From Arcobacter sp. (GTDB taxonomy: Bacteria > Campylobacterota > Campylobacteria > Campylobacterales > Arcobacteraceae), in NCBI GenBank assembly GCA_020048055.1, contig JAIFNA010000006.1:124001-188000 (forward strand): a DNA stretch of 64,000 nt, given 5' to 3'. Below are positions 1-64,000 of the stretch, in pieces. The stretch's first letter is position 1. Each line of letters opens with the position of its first letter. Both the position numbers and the translations under genes were made by a program. Below the pieces are notes generated by a model. The model searched no databases. It was not told the DNA's origin and saw only the letters and a program-made list of their open reading frames with translations.

Positions 1-6
1 TAAAAG

Positions 7-678
7 ATGCATGTAGTAGTTTTACAATTTCCAGGGACAAACTGTGAATATGATACAAAATATGCATTTGAAAAATTAGGAGCTAAAGTTTCAATTGTTT
101 GGCATGAGGAAACTTCAATCCCGAGCGACACAACTTTAGTGATATTGCCTGGTGGATTTTCTTATGGGGATTACTTAAGAAGCGGAGCTTTAGCAAAACA
201 CGCACATATAATGGATGCTGTAAAAACTTACGCAGACAATGGTGGAAATGTGCTTGGTATTTGTAATGGATTTCAAATTTTAACTGAAACTGGACTTTTG
301 CCAGGGGCTTTAAAAAGAAATGACAATTTACATTTTATCTCAAAACATCATCACATAAAAGTTGTTAATAACAACAATAAATTTTTACAAGAATTACAAA
401 TTGGAGATGTTTTAAATATCCCAGTTGCTCACCATGATGGAAATTTCTATATTGATGAATTAGGACTTGGTGAACTTAAAGCAAATGGACAAATTTTACT
501 TCAATATTGTGATGTTAACGGAAACAATCAAGTTTTAAATGGAAGCATTGAGCAAATAGCAGGAATCTGTAACAAAAACAAAAATGTTTTTGGTCTTATG
601 CCTCATCCTGAAAGAGCAATGGAGATGTTGCTTGGATGTGATGATGGGATTAAAATGCTTCAGGGCTTTTTGAAATAA
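7..678 (+). CDS. purQ: Phosphoribosylformylglycinamidine synthase, glutaminase subunit PurQ
   Basis: Glutamine amidotransferase subunit of FGAM synthase, step 4 of purine synthesis; it supplies ammonia to PurL together with PurS. The 223-residue protein is a complete class I amidotransferase: the nucleophile lies in GICNGFQ (Cys86) and the His/Glu pair in LMPHPER (about 197-203). A TAA at bases 1-3, four bases before the ATG, is probably the end of purS, the usual upstream partner. The next gene follows after 14 bases, so the cluster is probably co-transcribed. Confidence 0.97.
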   Translation: MHVVVLQFPGTNCEYDTKYAFEKLGAKVSIVWHEETSIPSDTTLVILPGGFSYGDYLRSGALAKHAHIMDAVKTYADNGGNVLGICNGFQILTETGLLPGALKRNDNLHFISKHHHIKVVNNNNKFLQELQIGDVLNIPVAHHDGNFYIDELGLGELKANGQILLQYCDVNGNNQVLNGSIEQIAGICNKNKNVFGLMPHPERAMEMLLGCDDGIKMLQGFLK

Positions 679-692
679 TCGGCAAATAAAAT

Positions 693-1844
693 ATGATAAA
701 AAATTTCTTATTTATTTTTAGCTTTTTAATTGCACTTTTTTTAACACCACTTTATTGTGCTGATGAAACTAGTGCTAAGCCTGATGTTGAAGCACTTTTT
801 TCAACACAATCTGCACCAAGCACAACCACAACTTCAGAACAAACTTCAAAAGTTTTGTACGCAAAATATATATCATACCCTAGTGAAGTAAGAAGCAAAG
901 AGAGATTTGAAGTTAAGATGGAAGCTAGTGTTTTGATGCCAAAAGATAGTGTATTTTCATTGTTTACCGACATTCCAGACACGCCAGAGTTAGAAAAAAT
1001 GACCGACGAAATTGTTTGGTATAAAAAAAGTGATGGCAAATATGAAGCAACGCTTACATTTAAGTCAAAAAACAAAGAGTTTAAATTTCCAATTATTGGA
1101 CTTTCTATTCTTGATGCAAATAATGCAACAATCGATAAGACGCTACTTGTTCTTGATAACATAAAATTTAAAAGTTTATCCACAAGTAAAGAGTTTTATA
1201 CAAATGTTACTGCCTCTACATTAAGTGTTAAAAATCTCAAAATTAAACAATATAGCAACAGTGAGCTTCTTTGTTCAATGGAGATACATGGAACAGGGAG
1301 TAATTTGGGTGAGTTTAGAATTCCAAAATATTCAAACCAAGGGAGAAAAGAGTTAATTAAACGAAATGGTGAAGAGGTGCTTTATTATTTTGTAATTATC
1401 CCAATTGAGACACCAATTTTAAGATTTGATTATTTTAATTCTATGCAGCAAACTGTTGTAACTGCTGAAATCCCTATTATTTTAGAGGAAGATTTGGTAA
1501 GCACACAAACAGGACTTAATCCAAATGAAGGAAATATGGACTTTTATAAGCAAATATTTTTTGCATTTATTGCGACAACTTTTTTTATGATTTATTATTA
1601 TAGAAAAAATAAAATTTATCTGTTTATTGCTGTAATTTCATCTTTGATCTTAATTAATATGTTGATGCCAAATGGAAATACAACACTTAAAAAAGATGAA
1701 AAAGTATATATCTTGCCAACATCGAATTCAACAGTGTTTAAAGTTATAGCAGAAGAAGAGGAAGTTGAAGTATTGTTATCAAGAGATGGATTTAAAAAGG
1801 TATTGTTTAAAAATAATAATATCGGTTGGGTAAAAAGTGAGTAA
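693..1844 (+). CDS. Envelope protein with C-terminal SH3-like domain
   Basis: A 383-residue protein of unknown exact function. Visible parts: an N-terminal signal peptide ending near Cys22, a Ser/Thr-rich linker to about residue 50, a large extracytoplasmic region resembling BatD-like beta domains, two hydrophobic segments (about 285-325), then a terminal bacterial SH3-like domain ending in a GWVKSE motif. Its place between purQ and plsC is conserved in Campylobacterota. SH3 modules of this type often bind cell-wall peptides, so a wall-associated role is an inference. It overlaps plsC by 8 bases. Confidence 0.8.
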   Translation: MIKNFLFIFSFLIALFLTPLYCADETSAKPDVEALFSTQSAPSTTTTSEQTSKVLYAKYISYPSEVRSKERFEVKMEASVLMPKDSVFSLFTDIPDTPELEKMTDEIVWYKKSDGKYEATLTFKSKNKEFKFPIIGLSILDANNATIDKTLLVLDNIKFKSLSTSKEFYTNVTASTLSVKNLKIKQYSNSELLCSMEIHGTGSNLGEFRIPKYSNQGRKELIKRNGEEVLYYFVIIPIETPILRFDYFNSMQQTVVTAEIPIILEEDLVSTQTGLNPNEGNMDFYKQIFFAFIATTFFMIYYYRKNKIYLFIAVISSLILINMLMPNGNTTLKKDEKVYILPTSNSTVFKVIAEEEEVEVLLSRDGFKKVLFKNNNIGWVKSE

Positions 1845-2517
1845 ATTAAGAGGTATACTTATCCTGATGCAATTTGGAATTACAGTTTCAATAACTATAA
1901 TTTTGATGTATTTGTTTAACGGCAAAAATAGAACCGTAAGACAATTTTGGGCGAAAATGCAACTTAAACTTATGGGTGCAAATATAATCTCAAATGGTCA
2001 ATATGATAGTGATGCTGATATGCTTATTTTTAACCACCAATCGATGATGGATATTGTTTTATTTGAGGCGATAGCTTCTCGAGATTTAGCATGGGTTGCA
2101 AAACAAGAGATAGCATCTATCCCTTGGTTTGGACATATTTTAAAAGCCCCAAAGATGATAATAGTTGAAAGAGAAAGCAAAAGAAGTTTGGTAGGACTAT
2201 TGAAGGATTCTAAAGATAGACTTGATAGTGGAAGGCAACTTTGTATTTTTCCTGAAGGTACAAGAACTGATGGGAAAGAACTTAGAAGTTTTAAAGCTGG
2301 AGCAAAAGTAATAGCTGAAAAGTATAGTTTAAAAGTTCAACCAATTGTTATAGTTGGCTCAATTGATGTCTTTGATTCAAAAAGGGTTATTCAAACAAGT
2401 GGTGATATAAATATTATCTATCTTCCAACTGTGAAAGCAGATAGAGAAACCCCTTGGTATGAAGATTGTGAGTCAAAGATGAGAGAAAGTTTAAAAAATA
2501 CCCTTTTGGAGAGATGA
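1837..2517 (+). CDS. plsC: 1-acyl-sn-glycerol-3-phosphate acyltransferase
   Basis: Transfers an acyl chain to the sn-2 position of lysophosphatidic acid, giving phosphatidic acid at the inner membrane. The acyltransferase motifs are intact: NHQSMMD gives the HX4D catalytic pair (His67, Asp72), and FPEGTR (138-143) forms the glycerol-phosphate pocket. A hydrophobic N-terminal segment (8-27) should anchor it. The 226-residue length is typical. The start is a GTG overlapping the upstream stop, which suggests translational coupling. Confidence 0.95.
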   Translation: MSKLRGILILMQFGITVSITIILMYLFNGKNRTVRQFWAKMQLKLMGANIISNGQYDSDADMLIFNHQSMMDIVLFEAIASRDLAWVAKQEIASIPWFGHILKAPKMIIVERESKRSLVGLLKDSKDRLDSGRQLCIFPEGTRTDGKELRSFKAGAKVIAEKYSLKVQPIVIVGSIDVFDSKRVIQTSGDINIIYLPTVKADRETPWYEDCESKMRESLKNTLLER

Positions 2518-3419
2518 TGGAAGCGTTGGAATTAGTAAAAGAGCAAATAAAATCTTATGTTGATGAGATATCAGATAGTAAGAGTAAGGAGTTGCTTGAA
2601 CTTTTACCATCTGGAAAAATGTTAAGAAGTAAACTAATTTTAAAAATTGCTGGGGCTAATGAGCAATCCATAAGACTTTGTGCAATTGTTGAGATGATTC
2701 ACGCTGCTTCATTATTGCATGATGATGTGATTGATGATGCTACAACTAGAAGAGGTCAAGAGACAATAAATAGTTTGTTTGATAATAAAACATCAATTAT
2801 GTTTGGCGATATTTTGTACTCTAAAGCATTTACTGAACTTACAAAGATGCCAAATGATGTATCTTATGCTATCTCAAATGCAGTAACTTTACTTAGCGTT
2901 GGTGAGCTTTTAGATGTTGAACTTAGTAAAACTTTTAATACTTCTTATGATAGATACCTAGATATGATTTATAAAAAAACAGCTTCATTGATTGAGGCGA
3001 GTGCTTATAGTGCTGCTAGTTTGTCATCAAAAAATCTTGAAAATTTTAAAACTTATGGGAGAAATTTGGGGCTAGCTTTTCAAATGGTTGATGATATTTT
3101 AGATATCACTGAAGATAGTCAAAAGCTAGGAAAACCTGCAATGCTTGATTTTGTTGAGGGAAAAGTAACAATCCCATATCTTTTACTTTTTGATAGATTG
3201 GATGATGAGGATAAAAGTAAACTAGTATCTCTTTATAAAAAAACATTAAATGCCAATGAACTATCTTGGATAAAAACTAAGATGGAAACAACTTTAGCAA
3301 TACAAGACAGTATTGATATGGGGAAAAAATATGGCTTTGAGGCTATTGAAGCTATTAAAGATGAATCAAATGATGATTTGATTTTAATAATGAAAGCGAT
3401 GATAGATAGAGATTTTTAA
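2514..3419 (+). CDS. Polyprenyl diphosphate synthase (octaprenyl/heptaprenyl type)
   Basis: Trans-isoprenyl diphosphate synthase that condenses IPP units, most likely to make the menaquinone side chain. Both Asp-rich motifs are present: DDVID (70-74), followed by a conserved RRG, and DDILD (193-197). Length is 301 residues. Two ATG codons lie in tandem at 2514 and 2517; the TGGAGAG element at 2507-2513 fits the second one slightly better. The ATG overlaps the plsC stop. Product chain length cannot be decided by eye, so I give no symbol. Confidence 0.93.
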   Translation: MMEALELVKEQIKSYVDEISDSKSKELLELLPSGKMLRSKLILKIAGANEQSIRLCAIVEMIHAASLLHDDVIDDATTRRGQETINSLFDNKTSIMFGDILYSKAFTELTKMPNDVSYAISNAVTLLSVGELLDVELSKTFNTSYDRYLDMIYKKTASLIEASAYSAASLSSKNLENFKTYGRNLGLAFQMVDDILDITEDSQKLGKPAMLDFVEGKVTIPYLLLFDRLDDEDKSKLVSLYKKTLNANELSWIKTKMETTLAIQDSIDMGKKYGFEAIEAIKDESNDDLILIMKAMIDRDF

Positions 3420-3426
3420 TTCAGCA

Positions 3427-4350
3427 ATGAAACAAATAGCAATCATAGCACCAACGGCTTCAGGGAAAACAGCACTTTCAATAAAATTAGCAACACAAAC
3501 AAATAGTATTATTGTTTCACTTGATAGCCTTTCGATATATAAAGAGATAGATATAAGTTCCGCAAAACCAACCTTTCGTGAAAGGGGTGGAATTGTACAT
3601 TTTGGGATTGATGAAATTTCCCCTAATGAGCCTTTTGATGTTATTAAATTTATAGAAATTTATGAAAAAGCTAAAAGATTTGCTAAGGAAAACAACAAAA
3701 ATATCATTATTGTTGGCGGAACAAGTTTCTATCTCAAAGCACTAATCTATGGTATTTCAAATGCTCCAATTATCTCTAATGAAACTCAATTAGCAGCAAA
3801 TGAGATGATGAGTAATCTTCAAAATTCATATCAATATTTACATAATATCGACCCATATTATATGAAAGATATAAAGCCACAAGATAGTTACAGGATTGAA
3901 AAAGCACTCTCGTTGTATCTTGAAACAAAACTGATTCCTAGTGAGTTTTTTAGATTAAATCCTCCAATACCAACAATAAATAAAGATGAAATAAAACTTT
4001 TTGAGATAGTTTGGGATAGGGATATTTTGCGAACTAGAATACGACTAAGAACAAAACAGATTATAGAAAATGGACTTCTTGATGAGGTGATATTTTTAGA
4101 GAAAAAATACTCAAGGGATATTTTACCTATGGGTTCAATTGGGATAAAAGAGGGACTAGAATATCTTGATGGAAAAATTACAAAATTAGAATTGGAAGAT
4201 AGGATAGCATTTGCTACAAATGGACTAGCAAAACGACAAAGAACTTTTAATAATGGTCAATTTGAGGGTGTTTATAAAGGTGATGTTTTAGAGTTGCATG
4301 GCGTTATAATGGACTATTTTAATAACTCTTTGGCTAATATCTCCCAATGA
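3427..4350 (+). CDS. miaA: tRNA dimethylallyltransferase
   Basis: Adds a dimethylallyl group from DMAPP to N6 of A37 in tRNAs that read UNN codons. The 307-residue protein has the P-loop APTASGKT (8-15), the downstream DSLSIYKEIDISSAKP segment and the RQRTF motif near the C terminus. Substrate supply links it to the isoprenoid enzyme just upstream. The stop overlaps the start of the next gene in an ATGA arrangement, so the two are translationally coupled. Confidence 0.96.
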   Translation: MKQIAIIAPTASGKTALSIKLATQTNSIIVSLDSLSIYKEIDISSAKPTFRERGGIVHFGIDEISPNEPFDVIKFIEIYEKAKRFAKENNKNIIIVGGTSFYLKALIYGISNAPIISNETQLAANEMMSNLQNSYQYLHNIDPYYMKDIKPQDSYRIEKALSLYLETKLIPSEFFRLNPPIPTINKDEIKLFEIVWDRDILRTRIRLRTKQIIENGLLDEVIFLEKKYSRDILPMGSIGIKEGLEYLDGKITKLELEDRIAFATNGLAKRQRTFNNGQFEGVYKGDVLELHGVIMDYFNNSLANISQ

Positions 4351-5000
4351 AAAAAGAGGAAAAATTAATAATATTTGATATGGACGGGACACTTATTGAT
4401 AGTGGTTTGGTTATTACAAATACAATCAACTATGTTAGGTCAAAATTTAACCTACAACCAATAGCAAAAGCGATAATGCTTGAAAATCTAAATGATCCAG
4501 GTATAAACAGTGCTAAATTTTTTTATGGAACTGAAGCATTTACTGATGAGCAAAGGGTTTATTTTAACGAATATTATGATGTTCATTGTATTAGTGATAT
4601 AGTTTTGTATGATGGCATTTATGAGCTTTTATCTCATTTATCCAATCGATATGTTTTAAGTGTAGCTACAAATGCAAATAGTGTTTATGCGCATAAAATG
4701 TTAGATTTTTTAGAGATAAAAAAGTTTTTTGGTTTGATTGTTGGTGCTGATATGGTAAATGCTCCAAAGCCAAGTGGAGATATGCTTAGATATAGCCTTG
4801 AAAAGCTTCAGATACACAAAACAAATGCTATTTTAATTGGTGATAGTAAAAAAGATTTATACGCTGCAAATGATTGTGGCATGGACTCAATTTTAGTTGA
4901 TTGGGGATTTACAACATTTTCTAACGAGGAGAAGATTATAATAAAAGATATAAAATCTTTAAAGTTAAAAATAGATGAAATTATGTGGAGTAAAATATGA
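4347..5000 (+). CDS. HAD-family phosphatase (phosphoglycolate phosphatase-like)
   Basis: Haloacid dehalogenase-type hydrolase of 217 residues. Motif I is FDMDGT with catalytic Asp11 and Asp13, motif III Lys lies in NAPKPSG, and motif IV is IGDSKKD. A helical cap between motifs I and II places it with the phosphoglycolate phosphatase-like subgroup. The substrate is unknown. It overlaps miaA and the following small gene by four bases each, so it is part of one tightly coupled run. A second HAD protein of equal length occurs at 44997-45650. Confidence 0.88.
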   Translation: MKKEEKLIIFDMDGTLIDSGLVITNTINYVRSKFNLQPIAKAIMLENLNDPGINSAKFFYGTEAFTDEQRVYFNEYYDVHCISDIVLYDGIYELLSHLSNRYVLSVATNANSVYAHKMLDFLEIKKFFGLIVGADMVNAPKPSGDMLRYSLEKLQIHKTNAILIGDSKKDLYAANDCGMDSILVDWGFTTFSNEEKIIIKDIKSLKLKIDEIMWSKI

Positions 5001-5296
5001 AAATAATAATACCAGTTGATATTGATGATATAGATGATGCAAAAATAGTACCAATAGCCGAGGCAATAAAGTGGCTTTATTTTGAGATGGATGGTGGAAA
5101 GCCAACAAATGAAAAGTTTTACGATAATTGGGAAGAGATTGAAGATGTTGAAGTTGTAATTGTAAAAAATCAAAACGAGTATGTTTGGCCTTTTATGGAG
5201 CGAAATATTTCAGTTTTGGTGGCTTCTACGCAACTTTACTTTGAGGATATTGTTGAGGCGTATATTTTTAAAGAACTTTACGATTTAAATAATTAA
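4997..5296 (+). CDS. Small acidic protein of unknown function
   Basis: A 99-residue, strongly acidic protein. The opening KIIIPVD resembles the first strand of NifX/NifB-like (dinitrogenase iron-molybdenum cofactor superfamily) domains, and the length is right for that fold, but no ligand residues can be recognised, so this is only a possibility. Its ATG overlaps the stop of the HAD phosphatase (ATGA), and the barrel protein gene begins eight bases after its end, so it belongs to the same transcription unit. Confidence 0.75.
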   Translation: MKIIIPVDIDDIDDAKIVPIAEAIKWLYFEMDGGKPTNEKFYDNWEEIEDVEVVIVKNQNEYVWPFMERNISVLVASTQLYFEDIVEAYIFKELYDLNN

Positions 5297-5304
5297 GGAA
5301 AAAA

Positions 5305-5892
5305 ATGAAAAAAATAATATTTAGTATAGCTTTTGCAATTTCCCTTTTTGGTGAAAATGTTGCGGTTAAAAATAGTGAATATATCGATGTAACTAAACTT
5401 GATATTGTTGATATTAGGGCTTTTGTTGGAGTTGATGGAGCTTATCAATATTCGCTCTCAAGTGAAAATCTTGATAAAACAGGTTTTGGTTTTAGTGTTT
5501 ATGCAGGGGTGCCTATTTTTGATACGGAGTTAATAATTAAAAAACAACTATCATCAACAAACGCATTGGAGCTTGATAATAATAGTATAGCACTTAATAT
5601 ACCATTTGGAGGAACTGGCTCAAGATTGCTTTATGCTGGGATAATCGGTGGAAATTCTAAAGTAACTTTTAACGAAAGCACAGCAAATTCTTATGGGTTA
5701 GTCGATAGAGCAAATGATGGAAATTTTTATGGTTTGCATATAGGAAAAAGATATAAATTTAGTGAAAACTTTTTTGGAAGACTAGAATTTGAATATTTAA
5801 AATACAATTTTGATGTTAAAACACAAAGTGGAAAAGATTTTAGTTTAGATAGTTCTTTTGGGGCAATTTACGGAGTTGAGTATAGATTTTAA
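5305..5892 (+). CDS. Small outer-membrane beta-barrel protein
   Basis: A 195-residue secreted protein with a short signal peptide (1-16, ending near LFGE) and alternating polar/hydrophobic strands typical of an 8-stranded OmpA/OmpW-like barrel. The chain ends in YRF, the aromatic C-terminal signature read by the BAM complex. An AAGGAA ribosome-binding site precedes the ATG. Its function is unknown: size-class small porin or structural barrel are both possible. Confidence 0.72.
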   Translation: MKKIIFSIAFAISLFGENVAVKNSEYIDVTKLDIVDIRAFVGVDGAYQYSLSSENLDKTGFGFSVYAGVPIFDTELIIKKQLSSTNALELDNNSIALNIPFGGTGSRLLYAGIIGGNSKVTFNESTANSYGLVDRANDGNFYGLHIGKRYKFSENFFGRLEFEYLKYNFDVKTQSGKDFSLDSSFGAIYGVEYRF

Positions 5893-5905
5893 TGGGGATT
5901 TAGCT

Positions 5906-6904
5906 TTAAACTAAATCACACCCTTTTTCACCTTCAACAATCTCTCCGATGATATATCCATCAGTATTTGCTAAAATAGCATCTACGTTTGATGGGTTAA
6001 CTACCAAAATCATACCAACACCCATGTTGAATGCCCGATACATTTCAGCTTCTTCTACATATTTCCCCATAAGTTCAAAGATAGGAAGTACTTTTACTTT
6101 TGATTTTGTAACCTTGGCTCGCAAATGGTCAGGTAAAACTCTTGGAAGATTTTCTATGATGCCTCCTCCTGTGATATGAGCTAACGCATTGATTTTATCT
6201 TTGTTTGCTTTGAATTCTTTTACATAAATTCTTGTTGGTTCAAGTAGGGTTTGAATCAAAGTTCGTCCATTAAACTCATCTTCAAATTTCATCCCTAATT
6301 TTTCTAAAAGAAGTTTTCTAACCAAACTAAATCCATTTGAGTGAACTCCTGAGCTTGGAAGTGCTATCAAAATATCTCCAGCTTGAACTTGCTCTATTCT
6401 ATTCATTTCGGATTTTTCAGCTATCCCTACACAAAATCCAGCAAGGTCAAAATCACCCTCTTTATACATCCCTGGCATCTCAGCAGTTTCCCCACCAATT
6501 AACGCACACTCGCTTCTAATACAACCCTCAGCTATCCCTTTTACAACTTGTGTAGCTTCGGCTACTTCAAGTTTAGCAGTTGCATAATAATCTAGGAAAA
6601 AAAGTGGCTCTCCAAAATTACACAGTAAATCATTTGTACACATAGCAACCAAATCTATTCCAACTGTATCAAATATTCCACTGTCAATTGCAAGTTTTAG
6701 TTTTGTTCCAACGCCATCAGTTCCAGCCAAAATAACAGGTTCTTTGTACCCAGATGGAAGTTCAAAAGCGCCAGCAAATGAACCAATTCCACCTAAAACC
6801 CCAGGGATTCTTGTAGCTTTTACAAATGGTTTGATATTCTCTACAAAACTATTTCCTGCATCAATATCAACTCCAGCATCTTTGTATGAGATAGTAGACA
6901 TCAT
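5906..6904 (-). CDS. purM: Phosphoribosylformylglycinamidine cyclo-ligase (AIR synthetase)
   Basis: ATP-dependent closure of the imidazole ring, step 5 of purine synthesis. The 332-residue protein starts with the SYKDAGVDIDAGN segment, has the Gly-rich GGIGSFAGAF loop and GTDGVGTKLKLA, the ATP-binding VAMCTNDLL region and the IGGETAEMPG motif, all typical of PurM. It is convergent with the barrel gene. Its operon partner upstream is a small membrane protein seven bases away. Confidence 0.97.
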   Translation of the reverse strand: MMSTISYKDAGVDIDAGNSFVENIKPFVKATRIPGVLGGIGSFAGAFELPSGYKEPVILAGTDGVGTKLKLAIDSGIFDTVGIDLVAMCTNDLLCNFGEPLFFLDYYATAKLEVAEATQVVKGIAEGCIRSECALIGGETAEMPGMYKEGDFDLAGFCVGIAEKSEMNRIEQVQAGDILIALPSSGVHSNGFSLVRKLLLEKLGMKFEDEFNGRTLIQTLLEPTRIYVKEFKANKDKINALAHITGGGIIENLPRVLPDHLRAKVTKSKVKVLPIFELMGKYVEEAEMYRAFNMGVGMILVVNPSNVDAILANTDGYIIGEIVEGEKGCDLV

Positions 6905-6911
6905 TTTTCCT

Positions 6912-7118
6912 TTATTTTTCTTCAGGTGAATTTGTTTTGATTGAACATTTTTTTGTAATCATACAAAGTGGACAAAAGTCAATAATTCCAGCAATAAGTG
7001 GGATAATTCCCAAATAAAACCAAAGTACCCCAGTAAATACACCAGTTGATATTAAAACTATACCAAGTAGTATTCTAAATTTTCTACAAAAACCTCTTAT
7101 TTTATCGTATGTATTCAT
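6912..7118 (-). CDS. DUF2892 small membrane protein
   Basis: A 68-residue protein with two hydrophobic segments (about 16-31 and 33-46) and the hallmark FCPLCMI Cys motif (about 48-54) of the DUF2892/YgaP-like transmembrane family. In other bacteria this module is often linked to rhodanese domains and sulfur or cyanide handling. Here it stands alone in front of purM, with which it is probably co-transcribed. No catalytic residues are visible and the role is unknown. Confidence 0.85.
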   Translation of the reverse strand: MNTYDKIRGFCRKFRILLGIVLISTGVFTGVLWFYLGIIPLIAGIIDFCPLCMITKKCSIKTNSPEEK

Positions 7119-7236
7119 CGTTTTTTCCTTGCTTATTTACTTAAAATTTCCACGGATTGTATCTAAAAGGTGCTTAGATATATTTAGTACTATTTGTATC
7201 ACTTTTGTAAAAATTGAGTATTTATAACTGTTTCTA

Positions 7237-7311
7237 ATTGTAACAATATAATTAAATATTATTATGCAAGAGACAAAAAAGTTACAATGCTATTGTAATG
7301 CTATTTACAAT
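7237..7311. promoter_or_regulatory. Cluster of four ATTGTAA/TTACAAT boxes upstream of DUF485-actP
   Basis: The box ATTGTAA or its complement occurs at 7237-7243, 7282-7288, 7292-7298 and 7305-7311. The second and third form a perfect 7-base dyad with a GCT centre (7282-7298); the third and fourth form another with a 6-base gap. This looks like a regulator-binding array in front of the acetate transporter. One or more copies could also serve as a -10 element (TACAAT). The regulator is unknown. Confidence 0.45.
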
Positions 7312-7350
7312 ACCTAGACTTCAAACGAAAATTAAAAAAAGGAGAATATC

Positions 7351-7668
7351 ATGGATCAAAATATGGTTGAAAGAATCAAAGCAAATCCAAAGTATCAAGA
7401 ACTTGTTGAAAAACGAAGCTCTTTCGCATTAAAACTTACAATAGTTATGCTTGTAATGTATTATGCATTTATACTTGTAATTGCTTTTGATAAAGCACTT
7501 TTGGGTGTTAGTTTAAGTGGAGGGGTTACTACTGTTGGAATTCCTGTTGGAGTTGGAATAATTGTAATCTCATTTATTTTAACTGGAATTTATACAAATA
7601 GAGCCAATACAGAATTTGACGAACTTTCTAATGCAGTCAAAGATGATGTTGCAAAATGGAGTAAATAA
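7351..7668 (+). CDS. DUF485 membrane protein, partner of the acetate symporter
   Basis: A 105-residue protein with two transmembrane helices (about 27-47 and 60-84), a short [20 protein letters not shown] segment at the first helix, and charged ends. This is the DUF485/YjcH family, almost always encoded directly before actP. Its stop overlaps the actP ATG (TAATG). The likely role is in assembly or function of the symporter. The ribosome-binding site AAAGGAG is strong. Confidence 0.93.
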
Positions 7669-9479
7669 TGAAAAAAGTTATGTTAATTTTATCTGTACTA
7701 GCTTTTAGTGCTATAAGCTTATTTGGTGCTGGAGATATGGGTGTTGAGGGTCAAAGAGGTGTAAATGTTTCTGCGATCGTAATGTTCTTATTATTTGTTG
7801 GAGCAACATTAGGTATCACTTACTGGGCTGCAAAAAGAACAAAAACAGCAAAAGATTTCTACACAGCTGGTGGAGGAATTACAGGTTTCCAAAATGGTTT
7901 AGCAATTGCTGGAGATTATATGTCAGCTGCTTCTTTCCTTGGTATTTCTGGAATGGTTTATATGAAGGGTTATGATGGACTTATATATTCAATCGGTTTC
8001 CTTGTTGGTTGGCCAATTATTTTATTTATGATTGCTGAACAACTTAGAAATCTTGGAAAATATACATTTGCCGATGTTGCTTCATATAGACTTGGACAAA
8101 AAGAGATTAGAACTTTAGCTGCTATTGGTTCGCTTGTAACAGTTATTTTATACCTTATTGCTCAAATGGTTGGTGCTGGACAACTTATTAAAGTTCTTTT
8201 TGGACTTGATTATGAAATCGCAGTTGTACTTGTTGGTATCTTGATGATTTTATATGTAACATTTGGTGGTATGCTTGCAACTACTTGGGTACAGATTATT
8301 AAAGCTATTCTTTTATTATCTGGTGCTACATTTATTGCTATTGCTGTTCTTGCACATTATGGATTCTCATTTGATGCATTATTTAGTGCTGCTGTTGAGA
8401 TTAAACAACATATTGCTGTTGGAACTACTGCTGCTGCTGATTTAGCAAAAGAAGCTAATGCAACCGCTGCTGCACTTGCTATTGGTTCTAGTGATCCTGC
8501 TGTAATCGAAGCTGCAAAAGCTGCATCTGAAGCTGCTGCAAAAGCTGCAAAAGCTGCAAAAGAAGCAAATATTGACATAATGGCTCCAGGCGGACTTTTA
8601 AGTGACCCTATTTCTGCTATATCTTTAGGTCTTGCTCTTATGTTAGGAACTGCTGGTTTACCACATATCCTTATGAGATTCTTTACAGTTTCTGATGCAA
8701 AAGAGGCTAGAAAATCAGTATTCTTTGCAACTGGATTTATTGGATATTTTTATATTCTTACATTTATCATTGGTTTTGGTGCTATCGTTCTTGTTTCTCA
8801 AAATCCTGCTTATCTTGATGAAGCTGGAAAATTAATTGGTGGAACAAATATGGCTGCTATCCATTTAAGTCAAGCTGTTGGTGGTGATATTTTCTTAGGA
8901 TTTATTTCAGCTGTTGCGTTTGCTACAATCTTAGCGGTTGTTTCTGGACTAACTCTTGCTGGTGCTTCTGCTGTGTCTCACGACTTGTATGCTAGCGTTA
9001 TTGCAAAAGGTAAAGTTGATGAAATTAAAGAGATGAGAGTTTCTAAAATTTCAACTGTTATACTTGGTATAGTTGCTATTTTACTTGGTATTGCATTCCA
9101 AGAACAAAATATCGCATTTATGGTTGGTTTGGCATTTGCTATTGCTGCGTCATCTAACTTCCCTGTTTTATTCCTTTCAATTTACTGGAGTAAACTAACA
9201 ACAAGAGGTGCTGTAATTGGTGGAAGTTTAGGACTTGCAACAGCTATTATCCTTGTTATTCTTGGACCAACCGTTTGGGTTGATACATTGAAAAACGCAG
9301 AGGCTATTTTCCCTTATAAATATCCAGCTATTTTCTCTGTAACAGTTGCATTTGTTGGTATTTGGTTCTTCTCAATCACTGATAGAAGTGAAAGAGCTAG
9401 ACTTGATCAAGAAGGTTTTGAAGCACAAAATATCAGATGTCAAACTGGTATTGGAGCTGATGGAGCATCTGCTCACTAA
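7668..9479 (+). CDS. actP: Cation:acetate symporter (sodium:solute symporter family)
   Basis: Inner-membrane symporter of the SSS family that takes up acetate or a similar short carboxylate with a cation. It has a signal-like first segment, then TM helices with the family patterns [20 protein letters not shown] and YMSAASFLG, and later [10 protein letters not shown]. At 603 residues it is about 50 longer than E. coli ActP. The excess is an Ala/Lys-rich segment (about residues 240-305, with KAAKAAKEA-type repeats) between two TM helices, probably an extended helix in a loop. Transcription ends at a strong hairpin just downstream. Confidence 0.92.
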
Positions 9480-9489
9480 TCTTTCTTTT

Positions 9490-9517
9490 AAAAAGTCGAC
9501 TTCGGTCGGCTTTTTTT
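9490..9517 (+). terminator. Intrinsic terminator after actP
   Basis: AAAAAGTCGAC, loop TTCG, GTCGGCTTTTT, then more T. The 11-base stem has one G-T pair, a UUCG tetraloop and a U-tract, and begins 11 bases after the actP stop codon. Confidence 0.93.
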
Positions 9518-9734
9518 ATTTAAGTATCTCCAACAAATAAATCTCTACAAAGTAGTTTTAGAGCTGTTCAAATCCACCACATACTTACTTTTTTACAAAA
9601 CTTATTCTCAAAATTTTTAGCAAAGCAAAATAAAAGTTATAATCGGTAAACTTCCGCTTTTTAAAAAATCAATATTGCATCGTCAAAATAAATTTCAAAA
9701 AAATAAATTTTTCAAAATACCAAAAAGGAACAAC

Positions 9735-10025
9735 ATGGTAAAGCATATAGTATTGTTTAAATTCAAAGAGGAAAATAAACAAGAAAATATCAAAAAAGCA
9801 AAAGAGTTATTTGAGGAGTTAGGTGAAATTCTCGATGAGTTAAAACATATGGAAGTTGGTATCAATTTTGATACAGCACAAAGAGCAACAGATATGTCAA
9901 TCTATACTAAGTTTGAAAATATAGATGGGCTACATGCTTACGCTGTAAATCCAGATCACCTTAAAGTTGTAGAGTTTATAAAAGAGGTTACTGAATACAC
10001 AAAAGTTTGTGATTATTATCTATAA
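9735..10025 (+). CDS. Dabb-family (stress-responsive alpha/beta barrel) protein
   Basis: A 96-residue cytoplasmic protein of the Dabb family: it opens with MVKHIVLFKFK, the typical first strand, and ends with an HLKVVEFIKEVTEY helix. These small ferredoxin-like proteins form dimeric barrels; function is generally undefined. I chose the ATG at 9735 because AGGA at 9726-9729 sits at the right distance and the family begins there; an upstream extension in frame to 9675 looks non-coding. It is convergent with the Memo fusion gene with no gap between the two. Confidence 0.88.
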   Translation: MVKHIVLFKFKEENKQENIKKAKELFEELGEILDELKHMEVGINFDTAQRATDMSIYTKFENIDGLHAYAVNPDHLKVVEFIKEVTEYTKVCDYYL

Positions 10026-10030
10026 TCACA
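10008..10030. terminator. Dyad across the convergent ends of Dabb and amrS-memo genes
   Basis: TGTGATTA, 7-base spacer, TAATCACA: a perfect 8-base dyad that covers both stop codons. It could stop transcription in both directions, but there is no long T-tract, so this is weak. Confidence 0.35.
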
Positions 10031-11819
10031 TATTTTGATAAATTATTGCACTTAAGTAACCAACAACTCTTGAATCATCTTTTGTAGCATCTGCACTTGT
10101 GCGATAATCTAATAATCTGCTTTTAAATCCCTTATTTAATACCACTTCAATCAGTGCTTTAACTCCAACTCTTCCACAAGCCTCACACCCTTTATTCCAA
10201 ATATCAAGGTCAAGTTTTGCCACTGCTTCAAGACATATACTATCAAGCCGCATTGCTTTTGCTTTGTCGTAAAAATGGCTTAAATCTGTACTGATAACTA
10301 CAAATGTTTCATTGTCATTTAATGCAAAATCAATAACTTTTGCTAATTCTTGGTGTTCAATTCTTCCGTAAACAATCTCAACAATTTTGGCATTTGGAAA
10401 AGTTCTTTTGATAAATAAACTTTGTGTTTCTGTTGAATGCTCAAGATGAGCATCTTTATTAAAATTTATAAATGGGAAATTGTTTAATAGCTTTTTCCCA
10501 TAATCCAAATCAATTTTTATCTCACCACAAACGGTACTATATCTATCAAACATTGCCAAACTAGCACCATTAAAAGCAACTCTATGTGATGGACCAATTA
10601 ATAGCACCCTTTTTGTTTTTGGATTTGTTACTAAGCTATAAGCTACATTTGCACTAAATCCACTGTAAATATATCCAGCATGTGGGACAATTATCGCTTT
10701 TGGTAATATATTAATTGGTGGTTTGAAATCTGAATTTTTAAGCATTAAATCAAAATGGGCAAATTGTTTTTTGATCTCATCACAGTTTTTACTATAAAAA
10801 CTTCCAGCAAATCCCATATCTCTTTTTGTATGAAAAACTCCGTCAAGTAAAGAGGTGCATTTTTTACAAGATACACCGTTTGAGAGGTTATTTTTTGTTG
10901 TTTTGTAAGTTATCCTTTCAAGTAAAACCTCACCACAAGATCTACAACAGGTTTCATTTGGAAGGCCAGCATTTCCCATATATACATAGGATAAACCAGC
11001 TGTTTTTCCAATATTATAAGCTGTTTGTAATAAATCAGTTGATGTTCTAGGGATATCTAAAAGTTTATAATCTGGATGAAATGCGCTTAAGTGCCAAGGG
11101 GTAGTATTTCCAAGTTCATCGTTTATAAATGTAGCAATTTTTCTCAACTCCTCATCGCTATCGTTTATAGTTGGGATAATCAATGTGGTTACCTCTATCC
11201 AAATTCCTAATTGTTTAAAAAGTTTTAGATTATTTTTTAGTTTTTCTAAATCGCCACCAAGCTCTTTTTTGTAATATTTAGAATCGAATGACTTAAGATC
11301 AACATTGGCTCCATCAATCAGTCCTTTCATATCATTTAAAACTTCAATTGATTCAAAACCGTTAGTGACAAATATATTTTTCAATCCATTTTGATGGGCT
11401 ATGGTGGCAATATCTCTGATGTATGGATAGAAAATTGTTGGTTCATTGTAGGTGTAAGAGATGCTTTCACAACGATTATTTAAAGCGATTAAGACAATAT
11501 CTTGCGGGGAATAATATTTTTCTTTATTGATAGTGTGTTCTTGACTAATGCCGTGATTTTGGCAAAATGAACATTTAAAGTTACATCCAACAGTGCCAAG
11601 CGAAAGTGTTTTGGTTTGTGGTAAAAAGTGATAAAGTGGTTTTTTTTCAACAGGATCAATGTTGATAACAGCAGGGTATCCGTATACCAAACATTCTATT
11701 CTTTCACCTGTATTTTTATTTACACCACAAATACCAGTTTTCCCAACATCAATATTGCAGTAGTGTTGACAAAGTGTGCAGATAAGTTTATCCCCTTTGC
11801 TTTGTTTGTAAAATTTCAT
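10026..11819 (-). CDS. AmmeMemoRadiSam fusion: radical SAM enzyme (AmrS) + Memo (AmrB)
   Basis: A 597-residue two-domain protein. Residues 1-290: radical SAM enzyme of the AmrS type, with the SAM cluster motif CNFKCSFC (Cys79, Cys83, Cys86) and an extra N-terminal Cys group (Cys14, 17, 21, 31). Residues about 290-325 form a linker with further CxxC pairs. Residues about 330-597: Memo-like dioxygenase fold with VPHAGYIYSG, GPSHR and STDLSHFYD, whose His residues resemble the metal site of LigB/Memo proteins. The third member, AMMECR1, is upstream and overlaps by four bases. The biochemical role of the system is not settled. Confidence 0.93.
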   Translation of the reverse strand: MKFYKQSKGDKLICTLCQHYCNIDVGKTGICGVNKNTGERIECLVYGYPAVINIDPVEKKPLYHFLPQTKTLSLGTVGCNFKCSFCQNHGISQEHTINKEKYYSPQDIVLIALNNRCESISYTYNEPTIFYPYIRDIATIAHQNGLKNIFVTNGFESIEVLNDMKGLIDGANVDLKSFDSKYYKKELGGDLEKLKNNLKLFKQLGIWIEVTTLIIPTINDSDEELRKIATFINDELGNTTPWHLSAFHPDYKLLDIPRTSTDLLQTAYNIGKTAGLSYVYMGNAGLPNETCCRSCGEVLLERITYKTTKNNLSNGVSCKKCTSLLDGVFHTKRDMGFAGSFYSKNCDEIKKQFAHFDLMLKNSDFKPPINILPKAIIVPHAGYIYSGFSANVAYSLVTNPKTKRVLLIGPSHRVAFNGASLAMFDRYSTVCGEIKIDLDYGKKLLNNFPFINFNKDAHLEHSTETQSLFIKRTFPNAKIVEIVYGRIEHQELAKVIDFALNDNETFVVISTDLSHFYDKAKAMRLDSICLEAVAKLDLDIWNKGCEACGRVGVKALIEVVLNKGFKSRLLDYRTSADATKDDSRVVGYLSAIIYQNM

Positions 11820-12370
11820 TTTATTTTTTCAACCTGATATTTATAAATTTGTGGATGGTTTTTTAGGCAATCTTGAGTGGTTCTTGCTTTTTGGCAAAGA
11901 TGGGAAAAGAAAGTTTCAAAATCTTGTAGTTCTTCCCAAACTTGTGGTAAAAATGTAGCTTGATTTTGTCCATCTTTTAAAATAATACCATCGATTCCAA
12001 TAGTAATTTGATTTTTTAAATCCTCTATGGTGTCGTACTTAACTAAAATTGCAGGGGTTAAAATTGAAACTTCAAGTGATATATCTGGTATCTCATCGGA
12101 AGTTACTGGCTTAAACCTAGGGTCACTAAATGCTGCGCTAATGGCATTGTGGACTAAGTCGTCGTAAAATTCTCTATGAGCTACAAGCGAGCCAATACAA
12201 CCTCTTAATTTTCCATTTTTTTTCAAAGTGATAAAAGTTGCCCTTGGGAGGACAAATTCAGGAGAAATCTTTACAGCATCATATTTTGTGATTAGTTTTT
12301 CATTTTTTGGATTGAGATTTAATTTACTATAAATCGAATCCCATGCTATCTTTTTTATTAAATTGTCCAT
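11816..12370 (-). CDS. AMMECR1-family protein (AmmeMemoRadiSam system protein A)
   Basis: A 184-residue AMMECR1-domain protein. The family core LRGCIGSL is at about 76-83, followed by the NAISAAFSDPRF region and DISLEVSIL; RGCIG and the nearby His/Asp residues are the conserved surface of the family. It overlaps the AmrS-Memo fusion gene by four bases, so the complete three-function set is encoded as two proteins from one transcript. Its role is inferred to be with the radical SAM/Memo protein; the reaction is unknown. Confidence 0.92.
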   Translation of the reverse strand: MDNLIKKIAWDSIYSKLNLNPKNEKLITKYDAVKISPEFVLPRATFITLKKNGKLRGCIGSLVAHREFYDDLVHNAISAAFSDPRFKPVTSDEIPDISLEVSILTPAILVKYDTIEDLKNQITIGIDGIILKDGQNQATFLPQVWEELQDFETFFSHLCQKARTTQDCLKNHPQIYKYQVEKIK

Positions 12371-12454
12371 GTCACCCCTTAAATGTTCAAATTTTTATCT
12401 TATATCGTACAATTTCTAAACTTATTTTATAGCGGAATAAATGAGCGAGATTTA

Positions 12455-12460
12455 TATAAT
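12455..12460 (+). promoter_or_regulatory. Consensus -10 element upstream of the class V aminotransferase
   Basis: TATAAT lies 115 bases before the aminotransferase ATG in an A/T-rich setting. It predicts a transcript start near 12467 and therefore a leader of about 105 bases that contains the hairpin at 12500-12534. Confidence 0.5.
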
Positions 12461-12499
12461 CTAGCATTAACAAACTTTTTGGCATAATCCACCCATAAC

Positions 12500-12534
12500 A
12501 AAGGTGTCTATCTCTTGCTGAGGTAGATGCCTTT
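12500..12534 (+). promoter_or_regulatory. Long stem-loop in the leader of the class V aminotransferase
   Basis: AAAGGTGTCTATCTC, loop TTGCT, GAGGTAGATGCCTTT: all 15 positions pair in RNA (12 Watson-Crick, 3 G-U). The stem is followed by TTG rather than a long U-tract. The GGTG in its left arm can instead pair with CACC at 12490-12493, so two alternative folds exist. This may be an attenuator or the 3' end of a small RNA of about 70 nt. Confidence 0.5.
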
Positions 12535-12574
12535 TGTAATGTTTAGAGAAAATATTTACAATAGGTAGGAAAAA

Positions 12575-13675
12575 ATGTTACTAACACCAGGACCAACACC
12601 AGTACCAGAATTTGTACGAGCTGCGATGGCAACTGAAACTTTACACCACAGAACACCAGAGTTTGAGGCGATATTTAAAAATACACGGGAGCTTCTCCTT
12701 GAAATCCTTGATATGCCAGAAGCTTTGATGCTGTCTTCAAGTGGAACAGGTGCTATGGAGGCTTGTATTATAAACCTTACGGCTAAAAAATCATTAACAA
12801 TAAATAGTGGAAAATTTGGCGAAAGATTTGGAAAAATTTGTAAAGCTATGAATATTCCAAATGTTGAAATTAAAAATCCATGGGACACACCAGTATCTGT
12901 TGAAGCTGTGCTTGAGATTATAGAAAATGATAGCGAGATTGATTCGATTTGTATCCAAATATGTGAAAGTGCTGGGGGTTTACGACACCCAGTTGAAGAG
13001 ATAGCAAAAAAAGTAAAAGAGATAAATAGTGATATTATAATAATAGCTGATGGTATAACAGCAGTTGGAGTTGAAAAAATTGATACAACAAATATTGACG
13101 CATTGATTACTGGTAGCCAAAAAGCACTTATGCTTCCACCTGGACTTGCTATGATTGGACTAAGCCAAAAAGCAGTTGACAAACTTGAAATAAATGCAAA
13201 AGGTTATTATTTTAATCTTGCAACTGAACTAAAAAATCAAAGAAAAAATACAACAGCTTGGACTGCTGCTACAACTTTAATCATCGGACTTGGCGCAATT
13301 TTAGAAAAAATAAAAGCTGATGGATTTGAAAATCTTTATAGTGATACAAAAAAACGAGCAGAGGCTTCAAGGGAGGCGCTAAAAGCTATTGGACTTCCAA
13401 TTTATCCGAAAACGCCAGCTGACAGTATGACTACAATTTTTAGTGAAAAATCAAATGAAATTAGAAAAATCTTGAAAAACAAATACGATGTCAATATTGC
13501 TGGTGGACAAGATGACCTAAATGGAAAAATTTTTAGAATTAACCACATGGGGCTTGTTGCTCCATTTGAGGCTTCTTGGGCTGTTAATGCGATTGAAAAA
13601 ACACTTGATGAGCTTGGTTTACGAAAATTTGACGGAACAGCTAATAAAGTATTTATGGAAACTTATTTCAGATGA
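12575..13675 (+). CDS. Class V aminotransferase (alanine-glyoxylate/serine-pyruvate type)
   Basis: PLP-dependent aminotransferase of 366 residues. It opens with LLTPGPTPVP, typical for the serine/alanine-glyoxylate subgroup; the PLP lysine is Lys183 in TGSQKALMLPPG, and SSSGTGAMEA binds the cofactor phosphate. The donor and acceptor cannot be told by sequence alone; serine, alanine or aspartate are candidates. The ribosome-binding site TAGGTAGG is close to the ATG. It overlaps hisZ by four bases and the two are co-transcribed. Confidence 0.88.
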   Translation: MLLTPGPTPVPEFVRAAMATETLHHRTPEFEAIFKNTRELLLEILDMPEALMLSSSGTGAMEACIINLTAKKSLTINSGKFGERFGKICKAMNIPNVEIKNPWDTPVSVEAVLEIIENDSEIDSICIQICESAGGLRHPVEEIAKKVKEINSDIIIIADGITAVGVEKIDTTNIDALITGSQKALMLPPGLAMIGLSQKAVDKLEINAKGYYFNLATELKNQRKNTTAWTAATTLIIGLGAILEKIKADGFENLYSDTKKRAEASREALKAIGLPIYPKTPADSMTTIFSEKSNEIRKILKNKYDVNIAGGQDDLNGKIFRINHMGLVAPFEASWAVNAIEKTLDELGLRKFDGTANKVFMETYFR

Positions 13676-14514
13676 TTTTTGAACACGAAATACCAGATGG
13701 GTGTAGACTTTATTTTGGTGATGTTGCTAAAAAGAAAAGAAATCTCGAAAATAAAGTAAGTGAATTTTTTGATAAAAATGGATTTTTAGAGATAGTTACA
13801 CCTAATTTTTCATACTCTGGACACCAAAGTATCGATGATGAAACGAAGTTAATCAAGCTAAATGACACAGATAATAATCAACTTACTTTGCGAGCCGATA
13901 GTACACTTGATGTTGCTAGAATTATTACAAAAAGATTGGGAAGAACAACTGACCACAAAAAGTGGTTTTATATACAACCAATTTTTTTATATCCATCGAT
14001 TGAAAATTATCAAATTGGGTGTGAGTGGCTTGAGCATACAAAAATTAGTGATATTATAAATATTACAAGTGAGATTTTTGATATGTTAAAGATAAATCCA
14101 CTTATCCAAATTGCAAATTTGAATATCCCAAAAATAATTTCAAAAGAGTTCAATATTCCAATTTCTTATTTTAGAGATGGAGAGATTGTGAAGCTTTTTG
14201 GTCTAAAACTTGACTGGTTAAAATGTTTATTATATGCATCCACTAAAGATGATTTAGAGAAGCTTTACCCATCTTTACCAGAGTGTTTGAAAGATGAAGT
14301 TTTAAAATTGATAAAAATTGGTGATGATTTATCGTACAAAAATATGATAATTTCACCACTTTATTTTGATAGTATGAAGTATTATGATGATATTTATTTT
14401 AGAGCAATTGAAGGAAATGAGACAATAGCAAAAGGTGGGCAATATAATAGCGATGGTGTTGAATCTTTAGGATTCGCACTTTGCACAGATAATTTATTAA
14501 AAATATTAACCTAA
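13672..14514 (+). CDS. hisZ: ATP phosphoribosyltransferase regulatory subunit (HisZ)
   Basis: Histidyl-tRNA synthetase-like paralogue without the anticodon domain. The 280-residue protein keeps the class II catalytic-core pattern (LRADSTLDVARI motif 2-like region; a C-terminal GGQYNSDGVESLGFAL motif 3-like region). It partners the short form of HisG and makes the complex sensitive to histidine. hisG itself is not in the window. Its position before purA is common in Campylobacterota and joins two pathways that share PRPP and the AICAR branch. Confidence 0.85.
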   Translation: MIFEHEIPDGCRLYFGDVAKKKRNLENKVSEFFDKNGFLEIVTPNFSYSGHQSIDDETKLIKLNDTDNNQLTLRADSTLDVARIITKRLGRTTDHKKWFYIQPIFLYPSIENYQIGCEWLEHTKISDIINITSEIFDMLKINPLIQIANLNIPKIISKEFNIPISYFRDGEIVKLFGLKLDWLKCLLYASTKDDLEKLYPSLPECLKDEVLKLIKIGDDLSYKNMIISPLYFDSMKYYDDIYFRAIEGNETIAKGGQYNSDGVESLGFALCTDNLLKILT

Positions 14515-14607
14515 ACGGCAATCGTCAGATTGTCGTTTAGGATTGATTTTAGGAAGAACTTGTTCTTCGTAAAATAAAACAAAAAAGTGAAGGTTTCCTT
14601 CATTTTT
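14511..14607 (+). promoter_or_regulatory. Three-hairpin leader of purA, last one terminator-like
   Basis: Three stem-loops follow each other: 14511-14540 (13-base arms, one G-U), 14553-14568 (GAAGAAC TT GTTCTTC) and 14583-14607 (11-base arms, TTT loop, ending in a run of T). The last is an intrinsic-terminator shape only 27 bases before the purA ATG, which leaves no room for another promoter. A conditional attenuator is the natural reading; it could also just end hisZ transcription. Confidence 0.55.
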
Positions 14608-14621
14608 AGTATAAAAATTAA

Positions 14622-15884
<1,263 letters not shown>

Positions 15885-15904
15885 ACTTCACAATTATCTG
15901 ATTA

Positions 15905-15961
15905 TTTGCTTAATAACAGCAAACAAAGGCATTAGGATTGATTTTATTTGGAACTTGTTTT
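15905..15961 (+). promoter_or_regulatory. Leader of the DUF507 gene sharing a box with the purA leader
   Basis: A small dyad TTTGCT/AGCAAA (15905-15923) is followed by the box TTAGGATTGATTTTA, then GAACTTGTT, at 15932-15958. The same two blocks, at nearly the same spacing, occur in the purA leader at 14537-14564. Both lie just before the ribosome-binding site of the next gene. Confidence 0.4.
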
Positions 15962-15995
15962 AAATGAAATGGAACAAAAATTAAGGAGTAAAAAT

Positions 15996-16547
15996 ATGAA
16001 ACTAAAAAAACAACACGCAAACTTTTTAGCAAGAAAAATAACGAAAGATTTATTAAATAGTGAATTTATAGAAGCTAGAAAAGATAGAATGGCAATATCA
16101 GCAGAGTGTGAAAGAATTTTGCTTGAAGATATAGAAAAAGAGATAAAACTTGATGAGCAAGTAAATGTTATTTTAGAAAATATGGAAGATGATATTTCAT
16201 TTTATAATGCCGATTTCAAACAACTTTTCTGGATGACAAAAAAAAGATTAGCAAATGAGTTTGATGTAAATCTAAATTTTGAAGATAGATTTTCAAACAT
16301 CGCACATAATATGATGGACTTTCTGTATGAGGAGGATTTTATCCACTTTACAGTTTCAGACAATCAAGTAAAAAATTTAATAGCAAACTCAATTGACCAA
16401 TTTATCAAAGGATATGATGAAGCTGATAGTTTAGCTTATGATAAAATCAAAAACTATAAACGAAAACTTATCCCTGGGACAGAGGATTACGAGCTTATTT
16501 TTAAACGACTTTACGAGGAAGAATTAATAAAAAAAGGATTGTTATAA
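15996..16547 (+). CDS. DUF507 family protein
   Basis: A 183-residue, charged, all-helical protein of the DUF507 family. It is built of two similar halves, each with a KLxxxHANFLARKI-like and a LIANSI-like segment. I set the start at 15996 because AAGGAG (15983-15988) precedes it at seven bases and because the family begins with M-[KR]-L-K; an in-frame extension to 15948 is unlikely. It touches carA in a TAATG arrangement. Function is unknown, but pairing with carA is conserved in Campylobacterota. Confidence 0.9.
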   Translation: MKLKKQHANFLARKITKDLLNSEFIEARKDRMAISAECERILLEDIEKEIKLDEQVNVILENMEDDISFYNADFKQLFWMTKKRLANEFDVNLNFEDRFSNIAHNMMDFLYEEDFIHFTVSDNQVKNLIANSIDQFIKGYDEADSLAYDKIKNYKRKLIPGTEDYELIFKRLYEEELIKKGLL

Positions 16548-17686
16548 TGGAAAGAATTTATCTTTATCTTGAAAATGGCACTTTTTTAGAAGGTGATAGT
16601 TTTGGTGCTAGTGGCACTAGTGTTGGGGAGATAGTATTTAATACTTCTCTAACTGGATATCAAGAGATTACAACTGATCCGAGTTATGCTGGACAATTTA
16701 TAACTTTTACAATGCCAGAAATTGGAAATGTTGGTGTAAATCAAGCAGATAATGAATCAAAAGTTGCCTACTCAAAAGGTGTGATTGTAAGAGCTTACAA
16801 CGAAGCTTATTCAAATTTTAGAGGGGAAAGAAGTTTTGGTGAACTTCTAAAAGAGCAAGGCGTTCTAGGAATTTGCAATATTGACACTAGATTTTTAACA
16901 AAAATGATAAGAGATGAGGGCGCTATGATGATGGTAGCATCAACTCTTATTAGCGATAAAGATGAGCTAAAAAAAGTACTAGAGGGCAACCCACGAATTG
17001 AGGAGATTAACTATATCAATGAAGTGAGCACAAAAGAGGCTTACATCCACAAATATGGTGCTTGGAACCACGCAATTATGGATTATAATAAAGCTGTTAT
17101 GAGTGATAAAAAAGTAGTTGTACTTGATTTTGGAGTTAAGAGAAATATTTTAAATGAACTTGTTGAGGCTGGACTTGAAGTTGAGGTTATACCTAATACA
17201 TTTAAAGCTGATGATTTAATTGCAAGATTTGAAAATGGTGAAATTGGCGGAATATTCCTTAGTAATGGACCAGGTGATCCGCTTACGCTTACAAAAGAAA
17301 AAGAGCAAATTCAAAAACTAATAGATAAAAATATCCCAATTTTTGCAATTTGTCTTGGACATCAAATGTTAAGTATAGCTCATGGACATGATACTTATAA
17401 GCTTAAATTTGGACAACATGGTGGAAACCATCCAGTTGGAAATGAAGATGGCGCTGTTGAGATAACAGCACAAAACCACAATTATAATGTTCCAGATAGT
17501 ATTACTGAGATTGCCGACATCACACATATTAATCTATTTGACCAAACAATTGAGGGTGTACGATATAGAGATAAGCCAATATTTTCAGTTCAGCATCACC
17601 CAGAAGCTAGTCCAGGACCACATGAAAGTAAATATATCTTTAAAAAATTTGCCGATATTGTAAAGATTTCAAATGCAACACTTTAG
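16547..17686 (+). CDS. carA: Carbamoyl-phosphate synthase small (glutaminase) subunit
   Basis: Releases ammonia from glutamine for carbamoyl phosphate used in pyrimidine and arginine synthesis; works with CarB, which is not in the window. The 379-residue protein has the small-subunit N-terminal domain (LENGTFLEGDSFGA), the amidotransferase nucleophile Cys269 in FAICLGHQ and the partner His/Glu in QHHPEASPG near residue 350. Its start overlaps the DUF507 stop, and its end overlaps the next gene by 14 bases. Confidence 0.97.
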   Translation: MERIYLYLENGTFLEGDSFGASGTSVGEIVFNTSLTGYQEITTDPSYAGQFITFTMPEIGNVGVNQADNESKVAYSKGVIVRAYNEAYSNFRGERSFGELLKEQGVLGICNIDTRFLTKMIRDEGAMMMVASTLISDKDELKKVLEGNPRIEEINYINEVSTKEAYIHKYGAWNHAIMDYNKAVMSDKKVVVLDFGVKRNILNELVEAGLEVEVIPNTFKADDLIARFENGEIGGIFLSNGPGDPLTLTKEKEQIQKLIDKNIPIFAICLGHQMLSIAHGHDTYKLKFGQHGGNHPVGNEDGAVEITAQNHNYNVPDSITEIADITHINLFDQTIEGVRYRDKPIFSVQHHPEASPGPHESKYIFKKFADIVKISNATL

Positions 17687-18704
17687 ATTTTCAATAATTT
17701 TTGCAATTGTGGCACTTGGTGTTGCTGGTTGGTGGGGATTTTCAAATGGGGGGATAATGTTGGCTTTAGCTATGGTTTGGTTAGCGCTTGTACTATCAGC
17801 TATGGAGATTTCACTTTCATTTGATAATGCCGTTGTAAATGCAGCGATTTTAAAAGACTGGGATGAATACTGGAGAACACTATTTTTAACAGTTGGTATG
17901 ATAATAGCTGTATTTGGTATGAGGCTACTTTTCCCACTTGTTATAGTTGCTATGACTGCTGATATGGGGATTTTAGATGTTTGGAATTTAGCTATTTCAA
18001 ATCCAAATGAATATTCAAAAGCACTTATTTCACACCATGCTGAAGTTTCAGTTTTTGGTGGAATGTTCCTTTTGATGGTATTTTTAAATTTTATTTTTGA
18101 TCATGAAAGAGATATTCACTGGCTTGGAAAACTTGAGGAGCAACTAGGAATGCTTGGTAGAATAGAGACTATCTCAATTTTTATTGCACTTTCTACACTT
18201 TTACTTTGTATAACTATGGTACCTGAAGCTGAACAATTTAAAGTTTTAATGGCTGGAATGTGGGGACTTGTTATATATATCGGGGTTGATATGTTGGCTA
18301 GCCTTATGGAACACCAAAAACCTGATTTAAATGCAGGAGAACTTGTAAAAAGAGGAAGTATTGGTGGATTTTTGTATCTTGAAGTACTTGATGCATCATT
18401 CTCTTTTGATGGTGTAATTGGTGCATTTGCTATCACTAAAGATATTGTTATTATTATGATTGGACTTGGTATTGGTGCTATGTTTGTACGAGCTATAACT
18501 ATTTATCTTGTTGAAAAAGAGACACTTTCGGAGTATAGATACTTAGAGCATGGTGCTCATTATGCTATTGGTATTTTGGCTATTATTATGCTTTTAAGTC
18601 TAAAATTCCACATTCCTGAAGTTATCACGGGCTTTATCGGAATACTTTTCATAGGACTATCTATTTGGTCATCTGTTAAACACAATAGATTGGAAGCAAA
18701 CTAG
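17673..18704 (+). CDS. DUF475/TerC-family integral membrane protein
   Basis: A 343-residue protein with about nine transmembrane helices. The EISLSFDNAVVNA segment near residue 46 and the later LDASFSFDGVIGAFA segment form a pair of Asp/Asn-bearing helices characteristic of the TerC/DUF475 group, which has been linked to metal (Mn) export or tellurium resistance in relatives. Substrate here is unknown. The ATG at 17673 overlaps carA; no clear Shine-Dalgarno is visible, which fits translational coupling. Confidence 0.85.
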   Translation: MQHFRFSIIFAIVALGVAGWWGFSNGGIMLALAMVWLALVLSAMEISLSFDNAVVNAAILKDWDEYWRTLFLTVGMIIAVFGMRLLFPLVIVAMTADMGILDVWNLAISNPNEYSKALISHHAEVSVFGGMFLLMVFLNFIFDHERDIHWLGKLEEQLGMLGRIETISIFIALSTLLLCITMVPEAEQFKVLMAGMWGLVIYIGVDMLASLMEHQKPDLNAGELVKRGSIGGFLYLEVLDASFSFDGVIGAFAITKDIVIIMIGLGIGAMFVRAITIYLVEKETLSEYRYLEHGAHYAIGILAIIMLLSLKFHIPEVITGFIGILFIGLSIWSSVKHNRLEAN

Positions 18705-18849
18705 CTTCTAATTTAGGGTTTTAAAACTTACTATTTTCCACTTCAGACTACAGAGCAAAGAGCTATTTCTCTTTGCAAATATCTAAAATCAAGCAATGAC
18801 AGTTTAAAAAACAACTAGCTACAATTTGAACATAATAAAAGGGGACAAA

Positions 18850-19074
18850 ATGACAGCAAGAATGATACGATATGATGAAAGCTACAGCGGACTTATCGAT
18901 GAGCTTGTAGCTAAAAGCGGTGGAAATATCGAGATTGTTGATGTTGAAAATCTGAAACTTGACCCATATTTTTATGAAAGAAAAACAAGTTTGGATAAGA
19001 CTATCAAAGCTATAGATGATGGTACTTTGGAGATGCTTTCTCATGAGGATGTTTGGGCTGATTTGGAAAAATGA
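18850..19074 (+). CDS. Antitoxin of a ParE-type toxin-antitoxin pair
   Basis: A 74-residue acidic protein encoded directly before a ParE-like toxin and overlapping it by four bases. The C-terminal part (SHEDVWADLEK) has the short helix common in Phd/RelB/ParD-type toxin-binding tails. The start at 18850 is preceded by AAGGGGA; an ATG 24 bases upstream lacks one. The N-terminal DNA-binding fold is not obvious from sequence, so the antitoxin call rests mainly on context. Confidence 0.75.
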   Translation: MTARMIRYDESYSGLIDELVAKSGGNIEIVDVENLKLDPYFYERKTSLDKTIKAIDDGTLEMLSHEDVWADLEK

Positions 19075-19364
19075 GTATGAAAATAATTTATACTCCTCTT
19101 TCAAAACAAAATCTTCTTCAAATAAAACAATTTATAGCAAAAGATAAAAAAATTGCAAGCGAGAAATTTATGGCAAGACTTAAGCTAGCAATAGAAAATA
19201 TTATAAACTCCCCATACAAATATAGAAAATCATTTTATTATCAGGATGAAAACATAAGAGATATGATTTTTGGTGGTTATTCGATTATCTATCGAATTAA
19301 TATCCCAAAAGATGCTATAGAAATATTGGAGATTTTTAATCAGAATCTTCCTGAAATAAAATAG
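19071..19364 (+). CDS. ParE/RelE-family toxin
   Basis: A 97-residue basic protein of the ParE/RelE fold: helical hairpin (LSKQNLLQIKQFI), then the core strand signature IRDMIFGGYSIIYRIN and a terminal EILEIFNQNLP. It lacks the clustered basic RNase residues of RelE, so a gyrase-poisoning ParE-like action is more probable, but this is inference. A homologous toxin lies at 50143-50439. Confidence 0.87.
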   Translation: MSMKIIYTPLSKQNLLQIKQFIAKDKKIASEKFMARLKLAIENIINSPYKYRKSFYYQDENIRDMIFGGYSIIYRINIPKDAIEILEIFNQNLPEIK

Positions 19365-19378
19365 GATAAAAAGTAAAG

Positions 19379-21508
19379 ATGAAAAAAACGAAAACAAACA
19401 GACTTATAAAATTATCGTTGGCTTCGTGCCTAGCAATAACAGTTGGGCTCACTTTTGCAAATGCGGAGATGCTAAGAAGCGAAAGTCAAGAAGTAGTTTA
19501 TGATACTGATACAAAACTTATGTGGCAAGATAATATTGAAGCAAAAACATTGAAAAAAAAATGGCAAGGTGCAATGGATTATTGTGAAAATCTCTCTTTA
19601 GCTGGATACAATGATTGGAAACTACCAGATATTAAATCTTTACAGAATATTTATCCTAAAAAGAATTTTTTTAAAAATTTAGATTCAGATATCATGTCTT
19701 GTGATTATTGGACTTCAACTTTGTCTCCAGATTGGGGTCCTAATGACATATGGTATGTTGATTTTTCTGATATTGGTAATCACAAAAGTTGTGAAAAATT
19801 TTATGATAATCGAATTCGTTGTGTTAAAAATACTAATTTTACTCCTTTAACATTTTTTTCATTTTTGGAACAGGTTAAAACTTCAAATAGTGGGAAAAAA
19901 CTTAAATCAAAATCCTTGTCAGCAATTTATAGCGAGTCAAAATTATGTTTAGTTAAATATGGTAAAAATTATTTTGGAACTAAAGATGAATTAAAGGAAC
20001 AGTTTGGAATGGTATCTTTTGAGTACTCTAAAAAACCATTTCAGGATATTCAAAAGCTTACACAACAAAAATTAAATGAGTATCTTACTATTACAACGAT
20101 TCCATCACCAAGACTTCCAAAACCACTTAACTTAGTCAAAAATGAATTTGAATCAAAAGCTCAATTTAGTGAAAGGGTAAAAAATGAAACCATCCAAAGA
20201 GAAATTGAAATACAAAGGTTACAGGATGAGTTTAGAAGTGAAGTTGAAGAAAGAAATAATGAATTAGAAAATAGAAAAGAAAATATAGATGAAAAGAAAA
20301 AAGAGTTTGCTCTTGAAAGTTTTGACGAGGTAATGGGAACTCCAAAATTATTAAATCCAATCTTTGATGCGGAAACAAATACTATGTTTGTTGATGTCAG
20401 TATGAGTAATGCAGAGTGGAAGAAAAATGTAGGGATAAAAATAGAAGATAGAAGTTTGGCTAAAGATTTTAAAAATAGTATCGATAATGCAAATACAAAA
20501 GTGGTTTTTGAATATGAAAATGATAGATTTATCCTTAAAAATATCGATATAGATTTTGAAAATAAAAACTTAGTAGCAACATTAAACCAAAAAGACTTTA
20601 TCCCAGAAAAAGTAGCCGTAACAATAGAAAATAAAAAAGTAGCATTTAATGAACTTCAAAACCCAAACTTAGTTGACAAATACCAAGTTTCAGCATTAGG
20701 TTACGGCGAATCAAATAGTGCTAAGGGTCTAAAATACACAGATGACCTAACACCACTTATCTCCAAAATGGCTACAACAAAACCAAATCCAAAAAACTGG
20801 CTCTTTGCGATAGGAATAGAAAACTACGATGAAGCAGATGCTGTTATCTATGCCGCTAATAGTGCCAAAACTATGATAAGTGCTATGCAAAAAAGACTGG
20901 GAATTAGTGAGCGAAATACTTATGCACTTATAGATGAAAAAGCAACAGGTGGAGCTATCAAAGGACAACTTGAAAGATTATTAGAAAATGTAAAAGAAGG
21001 AGATAATATCTATTTTTACTATAGTGGACATGGGATTCCAAGTGGAGAAAATGGAGAAGCATTTATCTTGCCAAAAGATGTGATTGCTGATTATGTTACA
21101 AGAGAATCTGAATTTATGGCTAGAAATATCTACAAAAAACTAAGCGATAGCAAAGCCTCTAAAATAGTAGCCTTTGTCGATAGTTGCTATAGTGGAAAAA
21201 CAGATGGTATTTCAAATATCAAAGGGGTAGCTGCTGGAGTATTTAAAACTAAAAAAGTTGAGTTTGATAGTTCTAAAATGGTAGTTTTCACAGCTGGAAC
21301 AAATGGACAGTTTTCAAATGCTTATAGTGAAAAAGGACAAAGACTTTTTAGTTACTTTGTAGCAAAAGGATTAGCTACTAGAGCTGATTTGGATATAAAT
21401 AGCTTGTATCAAGAGGTATCAGTTGGAGTTAAAGATGAAAGTTTTAAGATGGGAGATAATAAACGACAAGTTCCTCAAATAGAGGGAAATACTGGGATGG
21501 GGTTATGA
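19379..21508 (+). CDS. Secreted caspase-like protease with N-terminal DUF1566 domain
   Basis: A 709-residue protein. Residues 1-29: signal peptide. About 38-150: DUF1566/Lcl-like module (LMWQDN, DWKLPDIKSLQ, YWTST, IRCV). About 240-310: highly charged coiled coil. About 345-450: beta-rich segment. About 470-709: caspase-like (peptidase C14) domain with the catalytic dyad His551 in YYSGHG and Cys603 in DSCYSG. It should act in the periplasm or at the outer membrane. The next gene overlaps it by four bases, so the two form a pair. The natural substrate is unknown. Confidence 0.88.
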   Translation: MKKTKTNRLIKLSLASCLAITVGLTFANAEMLRSESQEVVYDTDTKLMWQDNIEAKTLKKKWQGAMDYCENLSLAGYNDWKLPDIKSLQNIYPKKNFFKNLDSDIMSCDYWTSTLSPDWGPNDIWYVDFSDIGNHKSCEKFYDNRIRCVKNTNFTPLTFFSFLEQVKTSNSGKKLKSKSLSAIYSESKLCLVKYGKNYFGTKDELKEQFGMVSFEYSKKPFQDIQKLTQQKLNEYLTITTIPSPRLPKPLNLVKNEFESKAQFSERVKNETIQREIEIQRLQDEFRSEVEERNNELENRKENIDEKKKEFALESFDEVMGTPKLLNPIFDAETNTMFVDVSMSNAEWKKNVGIKIEDRSLAKDFKNSIDNANTKVVFEYENDRFILKNIDIDFENKNLVATLNQKDFIPEKVAVTIENKKVAFNELQNPNLVDKYQVSALGYGESNSAKGLKYTDDLTPLISKMATTKPNPKNWLFAIGIENYDEADAVIYAANSAKTMISAMQKRLGISERNTYALIDEKATGGAIKGQLERLLENVKEGDNIYFYYSGHGIPSGENGEAFILPKDVIADYVTRESEFMARNIYKKLSDSKASKIVAFVDSCYSGKTDGISNIKGVAAGVFKTKKVEFDSSKMVVFTAGTNGQFSNAYSEKGQRLFSYFVAKGLATRADLDINSLYQEVSVGVKDESFKMGDNKRQVPQIEGNTGMGL

Positions 21509-22473
21509 TGAAAAAACTAATCCCTATCTTTTGTGTTGCATTTACCACTTCTCTTTTTGCCACTCCATCGTGGTTTGGTACTATAAAGCCAAATAATTCA
21601 TACGAAATCATCGGCTACGGAGAGGCTCTTAATCTAAATGAAGCAAAACAAAATGCAAGGGATGAGATAGCAAAACAGATAAAAGTAAATATCAAAAGTG
21701 AGATACAAACTACCAAAGAATCAAAACAAAATGAGTACACAAAAAATACAACTTCAACTTCAAAGCAAGATACATCAGTCGCACTTTCAAGTGTGGAAAT
21801 ATTGCAAAATGAAAAAGATGGAGATACTTGGTATGTCGCATTAAGCTATGATAATCGCCCAATTACAACAAAATTGATACAAAAATTAGAAGGTGTAAAA
21901 TGTGCTAAATCGCCACATCCGTACCTCTTTAATACTGGATTTTATAAAAAACTTGCATCTGATGGGATGGAAGCAAATCTCACAAATTGTATATTGCCAA
22001 CTTTTGATAATGGGGTGAATTATATCGGGACTTCTCTTGTAAGGGTCGATTTTGATTTCGATATTTTGCTTGAGTCTGTTTCAAATGGAATGAGTGTAAA
22101 TGCAACCAAAACAAAGCTCAAAAACAATGAAGCATTTCATTTAACAATAGATGCTCCAAAAGGATATTTGAGTATTTTTAATATTTATGAGGGTGGGAAA
22201 GTAAATGTAGTCCTTGCAAATAAAGAGTTTAAAAGTGATGTAAAATATACTTTTCCAGAAGCCGCACAAGAGTTTGAACTCTCATCTTCTATCAAAAAAG
22301 TGAGGGAAATTGAGGGGTATTTTGTGATAAGTTCACCTATAAAACTTAATCTTAATCGTTTTGGAGCAACTGAATTTAGTTCAAACGGAAGTGAAAAATA
22401 CCAATTTGATGAGTTTTTAAAACTCCTCGAAAACAATAAATTTGCTTCAACAGTGATTATGATTAGTAGATAA
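21505..22473 (+). CDS. LPP20/DUF4384-like secreted protein, partner of the caspase
   Basis: A 322-residue secreted protein without a lipobox Cys; the signal peptide ends near ATPSW. Residues about 20-130 resemble the LPP20 domain: Trp, then YEIIGYGEALNLNEAKQNAR, a Ser/Thr-rich stretch and a DTWYVALSYDNRP strand. Residues about 195-275 resemble DUF4384 (KNNEAFHLTIDAPKGYLSIFNIYEGGKV). The pairing of DUF4384 with a caspase domain suggests a common envelope function. It is similar in layout to the LPP20 lipoprotein at 33757-34800. Confidence 0.8.
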   Translation: MMKKLIPIFCVAFTTSLFATPSWFGTIKPNNSYEIIGYGEALNLNEAKQNARDEIAKQIKVNIKSEIQTTKESKQNEYTKNTTSTSKQDTSVALSSVEILQNEKDGDTWYVALSYDNRPITTKLIQKLEGVKCAKSPHPYLFNTGFYKKLASDGMEANLTNCILPTFDNGVNYIGTSLVRVDFDFDILLESVSNGMSVNATKTKLKNNEAFHLTIDAPKGYLSIFNIYEGGKVNVVLANKEFKSDVKYTFPEAAQEFELSSSIKKVREIEGYFVISSPIKLNLNRFGATEFSSNGSEKYQFDEFLKLLENNKFASTVIMISR

Positions 22474-22488
22474 GAGGGTAAAAATAAA

Positions 22489-23364
22489 ATGCCATTTCTC
22501 TTAAAAAAATACCATTTTAAAACAACTCAAAAAATACAATTTTTACTCCAAAATGAGCTTGGCTTTGAAAGAAGTATAGCTCAAAGATTACTTTCAAAAG
22601 GGAGAGTTTTTGACCAATGTGGTAAAAATTTACTTTATGGTGAAATTCCAATTGGTGAATATATCGAAGTTGCTACTTTTGAGGGGATTTCACGAGGGCT
22701 AAAGCCTATGTTTGTTAGCGATGATTTTGCTATATTTGACAAACCATCAGGGCTTCCAGTTCATCCAGTTTCACGAAAAACTGAATATTCTTTACTTGAT
22801 GAGATACGATTTCATTTTGGAGAAGATGCAAATTTGGCTCACAGGATAGATCAAGAAACTTCAGGACTCGTCCTTGTTGTACGAAACAAAGTGAGTGATG
22901 TTGCTTTAAAAGAGATGTTTGTAAACAAAGATTATGACAAAAATTATCTAGCAATCGCAAAAGGAAAAATTGATAAAGAGATAATCATAGATACCCCAAT
23001 AGATAGGGAAAATGGAAAAATAGGTGTAAGAATGGCTGTAAAAGATGATGGGAAAGAGTCTTTAACAATCATTACACCGCTTACTTATGATGAAATAAAA
23101 AATCAAACTTTAGTAAGTGCGAACCCAAAAACAGGAAGGCAACACCAAATAAGAGTTCATCTGCATAGCATAGGGCATACCATCGTGGGCGACCCAATAT
23201 ATGGTGTTTGTGATGAAGTGGCTGATAGTTATCTTTGCAAAACCTTATCATCTGATGATAGAATGATGATTATTGGGGAAAGTAGGCTTATGCTTCATGC
23301 TTATAGTTTGGAATTTTCCTTCAAAGAGATAAACTATAAATTTGTCTCAAAACAGAATTTTTAA
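22489..23364 (+). CDS. RluA-family pseudouridine synthase
   Basis: Converts uridine to pseudouridine in rRNA or tRNA. The 291-residue protein has an S4-like N-terminal region (about 10-65) and the synthase core with catalytic Asp121 in HRIDQETSGLV, then KTGRQHQIRVHL. The exact target (RluC, RluD or TruC type) cannot be set by eye. The ATG follows AGAGGG by seven or more bases. It is not clearly coupled to the caspase pair, although the gap is only 15 bases. Confidence 0.93.
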   Translation: MPFLLKKYHFKTTQKIQFLLQNELGFERSIAQRLLSKGRVFDQCGKNLLYGEIPIGEYIEVATFEGISRGLKPMFVSDDFAIFDKPSGLPVHPVSRKTEYSLLDEIRFHFGEDANLAHRIDQETSGLVLVVRNKVSDVALKEMFVNKDYDKNYLAIAKGKIDKEIIIDTPIDRENGKIGVRMAVKDDGKESLTIITPLTYDEIKNQTLVSANPKTGRQHQIRVHLHSIGHTIVGDPIYGVCDEVADSYLCKTLSSDDRMMIIGESRLMLHAYSLEFSFKEINYKFVSKQNF

Positions 23365-23438
23365 TCAATCAAAATTTCCCACTCAAGCTTTATGATGATT
23401 TGCTATAATCCCACTTTAAAACTATAAAGCGGAAACAA

Positions 23439-24734
23439 ATGAAAACAAACCTATCAATAATTATCTTAGCAGCTGGTCAAGGGACCAGAATGAAATCAAA
23501 CACACCAAAAGTTTTACACAAAATATCAGGCTATGAGATGCTTTATTACAGTATCAAAGAGGCTAAAAAATTAAGTGATGATGTAAGCGTAGTTCTTTAT
23601 CATCAAGCTTCTTGGGTACAGCAAACTATGGAAAAGTACTTTAATGATGTAACTTATCATATTCAAGACCATCAAAATTTCCCTGGAACTGGCGGAGCTG
23701 TGATGGGTATAAAGCCAAAATATTCAAAAACATTGGTGTTAAATGGTGATATGCCACTGATTGAAGCTGGTGAACTAACCAATCTGGTTGGGAATAGTAA
23801 ACTTACTATGTCTGTTTTAAATCTTAAAAATGCAAATGGTTATGGAAGAGTGGTTGTTTTAAATGGAGCTGTTAGAAAGATTGTAGAGCAAAAAGATTGT
23901 AGTGATGAGGAGTTAAAAATAAATATTGCAAATGCTGGAATTTATTGTTTTGATACAGAGTTTTTATTGGCAAATTTACCAAAACTTACAAATAACAACA
24001 ATCAAAAAGAGTATTACATAACTGATCTTGTTGAGATGGCGATTGAGCAAAACTTAGAAGTTATACCTGTTAGTGTTAGTGAAGAGAATTTTAAAGGGGT
24101 AAATTCTAAAGTGGATTTAGCAAATGCTGAGGTTATCCATCAACATAGGATAAAAGAGAGATTTTTGGCAAATGGTGTAATTATGAGATTGCCTGAAACT
24201 ATCTATATTGAGAGTAGGGTTACTATTGAGGGGGAGTGTATATTAGAAAATGGTGTAACACTTCTTGGAAAAACAAAGATTATCAATAGTCATATCAAAG
24301 CTAACAGCATTGTGGAAGATAGTTTGATTGAAGATAGTGATATTGGACCGATGGCTAGAATACGACCACAAAGCATTTTAAAAGATACTCATATTGGAAA
24401 CTTTGTAGAGGTAAAAAAAGGGAAACTTACTGGGGTAAAAGCTGGGCATTTAAGTTATTTGGGAGATTGTGTGATTGATAGTGGCTCAAATATTGGGGCT
24501 GGAACGATAACATGTAACTATGATGGGAAAAATAAATACCAAACAATTATTGGTAAAAATGTATTTGTAGGGAGTGATACGCAACTTGTTGCCCCCTTAA
24601 ATATTCCTGATGATGTAATGATTGCAGCTGGTACAACTGTGACAAAAGATGTCCAAAGTGGTGATTTGGTACTAAGCAGAACCCCTCAAAAAATGATTTC
24701 AAAGTTTTTTTATAAATTCTTTGGGGCAAAATAA
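23439..24734 (+). CDS. glmU: Bifunctional N-acetylglucosamine-1-phosphate uridyltransferase / glucosamine-1-phosphate acetyltransferase
   Basis: Makes UDP-GlcNAc for peptidoglycan and LPS. N-terminal nucleotidyltransferase with LAAGQGTRM (10-18) and the NGDMPL metal site near 104; C-terminal left-handed beta helix of hexapeptide repeats from about residue 245 with VEVKKGKLT and the acetyltransferase segment IGAGTITCNYDGKNKY. The 431-residue length is normal. In relatives coaBC follows closely; here a 2.3-kb cassette is inserted after it. GlmM, the preceding enzyme of the pathway, is at 37865. Confidence 0.97.
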   Translation: MKTNLSIIILAAGQGTRMKSNTPKVLHKISGYEMLYYSIKEAKKLSDDVSVVLYHQASWVQQTMEKYFNDVTYHIQDHQNFPGTGGAVMGIKPKYSKTLVLNGDMPLIEAGELTNLVGNSKLTMSVLNLKNANGYGRVVVLNGAVRKIVEQKDCSDEELKINIANAGIYCFDTEFLLANLPKLTNNNNQKEYYITDLVEMAIEQNLEVIPVSVSEENFKGVNSKVDLANAEVIHQHRIKERFLANGVIMRLPETIYIESRVTIEGECILENGVTLLGKTKIINSHIKANSIVEDSLIEDSDIGPMARIRPQSILKDTHIGNFVEVKKGKLTGVKAGHLSYLGDCVIDSGSNIGAGTITCNYDGKNKYQTIIGKNVFVGSDTQLVAPLNIPDDVMIAAGTTVTKDVQSGDLVLSRTPQKMISKFFYKFFGAK

Positions 24735-24810
24735 GATATGTCAAAATGCAATATTTTTTTAAAAAGTTATTTTGCTTTGTTACAATTATTAAAAATTTGA
24801 GGGGATGATA

Positions 24811-25809
24811 ATGACAAAAATAATGCAACAACAATTAAATCTTAATAATCTGCCAAAGAACAAGCCAAATACACTCAAAGCAATAGATTTGTTTGCGGGA
24901 ATTGGTGGAATTAGACTTGGATTTGCTGAAGCTTTTAAAGAAGATATTGAGTTTGTGTTTAGTTCTGAAATCGATAAATACGCACAAACGACATACTATG
25001 CAAATTTTGGTGAAATGCCACATGGTGATATTACTAAAATTGATGAAAAAAATATACCAGTACATGACATACTTCTGGCTGGTTTTCCGTGTCAAGCTTT
25101 TTCTATTGCAGGAAAAAGACTTGGATTTGAAGATACAAGAGGGACATTGTTTTTTGAAGTAGCAAGAATTATCAAACATCATAAGCCAAAAGTTGTTTTT
25201 TTGGAAAACGTGAAAGGTTTTGTTAATCATGACAAAGGAAATACTTTTAAAGTTGTAAAGGAAACTTTAAATGAACTAGGATACAAGGTGTTCTCGAAGG
25301 TTTTAAATGCAAAAGATTTCGGAGTGCCACAAAATAGGGAGAGAATTTATATTGTTGGATTTTTAGATAATGAAGTGGATTTTGAGTTTCCAAAAGCTTT
25401 AGATAAGTGCGTATCGATTCAAGATAAGCTAGAGCAAAAAGTAGATACAAAATACTACTACAACGATAAACCTCTTTATGAGCGAATAAAATATGATGTA
25501 ACAAACGAAAAATCAGTGTATCAATGGCGAAGACAGTATGTAAGGGAAAATAAAAGTGAGGTTTGTCCGACACTAACTGCAAATATGGGAACAGGTGGGC
25601 ATAATGTACCTATTATTAAAGATAGTTTTGGAATAAGAAAACTAACACCTAGAGAGTGTGCGAACTTTCAAGGCTTTCCCAAAAATTTTATTTTGCCAAA
25701 AGAACTAGTGGACTCTCAACTTTATAAACAATGTGGGAATAGTGTAGTTGTAAGTGTAATTCGACATATTGCAAAAGATATAAAAAAAAGAATAGTAAAA
25801 AATGACTGA
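24811..25809 (+). CDS. DNA (cytosine-5) methyltransferase of a restriction-modification system
   Basis: C5-methyltransferase of 332 residues with motifs in order: I (LFAGIGGIRLGF), IV (GFPCQAFS, catalytic Cys about 94), VI (ENVKGF), VIII (PQNRERIYIVGF), IX (LTPRECANFQGFP) and X (QCGNSV). The target-recognition region between VIII and IX is short. I chose the ATG at 24811 because GAGGGG at 24799-24804 is six bases away; an ATG two codons upstream is too close. It overlaps the next gene, probably the restriction enzyme, by eight bases. Confidence 0.94.
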   Translation: MTKIMQQQLNLNNLPKNKPNTLKAIDLFAGIGGIRLGFAEAFKEDIEFVFSSEIDKYAQTTYYANFGEMPHGDITKIDEKNIPVHDILLAGFPCQAFSIAGKRLGFEDTRGTLFFEVARIIKHHKPKVVFLENVKGFVNHDKGNTFKVVKETLNELGYKVFSKVLNAKDFGVPQNRERIYIVGFLDNEVDFEFPKALDKCVSIQDKLEQKVDTKYYYNDKPLYERIKYDVTNEKSVYQWRRQYVRENKSEVCPTLTANMGTGGHNVPIIKDSFGIRKLTPRECANFQGFPKNFILPKELVDSQLYKQCGNSVVVSVIRHIAKDIKKRIVKND

Positions 25810-26569
25810 AATTGAACTACTCGAAGCTCTAAAGAATTATGACTATAAAAAGAATAAAGTTAAAACCATAGCAGAACAATGTGGGTTAACAGAAGGTGAA
25901 TTAAAAAAGTTTTATACAACTTATTTTTTTAGAGAGATTTCACAAAAAATAGATTTAGAAAATCTTACTCAACTAAATATAGACCATATTAATTCGAACC
26001 TAACTGATGAAGAGAAAAAAGTTTTTAATTTTATAAAAAGTGATATGAAAAAGATTATTGAAAAAACTTTATCAATAGCCATGACTAATGGATTCAGTAC
26101 AAATATTAACCATGTTGAAAGTGGTGTAATGACTGCAAATGCTGGAGATAGTGCAGAGTTTATTTTTGTAGCTCGTGCAATTTTAGCAGGATTTAATTGT
26201 AGTAGTGTAGATGTAAGAAGTAGTAGATATGATGCAATTATAGATTTTGAGAATGTATTATTAAGAGTTCAAATTAAAGGAATTAGTACTGGAAATACTA
26301 TAAGTTTTAAAGATAGAGATAGAGGCGGACAAGGAATCGACCACAGACATGAAAGAAATATTGGAAAAAGAATAACAGCTCAAGATTGTGATATATATGT
26401 AGCAGTTGACAAGCAAGTAGGCATATGTTATATCATTCCAATGAATTGGGCTGATACTTTAAGCGATGAAGAATGTAAAAATATAAGGTTAAGTCAAATT
26501 GAGCATTATAAAGAAAATTGGAATGTTGTTAAAGAGCTAAGTAGAAATAATCAAAGAGGTTTAAATTAA
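25802..26569 (+). CDS. PD-(D/E)XK-type endonuclease, probable restriction enzyme
   Basis: A 255-residue protein. The N-terminal 80 residues look like a helical DNA-binding region (TIAEQCGLTEGELKKFY, helix-turn-helix-like). The C-terminal part has a nuclease pattern: Glu119 in SAEFIFVARAILAG, then SRYDAIIDF (Asp144/Asp148) and RVQIKG (Gln157, Lys159), close to the PDDEXK_5 family first seen in group I intron-associated enzymes. Its overlap with the methyltransferase gene makes it the likely cognate endonuclease. The recognition sequence is unknown. Confidence 0.75.
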   Translation: MTEIELLEALKNYDYKKNKVKTIAEQCGLTEGELKKFYTTYFFREISQKIDLENLTQLNIDHINSNLTDEEKKVFNFIKSDMKKIIEKTLSIAMTNGFSTNINHVESGVMTANAGDSAEFIFVARAILAGFNCSSVDVRSSRYDAIIDFENVLLRVQIKGISTGNTISFKDRDRGGQGIDHRHERNIGKRITAQDCDIYVAVDKQVGICYIIPMNWADTLSDEECKNIRLSQIEHYKENWNVVKELSRNNQRGLN

Positions 26570-26571
26570 TA

Positions 26572-27033
26572 ATGTTCTCAAATAAGTGCAATGATATGTT
26601 TAAAAATATTTATAATTTGAAGTTAAGTGAATCGCAAATAAAAGATATTTTTATTTTGTATTCTCTAAACAAAGGTTTGCTATTAAAAGAATCACTTAGA
26701 AAAAAATATTTAAATAATCCAAAAAATAAAATCCAAAAAATAGATATTTTTAGCGATGTTATAAACGCGTTGCAAACAAATAAAGATATAGAACTTTTTA
26801 TATTATCATTGCAATTAATTTCTATTCAACCTTTATTAAATGCACAGCAAAAATTACAAAATATCATAAGTAATAAAATACATACAAGAAAATTAAATAC
26901 ATTTGAGAATATCATTTGGTGGATTTTAAATCATGAAAATATGCCATTATTGTCTGACAATTCAGTAAAATACTTCCAATATTTATCTTCTCAAATATTC
27001 AAGATTCAAGTAAAAGAGGTGAAATGCTACTAA
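26572..27033 (+). CDS. Unknown helical protein in the restriction-modification cassette
   Basis: A 153-residue, Leu/Ile/Lys/Asn-rich, probably all-helical protein without a recognisable motif. It starts two bases after the endonuclease gene stop and overlaps coaBC by 10 bases, so the coaBC start lies inside it. It could be an accessory subunit of the restriction enzyme, a controller without an obvious helix-turn-helix, or an unrelated passenger. Codon use is as A/T-rich as the other two cassette genes and richer than glmU or coaBC. Confidence 0.65.
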   Translation: MFSNKCNDMFKNIYNLKLSESQIKDIFILYSLNKGLLLKESLRKKYLNNPKNKIQKIDIFSDVINALQTNKDIELFILSLQLISIQPLLNAQQKLQNIISNKIHTRKLNTFENIIWWILNHENMPLLSDNSVKYFQYLSSQIFKIQVKEVKCY

Positions 27034-28286
27034 AAAATAAAAATATCCTAGTTGGAGTTACTGGTTCGATTGCTATTTATAAATCTTTAGAGCTTATTCG
27101 TCTTTATGTAAAAGCTGGAGCAAATGTGAAAGTTGTCCTAACAGATGGAGCAAAGAAATTTATCACACCACTTACTTTTGAGGCAATCTCTCAACAAAAA
27201 GTTTTAGATGATACAAATGAAAATTGGGATAAAGATTCTATCAATAACCATATCGCTATTGGAAAATGGGCAGATATTTTTGTAATAGCTCCTGCAAGTG
27301 CAAATACGATAAATAAGTTAAGCAATGGGATAGCTGATAATCTTCTTCTTCAAACTGCTTTAGCATATCCAAGAATGAAACTCCTTTGTCCCGCTGCAAA
27401 CACAAATATGATAGAAAATCCAATCACAAAAGCAAGTCTTAAAATGCTTACACTTTGTAATTTTAAAATCATCTCCCCAGTTACTAAAGAGTTGGCTTGT
27501 AGAGATATTGGAAATGGAGCAATGGCAGAAGTAGAGGATATTTTCGATGCTACACTCAGGGAGCTTTTAAAAGATAGTTACTGGGAAAATCGTAAAGTTG
27601 TTTTAAATGGTGGAGCAACTATTGAGAAGATTGATGATGTTAGATTTATTTCAAATTTTAGTAGTGGAAAGATGGCTGGGGCGTTAGCCTCTGCACTTTA
27701 CTACAAGGGAGCTGATGTTTGTTTGGTTGGAAGTAGTGAATTTAAAGTTCCAAGTGAAGTACATATTATCAAAACAACAAGCACAATTGAGATGGAGGGG
27801 TATTTGGTTGACTCCATTCGAGTGGCAAAAAAAGGAAAATTATCAAATGCAACTCTGATGGATAACTCAAGTATAGAGTTAATTCAGAAAAAACCATATT
27901 TTTTTGGAGTAGCTGCGATTAGTGATTATGTTCCAAAATATCCACAAAATGGGAAGCTTAAGAAAGATGATATTGGTGAAACTTGGAATTTGGAGCTAAA
28001 AAAGAATATCGATATTTTGGCAAATTTACAAAAAGATGGGATTTATGCAATTGGCTTTAAAGCTGAAATGGATAAAGTTAATGGGAAAGAAAACGCACTT
28101 TTGATGTTAGAAAATAAAAAACTTGATGGAGTTTGTTTAAATATTTTAGATGTTCATAATAGTTTTGGAAGTGATACAAATACAATAGAATTTTTACATC
28201 AAAAAAAGAGTTTCAGAGTAAGTGGCGATAAGCTAGCTATCTCATTTGAACTTTTAGAAAATCTAAAAGAGGTTTTTAGTGAGTAG
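27024..28286 (+). CDS. coaBC: Phosphopantothenoylcysteine decarboxylase / phosphopantothenate-cysteine ligase
   Basis: Two steps of coenzyme A synthesis. N-terminal flavin-dependent decarboxylase (about 1-185): GVTGSIAIYKSLEL, the NNHIAIGKWAD segment, PAANTNM and the ACRDIGNGAM cap. C-terminal ligase (about 190-420): NGGATIEKIDDVRFISNFSSGKM, the SDYVPK motif and KKNIDIL. At 420 residues it is full length. The ATG has an AGAGGTG site inside the upstream cassette gene, so its expression may now depend partly on the cassette promoter. Confidence 0.95.
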   Translation: MLLKNKNILVGVTGSIAIYKSLELIRLYVKAGANVKVVLTDGAKKFITPLTFEAISQQKVLDDTNENWDKDSINNHIAIGKWADIFVIAPASANTINKLSNGIADNLLLQTALAYPRMKLLCPAANTNMIENPITKASLKMLTLCNFKIISPVTKELACRDIGNGAMAEVEDIFDATLRELLKDSYWENRKVVLNGGATIEKIDDVRFISNFSSGKMAGALASALYYKGADVCLVGSSEFKVPSEVHIIKTTSTIEMEGYLVDSIRVAKKGKLSNATLMDNSSIELIQKKPYFFGVAAISDYVPKYPQNGKLKKDDIGETWNLELKKNIDILANLQKDGIYAIGFKAEMDKVNGKENALLMLENKKLDGVCLNILDVHNSFGSDTNTIEFLHQKKSFRVSGDKLAISFELLENLKEVFSE

Positions 28287-28959
28287 TTGCCCAAATCATA
28301 TCGCAATTATTATGGATGGCAATGGAAGATGGGCTAAAAATAAAGGGCTAAAGAGGACAGCTGGACATGAGGAGGGGGCAAAAGTTGTAAGGGATATTAC
28401 AAAACATTGTAGTTTGCTTGGGGTTAAATATCTTACTTTGTACGCATTTAGTACAGAAAACTGGACGCGTCCAAAACTTGAAGTTGAGTTTTTGATGAAA
28501 CTTTTAGAGAGGTATTTTAAAAGTGAATTGCCTATTTATTTGGAAAATAATATTAAATTTAGAGCAATTGGGGATATATCAAAATTTTCAAAATCTTTAC
28601 AAAAGATTATAAAAGATGTTGAAGATAAAACATCAAATATGAGCGGACTTACACAGATTTTAGCTCTAAATTATGGCTCTCGTGACGAGATAACAAGGGC
28701 AGTTTCTAAATTAGTTTCAAGCAATCAAACAATAAATGAAGAAAACATCTCTTTAAATCTTGATACAGCTGATTTTTCTGATGTTGATTTGTTAATCCGT
28801 ACAAGTGGTGAAGTGAGGATTTCAAATTTTTTACTTTGGCAATGCGCTTATAGTGAGATGTTTTTCTCTTCTACATTGTGGCCAGATTTTAATTCAAATG
28901 AACTTGATGAGATTATTAGCGATTATAGTTTAAGGGATAGGAGATTTGGCGGTGTTTGA
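28279..28959 (+). CDS. uppS: Undecaprenyl diphosphate synthase (cis-prenyltransferase)
   Basis: Builds the C55 lipid carrier for cell-wall synthesis by adding IPP to FPP. The 226-residue protein begins near IAIIMDGNGRWAKNKG with catalytic Asp13, then YAFSTENWTRPK and, near the end, DLLIRTSGEVRISNFLLWQ with the S-E-[RLK]-R-[IL]-S-N-F-L pattern. The start is GTG and overlaps the coaBC stop by eight bases. Confidence 0.95.
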   Translation: MSSCPNHIAIIMDGNGRWAKNKGLKRTAGHEEGAKVVRDITKHCSLLGVKYLTLYAFSTENWTRPKLEVEFLMKLLERYFKSELPIYLENNIKFRAIGDISKFSKSLQKIIKDVEDKTSNMSGLTQILALNYGSRDEITRAVSKLVSSNQTINEENISLNLDTADFSDVDLLIRTSGEVRISNFLLWQCAYSEMFFSSTLWPDFNSNELDEIISDYSLRDRRFGGV

Positions 28960-29731
28960 TGGAGTAATCGTATTTGTTTTTGGAATTATAATTGGTAGTT
29001 TTTTAAATGTACTTATTTATAGACTCCCACTTGGAATTTCACTTATCAATCCAAAAAGATCATATTGCCCACACTGCAATACACAAATAAGGTGGATTGA
29101 CAATATCCCACTAATCTCTTATCTTATTTTGAATGGTAAATGTTCAAAATGTTTTGAAAAAATATCGATAAATTATTTTATTGTCGAGTTTTTGAGTGGA
29201 TTATTTTTTGTTTTATTGTTTTTAAAATTTGGTTTTGGAGTACCTTTTTTTATCTATTTGGCTCTATTTTCTACTCTTTTGGTTTTGTCATTTATCGACT
29301 TCAAGTACAAAGCCGTTCCAGATTATCTTCTTTTAATTGCATTTATATTGGCTATTTTTGTCCCATCTTTTAGTTTTGAAGGGGCATTGCTTTTTGCTGG
29401 TGGATTTGTTTTGCTTGATTTTGTGATTACATTTTATATCCAAAATATCAAAGCAAAAATAACAAAAAATGAGGAGCTAGAAACTCAAAAAGCATTAGGG
29501 GAAGGTGATATACCGATAGTTGCAATAATTGGAGGCATTTTGGGGGTTCAGCTTGGATTGTTTGCAATTATTTTGGCTTCCATTTTAGCTATTATTCCAG
29601 CAATTTATGGGCAAATAAAACATAAAGATATTGAAACTCCATTTATCCCTTTTTTATCTTTAGGGCTTATTCTTGTTGTTTTATTTGGTGAAAACATTTA
29701 TGAGATTGCAACGAAATTAGGATTGTTTTAA
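28952..29731 (+). CDS. Prepilin peptidase (A24 family)
   Basis: Inner-membrane aspartyl protease that cleaves and often N-methylates type IV pilin-like precursors. It has several TM helices, the cytoplasmic CPHC...CSKC zinc-binding pair (about residues 34-70), and catalytic aspartates in SFIDFKYKAVPDYL and in GEGDIP. I prefer the GTG at 28952, which is eight bases from AGGAG, over a TTG six bases upstream that is too close to it. It overlaps uppS by eight bases. A substrate with the matching cleavage site is encoded at 52896-53315. Confidence 0.93.
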   Translation: MFDGVIVFVFGIIIGSFLNVLIYRLPLGISLINPKRSYCPHCNTQIRWIDNIPLISYLILNGKCSKCFEKISINYFIVEFLSGLFFVLLFLKFGFGVPFFIYLALFSTLLVLSFIDFKYKAVPDYLLLIAFILAIFVPSFSFEGALLFAGGFVLLDFVITFYIQNIKAKITKNEELETQKALGEGDIPIVAIIGGILGVQLGLFAIILASILAIIPAIYGQIKHKDIETPFIPFLSLGLILVVLFGENIYEIATKLGLF

Positions 29732-30753
29732 TGAGATTGCTAAAAAAATATTTATCTCGAACTTTACAAAGTAGTTTTTTCCCAATTTTTTTATCACTTT
29801 TTACTATAACTTCTGTTGTTTTTTTGGTAAAAATCGCTGCATTGACATCTGTGATAACTATCACATTTGGGGAACTCGCCTATTTGTATCTTCTAAAAGT
29901 ACCTGTTATTTTATACTACACTTTGCCTATAACATTTTTTATAGCGATGGTATTAAATCTTTCAAAACTATCTGGTGAATATGAATTGATAGTAATTTCA
30001 AGTTTTGGATTCTCCCCGCTTCGTTTGCTTTTTATACTTTTGCCAGTCTCCTTTTTGGCTAGTGCGGCACTTTTTGTAATCTCATTTGTCCTTATCCCAC
30101 AAACAGATTACCTTGAGGATAAGTTTGTAACACTTAAAAAACAAGAGGCGGAATTTAATATTAAACCTAGCGAATATGGGCAAATTTTTGGTCCTTGGTT
30201 TATTTATGTCGAGGGGAAAGATGGTGGAATTTATAAGGATGTAACGTTGTTTGAACCAAATTTAAATAAAGATACATTTGTTATGGCAAAAGAAGCAAAT
30301 ATACAAAATGAACAAAATGCTTTAAAACTTGAACTTTCAAACGGCGTAGCTATGAATATTTCAACAAATAAATTTCAACAGATAGATTTTGAAAAGATGA
30401 TGATGCGATACAAAACAAGTCAAGCCGAAGAGATAAATACTATTGAAGATTTGATAACCTACTGGAGTAAAATTGATCCGACATCACCAAAAAAAAGAAC
30501 ACTAATCCAAAATATTTTTATTTCACTTTTCCCTTTGATTTCACTCCTTTTTTATGTTGCATTTGGTTTTTATAACCCTAGATATGAGAAAAATAAAAAT
30601 ACGATTTATGCGATTGTTTTAACTACAATTTATATGATTTCGATGCAAAAGGTTGCTGAGATGAAAAATATAGATTTGATTTATATTTTTGTTGGTGTTT
30701 GGGTATTTTTATCTTATACAACATATCGTGTGAAAGTTAAGCCTTACTATTAA
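29731..30753 (+). CDS. LptF/LptG-family (YjgP/YjgQ) lipopolysaccharide export permease
   Basis: A 340-residue permease with three N-terminal TM helices, a large periplasmic beta-jellyroll region (about 110-245) and three more helices before a basic C terminus. This is the LptF/LptG architecture: it extracts LPS from the inner membrane with LptB. Whether it is LptF or LptG cannot be told here. It follows the prepilin peptidase gene in a TAATG junction. The position upstream of truA is conserved in Campylobacterota. Confidence 0.9.
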   Translation: MRLLKKYLSRTLQSSFFPIFLSLFTITSVVFLVKIAALTSVITITFGELAYLYLLKVPVILYYTLPITFFIAMVLNLSKLSGEYELIVISSFGFSPLRLLFILLPVSFLASAALFVISFVLIPQTDYLEDKFVTLKKQEAEFNIKPSEYGQIFGPWFIYVEGKDGGIYKDVTLFEPNLNKDTFVMAKEANIQNEQNALKLELSNGVAMNISTNKFQQIDFEKMMMRYKTSQAEEINTIEDLITYWSKIDPTSPKKRTLIQNIFISLFPLISLLFYVAFGFYNPRYEKNKNTIYAIVLTTIYMISMQKVAEMKNIDLIYIFVGVWVFLSYTTYRVKVKPYY

Positions 30754-30756
30754 GCT

Positions 30757-31479
30757 ATGAAAATAAAATTAACAATCTCCTATGATGGAAGTAAATTTAA
30801 TGGTTCAGCAAAACAACCAAAGTTGATAACTGTTCAAGGTGAACTTGAAAAGGCATTAAAAATTTTAGGGATAATATCTAAAACTGTTTTTAGTGGACGA
30901 ACAGATAAAGATGTCCATAGTACAAACCAAGTTGTGTCTTTTGATGTTCCAATATTTTGGGAAGATTTGGGGAAATTAAAAGTAGCACTTGATAGACTTT
31001 TAGGAGAATTTATTTTTATTAAAAGTATTGATGTTAAAGAATCTGATTTTCACGCTAGGTTTGGCGCTAAAAGTAGGGAATATCGCTATGTAATCTCATT
31101 AAAGCCAACAACACCATTTAGTTGTAGTTATTTTTACCACCATAAAAATGTCAATCTTGTAAGAGTGCAAGAGGCTTCAAAGGTATTTATTGGGAAACAC
31201 GATTTTTCCAATTTTAGTAAAAGTGGAAGTGAGCCAAAAAGCACAATAAGGGAGATTTATGGGATAAAAATCTATAAATACAAGGAGTTTGTGGTATTTA
31301 AATTTAATGCAAATAGTTATTTGAGGAGTCAAATTAGGATGATGGTTGATTTTTTATTGAAAATCTCAGATGGAAAATTTACCGTAAGTGATTTGATAAA
31401 TCAACTAAATCACACGAAAATAGTTTCAAAAACATTGGCTCCACCAAATGGACTTTATCTTACGAGGATTAGGTATTAA
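30757..31479 (+). CDS. truA: tRNA pseudouridine(38-40) synthase
   Basis: Forms pseudouridine at positions 38-40 of tRNA anticodon arms. Catalytic Asp50 is in FSGRTDKDVHS; the FHARFGAKSREYRY segment and the C-terminal RSQIRMMVDFLL helix are typical. The first loop reads NGSAKQP rather than the usual GWQxQ, a mild variation. Length is 240 residues, normal. It starts four bases after the LptF/G gene and ends an operon that begins at least at coaBC. Confidence 0.95.
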   Translation: MKIKLTISYDGSKFNGSAKQPKLITVQGELEKALKILGIISKTVFSGRTDKDVHSTNQVVSFDVPIFWEDLGKLKVALDRLLGEFIFIKSIDVKESDFHARFGAKSREYRYVISLKPTTPFSCSYFYHHKNVNLVRVQEASKVFIGKHDFSNFSKSGSEPKSTIREIYGIKIYKYKEFVVFKFNANSYLRSQIRMMVDFLLKISDGKFTVSDLINQLNHTKIVSKTLAPPNGLYLTRIRY

Positions 31480-31645
31480 AAGCAGAGATAAAATATTATG
31501 TCCCTTTTGAAATGGGACATTTTGCAAGCAAACTTGTTTGCTTCTTTAGGATTTGCTACTTTAACAATTTTTTATAAATTGTGCTAAAAGTAGAGATAAA
31601 ATTGTAGGTCCCTTTTAAAATGGGACATTTTAAAAGGGGAAAAGA
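31479..31645 (+). repeat. Leader region of gpsA: two tandem hairpin units and a related middle block
   Basis: Two similar units of about 45 bases (31479-31524 and 31586-31631) share AAAAGYAGAGATAAAAT and the inverted repeat GTCCC TTTTRAAAT GGGAC. Between them lie a perfect dyad AAGCAAAC TT GTTTGCTT (31526-31543), the box TTTAGGATTTGCTACTTTAACAA and a second dyad ACAATTT/AAATTGT (31564-31582). The whole right-hand half recurs upstream of the gene at 45867. Confidence 0.75.
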
Positions 31646-31646
31646 T

Positions 31647-32540
31647 ATGGGGAAAATCGCAGTCATAGGTGCAGGAAAATGGGGTGAAGCACTACATTTT
31701 GCACTATCATGCAAAAATGAAGTTTTGATAACTTCGAGAACCAAAAAAGAGATAAAAAATTTTGTACCTTTATCTTTTGCTTTGGAGTGTGAGTATTTAG
31801 TTATAGCAATTCCAGCTCAAAGTATCAGGGGGTGGCTAAAGGATAACTTTGTAAATAAAGGGCAAAAAGTTTTAGTTGCAGCAAAAGGGATTGAAGCAGA
31901 TACTGGATGTTTTTTAAAAGAGATTTATGAAGAGTATGTTGAGCCTGATAACTTAGGATTTATAAGTGGTCCATCGTTTGCCAGTGAAGTTATGAAGGGT
32001 TTGCCAACGGCTTTGGTTTTAAATTCAACAAGCAAGATTTTTTATGATGAATTTGCTCCATTTTTCCCAGATTTTATAAAAACATATTATAGCGATGATG
32101 TTATAGGTGCTGAAATAGCAGGGGCTTATAAAAATGTATTAGCGATAGCTAGTGGAATTTGTACTGGACTTGGACTTGGACAAAATGCAAGTGCTAGTTT
32201 AATATCTCGTGGACTTGTTGAGATGGAGAGATTTTCAAAGTATTTTGGTGAAACGAAAAATGAGACTTTTATTGGGCTTAGTGGGGCTGGAGATCTTTTT
32301 TTAACAGCCACTTCAGTTTTAAGTAGAAATTATCGTGTTGGGCTAGGACTAGCCAATAATAAACCAATTGAGGATATTTTAAAAGAGATTGGGGAGGTTG
32401 CGGAGGGTGTTAAAACAAGTGAAGCGATATATAAACTTTCTCAAAAGTTTAATATCTATACACCAATTGCTAATGAAGTAAAATTGATACTTGATGGGAA
32501 AAATCCAAAAGAGAGTTTGCGGGATTTACTAAAAAGCTAA
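31647..32540 (+). CDS. gpsA: Glycerol-3-phosphate dehydrogenase [NAD(P)+]
   Basis: Reduces dihydroxyacetone phosphate to sn-glycerol 3-phosphate, the backbone for phospholipids. It opens with the dinucleotide loop IGAGKWGEAL, has AAKGIE and SGPSFASEV (substrate site), catalytic Lys in EIAGAYKNVLAIA, and ATSVLSRNYRVG near residue 230. I place the start at 31647: AAGGGGA precedes it at six bases, and an in-frame ATG at 31620 lies inside the repeat. The result is 297 residues, a normal length. Confidence 0.95.
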   Translation: MGKIAVIGAGKWGEALHFALSCKNEVLITSRTKKEIKNFVPLSFALECEYLVIAIPAQSIRGWLKDNFVNKGQKVLVAAKGIEADTGCFLKEIYEEYVEPDNLGFISGPSFASEVMKGLPTALVLNSTSKIFYDEFAPFFPDFIKTYYSDDVIGAEIAGAYKNVLAIASGICTGLGLGQNASASLISRGLVEMERFSKYFGETKNETFIGLSGAGDLFLTATSVLSRNYRVGLGLANNKPIEDILKEIGEVAEGVKTSEAIYKLSQKFNIYTPIANEVKLILDGKNPKESLRDLLKS

Positions 32541-32603
32541 TTCAAAGAATATAGATTTAATAGTGATTTTAGTAAACTTTAGAGAATTTAATAAAGGGAA
32601 GAG

Positions 32604-33788
32604 ATGATTAAAATAGTAAAAAATGCAACTTTATTTGTCATGGTAGTTATTACAATTACTGGTTGCGCTAAAAATGAGATTGATATCGCGTCATATCAAA
32701 ACAAAATCAAAGAAAAAGTTACCATTCCTGATATTTGCAAACCACAATATAATTCAGCTATGCCAAAAGTAGCTGTTGTAGATTTTACAAACAATTCAAC
32801 ATTTGGCGATGGGCAGATTAACAGAACGACATCTCAAACAAATAGTTCAGCTATTATTGGCGGTACAAAAGTTGGTAGAAGTGGATTTGTCGGTGCGGGT
32901 GTTGGAGAAAGCAACACTGTATCAAACAGCGAAAATAGGGATTTAAAAGCAAGACTCGAACAAGCATTTAGTGGTCCATTAGAAGATATGGTATCAAATA
33001 GTGGTGGAGCTGTTTTGCTTAGTCGAAACGATATGGATAAAATTGATAGTGAACTAAAGTTGCAAGATAGTGGCTTGGTTGATCCAAAAACAGTTGTAAA
33101 ACTTGGAAAATTAGTTGGAGCAAAATATATTATCACAGGCTCAATTGATAATGTTGATTTGAAATTTACAGATAATGGAACAGTCGCAAATGCAATAGGG
33201 AATGAGACAGCTCGTTCAAAAGATAATGCAACTAGACTTGTTGGATTACTTCTTCAAGTAGGAGCTGCTGCAACTGATGGAATGGTGATAACATCAAAAG
33301 CAACAATTAAAATAATTGATGTTGAAACGGGCAAAATAGAGTTTTCAAGAACTCTAGGCGGTTCAACTAATATTGGTAAATTTAAAAATCCAAGTTATGA
33401 TCAAATTGTTGGAGCAGTGAAGAAAAATATTATAGATGGGCTTCCTGCTTTAAATGAAGATTTTGCTACATATTTTTCTGTAAAAGGGTATATTACTCAA
33501 CTTAGATATCAAGGTAAAGATGTTGTGGCTCAAGTAAATGTTGGGAGAGATTTTAAAGTTGTAGAGAATCAAATTTTTAAAATACTAAATTTTGACTCGC
33601 TTGTTGATCCTTTGAATGGAAATGAGAGTTGTGATATATCGATCTCAAAAGTAAAGCTAAAAGCAACAAATCAAATCACCCCAACATCGACATGGGCAAC
33701 TATTGAAGATGGTGACGGGATGAGTCTAAAACTTGGACAATTAATTCAAAAAACACATGAAAAGGGTAGCTTTGGAATCTTTAAGTAG
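32604..33788 (+). CDS. CsgG-like lipoprotein
   Basis: A 394-residue lipoprotein: signal peptide with lipobox ITGC (Cys near residue 21), then a CsgG/HfaB-like domain beginning KVAVVDFTNNSTFG and running to about residue 275 with LLSRNDMDKI, LVGAKYIITGSID and a C-terminal region of about 100 residues with beta character. CsgG-like proteins form outer-membrane export pores or LPS/flagellar basal parts; several of these paralogues (FlgT/FlgO type) occur with LPP20 proteins. It overlaps the next LPP20 gene by 32 bases. Exact function unknown. Confidence 0.8.
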   Translation: MIKIVKNATLFVMVVITITGCAKNEIDIASYQNKIKEKVTIPDICKPQYNSAMPKVAVVDFTNNSTFGDGQINRTTSQTNSSAIIGGTKVGRSGFVGAGVGESNTVSNSENRDLKARLEQAFSGPLEDMVSNSGGAVLLSRNDMDKIDSELKLQDSGLVDPKTVVKLGKLVGAKYIITGSIDNVDLKFTDNGTVANAIGNETARSKDNATRLVGLLLQVGAAATDGMVITSKATIKIIDVETGKIEFSRTLGGSTNIGKFKNPSYDQIVGAVKKNIIDGLPALNEDFATYFSVKGYITQLRYQGKDVVAQVNVGRDFKVVENQIFKILNFDSLVDPLNGNESCDISISKVKLKATNQITPTSTWATIEDGDGMSLKLGQLIQKTHEKGSFGIFK

Positions 33789-34800
33789 TAAAAAAACGAT
33801 TTTAGCTTTAGTTGTCACTTTAGCTTTTGGTGGTTGTGTTGGTGGAAATATAAGTGTTTTACCAAAAAAAGATAGCAAACAAAAAGATGAGATTGCTTTA
33901 CCAAATTGGTATTTAAATTCCCCAAATAATACGGCTATATTTTTGTATGGTTCAGGTGAGGGTGAGAGTCTTGAGATTGCAAAATCAAATGCCCTTAGTA
34001 ATATGGCAGCTAGTTTGGTTGTTAGTGTCTCATCAAACCTACAAACTAATACACAAACAAATATCACAAATGGAAAAGAGAGTTACTCTAAAGATGTTTC
34101 CAAAGATGTAAAAGTTGAAGTTCAAAAGATAAAGTTTACAAATGCAACAGTTAAAAACAATCAGTTGATAGATGGGAAATTTTATCTTTTGATGCAAGTT
34201 GACAGGGCTGAGCTTTTCAGTCAAAAAAAAGGGGAATTTGGTTCGCGTGATGGACGAATTGAAGAACTTTATAGCTCACTTAATGGAAAGTCAAAACTAG
34301 GACAAATTCATATTTTACAAGATATGTACCCACTTTTAAAAGAGGCAAAATCACAAGCAATAGTTTTAAATGCGATAAACAATAGTTTTGCTTATGGGGA
34401 CTATTTAAAAAAGTATGATAATTATATTGATAAAATAGATGATATTAAATCTGATTGTATAGTTTCTGTTGAAAATAATCTATTTGAGAGTTATTTTAGA
34501 GATGTTTTGATTGAGTCATTGAATAAAAATAGATTTAAAATTGGCTCAATCGGAGGTAAAAGTGATATTTTAATCAAGTTAAATGTTCAGCCAAAATATA
34601 GCATAACGAATGGTTGGAATATAGTAAAAGTGACAACAACAATATCTGTTTTGAGTGAAAATAAAATAGTTTCAAATAAAACAATAAGCACAATTGGCAG
34701 ATCTTCAACCTCAAAAGAGAGTGCTTTGGAAGATGCCTCAAAGGGTTTAAGAGATGAAATTGAAACCGCAACACTTGAATATATTATTTTTGGAAAATAG
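33757..34800 (+). CDS. LPP20-family lipoprotein
   Basis: A 347-residue lipoprotein: signal peptide with lipobox FGGC (Cys near residue 27), then the LPP20 domain (LPNWYLNSPNN, YGSGEGESLEIAKSNALSNMA, a Ser/Thr/Asn-rich stretch, LIDGKFYLLMQVDR) and a C-terminal domain similar to a flagellar/LPS-related assembly module (about 235-340). The ATG at 33757 is deep inside the upstream gene; a TTG at 33772, five bases after AAAGGG, is a good alternative. The overlap points to translational coupling with the CsgG-like gene. Confidence 0.82.
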   Translation: MKRVALESLSSKKTILALVVTLAFGGCVGGNISVLPKKDSKQKDEIALPNWYLNSPNNTAIFLYGSGEGESLEIAKSNALSNMAASLVVSVSSNLQTNTQTNITNGKESYSKDVSKDVKVEVQKIKFTNATVKNNQLIDGKFYLLMQVDRAELFSQKKGEFGSRDGRIEELYSSLNGKSKLGQIHILQDMYPLLKEAKSQAIVLNAINNSFAYGDYLKKYDNYIDKIDDIKSDCIVSVENNLFESYFRDVLIESLNKNRFKIGSIGGKSDILIKLNVQPKYSITNGWNIVKVTTTISVLSENKIVSNKTISTIGRSSTSKESALEDASKGLRDEIETATLEYIIFGK

Positions 34801-34803
34801 GGC

Positions 34804-36132
34804 TTAGATTTTTATCGTTATTGTTGAGTATGGATTGTATAGAACATTTGCGCGTGTTTGGATTTTGACATTTCTCCTTTGGGTGTAATCTACCACGAAA
34901 ACGCCACCATTATCACTCGAAAACTTAGCGCAAATCTTAGAAGCTTCTATGATTATTTGTTCCGGTAGATCGTTTTTTCTATTTTGAACTATAACATGTG
35001 AAGATGGTTGCCCTTGAAGGTGAAACCAAAAATCACTAGCTTTACTATTTTCTAATAAAAATATATTTTCCCTTTCATCTCGCCCAAGCATTATTTTAAA
35101 CCCATCAATAAAAAAACTTTGATATTGCTCCATTTTTTTTGTTTTTTTGATATTTCTATCTTTTTTTGGGAGATAAAACTCAATCTCATCAACCCTTTTT
35201 GCACCATTTATTATCCCTATCAATCTATTTAGAAATTCAATCTTTCCAGATAAATTTTCATACTCTAAATATTGATTTTTGATTTTTTGCTTTAGTTTTT
35301 TCCCATTTTTAAATAAAAAATCTACATAGTTTGATGGTGAGGCAAATGAGTTATCGAGTTTTATTTCAAGCTCATTTCCATCGAAATCTATTAAAGTTAT
35401 AGTTTTTTGGTATGGTTTGATTTTGTAAAGATTTGCCAAAATTAGATTGGCTGTTGCGTATGTTTCATTTGATTGTTGCTCTAAAATATCTTGTTTTTCA
35501 AGATTATTGATAATATGTTCGAGTTTATTTTTCTCTTTTTGAAGCTGACTTATTTTTTGTGTTTTGAGGTTTTGCAGTAAAGTTGTCTCTTTTAGTGAAA
35601 AATTATTTTTCAGTTCATAGATGATATCCGAACAGATTGCATCTTGAAATGTAAAGTTTGGTTTTGGAAGAGCATCTAATTTTAATCCAACCCTAACAAC
35701 TCTAGATGAATTTTGCTCATCAATATGTCTAAGTGCTTCTTGGATTATTTTATTTTCATCAAGAATTATTGTGTTTGTGTTTTTCCCTGTAAATTCAAAT
35801 TGTAAGGTCGCAATCTCTTTTTTGTAACTAGATTTTGAAATAACCTCTATGCAGAGTATTTTGTCATCATTTAAAAGATAAGTGTTATTTATTTGGGAGT
35901 TTGTAAACTTTTTTTGTAAGATAATATCAAATGGCGATTTGAAATCTTTTTTGATATTTTCACTATTTTCTTTGATGTAAACGATTGAATTTCCACGAGT
36001 CATATCAAAATAAAATGTTTCATCTTTGGAAAATTCTAATTTTAGAGTATTGTTTTCAACTCTTTTGATATGTTTTATGTGGCTAAATTTTTTTAGGTAC
36101 TCACAAAAAGCCTTAAGAAGGTAGTGTTTCAT
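34804..36132 (-). CDS. NFACT-family protein (RqcH-like/fibronectin-binding family)
   Basis: A 442-residue protein with the NFACT layout: N-terminal NFACT-N domain (about 1-190), a coiled coil (about 195-330, QLQKEKNKLEHIINNLEKQ and following) and the C-terminal NFACT-R RNA-binding domain with WFHLQGQPSSHVIVQNRK. Bacterial RqcH binds obstructed 50S subunits and adds Ala tails; in Campylobacterota homologues are also called fibronectin-binding. The start at 36132 has GGAGT six bases upstream and fits the family; an in-frame extension to 36171 is less likely. Confidence 0.9.
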   Translation of the reverse strand: MKHYLLKAFCEYLKKFSHIKHIKRVENNTLKLEFSKDETFYFDMTRGNSIVYIKENSENIKKDFKSPFDIILQKKFTNSQINNTYLLNDDKILCIEVISKSSYKKEIATLQFEFTGKNTNTIILDENKIIQEALRHIDEQNSSRVVRVGLKLDALPKPNFTFQDAICSDIIYELKNNFSLKETTLLQNLKTQKISQLQKEKNKLEHIINNLEKQDILEQQSNETYATANLILANLYKIKPYQKTITLIDFDGNELEIKLDNSFASPSNYVDFLFKNGKKLKQKIKNQYLEYENLSGKIEFLNRLIGIINGAKRVDEIEFYLPKKDRNIKKTKKMEQYQSFFIDGFKIMLGRDERENIFLLENSKASDFWFHLQGQPSSHVIVQNRKNDLPEQIIIEASKICAKFSSDNGGVFVVDYTQRRNVKIQTRANVLYNPYSTITIKI

Positions 36133-36256
36133 TTTTACTCCATATAGCAAAACTGTTTTTGTAAAGTTCAAGTCAAATGGAAAGCAAAATTAAGGAGTTT
36201 ACCGTAGTAAATGACAAAAATTTACCGACATTTAGCGATAAAATTTAGGAAAAGAA

Positions 36257-37324
36257 CTAAACTCCAGCCGCTTCCATAAGTCTAGCTTGATAATCAGCTG
36301 TAAGTGGGTCAATTATCTCTTCAAGTAATCCATCTTGCATAATATTATCTAGCCTATATAGCGTAAGATTTATTCTATGATCACTTATCCTTCCTTGCGG
36401 ATAGTTGTAAGTTCTAATTCGCCCACTTCTGTCACCTGTTCCAACTTGTTCTTTTCGATTTGCATCTTCTTTGCTCATTCTCTCTTGCTCTTGCATATCG
36501 TAAAGTCTAGCTTTTAGAACTTTCATCGCTCGTTCTTTATTTTTGTGTTGAGATTTTTGGTCTTGATTTGTTACAACAATTCCTGATGGAAGGTGGGTAA
36601 TACGAACGGCACTATCTGTTGTATTAACTGATTGTCCACCACTTCCACTACTTCTCATAACATCAATTTTCAAGTCTTGTTCTCTTATCTCAATCTCGAT
36701 ATCATCAACTTCAGGGATAACAGCAACTGTGATAGCGGATGTATGAACTCTCCCTTGTGATTCAGTTTCAGGAACCCTTTGAACCCTATGAATTCCAGAT
36801 TCAAACTTCATTTTAGAATATACAGATTCCCCTTTTACAAGGAAAACCATCTCTTTAAATCCGCCAGATTCGCTTTCGCTACTACTCATAATTTCAGTTT
36901 TCCACCCTTGATTTTCAGCATATCTGATATAAGCCCTAAAAAGGTCTGAAACGAAAAGTGCTGCCTCATCACCACCAGTTCCTGCTCGAAGCTCAATATA
37001 GATATTCTTTTCATCATTTCGATCTTTTGGGAGCAGAAGTATCTTTATCTCCTCTTCAAGTGCTGGTTTTCTTTGTTCAAGTTCTCTTAATTCCTCTTTT
37101 GCGAGTTCTGCTAGTTCTTTATCATCAAGAAGCATCTTGTTATCTTCAATGTCACTAATTATTTGGTTGTACTCTTTAGCAGCTGCGACAATTTTTGCAA
37201 TACTTGATTGCTCTTTTGAGAGAGATGTCATTTTTTTTATGTCGCTAAGTATTTCTGATGAAGCCAATAAATTATGGATATCTTCACTTCTCTTGATAAA
37301 AGATTGTAATTTTTCTTGTAACAT
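36257..37324 (-). CDS. prfA: Peptide chain release factor 1
   Basis: Recognises UAA/UAG and triggers peptide release. The 355-residue protein has the GGQ loop in [18 protein letters not shown] (about 228-240), the SSEAGA-like specificity region replaced by the RF1 PxT-type tripeptide in PETESQ, and the usual helical N-terminal domain. It is downstream of rpsT on the same strand; a hairpin at 37357-37383 lies between them. Confidence 0.96.
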
Positions 37325-37356
37325 TGGATTGCCTTAAGATGGAGTATTTTGTAAAG

Positions 37357-37383
37357 AAAAAGTAGAAATTTTATCTACTTTTT
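37357..37383 (-). terminator. Terminator after rpsT
   Basis: AAAAAGTAGA, 7-base loop, TCTACTTTTT: a perfect 10-base stem with the T-run on the minus-strand transcript, eight bases after the rpsT stop. Because of the matching A-run it could work in either direction. Confidence 0.75.
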
Positions 37384-37390
37384 GAGGTGA

Positions 37391-37651
37391 TTAAAGTGAG
37401 TTAATTCTTAATTGAAGTCTGCTAACTTTTCTTGAAGCTGTTCCAAGTTTTAAAATATTTTTGCTTACGCAGTGGTGTAAATATTTGTTAGCAGTTTGCA
37501 TAGCATCAAGTGCTTTCTCTTTATCGTTTGCTTCTATTGCAACTAAAACAGCTTTTGTGATGTTTTTAATTCTTGTTTTGTAAAATCTGTTTCTTTCAGT
37601 TTTTACGATCGTTTGTTTTGCTCTTTTTGCAGTTTGTTTATGATTTGCCAT
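37391..37651 (-). CDS. rpsT: 30S ribosomal protein S20
   Basis: An 86-residue basic protein that binds 16S rRNA early in 30S assembly. The N terminus MANHKQTAKRAKQ and the internal LDAMQTANKYLHHCVSKNIL segment are typical of S20. It is divergent from glmM across about 210 bases, where the promoters of both should lie; I see no other structure there. Confidence 0.97.
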   Translation of the reverse strand: MANHKQTAKRAKQTIVKTERNRFYKTRIKNITKAVLVAIEANDKEKALDAMQTANKYLHHCVSKNILKLGTASRKVSRLQLRINSL

Positions 37652-37864
37652 ATTGGTAATCCTCTTATTTTTTTAATTTTTATTTGCGAAACCCACTAAT
37701 AATGGGACTTAGGCGAATTTTTGTGTGGAATACTACTTAAGAAGCACTTAAAATAAGCTTTAATTAATGTTTAATTATTTTTGAAACTACTATAAAATAA
37801 CCAAAAATTGATGTTAAGTATTGATTTGATAAAATTTAGAATTAAATTAACAGAAAGATTAAAG

Positions 37865-39208
37865 ATGAAATTATTTGGAACAGACGGCGTAAGAGGTAAA
37901 GCGGGAGAATTTCTAGATGTTGTCACAGCTCTAAAATTAGCTCAAGCTGCAGGGATTTATTTTAACAACATCTCAACTAAAAGAAGTAAAAAAATACTTT
38001 TGGGAAAAGATACAAGAAGAAGTGGTTATATGATTGAAAATGCACTTGTTAGTGGATTTACTAGTGTTGGATATGATGTGATACAAATTGGACCTATGCC
38101 AACACCAGCTATTGCGTATCTAACTGAATCTATGAGATGTGATGCTGGGATTATGCTGAGCGCGTCACACAATCCATTTGAAGATAATGGGATAAAGTTT
38201 TTTAATTGTAGAGGCGATAAATTAAGTAGTGATATAGAAGGAAAAATTGAAGAGATTTTTTATGATGAAAAATTACTTGCATCTTCTCAAGTTACTGGGG
38301 TAAATATTGGTAAAGCTAAAAGGATTGATGATGTTATTGGAAGATATATAGTTTCAATCAAAACATCATTCCCAAAAGCTATGTCGCTTAATAATCTAAG
38401 AATCGTCCTTGATTGCGCAAATGGTGCAGCATATAAAGTAGCGCCAACAATTTTAGAGGAACTTGGTGCTGATTTGATTGTTCTTAATAATAAACCAAAT
38501 GGATTTAATATTAACGATGATTGTGGAGCGCTTCATCCACAAAATCTTGGAAAAGTGATTAGAGAATATAGGGCAGATATAGGAATTGCACTTGATGGTG
38601 ATGCTGATAGATTAGTTGTTGTTGATGAAAATGGTGAAGTTATCGATGGCGATAAATTAATTGGTGCTTTGGCTGTTTATCTTAAAAAAGAAGGAAAATT
38701 GCCATCCAATAGTTGCGTTGCTACTGTTATGAGTAATGTTGCGCTAGAGGAGTATCTAAAAGAGAATGGAATCGAACTTTATAGATCAAATGTTGGGGAT
38801 AAATATGTTTTAGAGATAATGAAAGAGAAAAATATTAACTTTGGCGGTGAACAAAGTGGACATATTATTTTTGGAGATGTTGCTAAGACAGGTGATGGCT
38901 TAGCATCAGCACTACAAGTTTTATCGCTTATAATTTCAAGTGGAAAAAAAGCTAGTGAAGTTTTAAATCCATTTGAACTTTCACCACAGGTTTTAAAAAA
39001 TATCAATATTGAAACAAAGATACCATTGGAAAATATAGTTGGTTTAGAGGAGATGCTTCTATCTTTTAGAAAACTTGGACTTAGAGATTTGATAAGATAT
39101 TCTGGAACAGAAAACAAGATAAGACTCCTTCTTGAGGGTGAAAACAAGAAGATACTTGATAGTTCAATGGATGAACTTGTTAGATTTATTAAAAGTAAAT
39201 TGTGTTAA
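37865..39208 (+). CDS. glmM: Phosphoglucosamine mutase
   Basis: Converts glucosamine-6-phosphate to glucosamine-1-phosphate for UDP-GlcNAc. The family start [11 protein letters not shown], phosphoserine Ser101 in SASHNP, the metal loop DGDADR and the C-terminal [10 protein letters not shown] phosphate-binding loop are all present in a 447-residue protein. The start at 37865 follows AAAGATTAAAG weakly but matches the family; an in-frame extension to 37808 is not needed. lspA overlaps or adjoins its end. Confidence 0.96.
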
Positions 39209-39210
39209 TC

Positions 39211-39663
39211 ATGAGGAGTAAAGTTTATATTTTTTTAATCCTTGTAGCTGCACTTTTTGCCGTTGATCAATATGTTAAATTTTTATTTGTTGATGGCTTT
39301 GGTATTGATGGTGAGTGCATCTCTTTAGTTCTGGCATACAATAAAGGTGTTGCATTTTCGATGTTTGCATTTTTAGATGAGAATTTAAAGTATATACAAA
39401 TAGGAATGCTTATCGTTGGAATTATCTATTTAGCTATAAATAAAGATATGTTTAGTGATTATTATATCCCTGTTGCGATACTTTTTGCAGGTGGGATTAG
39501 CAATATTTTTGATAGATTTATCCATGCGGGTGTTGTTGATTATGTTTATTGGCATTGCGGTTTCGATTTTGCTATCTTTAACCTTGCTGATGTTTTGATT
39601 GATATCGCGGTTGTTTGGATGATTTACATTAATTATCAAAATGAGAAGAGATTAAAAGCTTAA
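39211..39663 (+). CDS. lspA: Lipoprotein signal peptidase
   Basis: Inner-membrane aspartyl protease that removes signal peptides from lipoproteins such as the three lipobox proteins of this window. About 150 residues, four TM helices, conserved AYNKGVAFSMF, and catalytic aspartates in GGISNIFDRFIHAGVVDYV and FNLADVLID. The ATG at 39211 is two bases after the glmM stop; an in-frame GTG nine bases upstream is the alternative. It is co-transcribed with glmM. Confidence 0.94.
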   Translation: MRSKVYIFLILVAALFAVDQYVKFLFVDGFGIDGECISLVLAYNKGVAFSMFAFLDENLKYIQIGMLIVGIIYLAINKDMFSDYYIPVAILFAGGISNIFDRFIHAGVVDYVYWHCGFDFAIFNLADVLIDIAVVWMIYINYQNEKRLKA

Positions 39664-39768
39664 TTTTTCTCTTTACAAAAAATAACTTGCATTATAATAG
39701 TTATAATTTCTCTCTTTTTAACTAATTTTTAAAGCTATTAGGTTATTATTTGCGCAAATAAGTAGCAA

Positions 39769-39787
39769 TTGTATAAAATTTATACAA
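39769..39787. promoter_or_regulatory. Perfect 19-base palindrome upstream of the porin gene
   Basis: TTGTATAAA, centre A, TTTATACAA. It lies about 125 bases before the porin ATG and about 40 bases before a possible -10 (TACAAT at 39821-39826). The position suits an activator or repressor site. The regulator is unknown. Confidence 0.4.
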
Positions 39788-39865
39788 ATTTGTTGTCTAT
39801 TTAATTTTAATTTACGGTTACAATAGTGTTATCATTTTGTTACAAAGTGAGATTTCGAAAATTTA

Positions 39866-39892
39866 ACACAAAACACAAAACACAAAACACAA
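39866..39892 (+). repeat. ACACAAA heptanucleotide tandem repeat in the porin leader
   Basis: Three complete ACACAAA units and one partial unit lie directly before the ribosome-binding site AAGGAAA of the porin gene. The number of copies might vary by replication slippage. Confidence 0.85.
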
Positions 39893-39911
39893 TTCAAAAC
39901 AAGGAAAAAAA

Positions 39912-41081
39912 ATGACGAAAATGATTAAAATGAGTTTAGTAGCTGCTGTAGCAATGGCTGGTTTAACTACAACTGCGAGTGCAAAACCAATTAAAGAAGC
40001 TTTAGATAATGTAGATTATTCTGGAAACTTAAGATATAGATATACAAATGCGGAAGCAACAAGTACATCAAAGGGTCTTGACCAAAATGAATATCAATTA
40101 AATATGACTGTAAAGTCGTCAATCAATAAAATGATAACTGCAACAGTTTCGGCTGGTGTAACTGCTACAACTTCAGATGATTCTGGTGATGCTGATCCTC
40201 AAGCTTCTGAGATTAAAGAAGCAAATTTTGCTTTTGCTCTGCCAATGGCAACAGTTATTGCTGGTAAACAAGCTTTAGCTACTCCGTTTGCTGATGGTTC
40301 ACTTGACTCTCAACAAGGAACAGGTGTTGTTGCTTTAGTTCCAGTTGGTGGTGTTACAATTGCTGGTGGATTATTTTTAAATTCTGATGCAGTATCCAAT
40401 GTTTATAATGTAGATTTAGGTGGACACAATATAGCTGCTCTAGCTGTTATTGGTAAAGCTTCTGTAGTTGACTATGCTGCTTGGTATGCTAAAATTAGTG
40501 AAAATGCATTGACTTTACAAGCTGATGGAAAAACTGCAACAACTCTTTCTGCTGGTACAACTGCTGGGGCAACTGCTGTTAACTTAAACCTTAAAGCTCC
40601 TGTTGGTCCAGTAAATGTTGAAGTAAACTATGCAAAAGTTAACTATACAGTAAATAAAGCTGATGCAAAAGAACCAACTCAATCAAGAATTGTAGTTTCT
40701 GGCGATGTTGCTGGTGTTAGTTTAGCTGCTGGTTATGTTAAAGCTGGAAAAGATGGTGGTGATGTAACTTTAGGTGACGGAGATGCAACTGCAAACTTCG
40801 TAATGGAAGCATTTAGTGGAACTGCGTTAAAAGATACAAGTGCTTATTATTTAGCTGCTTCTATGCCTGTTGGTCCAGTTACTGCTAAATTAGAATATGG
40901 TAAAACTTCTGATTTAGATGGTACTACTGCTGGAAATGCTAAATTTAGTGAAACAAAACTTTCTGCAACTTATGAGATAGTTAAGAACTTCACTGTTTCA
41001 GCTTGGATGACGGCTACAAGCGGAGATGGCGACTATAATAAAATGGGTGCAAATAGATTAGAACTTAACTATACATTCTAA
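39912..41081 (+). CDS. Major outer-membrane porin
   Basis: A 389-residue secreted protein: signal peptide 1-24 ending TASAKP, then a Ala/Thr/Val/Gly-rich beta-barrel sequence starting with VDYSGNLRYRYTNAE and ending in the barrel terminus RLELNYTF. This is the Campylobacterota major porin type, a general diffusion trimer. The long untranslated leader, good ribosome-binding site and strong terminator point to high expression. Substrate preference cannot be read from the sequence. Confidence 0.88.
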   Translation: MTKMIKMSLVAAVAMAGLTTTASAKPIKEALDNVDYSGNLRYRYTNAEATSTSKGLDQNEYQLNMTVKSSINKMITATVSAGVTATTSDDSGDADPQASEIKEANFAFALPMATVIAGKQALATPFADGSLDSQQGTGVVALVPVGGVTIAGGLFLNSDAVSNVYNVDLGGHNIAALAVIGKASVVDYAAWYAKISENALTLQADGKTATTLSAGTTAGATAVNLNLKAPVGPVNVEVNYAKVNYTVNKADAKEPTQSRIVVSGDVAGVSLAAGYVKAGKDGGDVTLGDGDATANFVMEAFSGTALKDTSAYYLAASMPVGPVTAKLEYGKTSDLDGTTAGNAKFSETKLSATYEIVKNFTVSAWMTATSGDGDYNKMGANRLELNYTF

Positions 41082-41108
41082 TAAGAATTTAGTTAACTAT
41101 TCTTTAGA

Positions 41109-41135
41109 AGGTTGGGCCTTGGCTCAACCTTTTTT
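41109..41135 (+). terminator. Terminator after the porin gene
   Basis: AGGTTGGGCC TT GGCTCAACCT followed by six T. The 10-base stem has one G-T pair and begins 27 bases after the porin stop. Confidence 0.93.
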
Positions 41136-41183
41136 AGTTTCGGAAGTGAGGCTTTCTAATAGAGAGTCCAACTTCCCTGATAA

Positions 41184-41495
41184 CTATTTTATATAACTAC
41201 AACAATAATCTGTAACAGTTTTTATTTTTAAATCAAAAGAAGAATTTGCAGGTACGCTAAATGTTTCTGGAGTATTTAGTGTTTTCCACTCTTCGTTTGG
41301 AAGTCTAATCTCAAGTTCTCCACTCATAATCTCCATAATCTCAGCTTCAGCAGTACCAAATGTATAGTCCCCAGGAAGCATAATCCCCAAAGTTTGTATA
41401 GTTCCATCATTAAGCGTAATTGCTCTACTTGTTACTTTCCCGTCATAATAAATATTTGCCTCTTTTTTTACTGTAACATTTTTTATTTCACTCAT
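41184..41495 (-). CDS. ppnP: Pyrimidine/purine nucleoside phosphorylase (DUF1255)
   Basis: A 103-residue cupin-fold enzyme that splits nucleosides with phosphate. The family pattern is clear: KVTSRAITLNDGT, TLGIMLPGDYTFGTAEAEIMEI, SGELEIRLP and FSVPANSSFDLK. It is separated from the por operon upstream by a terminator and so has its own promoter or low read-through. Confidence 0.92.
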   Translation of the reverse strand: MSEIKNVTVKKEANIYYDGKVTSRAITLNDGTIQTLGIMLPGDYTFGTAEAEIMEIMSGELEIRLPNEEWKTLNTPETFSVPANSSFDLKIKTVTDYCCSYIK

Positions 41496-41537
41496 TTTAT
41501 TTTCCTTTTTATTTTTAAATTTTAATATCTCATAAAT

Positions 41538-41567
41538 AAAAAAACCTCGAATAATCGAGGTTTTTTT
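41538..41567. terminator. Perfect terminator hairpin after the por operon
   Basis: AAAAAAACCTCGA, loop ATAA, TCGAGGTTTTTTT: a perfect 13-base stem. It is 23 bases downstream of porB on the minus strand and symmetrical enough to act in both directions. Confidence 0.93.
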
Positions 41568-41589
41568 ATCTTTAAAGAAGATGTCTAAA

Positions 41590-42576
41590 TTAAACTCTAG
41601 CTGCTTCTCTTCTTTGTAAATAATCCCAGTCTTTATCTACTCTTTTTTGCCATTCTGTAATTACATGTTCATTTTCTGGTTTAAATAGATGCTTAAATCT
41701 ACCCTGAGCACCCAAATAATCCCTTACAGGAACAATATTTTTTGGTCTATATGTAATATTTAATTCTCTTCCATCAATTATTTCATAAAGTGGGAAAACC
41801 AAAGAATCTGTTGCCAAATCTGAAACTTCTATTGTTTGGTGCTCTAAGAACTTCCATTCAGTCGTACAAGCAGACATTGCATTTATATAGACAGGACCTT
41901 CAGCATCAAATCCTTTTTGGATTTTTTTAACCATATCTTTCCATTTGTTTGGAGCAATTTGAGCAACATACGGTGAGCCATGAGCTGCCATAATTTGCAT
42001 CATATCTTTTTTATGTTTTTTCTCTCCATATGAGTGACTCCCAGCAGGACTTGTAGTGGCACTTGCCCCTATTGGAGTTGAGCTACTTCTTTGCCCACCA
42101 GTGTTTGCATAAACTTCATTGTCAAGACAAACATACATCATATTATGTCCTCTTTCAAAACAACCACTTATCCATTGGAAACCAATGTCATATGTTGAAC
42201 CATCACCACCAAAAGCTACAAATTTAGGCTCAGGAGTATTTGGATCAATTCTCCCTTTTCTTCTTAGCGCTTTATTGGCTGCTTCTGCCCCTGCAATCGC
42301 AGTTGAACTATTTTCAAATCCAATATGAATCCATGAGCTATCCCAACTTGTATGAGGATAGATAGCTGTACAAACTTCAAGACAACCTGTGCTTGAACCA
42401 ATAACCATGTTGTCATTTGTTGCATTTAGCACTTCCCTAACAATAATAGAGTGAGCACATCCTGGACAAAGAACATGAGCACCTTCAAATCTTTCAGCAG
42501 CTGTTGAGAATGCTTTTAGATTTTTAATCTCTTTAACCCCTTGTGGTAAACAACCACCGTTTGTACTACAACTCAT
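41590..42576 (-). CDS. porB: Pyruvate:ferredoxin oxidoreductase, beta subunit
   Basis: Thiamine-diphosphate subunit of the enzyme that splits pyruvate to acetyl-CoA, CO2 and reduced ferredoxin (or runs in reverse in the reductive TCA cycle). The 328-residue protein has the 4Fe-4S Cys residues near the N terminus (CPGCAHS and Cys in the first 25 residues), FGGDGSTYDIGFQ (ThDP motif start), EVYANTGGQRSSSTP and a late CTTEW. Last gene of the porGDAB operon. Confidence 0.95.
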   Translation of the reverse strand: MSCSTNGGCLPQGVKEIKNLKAFSTAAERFEGAHVLCPGCAHSIIVREVLNATNDNMVIGSSTGCLEVCTAIYPHTSWDSSWIHIGFENSSTAIAGAEAANKALRRKGRIDPNTPEPKFVAFGGDGSTYDIGFQWISGCFERGHNMMYVCLDNEVYANTGGQRSSSTPIGASATTSPAGSHSYGEKKHKKDMMQIMAAHGSPYVAQIAPNKWKDMVKKIQKGFDAEGPVYINAMSACTTEWKFLEHQTIEVSDLATDSLVFPLYEIIDGRELNITYRPKNIVPVRDYLGAQGRFKHLFKPENEHVITEWQKRVDKDWDYLQRREAARV

Positions 42577-42578
42577 AA

Positions 42579-43817
42579 TTATGCCTCCACGTTATAATAT
42601 TTTAATTCAGGTCCTCTAACCCCAATAAATCTTTGAATTGAACCATTCAATTTACCATTTGCAACTTCATCAAGTGCATAATTAAATATACCTTTTAGGT
42701 TTTCAATATTTATATCTCTTCCACCCAATCCGTAAATAATGTTTGATAAAAGTGGTCTAGCAGGCGTGTTGAATAGTGCAGCTGCAATATCATTATATAC
42801 AAGTCCTGTTTGCCCACCTGGTGCGGATCTATCCATACAAACCACTGCTTTTGCATTTTGTAATATTTTTGCAAATGTTTCTAATTGTGTTGGTCTAAAT
42901 ACACGAGGTAAAACAACACCAACCTTTTTCCCTTCAGCTCTTAGTTTATCTGCTGCCATTTGAGCAGTTTGATAAGTTGTGCCTAAACAAACAAGTACAA
43001 CATCAGCATCTTCAACTAAATATGTTTCAGTCATATTGTATTTTCTTCCACTAAGTTTGCCATATTCTTCAAATACTTCCTCAATGATTTTAACTGAACC
43101 CATCATTGCATTGTGTTGCTTTGCTTTGTGTTCAAAATGCCAATCAGATTCTGTTTGTACACCATGAGTTACAGGTTTGTCAAAATTTAAAAGTGAATTT
43201 ACTTCTTGGTAATTTCCTACAAAATTGTATGCTTCTTCGTCGCTAAGTGGTCTTACATTTTGTGCTTTATGTGATGTTAAGAATCCATCTTGATTAACAA
43301 TCACTGGTAGTCTGACACTTTTATGTTCAGCAATTCTAAAAGCACAAAGAACTAAATCATAAGATTCTTCAGGAGTGCACGCATCAATTGATATCCAACC
43401 ACTCTGGTTTGCAAGATACATATCTGAGTGGTCACCATTAACATTAAGTGGCGCAGCTAAAGCTCTATTTATCATACAAAGCACGATAGGCATTCTCATA
43501 CCAGATGCTTGGTAAAGAGTTTCAATCATAAGTGCTAAACCTTGTGATGAAGTTGCTGTAGCAGCTCTAGCTCCAGCAGCAGATGCACCAATACATCCTG
43601 ACATTGCAGCATGTTCTGACTCAACCATAATAAATTCACCATCAACATACCCATTTGCATGATGCATAGCATAACCTTCAACTGTACCAGTAGATGGCGT
43701 AATAGGGTATGCAGCAACCACATCAACACTAGCTTGTCTTAAAGCGTGTGAGTTTGCTAAGTTTCCATCCCAAACTTCAACTTTTTTTAATTCCATTTTT
43801 CTCTTATTCATATACAT
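42579..43817 (-). CDS. porA: Pyruvate:ferredoxin oxidoreductase, alpha subunit
   Basis: Alpha subunit (412 residues) carrying pyrimidine-side and transketolase C-terminal-like domains. Key segments: AYPITPSTGTVEGYA near residue 37, EHAAMSGCIGASAAGARAATATSSQGLALM, and SAPGGQTGLVYNDI near 340. The ATG at 43817 is preceded by GAAAGGTG at eight bases; other in-frame Met codons follow at 43811 and 43793. It is separated from porB by two bases and lies three bases after porD. Confidence 0.95.
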   Translation of the reverse strand: MYMNKRKMELKKVEVWDGNLANSHALRQASVDVVAAYPITPSTGTVEGYAMHHANGYVDGEFIMVESEHAAMSGCIGASAAGARAATATSSQGLALMIETLYQASGMRMPIVLCMINRALAAPLNVNGDHSDMYLANQSGWISIDACTPEESYDLVLCAFRIAEHKSVRLPVIVNQDGFLTSHKAQNVRPLSDEEAYNFVGNYQEVNSLLNFDKPVTHGVQTESDWHFEHKAKQHNAMMGSVKIIEEVFEEYGKLSGRKYNMTETYLVEDADVVLVCLGTTYQTAQMAADKLRAEGKKVGVVLPRVFRPTQLETFAKILQNAKAVVCMDRSAPGGQTGLVYNDIAAALFNTPARPLLSNIIYGLGGRDINIENLKGIFNYALDEVANGKLNGSIQRFIGVRGPELKYYNVEA

Positions 43818-43820
43818 AAT

Positions 43821-44312
43821 TTATTCACCTTTCTCATTGTCATTATCTGGCAAACTTTTATCTTTGCTTGGCCATTGTGTTAACGCATCTTCATTTTTAA
43901 TAGTTTCACTAAACATAATTAGTGATTTTGGATTCGTAGGACAAACTTCTACACATATTCCACATCCTTTACAGTGGTCATAGTCAATACCAACCATCTC
44001 TTTATTTCTTGAAATAATAGAGCTGTCTGGACAATAAAGCCAACAATTTTGGCAGTCAATACAAAGGTCAACATTCCAAACCGGCTTTATAACTCTCCAG
44101 TCACCTACATATTTGTTCATAGAATTTGTTTCTGCGTATTGTCTATTTTCTGGTTGTACATTTACTACTGTATAATCTATTTCGCTTTCAAACGAAAAAC
44201 AGGCAGCACCTGGAACTAATTCGTCCCATCCCATATCCCAAACTGACTTTGTAGCACTAACTCCACCTAGTTCAGGAACGATTCTTGTTGATAAATCTTT
44301 TTCTTTTGCCAT
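43821..44312 (-). CDS. porD: Pyruvate:ferredoxin oxidoreductase, delta subunit
   Basis: Electron-carrier subunit of 163 residues with two 4Fe-4S clusters: CIDCQNCWLYCP and CKGCGICVEVCP near residues 82-93 and 114-125. The N-terminal 75 residues are an extension seen in Campylobacterota. The C-terminal tail is highly charged (SLPDNDNEKGE). It receives electrons from the alpha/beta core and passes them to ferredoxin or flavodoxin. Confidence 0.94.
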   Translation of the reverse strand: MAKEKDLSTRIVPELGGVSATKSVWDMGWDELVPGAACFSFESEIDYTVVNVQPENRQYAETNSMNKYVGDWRVIKPVWNVDLCIDCQNCWLYCPDSSIISRNKEMVGIDYDHCKGCGICVEVCPTNPKSLIMFSETIKNEDALTQWPSKDKSLPDNDNEKGE

Positions 44313-44321
44313 AATTTTCCC

Positions 44322-44888
44322 CTATTTTACTTCATCGTATGCACGTTGAATCGCCAACATATTCGCTTCGATAATTTTTTCTGGTAATTTCCCTAGTGTT
44401 CGCTTCATTGCCATTTTGAAATCTTCAATTTCAAGCATATTCGATAGTTTAATAAAGGCGCCAAGAGCAGGTGTATTTGGTATTGGTCTTCCGATGGTTT
44501 CTTTTGCAATTTTTAGACAGTCAAGAATATATACATTTTTTTCTTTCCCTTTTAGTGCAGGTATTAAACTAATTAATTCATTTTTATCTTCAAGATGTGT
44601 AGTAATAATGTATTTTGTATTTTCGTCACAATCTAGTGTAATATTATCTGTATATGCAAGTGCAGGATCTATAACAAAAACATATGAAGGACACATATAT
44701 CTTTCGTGGTTTAATATTTTGTTATCATCAATTCTATTGTAAGCAGTCATTGCAGCACCTCTTTTTGCTGAACCATAAAATGAAAAAGCTTGAACTTCTT
44801 TACCAGTTTCTGCAGCAACCGATGCCAACCCTTTTGCTCCAGTTACGGCACCTTGACCAGCTCTACTGTGCCATCTAATTTCTAGCAT
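44322..44888 (-). CDS. porG: Pyruvate:ferredoxin oxidoreductase, gamma subunit
   Basis: First gene of the operon, 188 residues. The gamma-domain signature is WHSRAGQGAVTGAKGLASVAA followed by FSFYGSAKRGAAMTAYNRI; late ALGAFIKLSNMLEIE. It helps bind coenzyme A and the core. Good ribosome-binding site AAGGAGA before the ATG. The promoter should be in the 108-base gap to the next gene. Confidence 0.95.
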   Translation of the reverse strand: MLEIRWHSRAGQGAVTGAKGLASVAAETGKEVQAFSFYGSAKRGAAMTAYNRIDDNKILNHERYMCPSYVFVIDPALAYTDNITLDCDENTKYIITTHLEDKNELISLIPALKGKEKNVYILDCLKIAKETIGRPIPNTPALGAFIKLSNMLEIEDFKMAMKRTLGKLPEKIIEANMLAIQRAYDEVK

Positions 44889-44996
44889 TTTGTCTCCTTG
44901 TTTTTTAATAAATTTATAGAATAAATTAAAATCTACACTTTATAATTTGCAATTTATTTCTGACCGATTTTAAGAAAATACAACTTACATTACGCT

Positions 44997-45650
44997 TTAT
45001 TTTTTTTCACTTTGTATTCTTTTTACAGCGGATAAAGAGTTGCTTTCGATAATGTTTGAATATGCTGACAATTCTTCAAATAATCCATGACCACAAAGAA
45101 CACCAACCCCATTAATTTGAGCATTTTGGGCTGCTATCAAGTCTAATTTTGTATCTCCTACCATATATATATCATAAGATTTATTTGTGATATTCATAAG
45201 TTTCATTGCATTTAAAATTGGTTCAGGGTGCGGCTTTGGATTGTCAACATCTTCTCTACCAATGATGCATTCAAAATATTTCATAACTTGCATATTTTCT
45301 AAAATTGGAACCGAGTATCTCGCTGTTTTTGTGGTTACCACACCAAGTCGTGCAAATGTAGATGCTAATTTAACAGCCTCAAGTGCATCTGGAAGTAGCG
45401 TTGTTAAATCTACCGAGATTTCTCTGTATCTTTCTCTGTAATTGTTAACAAAAGTGTCAATTAAAGTTTCTTTTATACCTAATTCTTTGTACATAATATC
45501 CAGTGGATAGCCAATGAGTTGGGCGATGTCATTATAGGTTCCATTAAACTTAAAATTCATTTTTTCAAATGTAAAGTAAAATGTTTTAACAATAGCTTCA
45601 GTGCTATCTATTAATGTTCCATCAAGATCAAATAAGATTATTTTCTCCAT
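44997..45650 (-). CDS. HAD-family phosphatase (phosphoglycolate phosphatase-like)
   Basis: A 217-residue HAD hydrolase with motif I FDLDGTLIDS (Asp8, Asp10), a helical cap, motif II/III with VTTKT and NPKPHPEP, and motif IV MVGDTKLDLIAA. It is closer to the Gph group than the other HAD protein of this window. The ribosome-binding site AAGGAAA precedes the ATG. Phosphoglycolate is the likely, unproven, substrate. Confidence 0.88.
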   Translation of the reverse strand: MEKIILFDLDGTLIDSTEAIVKTFYFTFEKMNFKFNGTYNDIAQLIGYPLDIMYKELGIKETLIDTFVNNYRERYREISVDLTTLLPDALEAVKLASTFARLGVVTTKTARYSVPILENMQVMKYFECIIGREDVDNPKPHPEPILNAMKLMNITNKSYDIYMVGDTKLDLIAAQNAQINGVGVLCGHGLFEELSAYSNIIESNSLSAVKRIQSEKK

Positions 45651-45750
45651 AGATTTCCTTTTTTTACACCATTGTACAAAAGATAGTTTAAATCTATTTT
45701 AGCGTTAGATTCTTAAGTAATCTTCTGTATAATTTAATAAAACTACAAGA

Positions 45751-45862
45751 GCAAAATTTTGTTTGCTTTGTTAGGATTTACTACTTTAGCAATTTTACAT
45801 ATTTTGATAACAGTAGGCAAAAACAAGATGTCTCTTTGAAAACGGGACATCTTAAAAGGAAA
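45751..45862 (+). repeat. Dispersed copy of the gpsA leader repeat
   Basis: The region GTTTGCTTTGTTAGGATTT, ACTACTTTAGCAATTTTA and, further on, GGGACATCTTAAAAGGAAAG aligns in order with 31533-31640 upstream of gpsA. As there, it runs up to the ribosome-binding site of the next gene, with TCTCTTTGAAAACGGGAC matching the tandem hairpin unit. Confidence 0.75.
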
Positions 45863-45866
45863 GCAG

Positions 45867-46304
45867 ATGAAAAAATTATTACTTATGATGATATTTTGTG
45901 TTTATTCGTTTGGTGAGATGCAATTTAGTGAGCCACTTCCAACATTTGAAAATCCAAGAAAATGGGTAATTAAATTAAATACGGCAAACATTGAAGATGT
46001 AAATCATATGTTAGGATCAATTAATAATGTATTGAAGGAATATCCAGCTGAATCAATAAAAATTGCAGTTGTAACTTACGCCCAAGGTGTAAGAAGTATG
46101 AGAAAAGATTATGATCCAGCAACACTTACGAGGATAAAATCTTTAATGGAATACGATGTTGAATTTATAGTGTGTAGAAATACAATGGATACAATGAAAT
46201 GGACAGATGATGAATTTTTAAAAGGCTCAAATTTTGTTCAAGCTGGAATTGCTGAAGTTATTGAGAGAATTGCAGGTGGGTGGATTGGTGTTGAACCTTA
46301 TTAA
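45867..46304 (+). CDS. Secreted DsrE-like protein
   Basis: A 145-residue protein with a signal peptide (1-17) and a DsrE/F-like domain: KWVIKLNTANIEDVNHMLGSINNVL, IKIAVVTYAQGVRSM, DVEFIVCRNTMD with a single Cys about residue 110, and AGIAEVIERIAGGWIGVEPY. Such domains often carry sulfane sulfur on a Cys; a role in sulfur handling in the periplasm is an inference. Its leader matches that of gpsA, so the two may share regulation. Confidence 0.82.
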   Translation: MKKLLLMMIFCVYSFGEMQFSEPLPTFENPRKWVIKLNTANIEDVNHMLGSINNVLKEYPAESIKIAVVTYAQGVRSMRKDYDPATLTRIKSLMEYDVEFIVCRNTMDTMKWTDDEFLKGSNFVQAGIAEVIERIAGGWIGVEPY

Positions 46305-46322
46305 TTAAGGTTTTTGACCAAT

Positions 46323-46358
46323 AAAAAAAGGGTAGGCAAATTTGCCTACCCTTTTTTT
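46323..46358. terminator. Bidirectional terminator between the DsrE-like gene and rplT
   Basis: A perfect 36-base palindrome, AAAAAAAGGGTAGGCAAA and its complement, between convergent genes. It has a run of T in both directions. Confidence 0.95.
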
Positions 46359-46375
46359 GTTATCTAGTAAATTTA

Positions 46376-46738
46376 TTATTTATTTGCTAATGCAGTTTTA
46401 GCATTTGCAACTAAAGATGTAAATGAAACTGGATCGTGCATAGCCATATCAGCTAATATTTTTCTGTCAAGTTCAATTCCAGCAACTTTTAAACCATTCA
46501 TAAATCTTGAATAGTTGATGTCATTTAATCTACAACCAGCATTAATTCTAATTATCCAAAGTCTTCTGAAATCTCTTTTTTTAGCTCTTCTATCTCTAAA
46601 TGCATAAACTAACGCGTGTTCTACCGCTTCTTTAGCTTTTCTAAAGTGTTTTCTTCTTCCACTATAAAAACCTTTAGCCATTTTTAATATTTTTTTATGT
46701 CTTCTTCTTCTTACTATACCTGTTTTAACTCTTGGCAT
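46376..46738 (-). CDS. rplT: 50S ribosomal protein L20
   Basis: A 120-residue basic protein essential for early 50S assembly. The N-terminal MPRVKTG and [23 protein letters not shown] helix and the globular end with [21 protein letters not shown] are typical. It follows rpmI; infC, the usual upstream gene in many bacteria, is absent here, which is also seen in Campylobacter. Confidence 0.97.
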
Positions 46739-46781
46739 TATATTTCCTTTCTTTACCGCAATATTTATATATTTTTAGGTG

Positions 46782-46829
46782 TCAGCTATTAAATAGACTG
46801 AACTTGTCCGAATTTAATCGGAGGGACAA
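46782..46829 (-). promoter_or_regulatory. Two stem-loops in the rpmI-rplT gap
   Basis: Positions 46804-46829 (TTGTCCGA with TCGGAGGGACAA, one bulge) and 46782-46801 (TCAG-CTATT with AATAG-CTGA, one bulge) fold on the transcript between the two genes. In other bacteria L20 controls its own operon by binding mimics of its rRNA site, so these are candidates for that. Confidence 0.4.
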
Positions 46830-46836
46830 AAGCTTA

Positions 46837-47034
46837 TTAAGCTTTACAAAGCATTGCTTTAACTCTTTTAACATCTGTAGAATCTACAGTTTGTGGTCCT
46901 CTAAGTTTAACTTTTCTTTTTTGATCCATTTTTGTAAGAATATGGCTTCTAAAAGCACTTCCTCTTTTGATTGAACCATTTTTTTTGATTTTAAATCTTT
47001 TTAAAGCACCACTGTTTGATTTCATTTTTGGCAT
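46837..47034 (-). CDS. rpmI: 50S ribosomal protein L35
   Basis: A 65-residue highly basic protein, with [15 protein letters not shown] at the start and [12 protein letters not shown] in the middle, typical of L35. It is the first gene of the rpmI-rplT unit. An AAAGGAG ribosome-binding site is upstream. Confidence 0.97.
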
Positions 47035-47138
47035 AATTTAGAACTCCTTTCATAAATTTGTAAATTATTTTTACATAAAGTTGCGAATAGTACAGAAATT
47101 TTTCTTTAAATTTGCTTTTAAAAACTCCTATCAAATCT

Positions 47139-47447
47139 TTATTGTTTACAATATTTTTTTAACTCCAAAGGTTCCAAATCAAGATAACTTATCTCTTCTA
47201 ATACTGCTTGCCTAAATCTATCAAGTGGACTCCTGATGCTATAATATGCCCATCTTCCCTCTCTTGAAACTTTTAAAAAACCAGCTTCTTTTAGAATTTT
47301 TAAGTGTCTTGAAATTCGTGACTGGATCATCTCAAATGAGTTTTCAATATCGCACACACAAACTCTTTCATTTTTGTTGATAAAATTGAGTATTTGTACT
47401 CTTGTTTCATCATTTAGCGCACCGACTGTTTGTAAAAAAATATCCAT
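47139..47447 (-). CDS. arsR: ArsR-family metalloregulator
   Basis: A 102-residue winged helix-turn-helix repressor. The As(III)/Sb(III)-type metal site CVCD (Cys32, Cys34) starts the recognition-helix region, RVCVCDIENSF, followed by SRISRHLKILKEAG, and another Cys near the end. It follows the permease gene and should bind the two identical dyads at 48469 and 52648 until arsenite is present. Binding to those sites is inferred from position and sequence. Confidence 0.92.
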   Translation of the reverse strand: MDIFLQTVGALNDETRVQILNFINKNERVCVCDIENSFEMIQSRISRHLKILKEAGFLKVSREGRWAYYSIRSPLDRFRQAVLEEISYLDLEPLELKKYCKQ

Positions 47448-47458
47448 TATTTCCCTTT

Positions 47459-48418
47459 TTATAAAATTGCATTAAATACATACCCAACTAAGAGTATCCC
47501 AAAGCTCACAATCCCAAAAAATATAGCGATAAGTTTGATATGAAGTATTCGTTTAAGAATCATCGCTTCAGGAAGACTAAGAGCCGTAACTGCCATCATA
47601 AATGCTAGTGCAGTTCCAAGCAACATCCCTTTTGCGGTCAAAACTTCAATAAGTGGCATCACTCCAGCAGCATTAGAGTACATCGGAATTCCCATCAAAA
47701 CAGCAACTGGAACTGCATACCAAGCATCCCCACCAGCATAAAGACTAATAAAATCAGCAGGGATAAACCCATGGATAAAAGCACCTATCCCCACACCAAC
47801 TATCACATACAAATAAATCTTTTTAAAAATATCTTTCGTGTAGTCCCATGATTCTTTTGCTCTTTGTTTTAAAGTAAGCTCAATTTTGACATCTTCAAGT
47901 TCCCCCTCCATTGGAGTAACAGGGATAAGCACATACTTTTCAAGCCCAAGTTTCCCTATCATATATCCACCAAGTATCGCCACAAGTAACCCAAACCCAA
48001 TATAAATCGCCGTTATCTTCCAGCCAAAAAGCCCAAAAAGCATCGCTATTGCTATTTCATTATTGAGTGGTGCAGAGATAAGAAAACTAAAAGTTATCCC
48101 GATTGGGATACGTGCTTGCATAAATCCTAAAAAAAGAGGAATCGCCGAACAGCTACAAAAAGGGGTGATTATCCCAAAAAGTGCCGCTAGGATATTTCCA
48201 CTAAATTCACTTTTCCCTTGAAGATAAACCCTCACTTTTTCAGTGTTGAAATAGGTTCTAAGGAAACTTACCACAAAAATGATTACCACCAAAAGGATAA
48301 AGATTTTGATAGTGTCGTAGAAAAAGAAGTGCAAAGCCTCCCCTAAACTACTCTCCTTTTGAAGCTTCAAAATATCAAAAACCAATCCACCCATAAGTAT
48401 TTCGAGCCAGTCAAACAT
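47459..48418 (-). CDS. Permease of the ArsP/DUF318 family
   Basis: A 319-residue integral membrane protein with about eight TM helices and the hallmark PFCSCSAIP (Cys near 94-96) plus GVMPLIEVL and PEAMILKR. ArsP-type permeases export trivalent organoarsenicals; others of the group transport different substrates, so the ligand is a guess. Placed between arsR and an ArsR-type operator. A remnant of a second gene of this kind occurs at 50474-50542. Confidence 0.9.
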   Translation of the reverse strand: MFDWLEILMGGLVFDILKLQKESSLGEALHFFFYDTIKIFILLVVIIFVVSFLRTYFNTEKVRVYLQGKSEFSGNILAALFGIITPFCSCSAIPLFLGFMQARIPIGITFSFLISAPLNNEIAIAMLFGLFGWKITAIYIGFGLLVAILGGYMIGKLGLEKYVLIPVTPMEGELEDVKIELTLKQRAKESWDYTKDIFKKIYLYVIVGVGIGAFIHGFIPADFISLYAGGDAWYAVPVAVLMGIPMYSNAAGVMPLIEVLTAKGMLLGTALAFMMAVTALSLPEAMILKRILHIKLIAIFFGIVSFGILLVGYVFNAIL

Positions 48419-48468
48419 TGCTTACCTTTTATTTATTTTGATGGATTGTATCATAATGAGGATATGTA

Positions 48469-48484
48469 TCAAGATATATTGATG
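48469..48484. promoter_or_regulatory. ArsR-type operator upstream of the permease gene
   Basis: ATCAAGATATATTGAT, a dyad of ATCAA and TTGAT around 6 bases, 50 bases before the permease ATG. The same 16 bases occur in front of arsB. Confidence 0.85.
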
Positions 48485-48496
48485 TATTGAATTATT

Positions 48497-49378
48497 TTAA
48501 TCTTCGTCAGTAATTTCAATATATTCTATTTCCGTTTTAAAATTTTGGTTTTCAATATTCCATATTGATGGAATATCTATTTTTTGACCAATCGATTTTA
48601 TGTAATTTGGTTTTAAGTCATATATTTCGTATTTTTCATTGTAAATTGGATTATTTTGACTATCAAGTAAATAAACCTTTAAAATTATAGTTGAAAGTAT
48701 TTCATTGGTTTTGTTTTTAATTTCTGCGAAAAAGCCATAACCATCATATTTAGCTTCCGAAACAGTTGGATTTATAATTGTAATTAGATTTTTATCAATA
48801 TTTTTAGCTTTTATCGTATTTTCGATAAGTTTAATGGTTTTTTGTTCATCATCTTTATTAAAATCTTCAATTTTCAATAGCTCTAAATATTCATTTAATA
48901 ATTTGAGTTTTTTGTCATAATCGTGAATTATTTTATCACCATATGAATAAATTAACATATCTTGTAATTTAAAAATTCTGTCAATATTATTTTTACTTTT
49001 TTCTTCTTCTTGTTTTGATTTAAACTTGAAATTTAGAAACCATCGTTGATTTACATTAATTATATCCCAAGTTAATGAATCGGTTTCAAATGTTTTTTTG
49101 TCTGTAAAAGTTAATTTTAATTCACCATAATCATCTTTTATGTTATTTAATTTCCCTGTAAGTTTCTTATTTCTTAATTTTTTTATTCCTTTTTTGAATT
49201 CAAAGCAAAAATCATTCATTGATTTTTTCGTCCTGTCTTGATGTGATAAAAAGTTATAAAAAGTCTTACAATTTTGATTCTCCAAAGATTGTATTACACC
49301 ATTTATTAGTGCTTGTGCTTGATGGTCTTTTGCATTTAGCGATATAAAAAATACAAATATTAATAATATTTTTTTCAT
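48497..49378 (-). CDS. Secreted protein of unknown function
   Basis: A 293-residue protein with a signal peptide (1-17) ending LNAKD. It has two probable domains: an N-terminal alpha/beta part with Cys residues at about 37 and 57, and a C-terminal beta part (about 215-290) with KNKTNEILSTIILKVYLL, like the FxLYD/immunoglobulin-type folds found in many envelope proteins. It does not look like an arsenic gene and its codon use is very A/T-rich. It may have been acquired with the neighbouring toxin-antitoxin genes. Confidence 0.7.
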   Translation of the reverse strand: MKKILLIFVFFISLNAKDHQAQALINGVIQSLENQNCKTFYNFLSHQDRTKKSMNDFCFEFKKGIKKLRNKKLTGKLNNIKDDYGELKLTFTDKKTFETDSLTWDIINVNQRWFLNFKFKSKQEEEKSKNNIDRIFKLQDMLIYSYGDKIIHDYDKKLKLLNEYLELLKIEDFNKDDEQKTIKLIENTIKAKNIDKNLITIINPTVSEAKYDGYGFFAEIKNKTNEILSTIILKVYLLDSQNNPIYNEKYEIYDLKPNYIKSIGQKIDIPSIWNIENQNFKTEIEYIEITDED

Positions 49379-49455
49379 AATGTCACCTTATATAATTATT
49401 TATTAGATAGACATTGTATGTAAAACATACTGAAAATCAAACCTTTTTGCACTAC

Positions 49456-49480
49456 TTCCCATCCTCCTTTATGGGAATCC
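49456..49480. repeat. Inverted repeat between the unknown secreted protein gene and antitoxin-like gene
   Basis: TTCCCAT, 8-base spacer, ATGGGAA. It lies in a 228-base gap with no other gene. Its sequence resembles the hairpin at 50461, but the match is short. Confidence 0.4.
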
Positions 49481-49581
49481 ATACAGCAAAAATAACTTTC
49501 GTTTGATGATGTCGTAGTATGGTACAGATTGATTTCTTTCACTCGTTCACAGTTTTGGATGTATAAGTTCACAAACATATG

Positions 49582-49610
49582 GCACTCTTCAGAGGAGAAC
49601 TAAAGAGTGC
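49582..49610 (+). promoter_or_regulatory. Stem-loop holding a ribosome-binding site
   Basis: GCACTCTT and AAGAGTGC form a perfect 8-base stem. The loop carries GAGGAG, the best Shine-Dalgarno of the region. The stem may hide this site or present it to the reading frame that follows. Confidence 0.4.
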
Positions 49611-49630
49611 AAGATGCAAACAGATATGTT

Positions 49631-49828
49631 ATGACTATGAAAGTAAGCATTAAAGAGCAGTATCTTGATAAATTTCATGACTTTGTAAAGTCGATACCCA
49701 AAGATGGTATTGAAATCGATACTTTTGAAGGTGATGCTATCTCTTTTGAAGAAGCAAAAATAAAAGTAGAAAAAGCTATAAATAATATCTCACTTCATCA
49801 AGGAATAGAACTAAATAGTGCTTTCTAA
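49631..49828 (+). CDS. Small antitoxin-like protein, no toxin next to it
   Basis: About 65 residues with a KVSIKEQYLDKFHDFVKSIPKD N-terminal part and an ISFEEAKIKVEKAINNI helix that looks like a toxin-binding tail. Its end resembles the tail of the antitoxin at 49938. No toxin follows directly; it may be an orphan antitoxin. Start sites are uncertain: an ATG at 49631 or 49637, with no strong ribosome-binding site; a GTG at 49607 sits in the hairpin. Confidence 0.5.
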   Translation: MTMKVSIKEQYLDKFHDFVKSIPKDGIEIDTFEGDAISFEEAKIKVEKAINNISLHQGIELNSAF

Positions 49829-49937
49829 ATTGTAATAAATATCATCCCCTCAAGACAAATGAACAAAAAAGTCCAATATTTCGAGAGAGTTTCTTTTTAT
49901 TTTTTGGTACAATAATAAAAATTAAAAGGGGTCTAAT

Positions 49938-50156
49938 TTGTTTGCAATTAATATAAATAATCCAGAAATAGAAAAATTTATAAGTGAAGAATTTAAAAAT
50001 GATGAAAATACTTTGCTTGATAAGTTTGTTGAATTTATTAGATTTCAAAAAATAAAAAAAGATGTAGAGATTGCAAATTTAGAATTTGACAATGGAGATT
50101 TTTTAGATATAGATAGTGCTTTTTTAGAAGTTACAAGTAAATATGTCAGAAATTAA
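49938..50156 (+). CDS. Antitoxin of the second ParE-type pair
   Basis: A 72-residue acidic protein beginning with a TTG codon seven bases after AAGGGG (49925-49930). It overlaps the toxin gene by 14 bases. An acidic tail with FDNGDFLDIDSAFLEVTSKYV fits toxin binding. The N-terminal region has no recognisable DNA-binding motif. Confidence 0.75.
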   Translation: MFAININNPEIEKFISEEFKNDENTLLDKFVEFIRFQKIKKDVEIANLEFDNGDFLDIDSAFLEVTSKYVRN

Positions 50157-50439
50157 AACCATAATTTTTTCAAAAAGAGCTATTTTAAGGCTTAAAAATA
50201 TTGCTGATTTTATTTACAAAAAGAGTTTATCAAATGAAATCACAGTTCATTATATAAATAGATTAAAAGCCTATATTTCTTCAATGCTCTTATCATTTCC
50301 AGAATCTGGTAGAAAAGCAGATGAATTTGGAAAAGATGTAAGAAAACTAGTATATCAAGGATATTCAATTTTGTATAAAATCAATTTAGATAAAGAAAGA
50401 ATTGAGATTTTTACAATATATAGAGAAAATTTACCCTAA
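50143..50439 (+). CDS. ParE/RelE-family toxin
   Basis: A 98-residue basic protein with the ParE pattern: KRAILRLKNIADFIYKKS helices, MLLSFPESGRKADEFGKDVR and the core KLVYQGYSILYKINLDKERIEIFTIY. It is homologous in layout to the toxin at 19071. The downstream end is next to the hairpin that terminates the permease remnant, so this unit is the likely mobile part of the island. Confidence 0.87.
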   Translation: MSEIKTIIFSKRAILRLKNIADFIYKKSLSNEITVHYINRLKAYISSMLLSFPESGRKADEFGKDVRKLVYQGYSILYKINLDKERIEIFTIYRENLP

Positions 50440-50460
50440 TCATAATGCAAAAAACTTTCG

Positions 50461-50490
50461 CTAGTTCCCAATGTCAACATTGGGGACTAG
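50461..50490. repeat. Long inverted repeat at the edge of the toxin-antitoxin unit
   Basis: CTAGTTCCCAATG, loop TCAA, CATTGGGGACTAG: a 13-base stem with one mismatch (a G-U pair on one strand). It begins directly where the permease remnant loses similarity to the intact permease. It can act as a terminator-like or insertion-boundary hairpin. Confidence 0.75.
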
Positions 50491-50542
50491 AGCAAATATC
50501 AAAAAACAATCTACTTGAGAATGTTTTTAGCCAGTCAAACAT
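50474..50542 (-). pseudogene. Remnant (5' end) of a second permease gene
   Basis: A 22-codon frame, MFDWLKTFSSRLFFDI then unrelated residues and a stop. The first 16 codons match the start of the intact permease at 48418 (MFDWLEILMGGLVFDI): MFDWL and FDI are conserved and 14 nucleotides at the start are identical. Similarity stops at about 50494, four bases before the hairpin. It begins three bases after the thioredoxin-like gene stop, where a permease gene would be expected in such operons. Confidence 0.8.
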
Positions 50543-50545
50543 AGA

Positions 50546-50782
50546 CTATTTTTGCCCCATCAATGCTATCACTTCATCCACACTCAAAAGTTTTCCAGTA
50601 CTTTTGACAACTCCATCGATTACAAGAGCAGGGGTGCTAAGTATATTGTATTTCATAATATCCATGATGTCATCGACTTTGACAACCTGATGAAACCCAC
50701 CAACTTTTGCAACTGCTTGTTTCGTTACCTCTTCAAGTGCTTTACATTTTGCACAGCCTGTCCCTAATATCTCTAATTTCAT
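50546..50782 (-). CDS. Small thioredoxin-like protein
   Basis: A 78-residue thioredoxin-fold protein with the redox pair GCAKC (Cys10, Cys13) and the cis-Pro segment STPALVIDG. These small proteins (MTH895 type) often neighbour permeases and arsenate reductases. It could recycle ArsC or help the permease. Its ATG follows the arsC stop by one base. Confidence 0.92.
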   Translation of the reverse strand: MKLEILGTGCAKCKALEEVTKQAVAKVGGFHQVVKVDDIMDIMKYNILSTPALVIDGVVKSTGKLLSVDEVIALMGQK

Positions 50783-50783
50783 C

Positions 50784-51185
50784 TCAAACTCCTAATGCTT
50801 TTTGCACAGCTGGAAGTAAAACTTCCTCTATCTCTTTATAAGTGGTTTCAAATGCCTCAAACCCTTTTCCATCTGGATCAACAAATCCTATATGGATTTT
50901 TGGAATTGGGCGTGGAAACATTGGACAAGTTTGAGAAGCATGGTCACAAACGGTTACCACCAAATCAAACTCTTCATCTATAAGAGTATCAAGTGTTTTT
51001 GAGTGATACTCTTCTTTCCAAATCCCTTTTTCCTCTAAAAGTTTTTTTGCATTTGGATTTACTTTTCCGCTTGCTTTTACACCACTACTTTTGGCTATCA
51101 CACCATCAAGTTTTGCATTGATTAAGGCTTCTGCGATAATGCTTCGGCAACTATTTCCTGTACATAAAACTAATACTTTTTTCAT
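50784..51185 (-). CDS. arsC: Thioredoxin-coupled arsenate reductase
   Basis: Low-molecular-weight phosphatase-type arsenate reductase of 133 residues. The P-loop CTGNSCRS contains catalytic Cys8; the resolving pair is Cys80 and Cys87 in VCDHASQTCPMFP. It reduces As(V) to As(III), which ArsB exports. The pattern is that of the Staphylococcus pI258-type enzyme and not of the glutaredoxin-dependent one. Confidence 0.96.
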   Translation of the reverse strand: MKKVLVLCTGNSCRSIIAEALINAKLDGVIAKSSGVKASGKVNPNAKKLLEEKGIWKEEYHSKTLDTLIDEEFDLVVTVCDHASQTCPMFPRPIPKIHIGFVDPDGKGFEAFETTYKEIEEVLLPAVQKALGV

Positions 51186-51339
51186 CTTTTTTCTCCTTTT
51201 ATTAATAAATTATTCAAGTTATTAGCTATTTATATTTATTTTATTCACTAAGGCTTCACCATGGGTACCCCAAACCTAAAAGGTTTGACCCTAAGGTTGC
51301 AGAATCGTTCATAAAATAATTTTAAACATCTGAACTATC
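51186..51339 (-). promoter_or_regulatory. Gap between arsB and arsC with a small hairpin
   Basis: The 154-base gap holds a hairpin of CAAACCT AAA AGGTTTG at 51274-51290 within a G+C-richer stretch (about 51250-51310). No ArsR-type dyad is seen here, so arsC probably relies on the arsB promoter. The hairpin may limit read-through or protect the transcript end. Confidence 0.4.
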
Positions 51340-52602
51340 TCAAATGACTACCCACAATGACACCAAAACTACAAAAAGAATCGGTGGCGTAACCAATAAG
51401 CCAAATTTACTATATTCCCAAAAACTTATACTAACCCCTTTCCCAGCCAAAACATGAAGCCATAGAAGTGTAGCAAGGCTACCAAAAGGGGTCATTTTTG
51501 GTCCAAGATTACACCCGATAATATTTGCATAAGCTAAAGCTTGATTGGAAGCGTCAACCAACGCTATATCCATAATCATAACTGTTGGCATATTGTTCAT
51601 GATAGCGCTTAAAATAGCACTAATAAATCCAGTCCCAACAATAGCAACAAAGTTTCCATAAGTTGATAAATCTTTTAAAATAATAGATAGATAATCGGTT
51701 AATCCACCATTTTTTAATCCATAAACAACAATATAAAGTCCAATGCTAAACCAAACAACTTGCCAAGGTGCATTTTTAATTATCTCTTTTGGGCTAACTG
51801 TTTTAGTAAAACTAGCAATCATCAAAAACAAAATAGCCCCACCTAAAGCAAATAAACTAATTGGTAGATGGTAAGCATCCCCTATAAAATAAGCCATTAG
51901 TAATAAGGCTAAAAAAATCCACGAGATATAAAAAAGTGGTTTGCTTTTCAAAACATCATCTGGATTTGAAAGTAAGTTAATGTCGATTGTGTCTGGAATA
52001 TTCTTTTTTAAGAATAACCATAAAACTAAAATAGAGATAGCAACACTTACGATATATGGGACAATCATAACACTCAAGTATTGAGCAAATCCAATCGCAA
52101 AATAATTAGCTGTTACTATATTTGTAAGATTTGAAAAAACAAATGGAAGAGATGCGCTATCACTTATAAATCCGCCAGCAAGTAAAAATGCTAAAATCGT
52201 TTTTCCATTTAGTTTTAAAATCTTCATTTTTGATAACAAAATCGGAGTTAAAATCAAAGCAGCACCATCATTCGCAAAGAGTGCTGAAACAAAAGCACCT
52301 AAAAGCAAAGCATAAACAAACATCAAGTGCCCATTACCCCTTGATAGTTTTGCCATTTTTATAGCACACCATTCAAAAAAGCCTATCTCATCAAGCACCA
52401 TAGAAAGGATGATGATACCAATAAATGCTAAAGTTGCATCCCAAACAATTCTAGTAACTTCTAAGACATCTATAAAATCAACAGTTCCAACAATCAGTGA
52501 AATAATTGCTCCAAAAATTGCAATTGTTCCAATTTGAGCCCCTTTTGGTTGGGTTATTATTAAAATTAGCGTTGATAAAAATATTACAATTGGTAATAAC
52601 AT
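51340..52602 (-). CDS. arsB: Arsenite efflux transporter ArsB (ArsB/NhaD superfamily)
   Basis: A 420-residue inner-membrane transporter with about 11-12 TM helices. Features: GTVDFIDVLEVTRIVWDATLAFIGIIILSM early, ALFANDGAALILTPI, SDSASLPFVFSNLTNIVTA and NNMPTVMIMDIAL, GCNLGPKMTPFGSLATLLWLHVL late. These match ArsB. It exports arsenite and antimonite by proton motive force. The operator dyad upstream overlaps its probable promoter. Confidence 0.93.
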   Translation of the reverse strand: MLLPIVIFLSTLILIITQPKGAQIGTIAIFGAIISLIVGTVDFIDVLEVTRIVWDATLAFIGIIILSMVLDEIGFFEWCAIKMAKLSRGNGHLMFVYALLLGAFVSALFANDGAALILTPILLSKMKILKLNGKTILAFLLAGGFISDSASLPFVFSNLTNIVTANYFAIGFAQYLSVMIVPYIVSVAISILVLWLFLKKNIPDTIDINLLSNPDDVLKSKPLFYISWIFLALLLMAYFIGDAYHLPISLFALGGAILFLMIASFTKTVSPKEIIKNAPWQVVWFSIGLYIVVYGLKNGGLTDYLSIILKDLSTYGNFVAIVGTGFISAILSAIMNNMPTVMIMDIALVDASNQALAYANIIGCNLGPKMTPFGSLATLLWLHVLAGKGVSISFWEYSKFGLLVTPPILFVVLVSLWVVI

Positions 52603-52647
52603 CTTTGCTCCTTAGTTTTGATGGTGGAGTTTAGCTTAAAAATGGTT

Positions 52648-52671
52648 ACATATCAAGATATATTGATATGT
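52648..52671. promoter_or_regulatory. ArsR-type operator upstream of arsB
   Basis: ACATATCAA GATATA TTGATATGT, a perfect 9-base dyad that contains the same 16-base core as the site at 48469. It lies 46 bases upstream of the arsB ATG. Confidence 0.9.
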
Positions 52672-52738
52672 AAAAATGTTTTAGTTCTCTAAAATCGTTT
52701 TGCGTGAAGTATTAAACAAATTTTAATACTCTTTTATG

Positions 52739-52744
52739 TATATT
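52739..52744 (+). promoter_or_regulatory. -10 element of the SRP RNA gene
   Basis: TATATT with a preceding TG, six to seven bases before the first paired base of the RNA at 52751. No -35 is evident, as is common for sigma-70 promoters in this phylum. Confidence 0.5.
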
Positions 52745-52750
52745 TCCATC

Positions 52751-52858
52751 GCTTCTCTTAGACCTTTGCAATTGCATTTAAAGTCAAGTCCCCAGGGTAG
52801 GAATACAGCAAGGAAACTTTTTTTGTGGTGTGCTTTGGTATCTGGGAGGGGTACTTTT
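52751..52858 (+). ncRNA. ffs: Signal recognition particle RNA (4.5S-type)
   Basis: A stretch of about 108 bases that folds into one long hairpin. The outer helix pairs 52751-52762 (GCTTCTCTTAGA) with 52841-52852 (TCTGGGAGGGGT) through 12 successive pairs; an inner helix pairs AAAGT (52780-52784) with ACTTT (52816-52820). The apical part reads GTCAAGTCC (52783-52791) and GGAATACAGCAAGG (52800-52813), which aligns with the conserved GUCAGGUCC and GGAAGCAGCCAAGG around the Ffh site of E. coli 4.5S RNA. The loop is larger than the usual GNRA tetraloop. T-rich end CTTTTA. Confidence 0.75.
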
Positions 52859-52895
52859 ATCTTCAAATAAATCCAAAAATAACGTACTTATAGAA

Positions 52896-53315
52896 TTAAT
52901 TTAAAGGGTAGTTTTCGCTTTTTATCCCATTTTTGATAAGTTCACTACAAACATCACCAGCACTTTCATCAACAACTAAATTGATAGTTGCATTTTCAAC
53001 TGTTATTTTTACACAATCTTTACTGCCAATTTTATAGCTTACTTCTTTATCTGCTATATTCCAAACTGATGAGTTTAGATTTACACTGTCACTAATTTTG
53101 TCTATTTTTTTATTTACAATGTAGTAACTTTGCAGTGATGAGATTACAGTTTTTATATCATTGCTAATAGTTGAAGTTGAGGCTTTTTCATTTATTCCCA
53201 TAAGTTTTGGCAAGGCAAATGAGGCGATTATTCCAATCACAACAATAACAAAAATAAGTTCAATCAGTGAGAAACCATTTTTAAATTTTAATTTTTTATT
53301 GTTGTGAGCTTTCAT
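52896..53315 (-). CDS. Type IV pilin-like protein (pseudopilin)
   Basis: A 139-residue protein with a 14-residue basic leader and the class III signal NG|FSLIELIFVIVVIGIIASF with Glu at +5 (Glu19). The cleavage site fits the prepilin peptidase at 28952. The C-terminal domain has one Cys pair (about Cys82 and Cys118) that could form a loop like the D-region of pilins. No other pilus gene is near; minor pilin or type II secretion-like pseudopilin are both possible. It is transcribed with aroF upstream (three bases apart). Confidence 0.88.
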   Translation of the reverse strand: MKAHNNKKLKFKNGFSLIELIFVIVVIGIIASFALPKLMGINEKASTSTISNDIKTVISSLQSYYIVNKKIDKISDSVNLNSSVWNIADKEVSYKIGSKDCVKITVENATINLVVDESAGDVCSELIKNGIKSENYPLN

Positions 53316-53318
53316 TTT

Positions 53319-54671
53319 TTATCTCGCTTCTTTTAGTGTTTCAGCAATCATAAATGCCAATTCTAAAGCTTGGTCTGCATTTAATCTTGGGTCACATTGA
53401 GTGTGGTATCTGCTTGTTAAATCTTCAGTAGTGATGTTACAACTAGCACTTCCTGTGCATTCTGTTACATCTTGCCCTGTCATCTCAAGGTGGATGCCAC
53501 CAGCAACACTACCCTGCGCTTTATGGATTTGGAAGAATTGTTTTACTTCACTTAAAATATTTGCAAAATCTCTTGTTTTGTAACCATTTGATGCTTTTTC
53601 AACATTTCCGTGCATTGGGTCACATGACCAAACAATTTTTTTACCTTCTTTTTCAACTCTTCTTAAAAGTTTTGGGAAAATATCAGCAACTTTAGAAGCA
53701 CCCATTCTAACAATCAGATTTAATCTTCCAGCTTCATTATTTGGGTTTAATGCATCGATTAATCTAATAAGTTCATCTTCATCCATAGATGGTCCAACTT
53801 TACAACCAATTGGATTTTTTATCCCTCTGAAATACTCAATGTGGGCATCATTTAAACCTCTAGTTCGATCTCCAATCCAAAGCATATGAGCGCTACAATC
53901 ATACCAATCATTCGTAAGGCTATCTTTTCTTGTTAAAGCTTCCTCATAATTTAAAAGTAAAGCTTCATGAGAGGTATAAAGTACAGTTTCACTTAGTTGT
54001 GGAGTGTTTTGTGATGTTATTCCACACGATTCCATAAATCTTAAAGCATCAGATATTTTAGTTGCTAATTCATCATATTTTTCACCTAAAGTATGGTCCT
54101 TCATATATGTTAAATTCCATTTGTGAACTTTGTGAAGGTCTGCCATTCCACCTCTTGCGAACGCTCTTAAAAGATTTAGTGTTGCTGCACTTTGATTGTA
54201 TGCTTTTAGAAGTTTTTTTGGATTTGGGTTTCTTGATTTAAAATCAGCGTCGATATCATTGATGATGTCACCTCTATAACTTGGATACTCAACACCATTT
54301 ATTATTTCAGTATCGCTACTTCGTGGTTTTGCAAATTGTCCTGCAATTCTTCCCACTTTAACAACAGGTTTTCCACCACTAAAAGTCATAACAACTGCCA
54401 TTTGCATCATAACTTGAAAAAGTGACTTGATGTTCCCAGCATTAAAAGCGTTAAAACTTTCAGCACAATCCCCACCTTGAAGTAAAAATGCTTTTCCGTT
54501 TGCTACATCTGCTAGGCTTGATTTTAGTCTTCTAGCCTCTTCTGCAAAGATAAGCGGAGGGTAAGATGCTAATTCTTTTTCAACTTTTTTTAGTTTTTTC
54601 TTATCATCATAAGTGGGTTGTTGTTTGATTGGAAAATCTCTCCAACTGTTTGGCGTCCATAATTTTTCCAT
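53319..54671 (-). CDS. 3-deoxy-7-phosphoheptulonate synthase, class II
   Basis: First enzyme of the shikimate pathway (DAHP synthase), 450 residues. Class II (plant-type) features: [13 protein letters not shown] start, [11 protein letters not shown] near 83-93, [34 protein letters not shown], and [14 protein letters not shown]. The class I fold motifs are not present. It needs a divalent metal and is often feedback-controlled by aromatic amino acids. Confidence 0.95.
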
Positions 54672-54681
54672 AATTTTTCCT

Positions 54682-55674
54682 TTATCTTTTTAATTTTTTT
54701 AACATTTGAGCAAATGAAACTTTAAAAGCCTCAAGCCCTTCATTTAAAAGTTTTTCACCTGTTGAGTTTAAATCTATCCCATTTACAAGCAGTTTCGTAA
54801 AATACTCATCACACTCATCTTTGCTTAAAAGATTTGATTTTAAAAATTCATCCCCTTTTATGTACTCTTTTATAGTACTAAGTGGAGCTGTGTTAATTGA
54901 GTTTGGATAGATGAGGTGCTTTATGTAGTAGCTAGCTTCAACGGCATCACCTTTTACTCCAGTGCTAGCAAAAAGAGTTCTTATGCTCGAATTTTCAACA
55001 CTATTTACTTCATAGTAACACTTTGTAGCATTTACAATTCCAGCTCTAAAAGGCTCAAGATTTTTTAGTTTTAGAGTATCATCTAACTCTCTATCGAATC
55101 TACTTACAAATACAGAAACAACAGCCTTAACCTCTTTTTTACTTTTTAAAATGCCATTATTAAGTGCTTTTGCGCATTCTAATGCTTGAGTCGGAGTAAA
55201 AATTAGGGTTGCATTTACATTTATACCCATGGCTGTTAAATTTTCCATTGCGACATATCCAGCATTTGTTGCAGGTATTTTTATCATAACATTTGAACTT
55301 CCACATGCCGCAAAAAGTCTTGCACCTTCCTCGATTGTACCCATGGCATCATCACAAAGTGTTGGGTCAACTTCTATTGAGATAAAGCCATCATCACTAT
55401 TATTTTCATGAAGTTCACTAAGTAAATCAGCGGCTCTTTTTATATCAGTTATCGCTAACTCTTCATAAATTCTTTTTCCATCATTCGCTTGAAGCATCAT
55501 GATTTGTTGAGTGTACGCATCACTACTTGAGATGGATTGTTCAAAAATGGCCGGATTACTTGTAGCTCCATGGATTGTTTTTGTTTCAATCAGGGTTTTG
55601 AATTCATGTTCTAAAAAATCCCTCTCTATAAAATCACACCAAATTGAAAAGTTGATTGTTCGTTTAAAATTCAT
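54682..55674 (-). CDS. tal: Transaldolase
   Basis: Pentose phosphate enzyme of 330 residues that makes erythrose-4-phosphate, a substrate of the DAHP synthase encoded just downstream. The Schiff-base lysine is in [20 protein letters not shown] near 40 and NATLIFT are family motifs. I chose the ATG at 55674, eight bases after AGGA and matching the family; a TTG 27 bases upstream is in frame but overlaps the previous gene. Confidence 0.94.
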
Positions 55675-55685
55675 ATTATTTTTTC

Positions 55686-56015
55686 CTATTTTTGTTTGCA
55701 AGTTAAATCTTTAATTACATTGTGTTTGAAATCCTTGGCAATAAATCCTTTGCATTCTTGATTTGTATCGATATCATTAAAGGTTACAAAATATTTATAG
55801 CCTTGTATTTTTGTGTCAACATTTTCAAATTGAGTAACACTATAAACCTCCACATGAGTAGTGTTCTTGTACCCCAGTTCTGCTAAAATCTTTTGTGCTT
55901 TACCTGATTTCCCTTGTTCACTCAAATAAAAGATTACAATACCAAGTAGGGCAATTATCGCCATATAAATGTAAGTTTTTCTACTTATTTTTCTTACTTC
56001 TATTGTTTCTTCCAC
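55686..56015 (-). CDS. Membrane-anchored protein of unknown function
   Basis: A 109-residue protein with one N-terminal TM helix (about 15-30) and a periplasmic domain with two Cys residues (in NQECKGF and DLTCKQK) that may form a disulfide. It is a Campylobacterota-type hypothetical, co-transcribed with tal. The function is not recognised. Confidence 0.75.
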   Translation of the reverse strand: MEETIEVRKISRKTYIYMAIIALLGIVIFYLSEQGKSGKAQKILAELGYKNTTHVEVYSVTQFENVDTKIQGYKYFVTFNDIDTNQECKGFIAKDFKHNVIKDLTCKQK

Positions 56016-56111
56016 ATAAATCCTTTATTTTTTAATCGAATATTATAGCCAAACAAGGGTTAAAAGATATACCTTTGGGAAACATAATCATTTTTAAGCT
56101 AGAATGACTTT

Positions 56112-57530
56112 ATGAAAAAAGTATTAATTTTATTAGATGGGATTGTTGCGAAGAGTTTATTGCAAAGGCTAGTCGAACTTGACACATCACATAGTATGTA
56201 TGATATTGTTTATATGAATGACAATATTTTGCCAATAAAAAAACCAAAAAACTTCACATTTTATAACTTTGATCCAACTAGTTTTTCAAAACTAAAACTT
56301 GTAATGTCAAAGGTCCTACATAGCGATATATTGGTTATTCTTGGAAATAAAAACGATACGATTAGTGTTGCTCAAAATATAAGAGCGATTGATGAAAATA
56401 TTAATTTTAATGTTTTTAATGAGTGGGGAATAGATTTTCAAGATAAAAATATCCAAGATTATAATGCGGTTGATATTTTGGCAAATGGACTTATTGAAAG
56501 GTTACCAAATGTCCCTGTTGTTGCACAAAATATTGGGCTAAAGCAGGGTGAAATTATGGAGATAAAAATCCCATTTGGTAGCTCTTATGCTTATAGATAC
56601 ATAAGTAGTATTTCACAAAAAGAGTGGAAAATTTTTGCACTTTACAGAAATAATATGATGTTAAATATCAGACCAACTTTGATTTTGAAACCAAATGATA
56701 TGATTTTGGTTATCGGAAAACCAAAAGTTTTATTGCAAGTTTATGCTGCAATTTCTGTTACATCTGGTCAATTTCCTGTACCTTTTGGAAAAAATATTTA
56801 TGTTTTTGTAGATCTCTATTTGCAAAGTGAAGAGGACGCATTGAATTCTATTAAAAAAGCTAGATTTTTACATGAAAGACTAAGCAGTTCAATGTTGGTT
56901 ATAAAAATTACTAGACCATCTTTTGCACGAGTAATTGATCAAATAAAAGAACTTACGAAACATATAGAAAATAAGATTATAGAGTTAGATTATAACGACA
57001 TCGGTGCTCAAATTATTTTCTCAACAGATATGAAAAAATATGATATTGGGATGTTTGTTATTACAAATACACTTTTACATAATGAAGTGATTGTATCAAA
57101 ACTTATCAGTTCAAAAAAACCGATTTTTAAAGTAGGAGTTGAAAATATAAATCATCTAAAAACAATAACTATGGTTTTAAATAATTCACAAAATTATGAG
57201 CAACTGTCCCCAGTGTTGTTTGATATAACATCACAACTTAAATACAAAGTTAATATAATAAATTCTGATCCAATAGGTGATAGTGATAGGACAAAATTGG
57301 TTCAACACCTTGATAGCTTGGCAAAAATTTTTAATCAAGATATTAAGATTGAAACAAATGGAAAAAATCCACTTAGTGAACTTAAAGCAAAAACAAATAT
57401 TTTGCAAATATTACCCCTAAAAGAGGAGATGTTTAAAAAGCGAATTATTAGTTTTTTTACAACAGATAGTGACTTATTGTCTTATGACTTAAAATATCTC
57501 AATCAGATAATAATCCCAATCATAGAATAA
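56112..57530 (+). CDS. TrkA-like protein with RCK_C domain (COG3400 type)
   Basis: A 472-residue cytoplasmic protein: Rossmann-like N-terminal part (about 1-125), an RCK_C-type ligand domain (about 130-215, GLKQGEIMEIKIPFGSSYAYR, LKPNDMILVIGKPKVLLQVYAAIS) and further nucleotide-binding-like halves to the C terminus. It resembles the potassium uptake regulator TrkA, but no TrkH channel is nearby. The glycine-rich NAD site is not obvious, so ligand specificity is uncertain. Confidence 0.82.
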   Translation: MKKVLILLDGIVAKSLLQRLVELDTSHSMYDIVYMNDNILPIKKPKNFTFYNFDPTSFSKLKLVMSKVLHSDILVILGNKNDTISVAQNIRAIDENINFNVFNEWGIDFQDKNIQDYNAVDILANGLIERLPNVPVVAQNIGLKQGEIMEIKIPFGSSYAYRYISSISQKEWKIFALYRNNMMLNIRPTLILKPNDMILVIGKPKVLLQVYAAISVTSGQFPVPFGKNIYVFVDLYLQSEEDALNSIKKARFLHERLSSSMLVIKITRPSFARVIDQIKELTKHIENKIIELDYNDIGAQIIFSTDMKKYDIGMFVITNTLLHNEVIVSKLISSKKPIFKVGVENINHLKTITMVLNNSQNYEQLSPVLFDITSQLKYKVNIINSDPIGDSDRTKLVQHLDSLAKIFNQDIKIETNGKNPLSELKAKTNILQILPLKEEMFKKRIISFFTTDSDLLSYDLKYLNQIIIPIIE

Positions 57531-57548
57531 TTTTAAAAGAGAGAAGAT

Positions 57549-58679
57549 ATGAAATTTGAAAAATACCCATTTGAAAGATTAGCTAGTTTACTTGAGGATG
57601 TTATCCCTAATGCAAGGTTTTCTCCAAGTAATTTAACAATTGGTGAACCGCAATTTGAAACACCACAGTTTATACAAGATGAATTAAAAAATAGTACAAA
57701 TTTACTCAATAAGTACCCAAAAAGTGGAGGGGAAGATTATTTAACAAACGGTATGAAAAAGTTTGTAAAAACAAGATTTGGAGTTACTCTTAGAGATGGT
57801 GAGATTATCCCAACATTTGGAACAAGAGAAGTGTTGTTTAATTTCCCACAATTTTTGCTTCATGATAAAAAAAATCCAACAATAGCCTACACAAACCCGT
57901 TTTACCAAATTTATGAGGGGGCAGCTATTGCCTCAAGGGCTAAAGTTATCCATCTTGATATTACAGAGGAGAACAATTTTTTACCACAAATTAGTGACGA
58001 TGAGCTTACAAATTGCCATCTTGTGATTTTAAATTATCCAAACAATCCAACAAGTGCGACAATAACAAAAGAGGAACTTGTTAAGTGGGTTAAAAAAGCT
58101 CTACAATTTGATTTCGTCCTTATAAATGATGAGTGTTACAGTGAGCTTTATTTTGGTGAAATTAAACCTGTTTCGCTGCTTGAAGCTTGCAAAGAAGCTG
58201 GTAATCAAAGTTTTAAAAATTGTTTGGTATTAAATAGTATCTCAAAAAGAAGTTCAGCACCAGGGCTTAGAAGTGGATTTATCGCTGGAGATAGCGCGAT
58301 TTTAAAAGACTATATGCTTTATAGGACTTATGTTGGGTGTGCTTTACCGCTCCCTTTACAAAAAACAGCAGCACTTGCGTGGAGTGAAGAGTCACATGTG
58401 GAGGAGTTTAGAAAGATATATAAACAAAATTTTTATTTGGCTAGAAATATTTTAAATATAGATACACCAGATGCTACATTTTATATTTGGTTGCAAGTAA
58501 AAGATGAACTGAAATTTACAAGGGAGCTTTATAGAACTAAAAATGTAAAAGTTTTACCAGGGAGTTATCTTGGGAGAAATGGAGTTGGAGCTGGATATGT
58601 AAGGATAGCTTTGGTTGAAGATAATGACAAAACAGCTGATGTATTAGCAAGAATTAAACAATTTATGGAGAACAAATGA
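57549..58679 (+). CDS. PLP-dependent aminotransferase class I/II (aspartate/succinyl-DAP type)
   Basis: A 376-residue fold type I aminotransferase. Catalytic Lys is in NSISKRSSAPGLRSGFIAG (about residue 234), with the NYPNNPTSA and NDECYSELYF motifs ahead. It is close to the succinyldiaminopimelate aminotransferase (DapC) or AspB group, which would fit next to murC as a cell-wall precursor gene. The substrate is not proven. Confidence 0.88.
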   Translation: MKFEKYPFERLASLLEDVIPNARFSPSNLTIGEPQFETPQFIQDELKNSTNLLNKYPKSGGEDYLTNGMKKFVKTRFGVTLRDGEIIPTFGTREVLFNFPQFLLHDKKNPTIAYTNPFYQIYEGAAIASRAKVIHLDITEENNFLPQISDDELTNCHLVILNYPNNPTSATITKEELVKWVKKALQFDFVLINDECYSELYFGEIKPVSLLEACKEAGNQSFKNCLVLNSISKRSSAPGLRSGFIAGDSAILKDYMLYRTYVGCALPLPLQKTAALAWSEESHVEEFRKIYKQNFYLARNILNIDTPDATFYIWLQVKDELKFTRELYRTKNVKVLPGSYLGRNGVGAGYVRIALVEDNDKTADVLARIKQFMENK

Positions 58680-59257
58680 CAACAGAAGAATTAGAACAAG
58701 CAAGATTAAACCCTGAATTTTTGGGTTTTTTGGAAAAAAAAGAGAAAGAAGCACTAGAATCAAAAAATATCAAAGAACTTTATGAGGTTCTTGATAGTTT
58801 ATTAATTTTAGACCTTGATGATAATAGGATAAATAAAGTATATGAAACAATTTTGGCAGTCGCATTTGATGGAATTGGAGCTAAACTTGATGCTCACAAA
58901 AAACTATCTTTAGATGGAGATGATTTTTTATATATTAGAGCATTTTATGAACACGCGATTGAAAAATGGAGTGGAAATAATTTTCAAGGTGCAAAAGAGT
59001 TGTTATTTGTGTTGTCACAAATTGTAGATGATGAGCTTCTAAATGAAGCTATAAATGTAAAACTTATTGCATGTAGTGAGGGGAAAGATTTAGATAATTT
59101 CTATGAAACAACAGTATTTCATCAGCAAACAGCAAGAGATGAAAAATATGGGTATTTTATTTTAGATTTCAAATTTGATACAAAAAATTATTTAGATAGT
59201 AAAACTGCATCGCTTGAGGCAATTTACGAAGAGCTAAAACACCTTTTGGCGGTTTAA
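58676..59257 (+). CDS. Campylobacterota conserved protein of unknown function
   Basis: A 193-residue, acidic, mainly helical protein without a known domain. Start and stop overlap or touch both neighbours (ATGA with the aminotransferase, one base from murC). Its consistent position before murC suggests a role in wall precursor metabolism or in control of MurC, which is an inference from context only. Confidence 0.75.
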   Translation: MTTEELEQARLNPEFLGFLEKKEKEALESKNIKELYEVLDSLLILDLDDNRINKVYETILAVAFDGIGAKLDAHKKLSLDGDDFLYIRAFYEHAIEKWSGNNFQGAKELLFVLSQIVDDELLNEAINVKLIACSEGKDLDNFYETTVFHQQTARDEKYGYFILDFKFDTKNYLDSKTASLEAIYEELKHLLAV

Positions 59258-59258
59258 G

Positions 59259-60554
59259 ATGAGAGTGCATTTTATAGGAATAGGTGGAATAGGGCTTTCT
59301 GCATTGGCAAGATTTTTAAATTTTAGAGGTTATGAAGTTAGTGGAAGTGATGTTAAATCAACCCCAATAACAAAAGGCTTAAAAGAGGATGGGATAAAAA
59401 TAACAATTCCACACTGTGCAACTGCTATAAATGGGCAAGATTTGGTTGTGTATAGTGCTGCAATTACAACTACAAACACAGAAAGATTAGAAGCAGTAAA
59501 ACAAAATCTAAAAATTGTACCTAGAAAAGATGCTTTACCTATAATTATGAAAGATACTAAAAATTATTGTATTTGTTCAGCTCATGGAAAAAGCACAACA
59601 AGTGCAATGCTAGCAAGTATTTTAGGCTCAAGTGCTTTAATTGGAGCAATCAGTAAAGAGTTTGGGAGTAACTTTAGATATGTTGATGATACTTTGGTAT
59701 TTGAAGCCGACGAGAGCGACGAGAGTTTTATCCTTTCAAATCCATATTGTTCAATTGTGATGAATACGGAGCCTGAACATATGGAGTATTACAACTATGA
59801 TGAAACTAGATTTTATGCAGCTTATAAAAAATTTCTTGACATCGCACAAGTTAGAGTTATAAATGCTGAAGATGATTTTTTAAAAGATTATGAGGGTGAG
59901 GCAATAAGACTTTATCCATCAAGTGATATTAAAAATATAGATTTCTTCCTAAAAGATGGTGAGCCTTTTACAAAGTTTGACCTAAAAGATTTTGGAACAT
60001 TTGAAATTTGGGGCTTTGGTGAGCATATTGCACTTGATGCTAGTATGGCAATTCTGGTGGCACTAGAAACTATGAGCCTAGAAGAGATAAGAGCTAATAT
60101 GAAACTTTACAAGGGGATTAAAAAAAGGTTTGATGTGGTTAAAAAGAGTGAAAAACTTATTATAATTGATGACTATGCGCACCATCCAACTGAGATAAAA
60201 GTTACAATGGAGTCAATCGGACTTTATAAAAAACTTACAAATATGGATAAAAGTATAGTTATTTGGCAACCACATAAATACAGTCGTACAAGGGATAATC
60301 TTGAAGCATTTAAAGTTTGTTTTGAGGGTTGTAATGAGCTTATCATTTTACCCGTTTGGACTGTAAATGAGCCAATTTTAGATATTGACTTTGCTAAAGA
60401 GTTTCAAGCATTTAATCCAATTTTTGCAGATAATGTAAAAAGATATGGCGATGTACTAGAGGTTTGGAAAGATGAGCATTTGATTATGCAAATTAGTGAT
60501 GGAGTTATTTTGGGTGTTGGCGCTGGTGATATTACATATCAACTTAGGGATTAA
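59259..60554 (+). CDS. murC: UDP-N-acetylmuramate-L-alanine ligase
   Basis: ATP-dependent addition of L-Ala to UDP-MurNAc, the first Mur ligase step. It opens with HFIGIGGIGLSALARFL, has CSAHGKSTTSAMLA (ATP loop; note SAHGKSTTS in place of the more common GTHGKTTT), FEADESDESFI, and DDYAHHPTEIK. The 431-residue length is normal. The ATP loop variant is typical of this phylum. Confidence 0.95.
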   Translation: MRVHFIGIGGIGLSALARFLNFRGYEVSGSDVKSTPITKGLKEDGIKITIPHCATAINGQDLVVYSAAITTTNTERLEAVKQNLKIVPRKDALPIIMKDTKNYCICSAHGKSTTSAMLASILGSSALIGAISKEFGSNFRYVDDTLVFEADESDESFILSNPYCSIVMNTEPEHMEYYNYDETRFYAAYKKFLDIAQVRVINAEDDFLKDYEGEAIRLYPSSDIKNIDFFLKDGEPFTKFDLKDFGTFEIWGFGEHIALDASMAILVALETMSLEEIRANMKLYKGIKKRFDVVKKSEKLIIIDDYAHHPTEIKVTMESIGLYKKLTNMDKSIVIWQPHKYSRTRDNLEAFKVCFEGCNELIILPVWTVNEPILDIDFAKEFQAFNPIFADNVKRYGDVLEVWKDEHLIMQISDGVILGVGAGDITYQLRD

Positions 60555-60571
60555 AAATTAACTTTTAATCC
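60548..60571. terminator. Terminator shared by convergent murC and tsaD
   Basis: GGATTAAAA, 6-base loop, TTTTAATCC: a 9-base perfect dyad that overlaps both stop codons. The short A/T-rich arms make it moderately convincing. Confidence 0.55.
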
Positions 60572-61553
60572 TGCTTTGAACATCAATTTTTTCCAATGCA
60601 GTAAAATCTTTTTGTAAATATTGCTCAATAGCAACTCTACCAATCATAGCTGCATTGTCGCTACAAAATTCGATGGGCGCTAAGATAAGTTCACAATTGT
60701 AAGATTTACAAAGTTTTTCACACTCTTCCCTTAGATAAATATTAGCGCTAGCTCCCCCAACAATTGCAAATTTTGTAGGGGATTGAATTTTGAAATATTT
60801 TTTTAGTTTCATTAAAATGTGATTTATAGCAGTATGCTGGAAACTAGCACAAATATTCGCGATAGTTTTATCATTCAAACTACCAAGTTCCTCCTCTTTA
60901 AGAACAGCAAGACGAACAGCATTTTTAAGTCCACTAAAGCTAAATTCGATATTTGGTGATTGTCTAAGTGGAATAGGAAAATCATAACTCTCTTTGTCTC
61001 CAATTTTCCCTTTATCTTCAATAGCTGGACCTCCAGGATAACCAAGATTTAGCATCTTAGCAACTTTGTCAAAACTCTCTCCAAAACTATCATCGCTTGT
61101 TTGCCCAATTATTTTCATATTATGTAGATTGGTAGCTTCAATAATTTGTGTATGCCCTCCAGAAACGAGTAAAATTGTCATTGGAAACTTTGTTTTTTCC
61201 TCTATAAAACATGAATAAATATGTCCTTTTAGATGGTTAACTGAAATAAGTGGAATACTAAGAGCGATACTTAAGGCTTTAGCCATCATAACACCCTCGC
61301 TAAGTGTTACACTAAGTCCTGGTGCTGTTGTAACTGCAATAGCTTTTAGTGAACTAAAATATTTCTCACACTCTTTTAAAATCAAAGGTAAAGCCTCTAT
61401 GTGAAGTCTAGCAGCAAGTTCTGGGACAACACCACCGTAAAAACTATGTTGTATCTCTTGAGATATTTTTTTATGAAAAATAAGTTCGAGTGTGTCTATT
61501 GCTGTAATAGCAATACTGCTATCATCACAACTTGATTCTATGCTTAAAATCAT
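60558..61553 (-). CDS. tsaD: tRNA N6-adenosine threonylcarbamoyltransferase
   Basis: Catalytic subunit of t6A37 formation with TsaB and TsaE. A 331-residue ASKHA protein: [13 protein letters not shown] at the start, metal-binding His pair in NHLKGHIYS (about 105-113), [21 protein letters not shown] and [11 protein letters not shown], then SDNAAMIG. Length is normal. It ends the same minus-strand run that starts with cdsA. Confidence 0.96.
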
Positions 61554-61563
61554 TTTTCCACCA

Positions 61564-62094
61564 TCATCTTGCTATCCAGTCAAACGCACAATCAAGTTTG
61601 CCAAAACCATTTGCTGTACTTATATGCCCAGCGCCCTCTAAAACCTTAAGACCAATCCCTAACAAATCATGTAAGCGGTAAGACTCCTCAATTGTTATAT
61701 ATGGGTCATTATCCCCACATGCCATAATTTTTTCTTTTGCTCTTAAATCTGTTGGTATAAGGTATGGGAAAAAAGTGCTTAATTTTTCTATGCTACAAGT
61801 TGGTGGGACTGGGGCTACTAACATCAGTTTTTCAATCATTTTAACTTCATAGTTGTTTATATAGTGAAACCAAAGTATATTTGCTAAAGAGTGGCATACT
61901 ACAATATCTGGTTTAAAATGTTTCATCTCCACATCGAGATAATTAAGCCACTCATCAAGTTTTGGTAAGTCTCTATTTGGAAGAGCTGGAAATGAAACAG
62001 TGTAGTTATTTTCAATTAATTGCATCGCTAAATGTGATTGCCAATGTGGAAAATCGCTTCCACTCCAACCGTGTAAAATTAGTACTTTTTTCAT
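61564..62094 (-). CDS. RBBP9/YdeN-family alpha/beta hydrolase
   Basis: A 176-residue serine hydrolase: first strand [18 protein letters not shown], nucleophile Ser in VVCHSLAN (about 72), Asp in GDNDPYI and His in GAGHIS. The start at 62094 overlaps the dxr stop in ATGA and has AAGGGG seven bases upstream; an in-frame ATG at 62112 is too early. Substrate unknown. Confidence 0.88.
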
Positions 62095-63170
62095 ATTTTT
62101 ACCCCTTTGCAAAATGTTGTGATCTCTTTGTGGGCTACAAAAATGTCATCTAAATTTTGCAATTTTAGCCCATTAAAATGGTTTAATGCAAGGCTTTGGA
62201 TTTTAAAAATATCTAAAAAACCAATATCTCCTTTTAAAAATCTATCAACTGCAAAATCGTTTGATGAATTTAATACTACCCCTAAATTTTGGTTAGTTAA
62301 AAGTTCATCTTTAAACTCCCAAATCTTATATCTTGAGGTTTCTATTTTTTTAAATTCTAAACTACCAATTTGAAGTAAATCAACTTTCTCTAAAATCTCC
62401 CCATCAACTTGCTCAAGTATTGCATAAGCGATTGGAAGTTGCATTGAAACATTTGCTAAATGTGCTGTTGTACTCCCATCACAAAAATTGATAAGCGCGT
62501 GGATAATGGATTTTGACTCTATAATTGCGTCACATTTATTTGTTTTAAAAAGCCATCTAGCTTCAATTAATTCAAAAAGTTTATTTGTCATTGTTGCACT
62601 ATCGATTGTGATTTTATTCCCCATTGACCAATTTGGGTGATTTAGTGCCTCCTGTATCGTTACAGTTTTTAGTTTTTCTAGTGGTAAATCCCTAAAACTT
62701 CCACCACTAGCAGTTACTACTAAACTATCAATCTTTTTTGTTTTATCATATAAGTACCAAAGTCCAAAGTGTTCGCTATCTATCGGGATAATATTTTTTG
62801 TATCTATAAATTGTCCAGCAACGACTAAACTTTCTTTGTTTGCAAGGGCTAATTTTTTACCACATTTTAAAGCTTCTAAAGTTGGTTTTAATCCACTAAA
62901 CCCAACAAGAGCGTTAACTACAAGGTTTGAATAGCTATTTGCTATGGCGTCCAAAATTGCCTCTTCACCTGCCTTGACGCAAGTGTGGTTTACCTTGTTT
63001 ATATCTTCTTTGTTTGCAACAATTACAAGTTTTGGATTGTGTATTTTTATCTGTTTGTTTAGTAAATCGATATTTTTCCCAGCAACTAAAATTTCAATAT
63101 CGATATGAAATTTTAAGGCAATATGGAGTGCATTTACACCAATTGAGCCAGTTGAACCAAGTAAAACCAT
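62091..63170 (-). CDS. dxr: 1-deoxy-D-xylulose-5-phosphate reductoisomerase
   Basis: NADPH-dependent step of the MEP isoprenoid pathway, which feeds uppS, miaA and the polyprenyl synthase in this window. The 359-residue protein starts with VLLGSTGSIGVNAL and has ANKESLVVAGQF, IDSEHFGLWYL (metal site), TASGGSF and HPNWSMGNKITIDSATM. It begins five bases after the cdsA stop, so the two are one unit. Confidence 0.96.
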   Translation of the reverse strand: MVLLGSTGSIGVNALHIALKFHIDIEILVAGKNIDLLNKQIKIHNPKLVIVANKEDINKVNHTCVKAGEEAILDAIANSYSNLVVNALVGFSGLKPTLEALKCGKKLALANKESLVVAGQFIDTKNIIPIDSEHFGLWYLYDKTKKIDSLVVTASGGSFRDLPLEKLKTVTIQEALNHPNWSMGNKITIDSATMTNKLFELIEARWLFKTNKCDAIIESKSIIHALINFCDGSTTAHLANVSMQLPIAYAILEQVDGEILEKVDLLQIGSLEFKKIETSRYKIWEFKDELLTNQNLGVVLNSSNDFAVDRFLKGDIGFLDIFKIQSLALNHFNGLKLQNLDDIFVAHKEITTFCKGVKI

Positions 63171-63175
63171 AGAGT

Positions 63176-63937
63176 TTATGCGAAAAGTTTAAGGAGGATA
63201 AACATCACGATACCACCAAAAAGGTAACCATCGGTTCGATCTAAAATACCACCGTGTCCTGGTAAAATGTCTCCGCTATCTTTAACTCCTGCTTCCCTTT
63301 TTAAGTAGCTTTCAAATAGGTCACCGAAAACTGAAGCAATAGCTACAAGTAATGATATGGTTATTATAAGTAAGATATCGTAATTTGTGGTTAGTGTTGC
63401 AAGTACTCCAAAAAAGACAGCAATCAAGATACCACCAATTACACCTTCTAGTGTTTTTTTAGGACTTGTTGGTGAAAATTGTCTTTTCCCCACACTTTTA
63501 CCAACAAAATATGCCCCAATATCAGCCCCAGCTACAACAGCTAAAAGCCATAAAAGTGATGATATGCCAAAGGCTTTGTAGAGCGCAAATAGAAATAAAA
63601 ACGATACTAAAGGATAAAGTAGCGGTAAGAATAGCTTTTTATCAAAAGTTTGTTTATATGAGAGGATTGATGCAAAAAGGACAATAAACAGGAAAACTAA
63701 ATCTTGTGGATTGGGGTAAAAATATGCCACAATCCAAGTAAATCCAGCTACTAAATATATAAGATTTCTCTCACTTCCAAAAAGTTTCATAGCTTCTGAG
63801 ACGCCAAAAAGCATCACCACACCAAGAAATAGCCAAGTTACAAATAGATTATCTAATAATCCAACAAGAAATAAAACACCAAGCATAGCTAAACCAGTTT
63901 TTATTCTCAAACTACTCTCTTTTAAAATTTCAAACAT
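63176..63937 (-). CDS. cdsA: Phosphatidate cytidylyltransferase
   Basis: Makes CDP-diacylglycerol from phosphatidate and CTP. A 253-residue polytopic membrane protein with about eight TM helices. The family signature is in the C-terminal part: ESYLKREAGVKDSGDILPGH, followed by GGILDR; SPTSPKKTLEGVIGG is ahead of it. The ATG is at 63937; the 63 bases beyond it to the window end probably carry its promoter. Confidence 0.95.
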   Translation of the reverse strand: MFEILKESSLRIKTGLAMLGVLFLVGLLDNLFVTWLFLGVVMLFGVSEAMKLFGSERNLIYLVAGFTWIVAYFYPNPQDLVFLFIVLFASILSYKQTFDKKLFLPLLYPLVSFLFLFALYKAFGISSLLWLLAVVAGADIGAYFVGKSVGKRQFSPTSPKKTLEGVIGGILIAVFFGVLATLTTNYDILLIITISLLVAIASVFGDLFESYLKREAGVKDSGDILPGHGGILDRTDGYLFGGIVMFILLKLFA

Positions 63938-64000
63938 CTTTAACCTTATCTATTTTTTCGCAATTTTTTAATTATTATTGTACAAAAGTTTTACTTAAGT

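Follow-up and report, generated by a model that had tools for sequence, protein, structure and literature searches.

What is an exported caspase-like protease doing in a bacterium, and why does its gene share four bases with that of a second exported protein? The question is raised by two genes in a 64,000-nucleotide stretch of an Arcobacter sp. genome; we refer to this whole stretch as the window. An earlier note on this DNA had proposed a secreted caspase-like protease coupled to an LPP20/DUF4384-like partner, acting in the envelope and possibly part of a defence-type island. We find that the protease and its partner constitute a real, conserved two-protein unit, a conclusion in which we have high confidence, and the co-inheritance of an exported caspase with this partner suggests an as yet undescribed protease system of the cell envelope. 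The caspase, its constant partner and a set of exchangeable front ends together make up a defined and testable unit, and DUF4384, a domain of unknown function, gains a recurring context.

Layout of the locus

The caspase-like gene occupies positions 19379-21508 (709 amino acids) and the partner gene positions 21505-22473 (322 amino acids), both on the + strand, as are all of the features described below for the two genes and the toxin-antitoxin pair upstream of them. The reading frames share 4 bp (ATGA), so that the positions and the four-base overlap that had been read from the sequence are borne out by our ORF calls. A promoter scan at the locus gave a result no better than that obtained with shuffled sequence.

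The ParE toxin that had been noticed upstream of the caspase gene is real (19071-19364; PF05016, E 9.7e-12) and ends only 14 bp before the caspase start. It is preceded by an 82-amino-acid ORF (18826-19074), by its position the putative antitoxin of the pair, for which no Pfam family was matched in a Pfam scan. The toxin gene is absent from most other loci and probably lies outside the conserved unit. Within the window's genus, several caspase genes have toxin-antitoxin-type genes in front of them, and one genome of this genus (G298) has at least three Lcl_C-caspase loci (L089, L090 and L091). In two of these, L089 and L091, a near-identical copy of the 82-residue putative antitoxin gene stands before the caspase gene together with a different toxin-type partner (a ParE remnant with MNT/HEPN-like genes, or a zeta-like gene; families assigned by eye), and this upstream region looks like a toxin-antitoxin insertion hot spot. 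Downstream of the pair, a C5 cytosine methyltransferase gene overlaps a PD-(D/E)XK endonuclease gene (window 24805-26569), likely a type II restriction-modification pair; a pseudouridine synthase gene and glmU lie between it and the caspase pair.

An exported caspase with a conserved core

The earlier note had described the first product as a signal peptide followed by a DUF1566-like module, a long coiled coil and a caspase domain with an intact His551/Cys603 dyad, and inspection of the sequence, Pfam, alignments of relatives, an AlphaFold2 model and a fold search together uphold these elements. The signal peptide (residues 1-29, ending ...TFANA/E; 19379-19465) was recognized by inspection of the sequence. 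It is followed by an Lcl_C module (PF07603, formerly DUF1566; residues 39-150, 19493-19828), which scored 67.4 bits against a cut-off of 34.9 (E 1.8e-18). A conserved middle region (20036-20581), delimited from the AlphaFold2 model and our alignment of middle and caspase domains (A1), is predicted to consist of a coiled coil (helices 260-301 and 303-319) and a beta-sandwich (322-401), with pLDDT values of about 70-90. The caspase domain (residues 470-709, 20786-21505) carries p20 and p10 in one chain; Peptidase_C14 (PF00656) matched residues 477-703 above its curated cut-off (E 5.7e-13). The model, built from 19 sequences, is confident in the caspase domain and unreliable in the Lcl_C part (pLDDT about 30-50), and a single-sequence search of the Lcl_C region against PDB sequences returned no match. 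The predicted fold of residues 472-709 superimposes on Arabidopsis metacaspase 4 (Z 22.2, rmsd 2.4 over 211 residues) and on MALT1 (Z 21.7, about 210 residues aligned), and the two dyad residues, His551 (codon 21029-21031) and Cys603 (codon 21185-21187), lie inside it.

Both residues are invariant in 18 relatives that were found by protein search without use of the motif; in a wider set of 56, which was fished partly with catalytic motifs and is hence biased, the histidine is present in 56 and the cysteine in 55. Asp601, two residues before the catalytic cysteine, is invariant in the wider set and is a candidate residue for the acidic S1 pocket that goes with cleavage after Arg or Lys. The loop that follows Cys603 (residues 610-620) is modelled with pLDDT below 50 and contains a KGVA motif, the lysine of which (Lys615, codon 21221-21223) is found in 50 of 56 relatives and the glycine in 54; Lys615 is a candidate self-cleavage site.

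The N-terminal module varies among relatives while the middle and caspase domains are kept. Pfam modules in the 56 caspases scanned comprised Lcl_C in eight, WD40 in five and ankyrin repeats in five, and Sel1-like repeats were seen by eye in two further caspases. In six Sulfurimonas-type loci (L119, L120, L130, L131, L133 and L171) a small gene of its own next to that of the caspase encodes Lcl_C; its occurrence as a fused domain in some loci and as a neighbouring gene in others indicates that Lcl_C belongs to the system. A second type of operon was seen in G298 (L099, 4733-6349, and L100, 4154-5719), in which Lcl_C is joined to a Big-like domain and a more distant caspase, preceded by two further proteins, one of about 235-258 amino acids that has no Pfam family and one of 456 amino acids that bears DUF4384; one copy is followed by an AAA_21 ATPase gene.

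An LPP20/DUF4384-like partner

The partner had been read as an LPP20-type domain joined to a DUF4384-like one; the first of these lies above its family threshold, and the second below it in a way that recurs in relatives. LPP20 (PF02169) matched residues 21-111 (21565-21837) with 44.4 bits against a cut-off of 25.9 (E 2.4e-11), and a profile match linked the same domain to HP1454 (4kzs; E 8e-11). The C-terminal beta-sandwich (residues 194-322, 22084-22470) is called DUF4384-like from a sub-threshold PF14326 score (18.5 bits against a curated cut-off of 27, E 0.0022) and from immunoglobulin-like matches; most of the full-length partner relatives scanned gave a similar sub-threshold score, and the L170 partner rose above the cut-off (29.3 bits).

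A structure model of the partner was mediocre (mean pLDDT 67.8). It has an SHS2-like layout, with predicted strands at 34-41, 63-75, 78-90, 98-105 and 108-116 and helices at 44-59 and 120-128, and the strands at 63-90 form a predicted beta-hairpin between the SHS2 helix and the second strand, the place that the hairpin has in FlgP, at pLDDT below 50. A structure search against the PDB gave no significant match (best E 5e-3), and a second search returned immunoglobulin-like matches of a generic kind only (Z about 8), so that we claim no specific fold relative; FlgP was absent from the rows of this search, which does not speak against it. Partner relatives are 24-32% identical to the window protein and caspase relatives 32-74%; the partner has no invariant residues beyond likely fold positions.

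Export signals are carried by both products, as judged from sequence. A simple hydrophobicity and lipobox rule, a heuristic distinct from SignalP, identified an N-terminal signal in 43 of 43 partners and in 70 of 79 caspases, in keeping with the signal peptide seen on the window protein, and most of the exceptions seem to be ORFs called too long or genes from which the Lcl_C part has been split off. No lipobox is recognizable in the window partner; a simple pattern, which overlooks some lipoboxes, picked one out in 9 of 43 partner relatives.

Conservation of the pair

A gene-neighbour survey across Campylobacterota, which the earlier note had proposed as a check, found the two genes together, in clear contradiction to the outcome that the note had named as refuting, a pair not kept together in other genomes. 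Among 298 genomes searched with profiles for the middle and caspase domains (A1) and for the partner (A2), at E values up to 1e-20, a full-length caspase was found in six (G000, G105, G236, G007, G059 and G116) and a full-length partner in exactly these six, with the two genes neighbours in every one; this count does not include a further genome with one partial match to each profile. The profiles include sequences from the six carriers, to which their sensitivity is tuned, and A2 was gathered mainly from caspase neighbourhoods; single-sequence searches, the partner search among them not so gathered, returned the same six genomes. A set of 100 closer relatives added the pair in several more genomes and revealed tandem caspase paralogues in the window's genus. 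An early scan of genome contigs with the partner alone gave no matches, because single-sequence patterns do not cope with the high divergence of this protein.

A scan of about 85,000 species genomes across GTDB yielded 79 loci with 82 caspase genes by our own ORF calling, of which 46 have a partner within 1.5 kb. Among caspases with the middle domain the proportion is 30 of 48, all on the same strand, and among those without it 16 of 34, a few of them divergent. Carriers include Arcobacteraceae, Sulfurimonas, Sulfuricurvum, Helicobacteraceae MAGs, Thiovulum, Vibrio, Photobacterium, Shewanella, SAR324, Spirochaetia, Celaenobacter (Cloacimonadota) and Deferribacteraceae. The exact 4-bp overlap recurs in 9 of 33 close pairs in addition to that of the window, and it is also found on the Sulfurimonas aquatica plasmid pSULFM1, where the pair is annotated as a caspase family protein and an LPP20 family lipoprotein. 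Tree distances of partners and caspases are correlated (r 0.32, with 0 of 2,000 permutations as high), a value uncorrected for species relatedness. The pair is rare in Vibrio, being clearly present in 5 of 148 genomes, in one of which a large insertion interrupts the caspase gene; in G370 (L215 and L216) some 36 kb of inserted DNA split a Vibrio caspase gene near residue 490, the rest of the operon being intact. When 19 genomes with a caspase lacking an adjacent partner were checked, 12 proved to have a match at another place, in some cases a partial or broken one, and in 7 there was none; several of these 7 are probably incomplete. In one Sulfuricurvum genome a single partner stands against four caspase loci, and G116 contains an orphan partner.

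Envelope neighbours

The proposed role in the envelope is partly supported by neighbouring genes. In Vibrio, Photobacterium, Shewanella and one gammaproteobacterial MAG, the operon runs in the order caspase, a 220-amino-acid exported protein without a confident Pfam family, the LPP20/DUF4384 partner, an MltC-like transglycosylase (SLT and Mltc_N), a 150-amino-acid protein that is weakly LPP20-like in Vibrio, and a 272-amino-acid protein. Several of these genomes contain further MltC-type genes elsewhere, which are more distant (about 32-38% identity), so that the operon copy appears to be dedicated. Only a few gammaproteobacteria show this link. The second piece of evidence, a glucosaminidase gene just upstream of the caspase in two related Sulfurimonas loci, is weak and may reflect synteny, since the neighbour on the other, downstream side is also common to both loci. 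The partner and, in Vibrio, Photobacterium and Shewanella, the transglycosylase are candidates for the regulator, substrate or output of the protease.

Proposed mechanism and alternatives

Clustering is a general way of starting caspases. The C-terminal domain of Legionella Lcl trimerises and binds glycosaminoglycans (PMC11162425), and Lcl_C with its coiled coil could likewise cluster caspase domains on a ligand. In the mechanism that we favour, the caspase would work at the outer membrane or within the periplasm. There its N-terminal Lcl_C module would sense a ligand or dock to it and, by way of the coiled coil, gather the caspase domains. The partner would act as a scaffold or regulator dedicated to this protease, forming oligomers at the outer membrane with its SHS2-type LPP20 domain and binding the caspase with its beta-sandwich; DUF4384 has been reported in association with cyanobacterial orthocaspases (PMC7475262) and at the C terminus of alphaproteobacterial pseudo-orthocaspases (PMC6426788), which supports contact between the caspase and partner halves. 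Once active, perhaps through self-cleavage at Lys615, the protease would act on envelope proteins and cut them behind basic residues in the manner of metacaspases and orthocaspases; in operons that include a transglycosylase, controlled peptidoglycan remodelling or lysis would probably result. We put this mechanism forward tentatively, as one that falls somewhat short of probable.

Strict adjacency and overlap of the genes, a partner that diverges faster than the protease, and the usual production of the partner second would all suit a protease and its dedicated inhibitor, in which the partner binds the caspase and keeps it silent until displaced by a signal, much like secreted pairs of a cysteine protease and its inhibitor, with translation coupling at the 4-bp overlap balancing their levels. 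We nevertheless regard an inhibitor as unlikely, given that several caspases lack an adjacent partner, that some genomes have none, that the Sulfuricurvum genome with four caspase loci has one partner, and that the partner in G116 is an orphan.

FlgP, a member of the SHS2 group, forms outer-membrane-associated rings by means of a beta-hairpin between the helix and the second strand (PMC12222027), and the partner, with an SHS2-type LPP20 domain, has a hairpin modelled in the same place and a helix after it. The caspase might cleave the partner as its substrate and free the LPP20 domain to assemble rings at the outer membrane, a gasdermin-like logic with FlgP-like geometry. The low pLDDT of the hairpin and the structure searches without a significant match count against this, as does the interdomain linker, in which aligned relatives have no invariant Lys or Arg as a cleavage site; a substrate is, in our estimation, less probable than an inhibitor.

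It is more doubtful still that the two genes share transcription only, as envelope proteins under one control without physical partnership: the partner does lack invariant residues beyond likely fold positions, but the pair persists across phyla in which operons are rarely kept by chance, and single proteins combining these domains have been reported (PMC7475262, PMC6426788). A composite scheme, in which the exported caspase would sense a ligand through its exchangeable surface module and cleave the LPP20/DUF4384 partner, which would then form rings at the outer membrane and license a peptidoglycan-cutting enzyme, giving caspase-controlled rupture or remodelling of the envelope wholly outside the cytoplasm, is highly speculative and we consider it quite improbable. 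Anti-phage defence by abortive infection is the least probable reading, for although a ParE-type pair and other toxin-antitoxin-type genes precede the window gene and its siblings, the restriction-modification pair lies 2.3 kb downstream, the plasmid copy is near Fic and HipA genes and the distribution is patchy, the defence-type island suggested by the earlier note is not supported by 104 neighbour proteins of 33 loci, in which each listed PADLOC model was matched by one protein only and Pfam matches were mostly housekeeping, so that a defence reading loses weight, while housekeeping genes separate the pair from the restriction-modification genes, both proteins are exported, and phage and viral-contig collections contained no relatives of the module, leaving a phage-borne origin without support. 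The bacterial caspase homologues known to act in immunity are cytoplasmic.

Relation to known systems

Bacterial gasdermins are likewise paired with caspase-like proteases, the protease gene lying beside a membrane-acting partner; these pairs target the inner membrane from within the cytoplasm, whereas the window partner, itself possibly membrane acting, is not known as a gasdermin. With bacterial orthocaspases (C14, clan CD) the window protein shares the caspase fold, the His-Cys dyad and the presence of accessory domains, such as WD40 in the family and DUF4384 with cyanobacterial members (PMC7475262), but it is exported and has a conserved middle domain and a separate LPP20/DUF4384 partner gene, while for the cyanobacterial members a cytoplasmic or membrane-bound location is discussed. 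The partner resembles the LPP20/FlgP/FlgT family in its LPP20 domain, its HP1454 profile match and the SHS2-like layout of its model; it differs in its additional C-terminal beta-sandwich and in sharing an operon with a protease, and flagellar genes are not consistently beside it. Legionella Lcl, too, has Lcl_C and a coiled coil on an exported protein, but in the window Lcl_C is fused to a protease and collagen-like repeats are absent. In the open-access literature we found no account of the caspase and LPP20/DUF4384 pair as a system, of a caspase with LPP20 or of a caspase with a transglycosylase in Vibrio; such absence is not proof. Both proteins fall into named families, to which automatic annotation already assigns them.

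Other observations at these loci

A second, distant LPP20-type protein, 23% identical to the partner, is encoded in the window at about 33892-34197. The MAG record CAMCYD01 (L103 and L104), titled 'Helicobacter pylori PMSS1', is a genome of the window's genus, the other member of which is titled Arcobacteraceae, and the title looks wrong. Both in L064 (G059) and in the window (13672-22473), the caspase pair lies a few kilobases from a hisZ-like gene and purA, with a toxin-antitoxin-like gene pair close by (families by eye), and the two caspase pairs may occupy a common insertion site.
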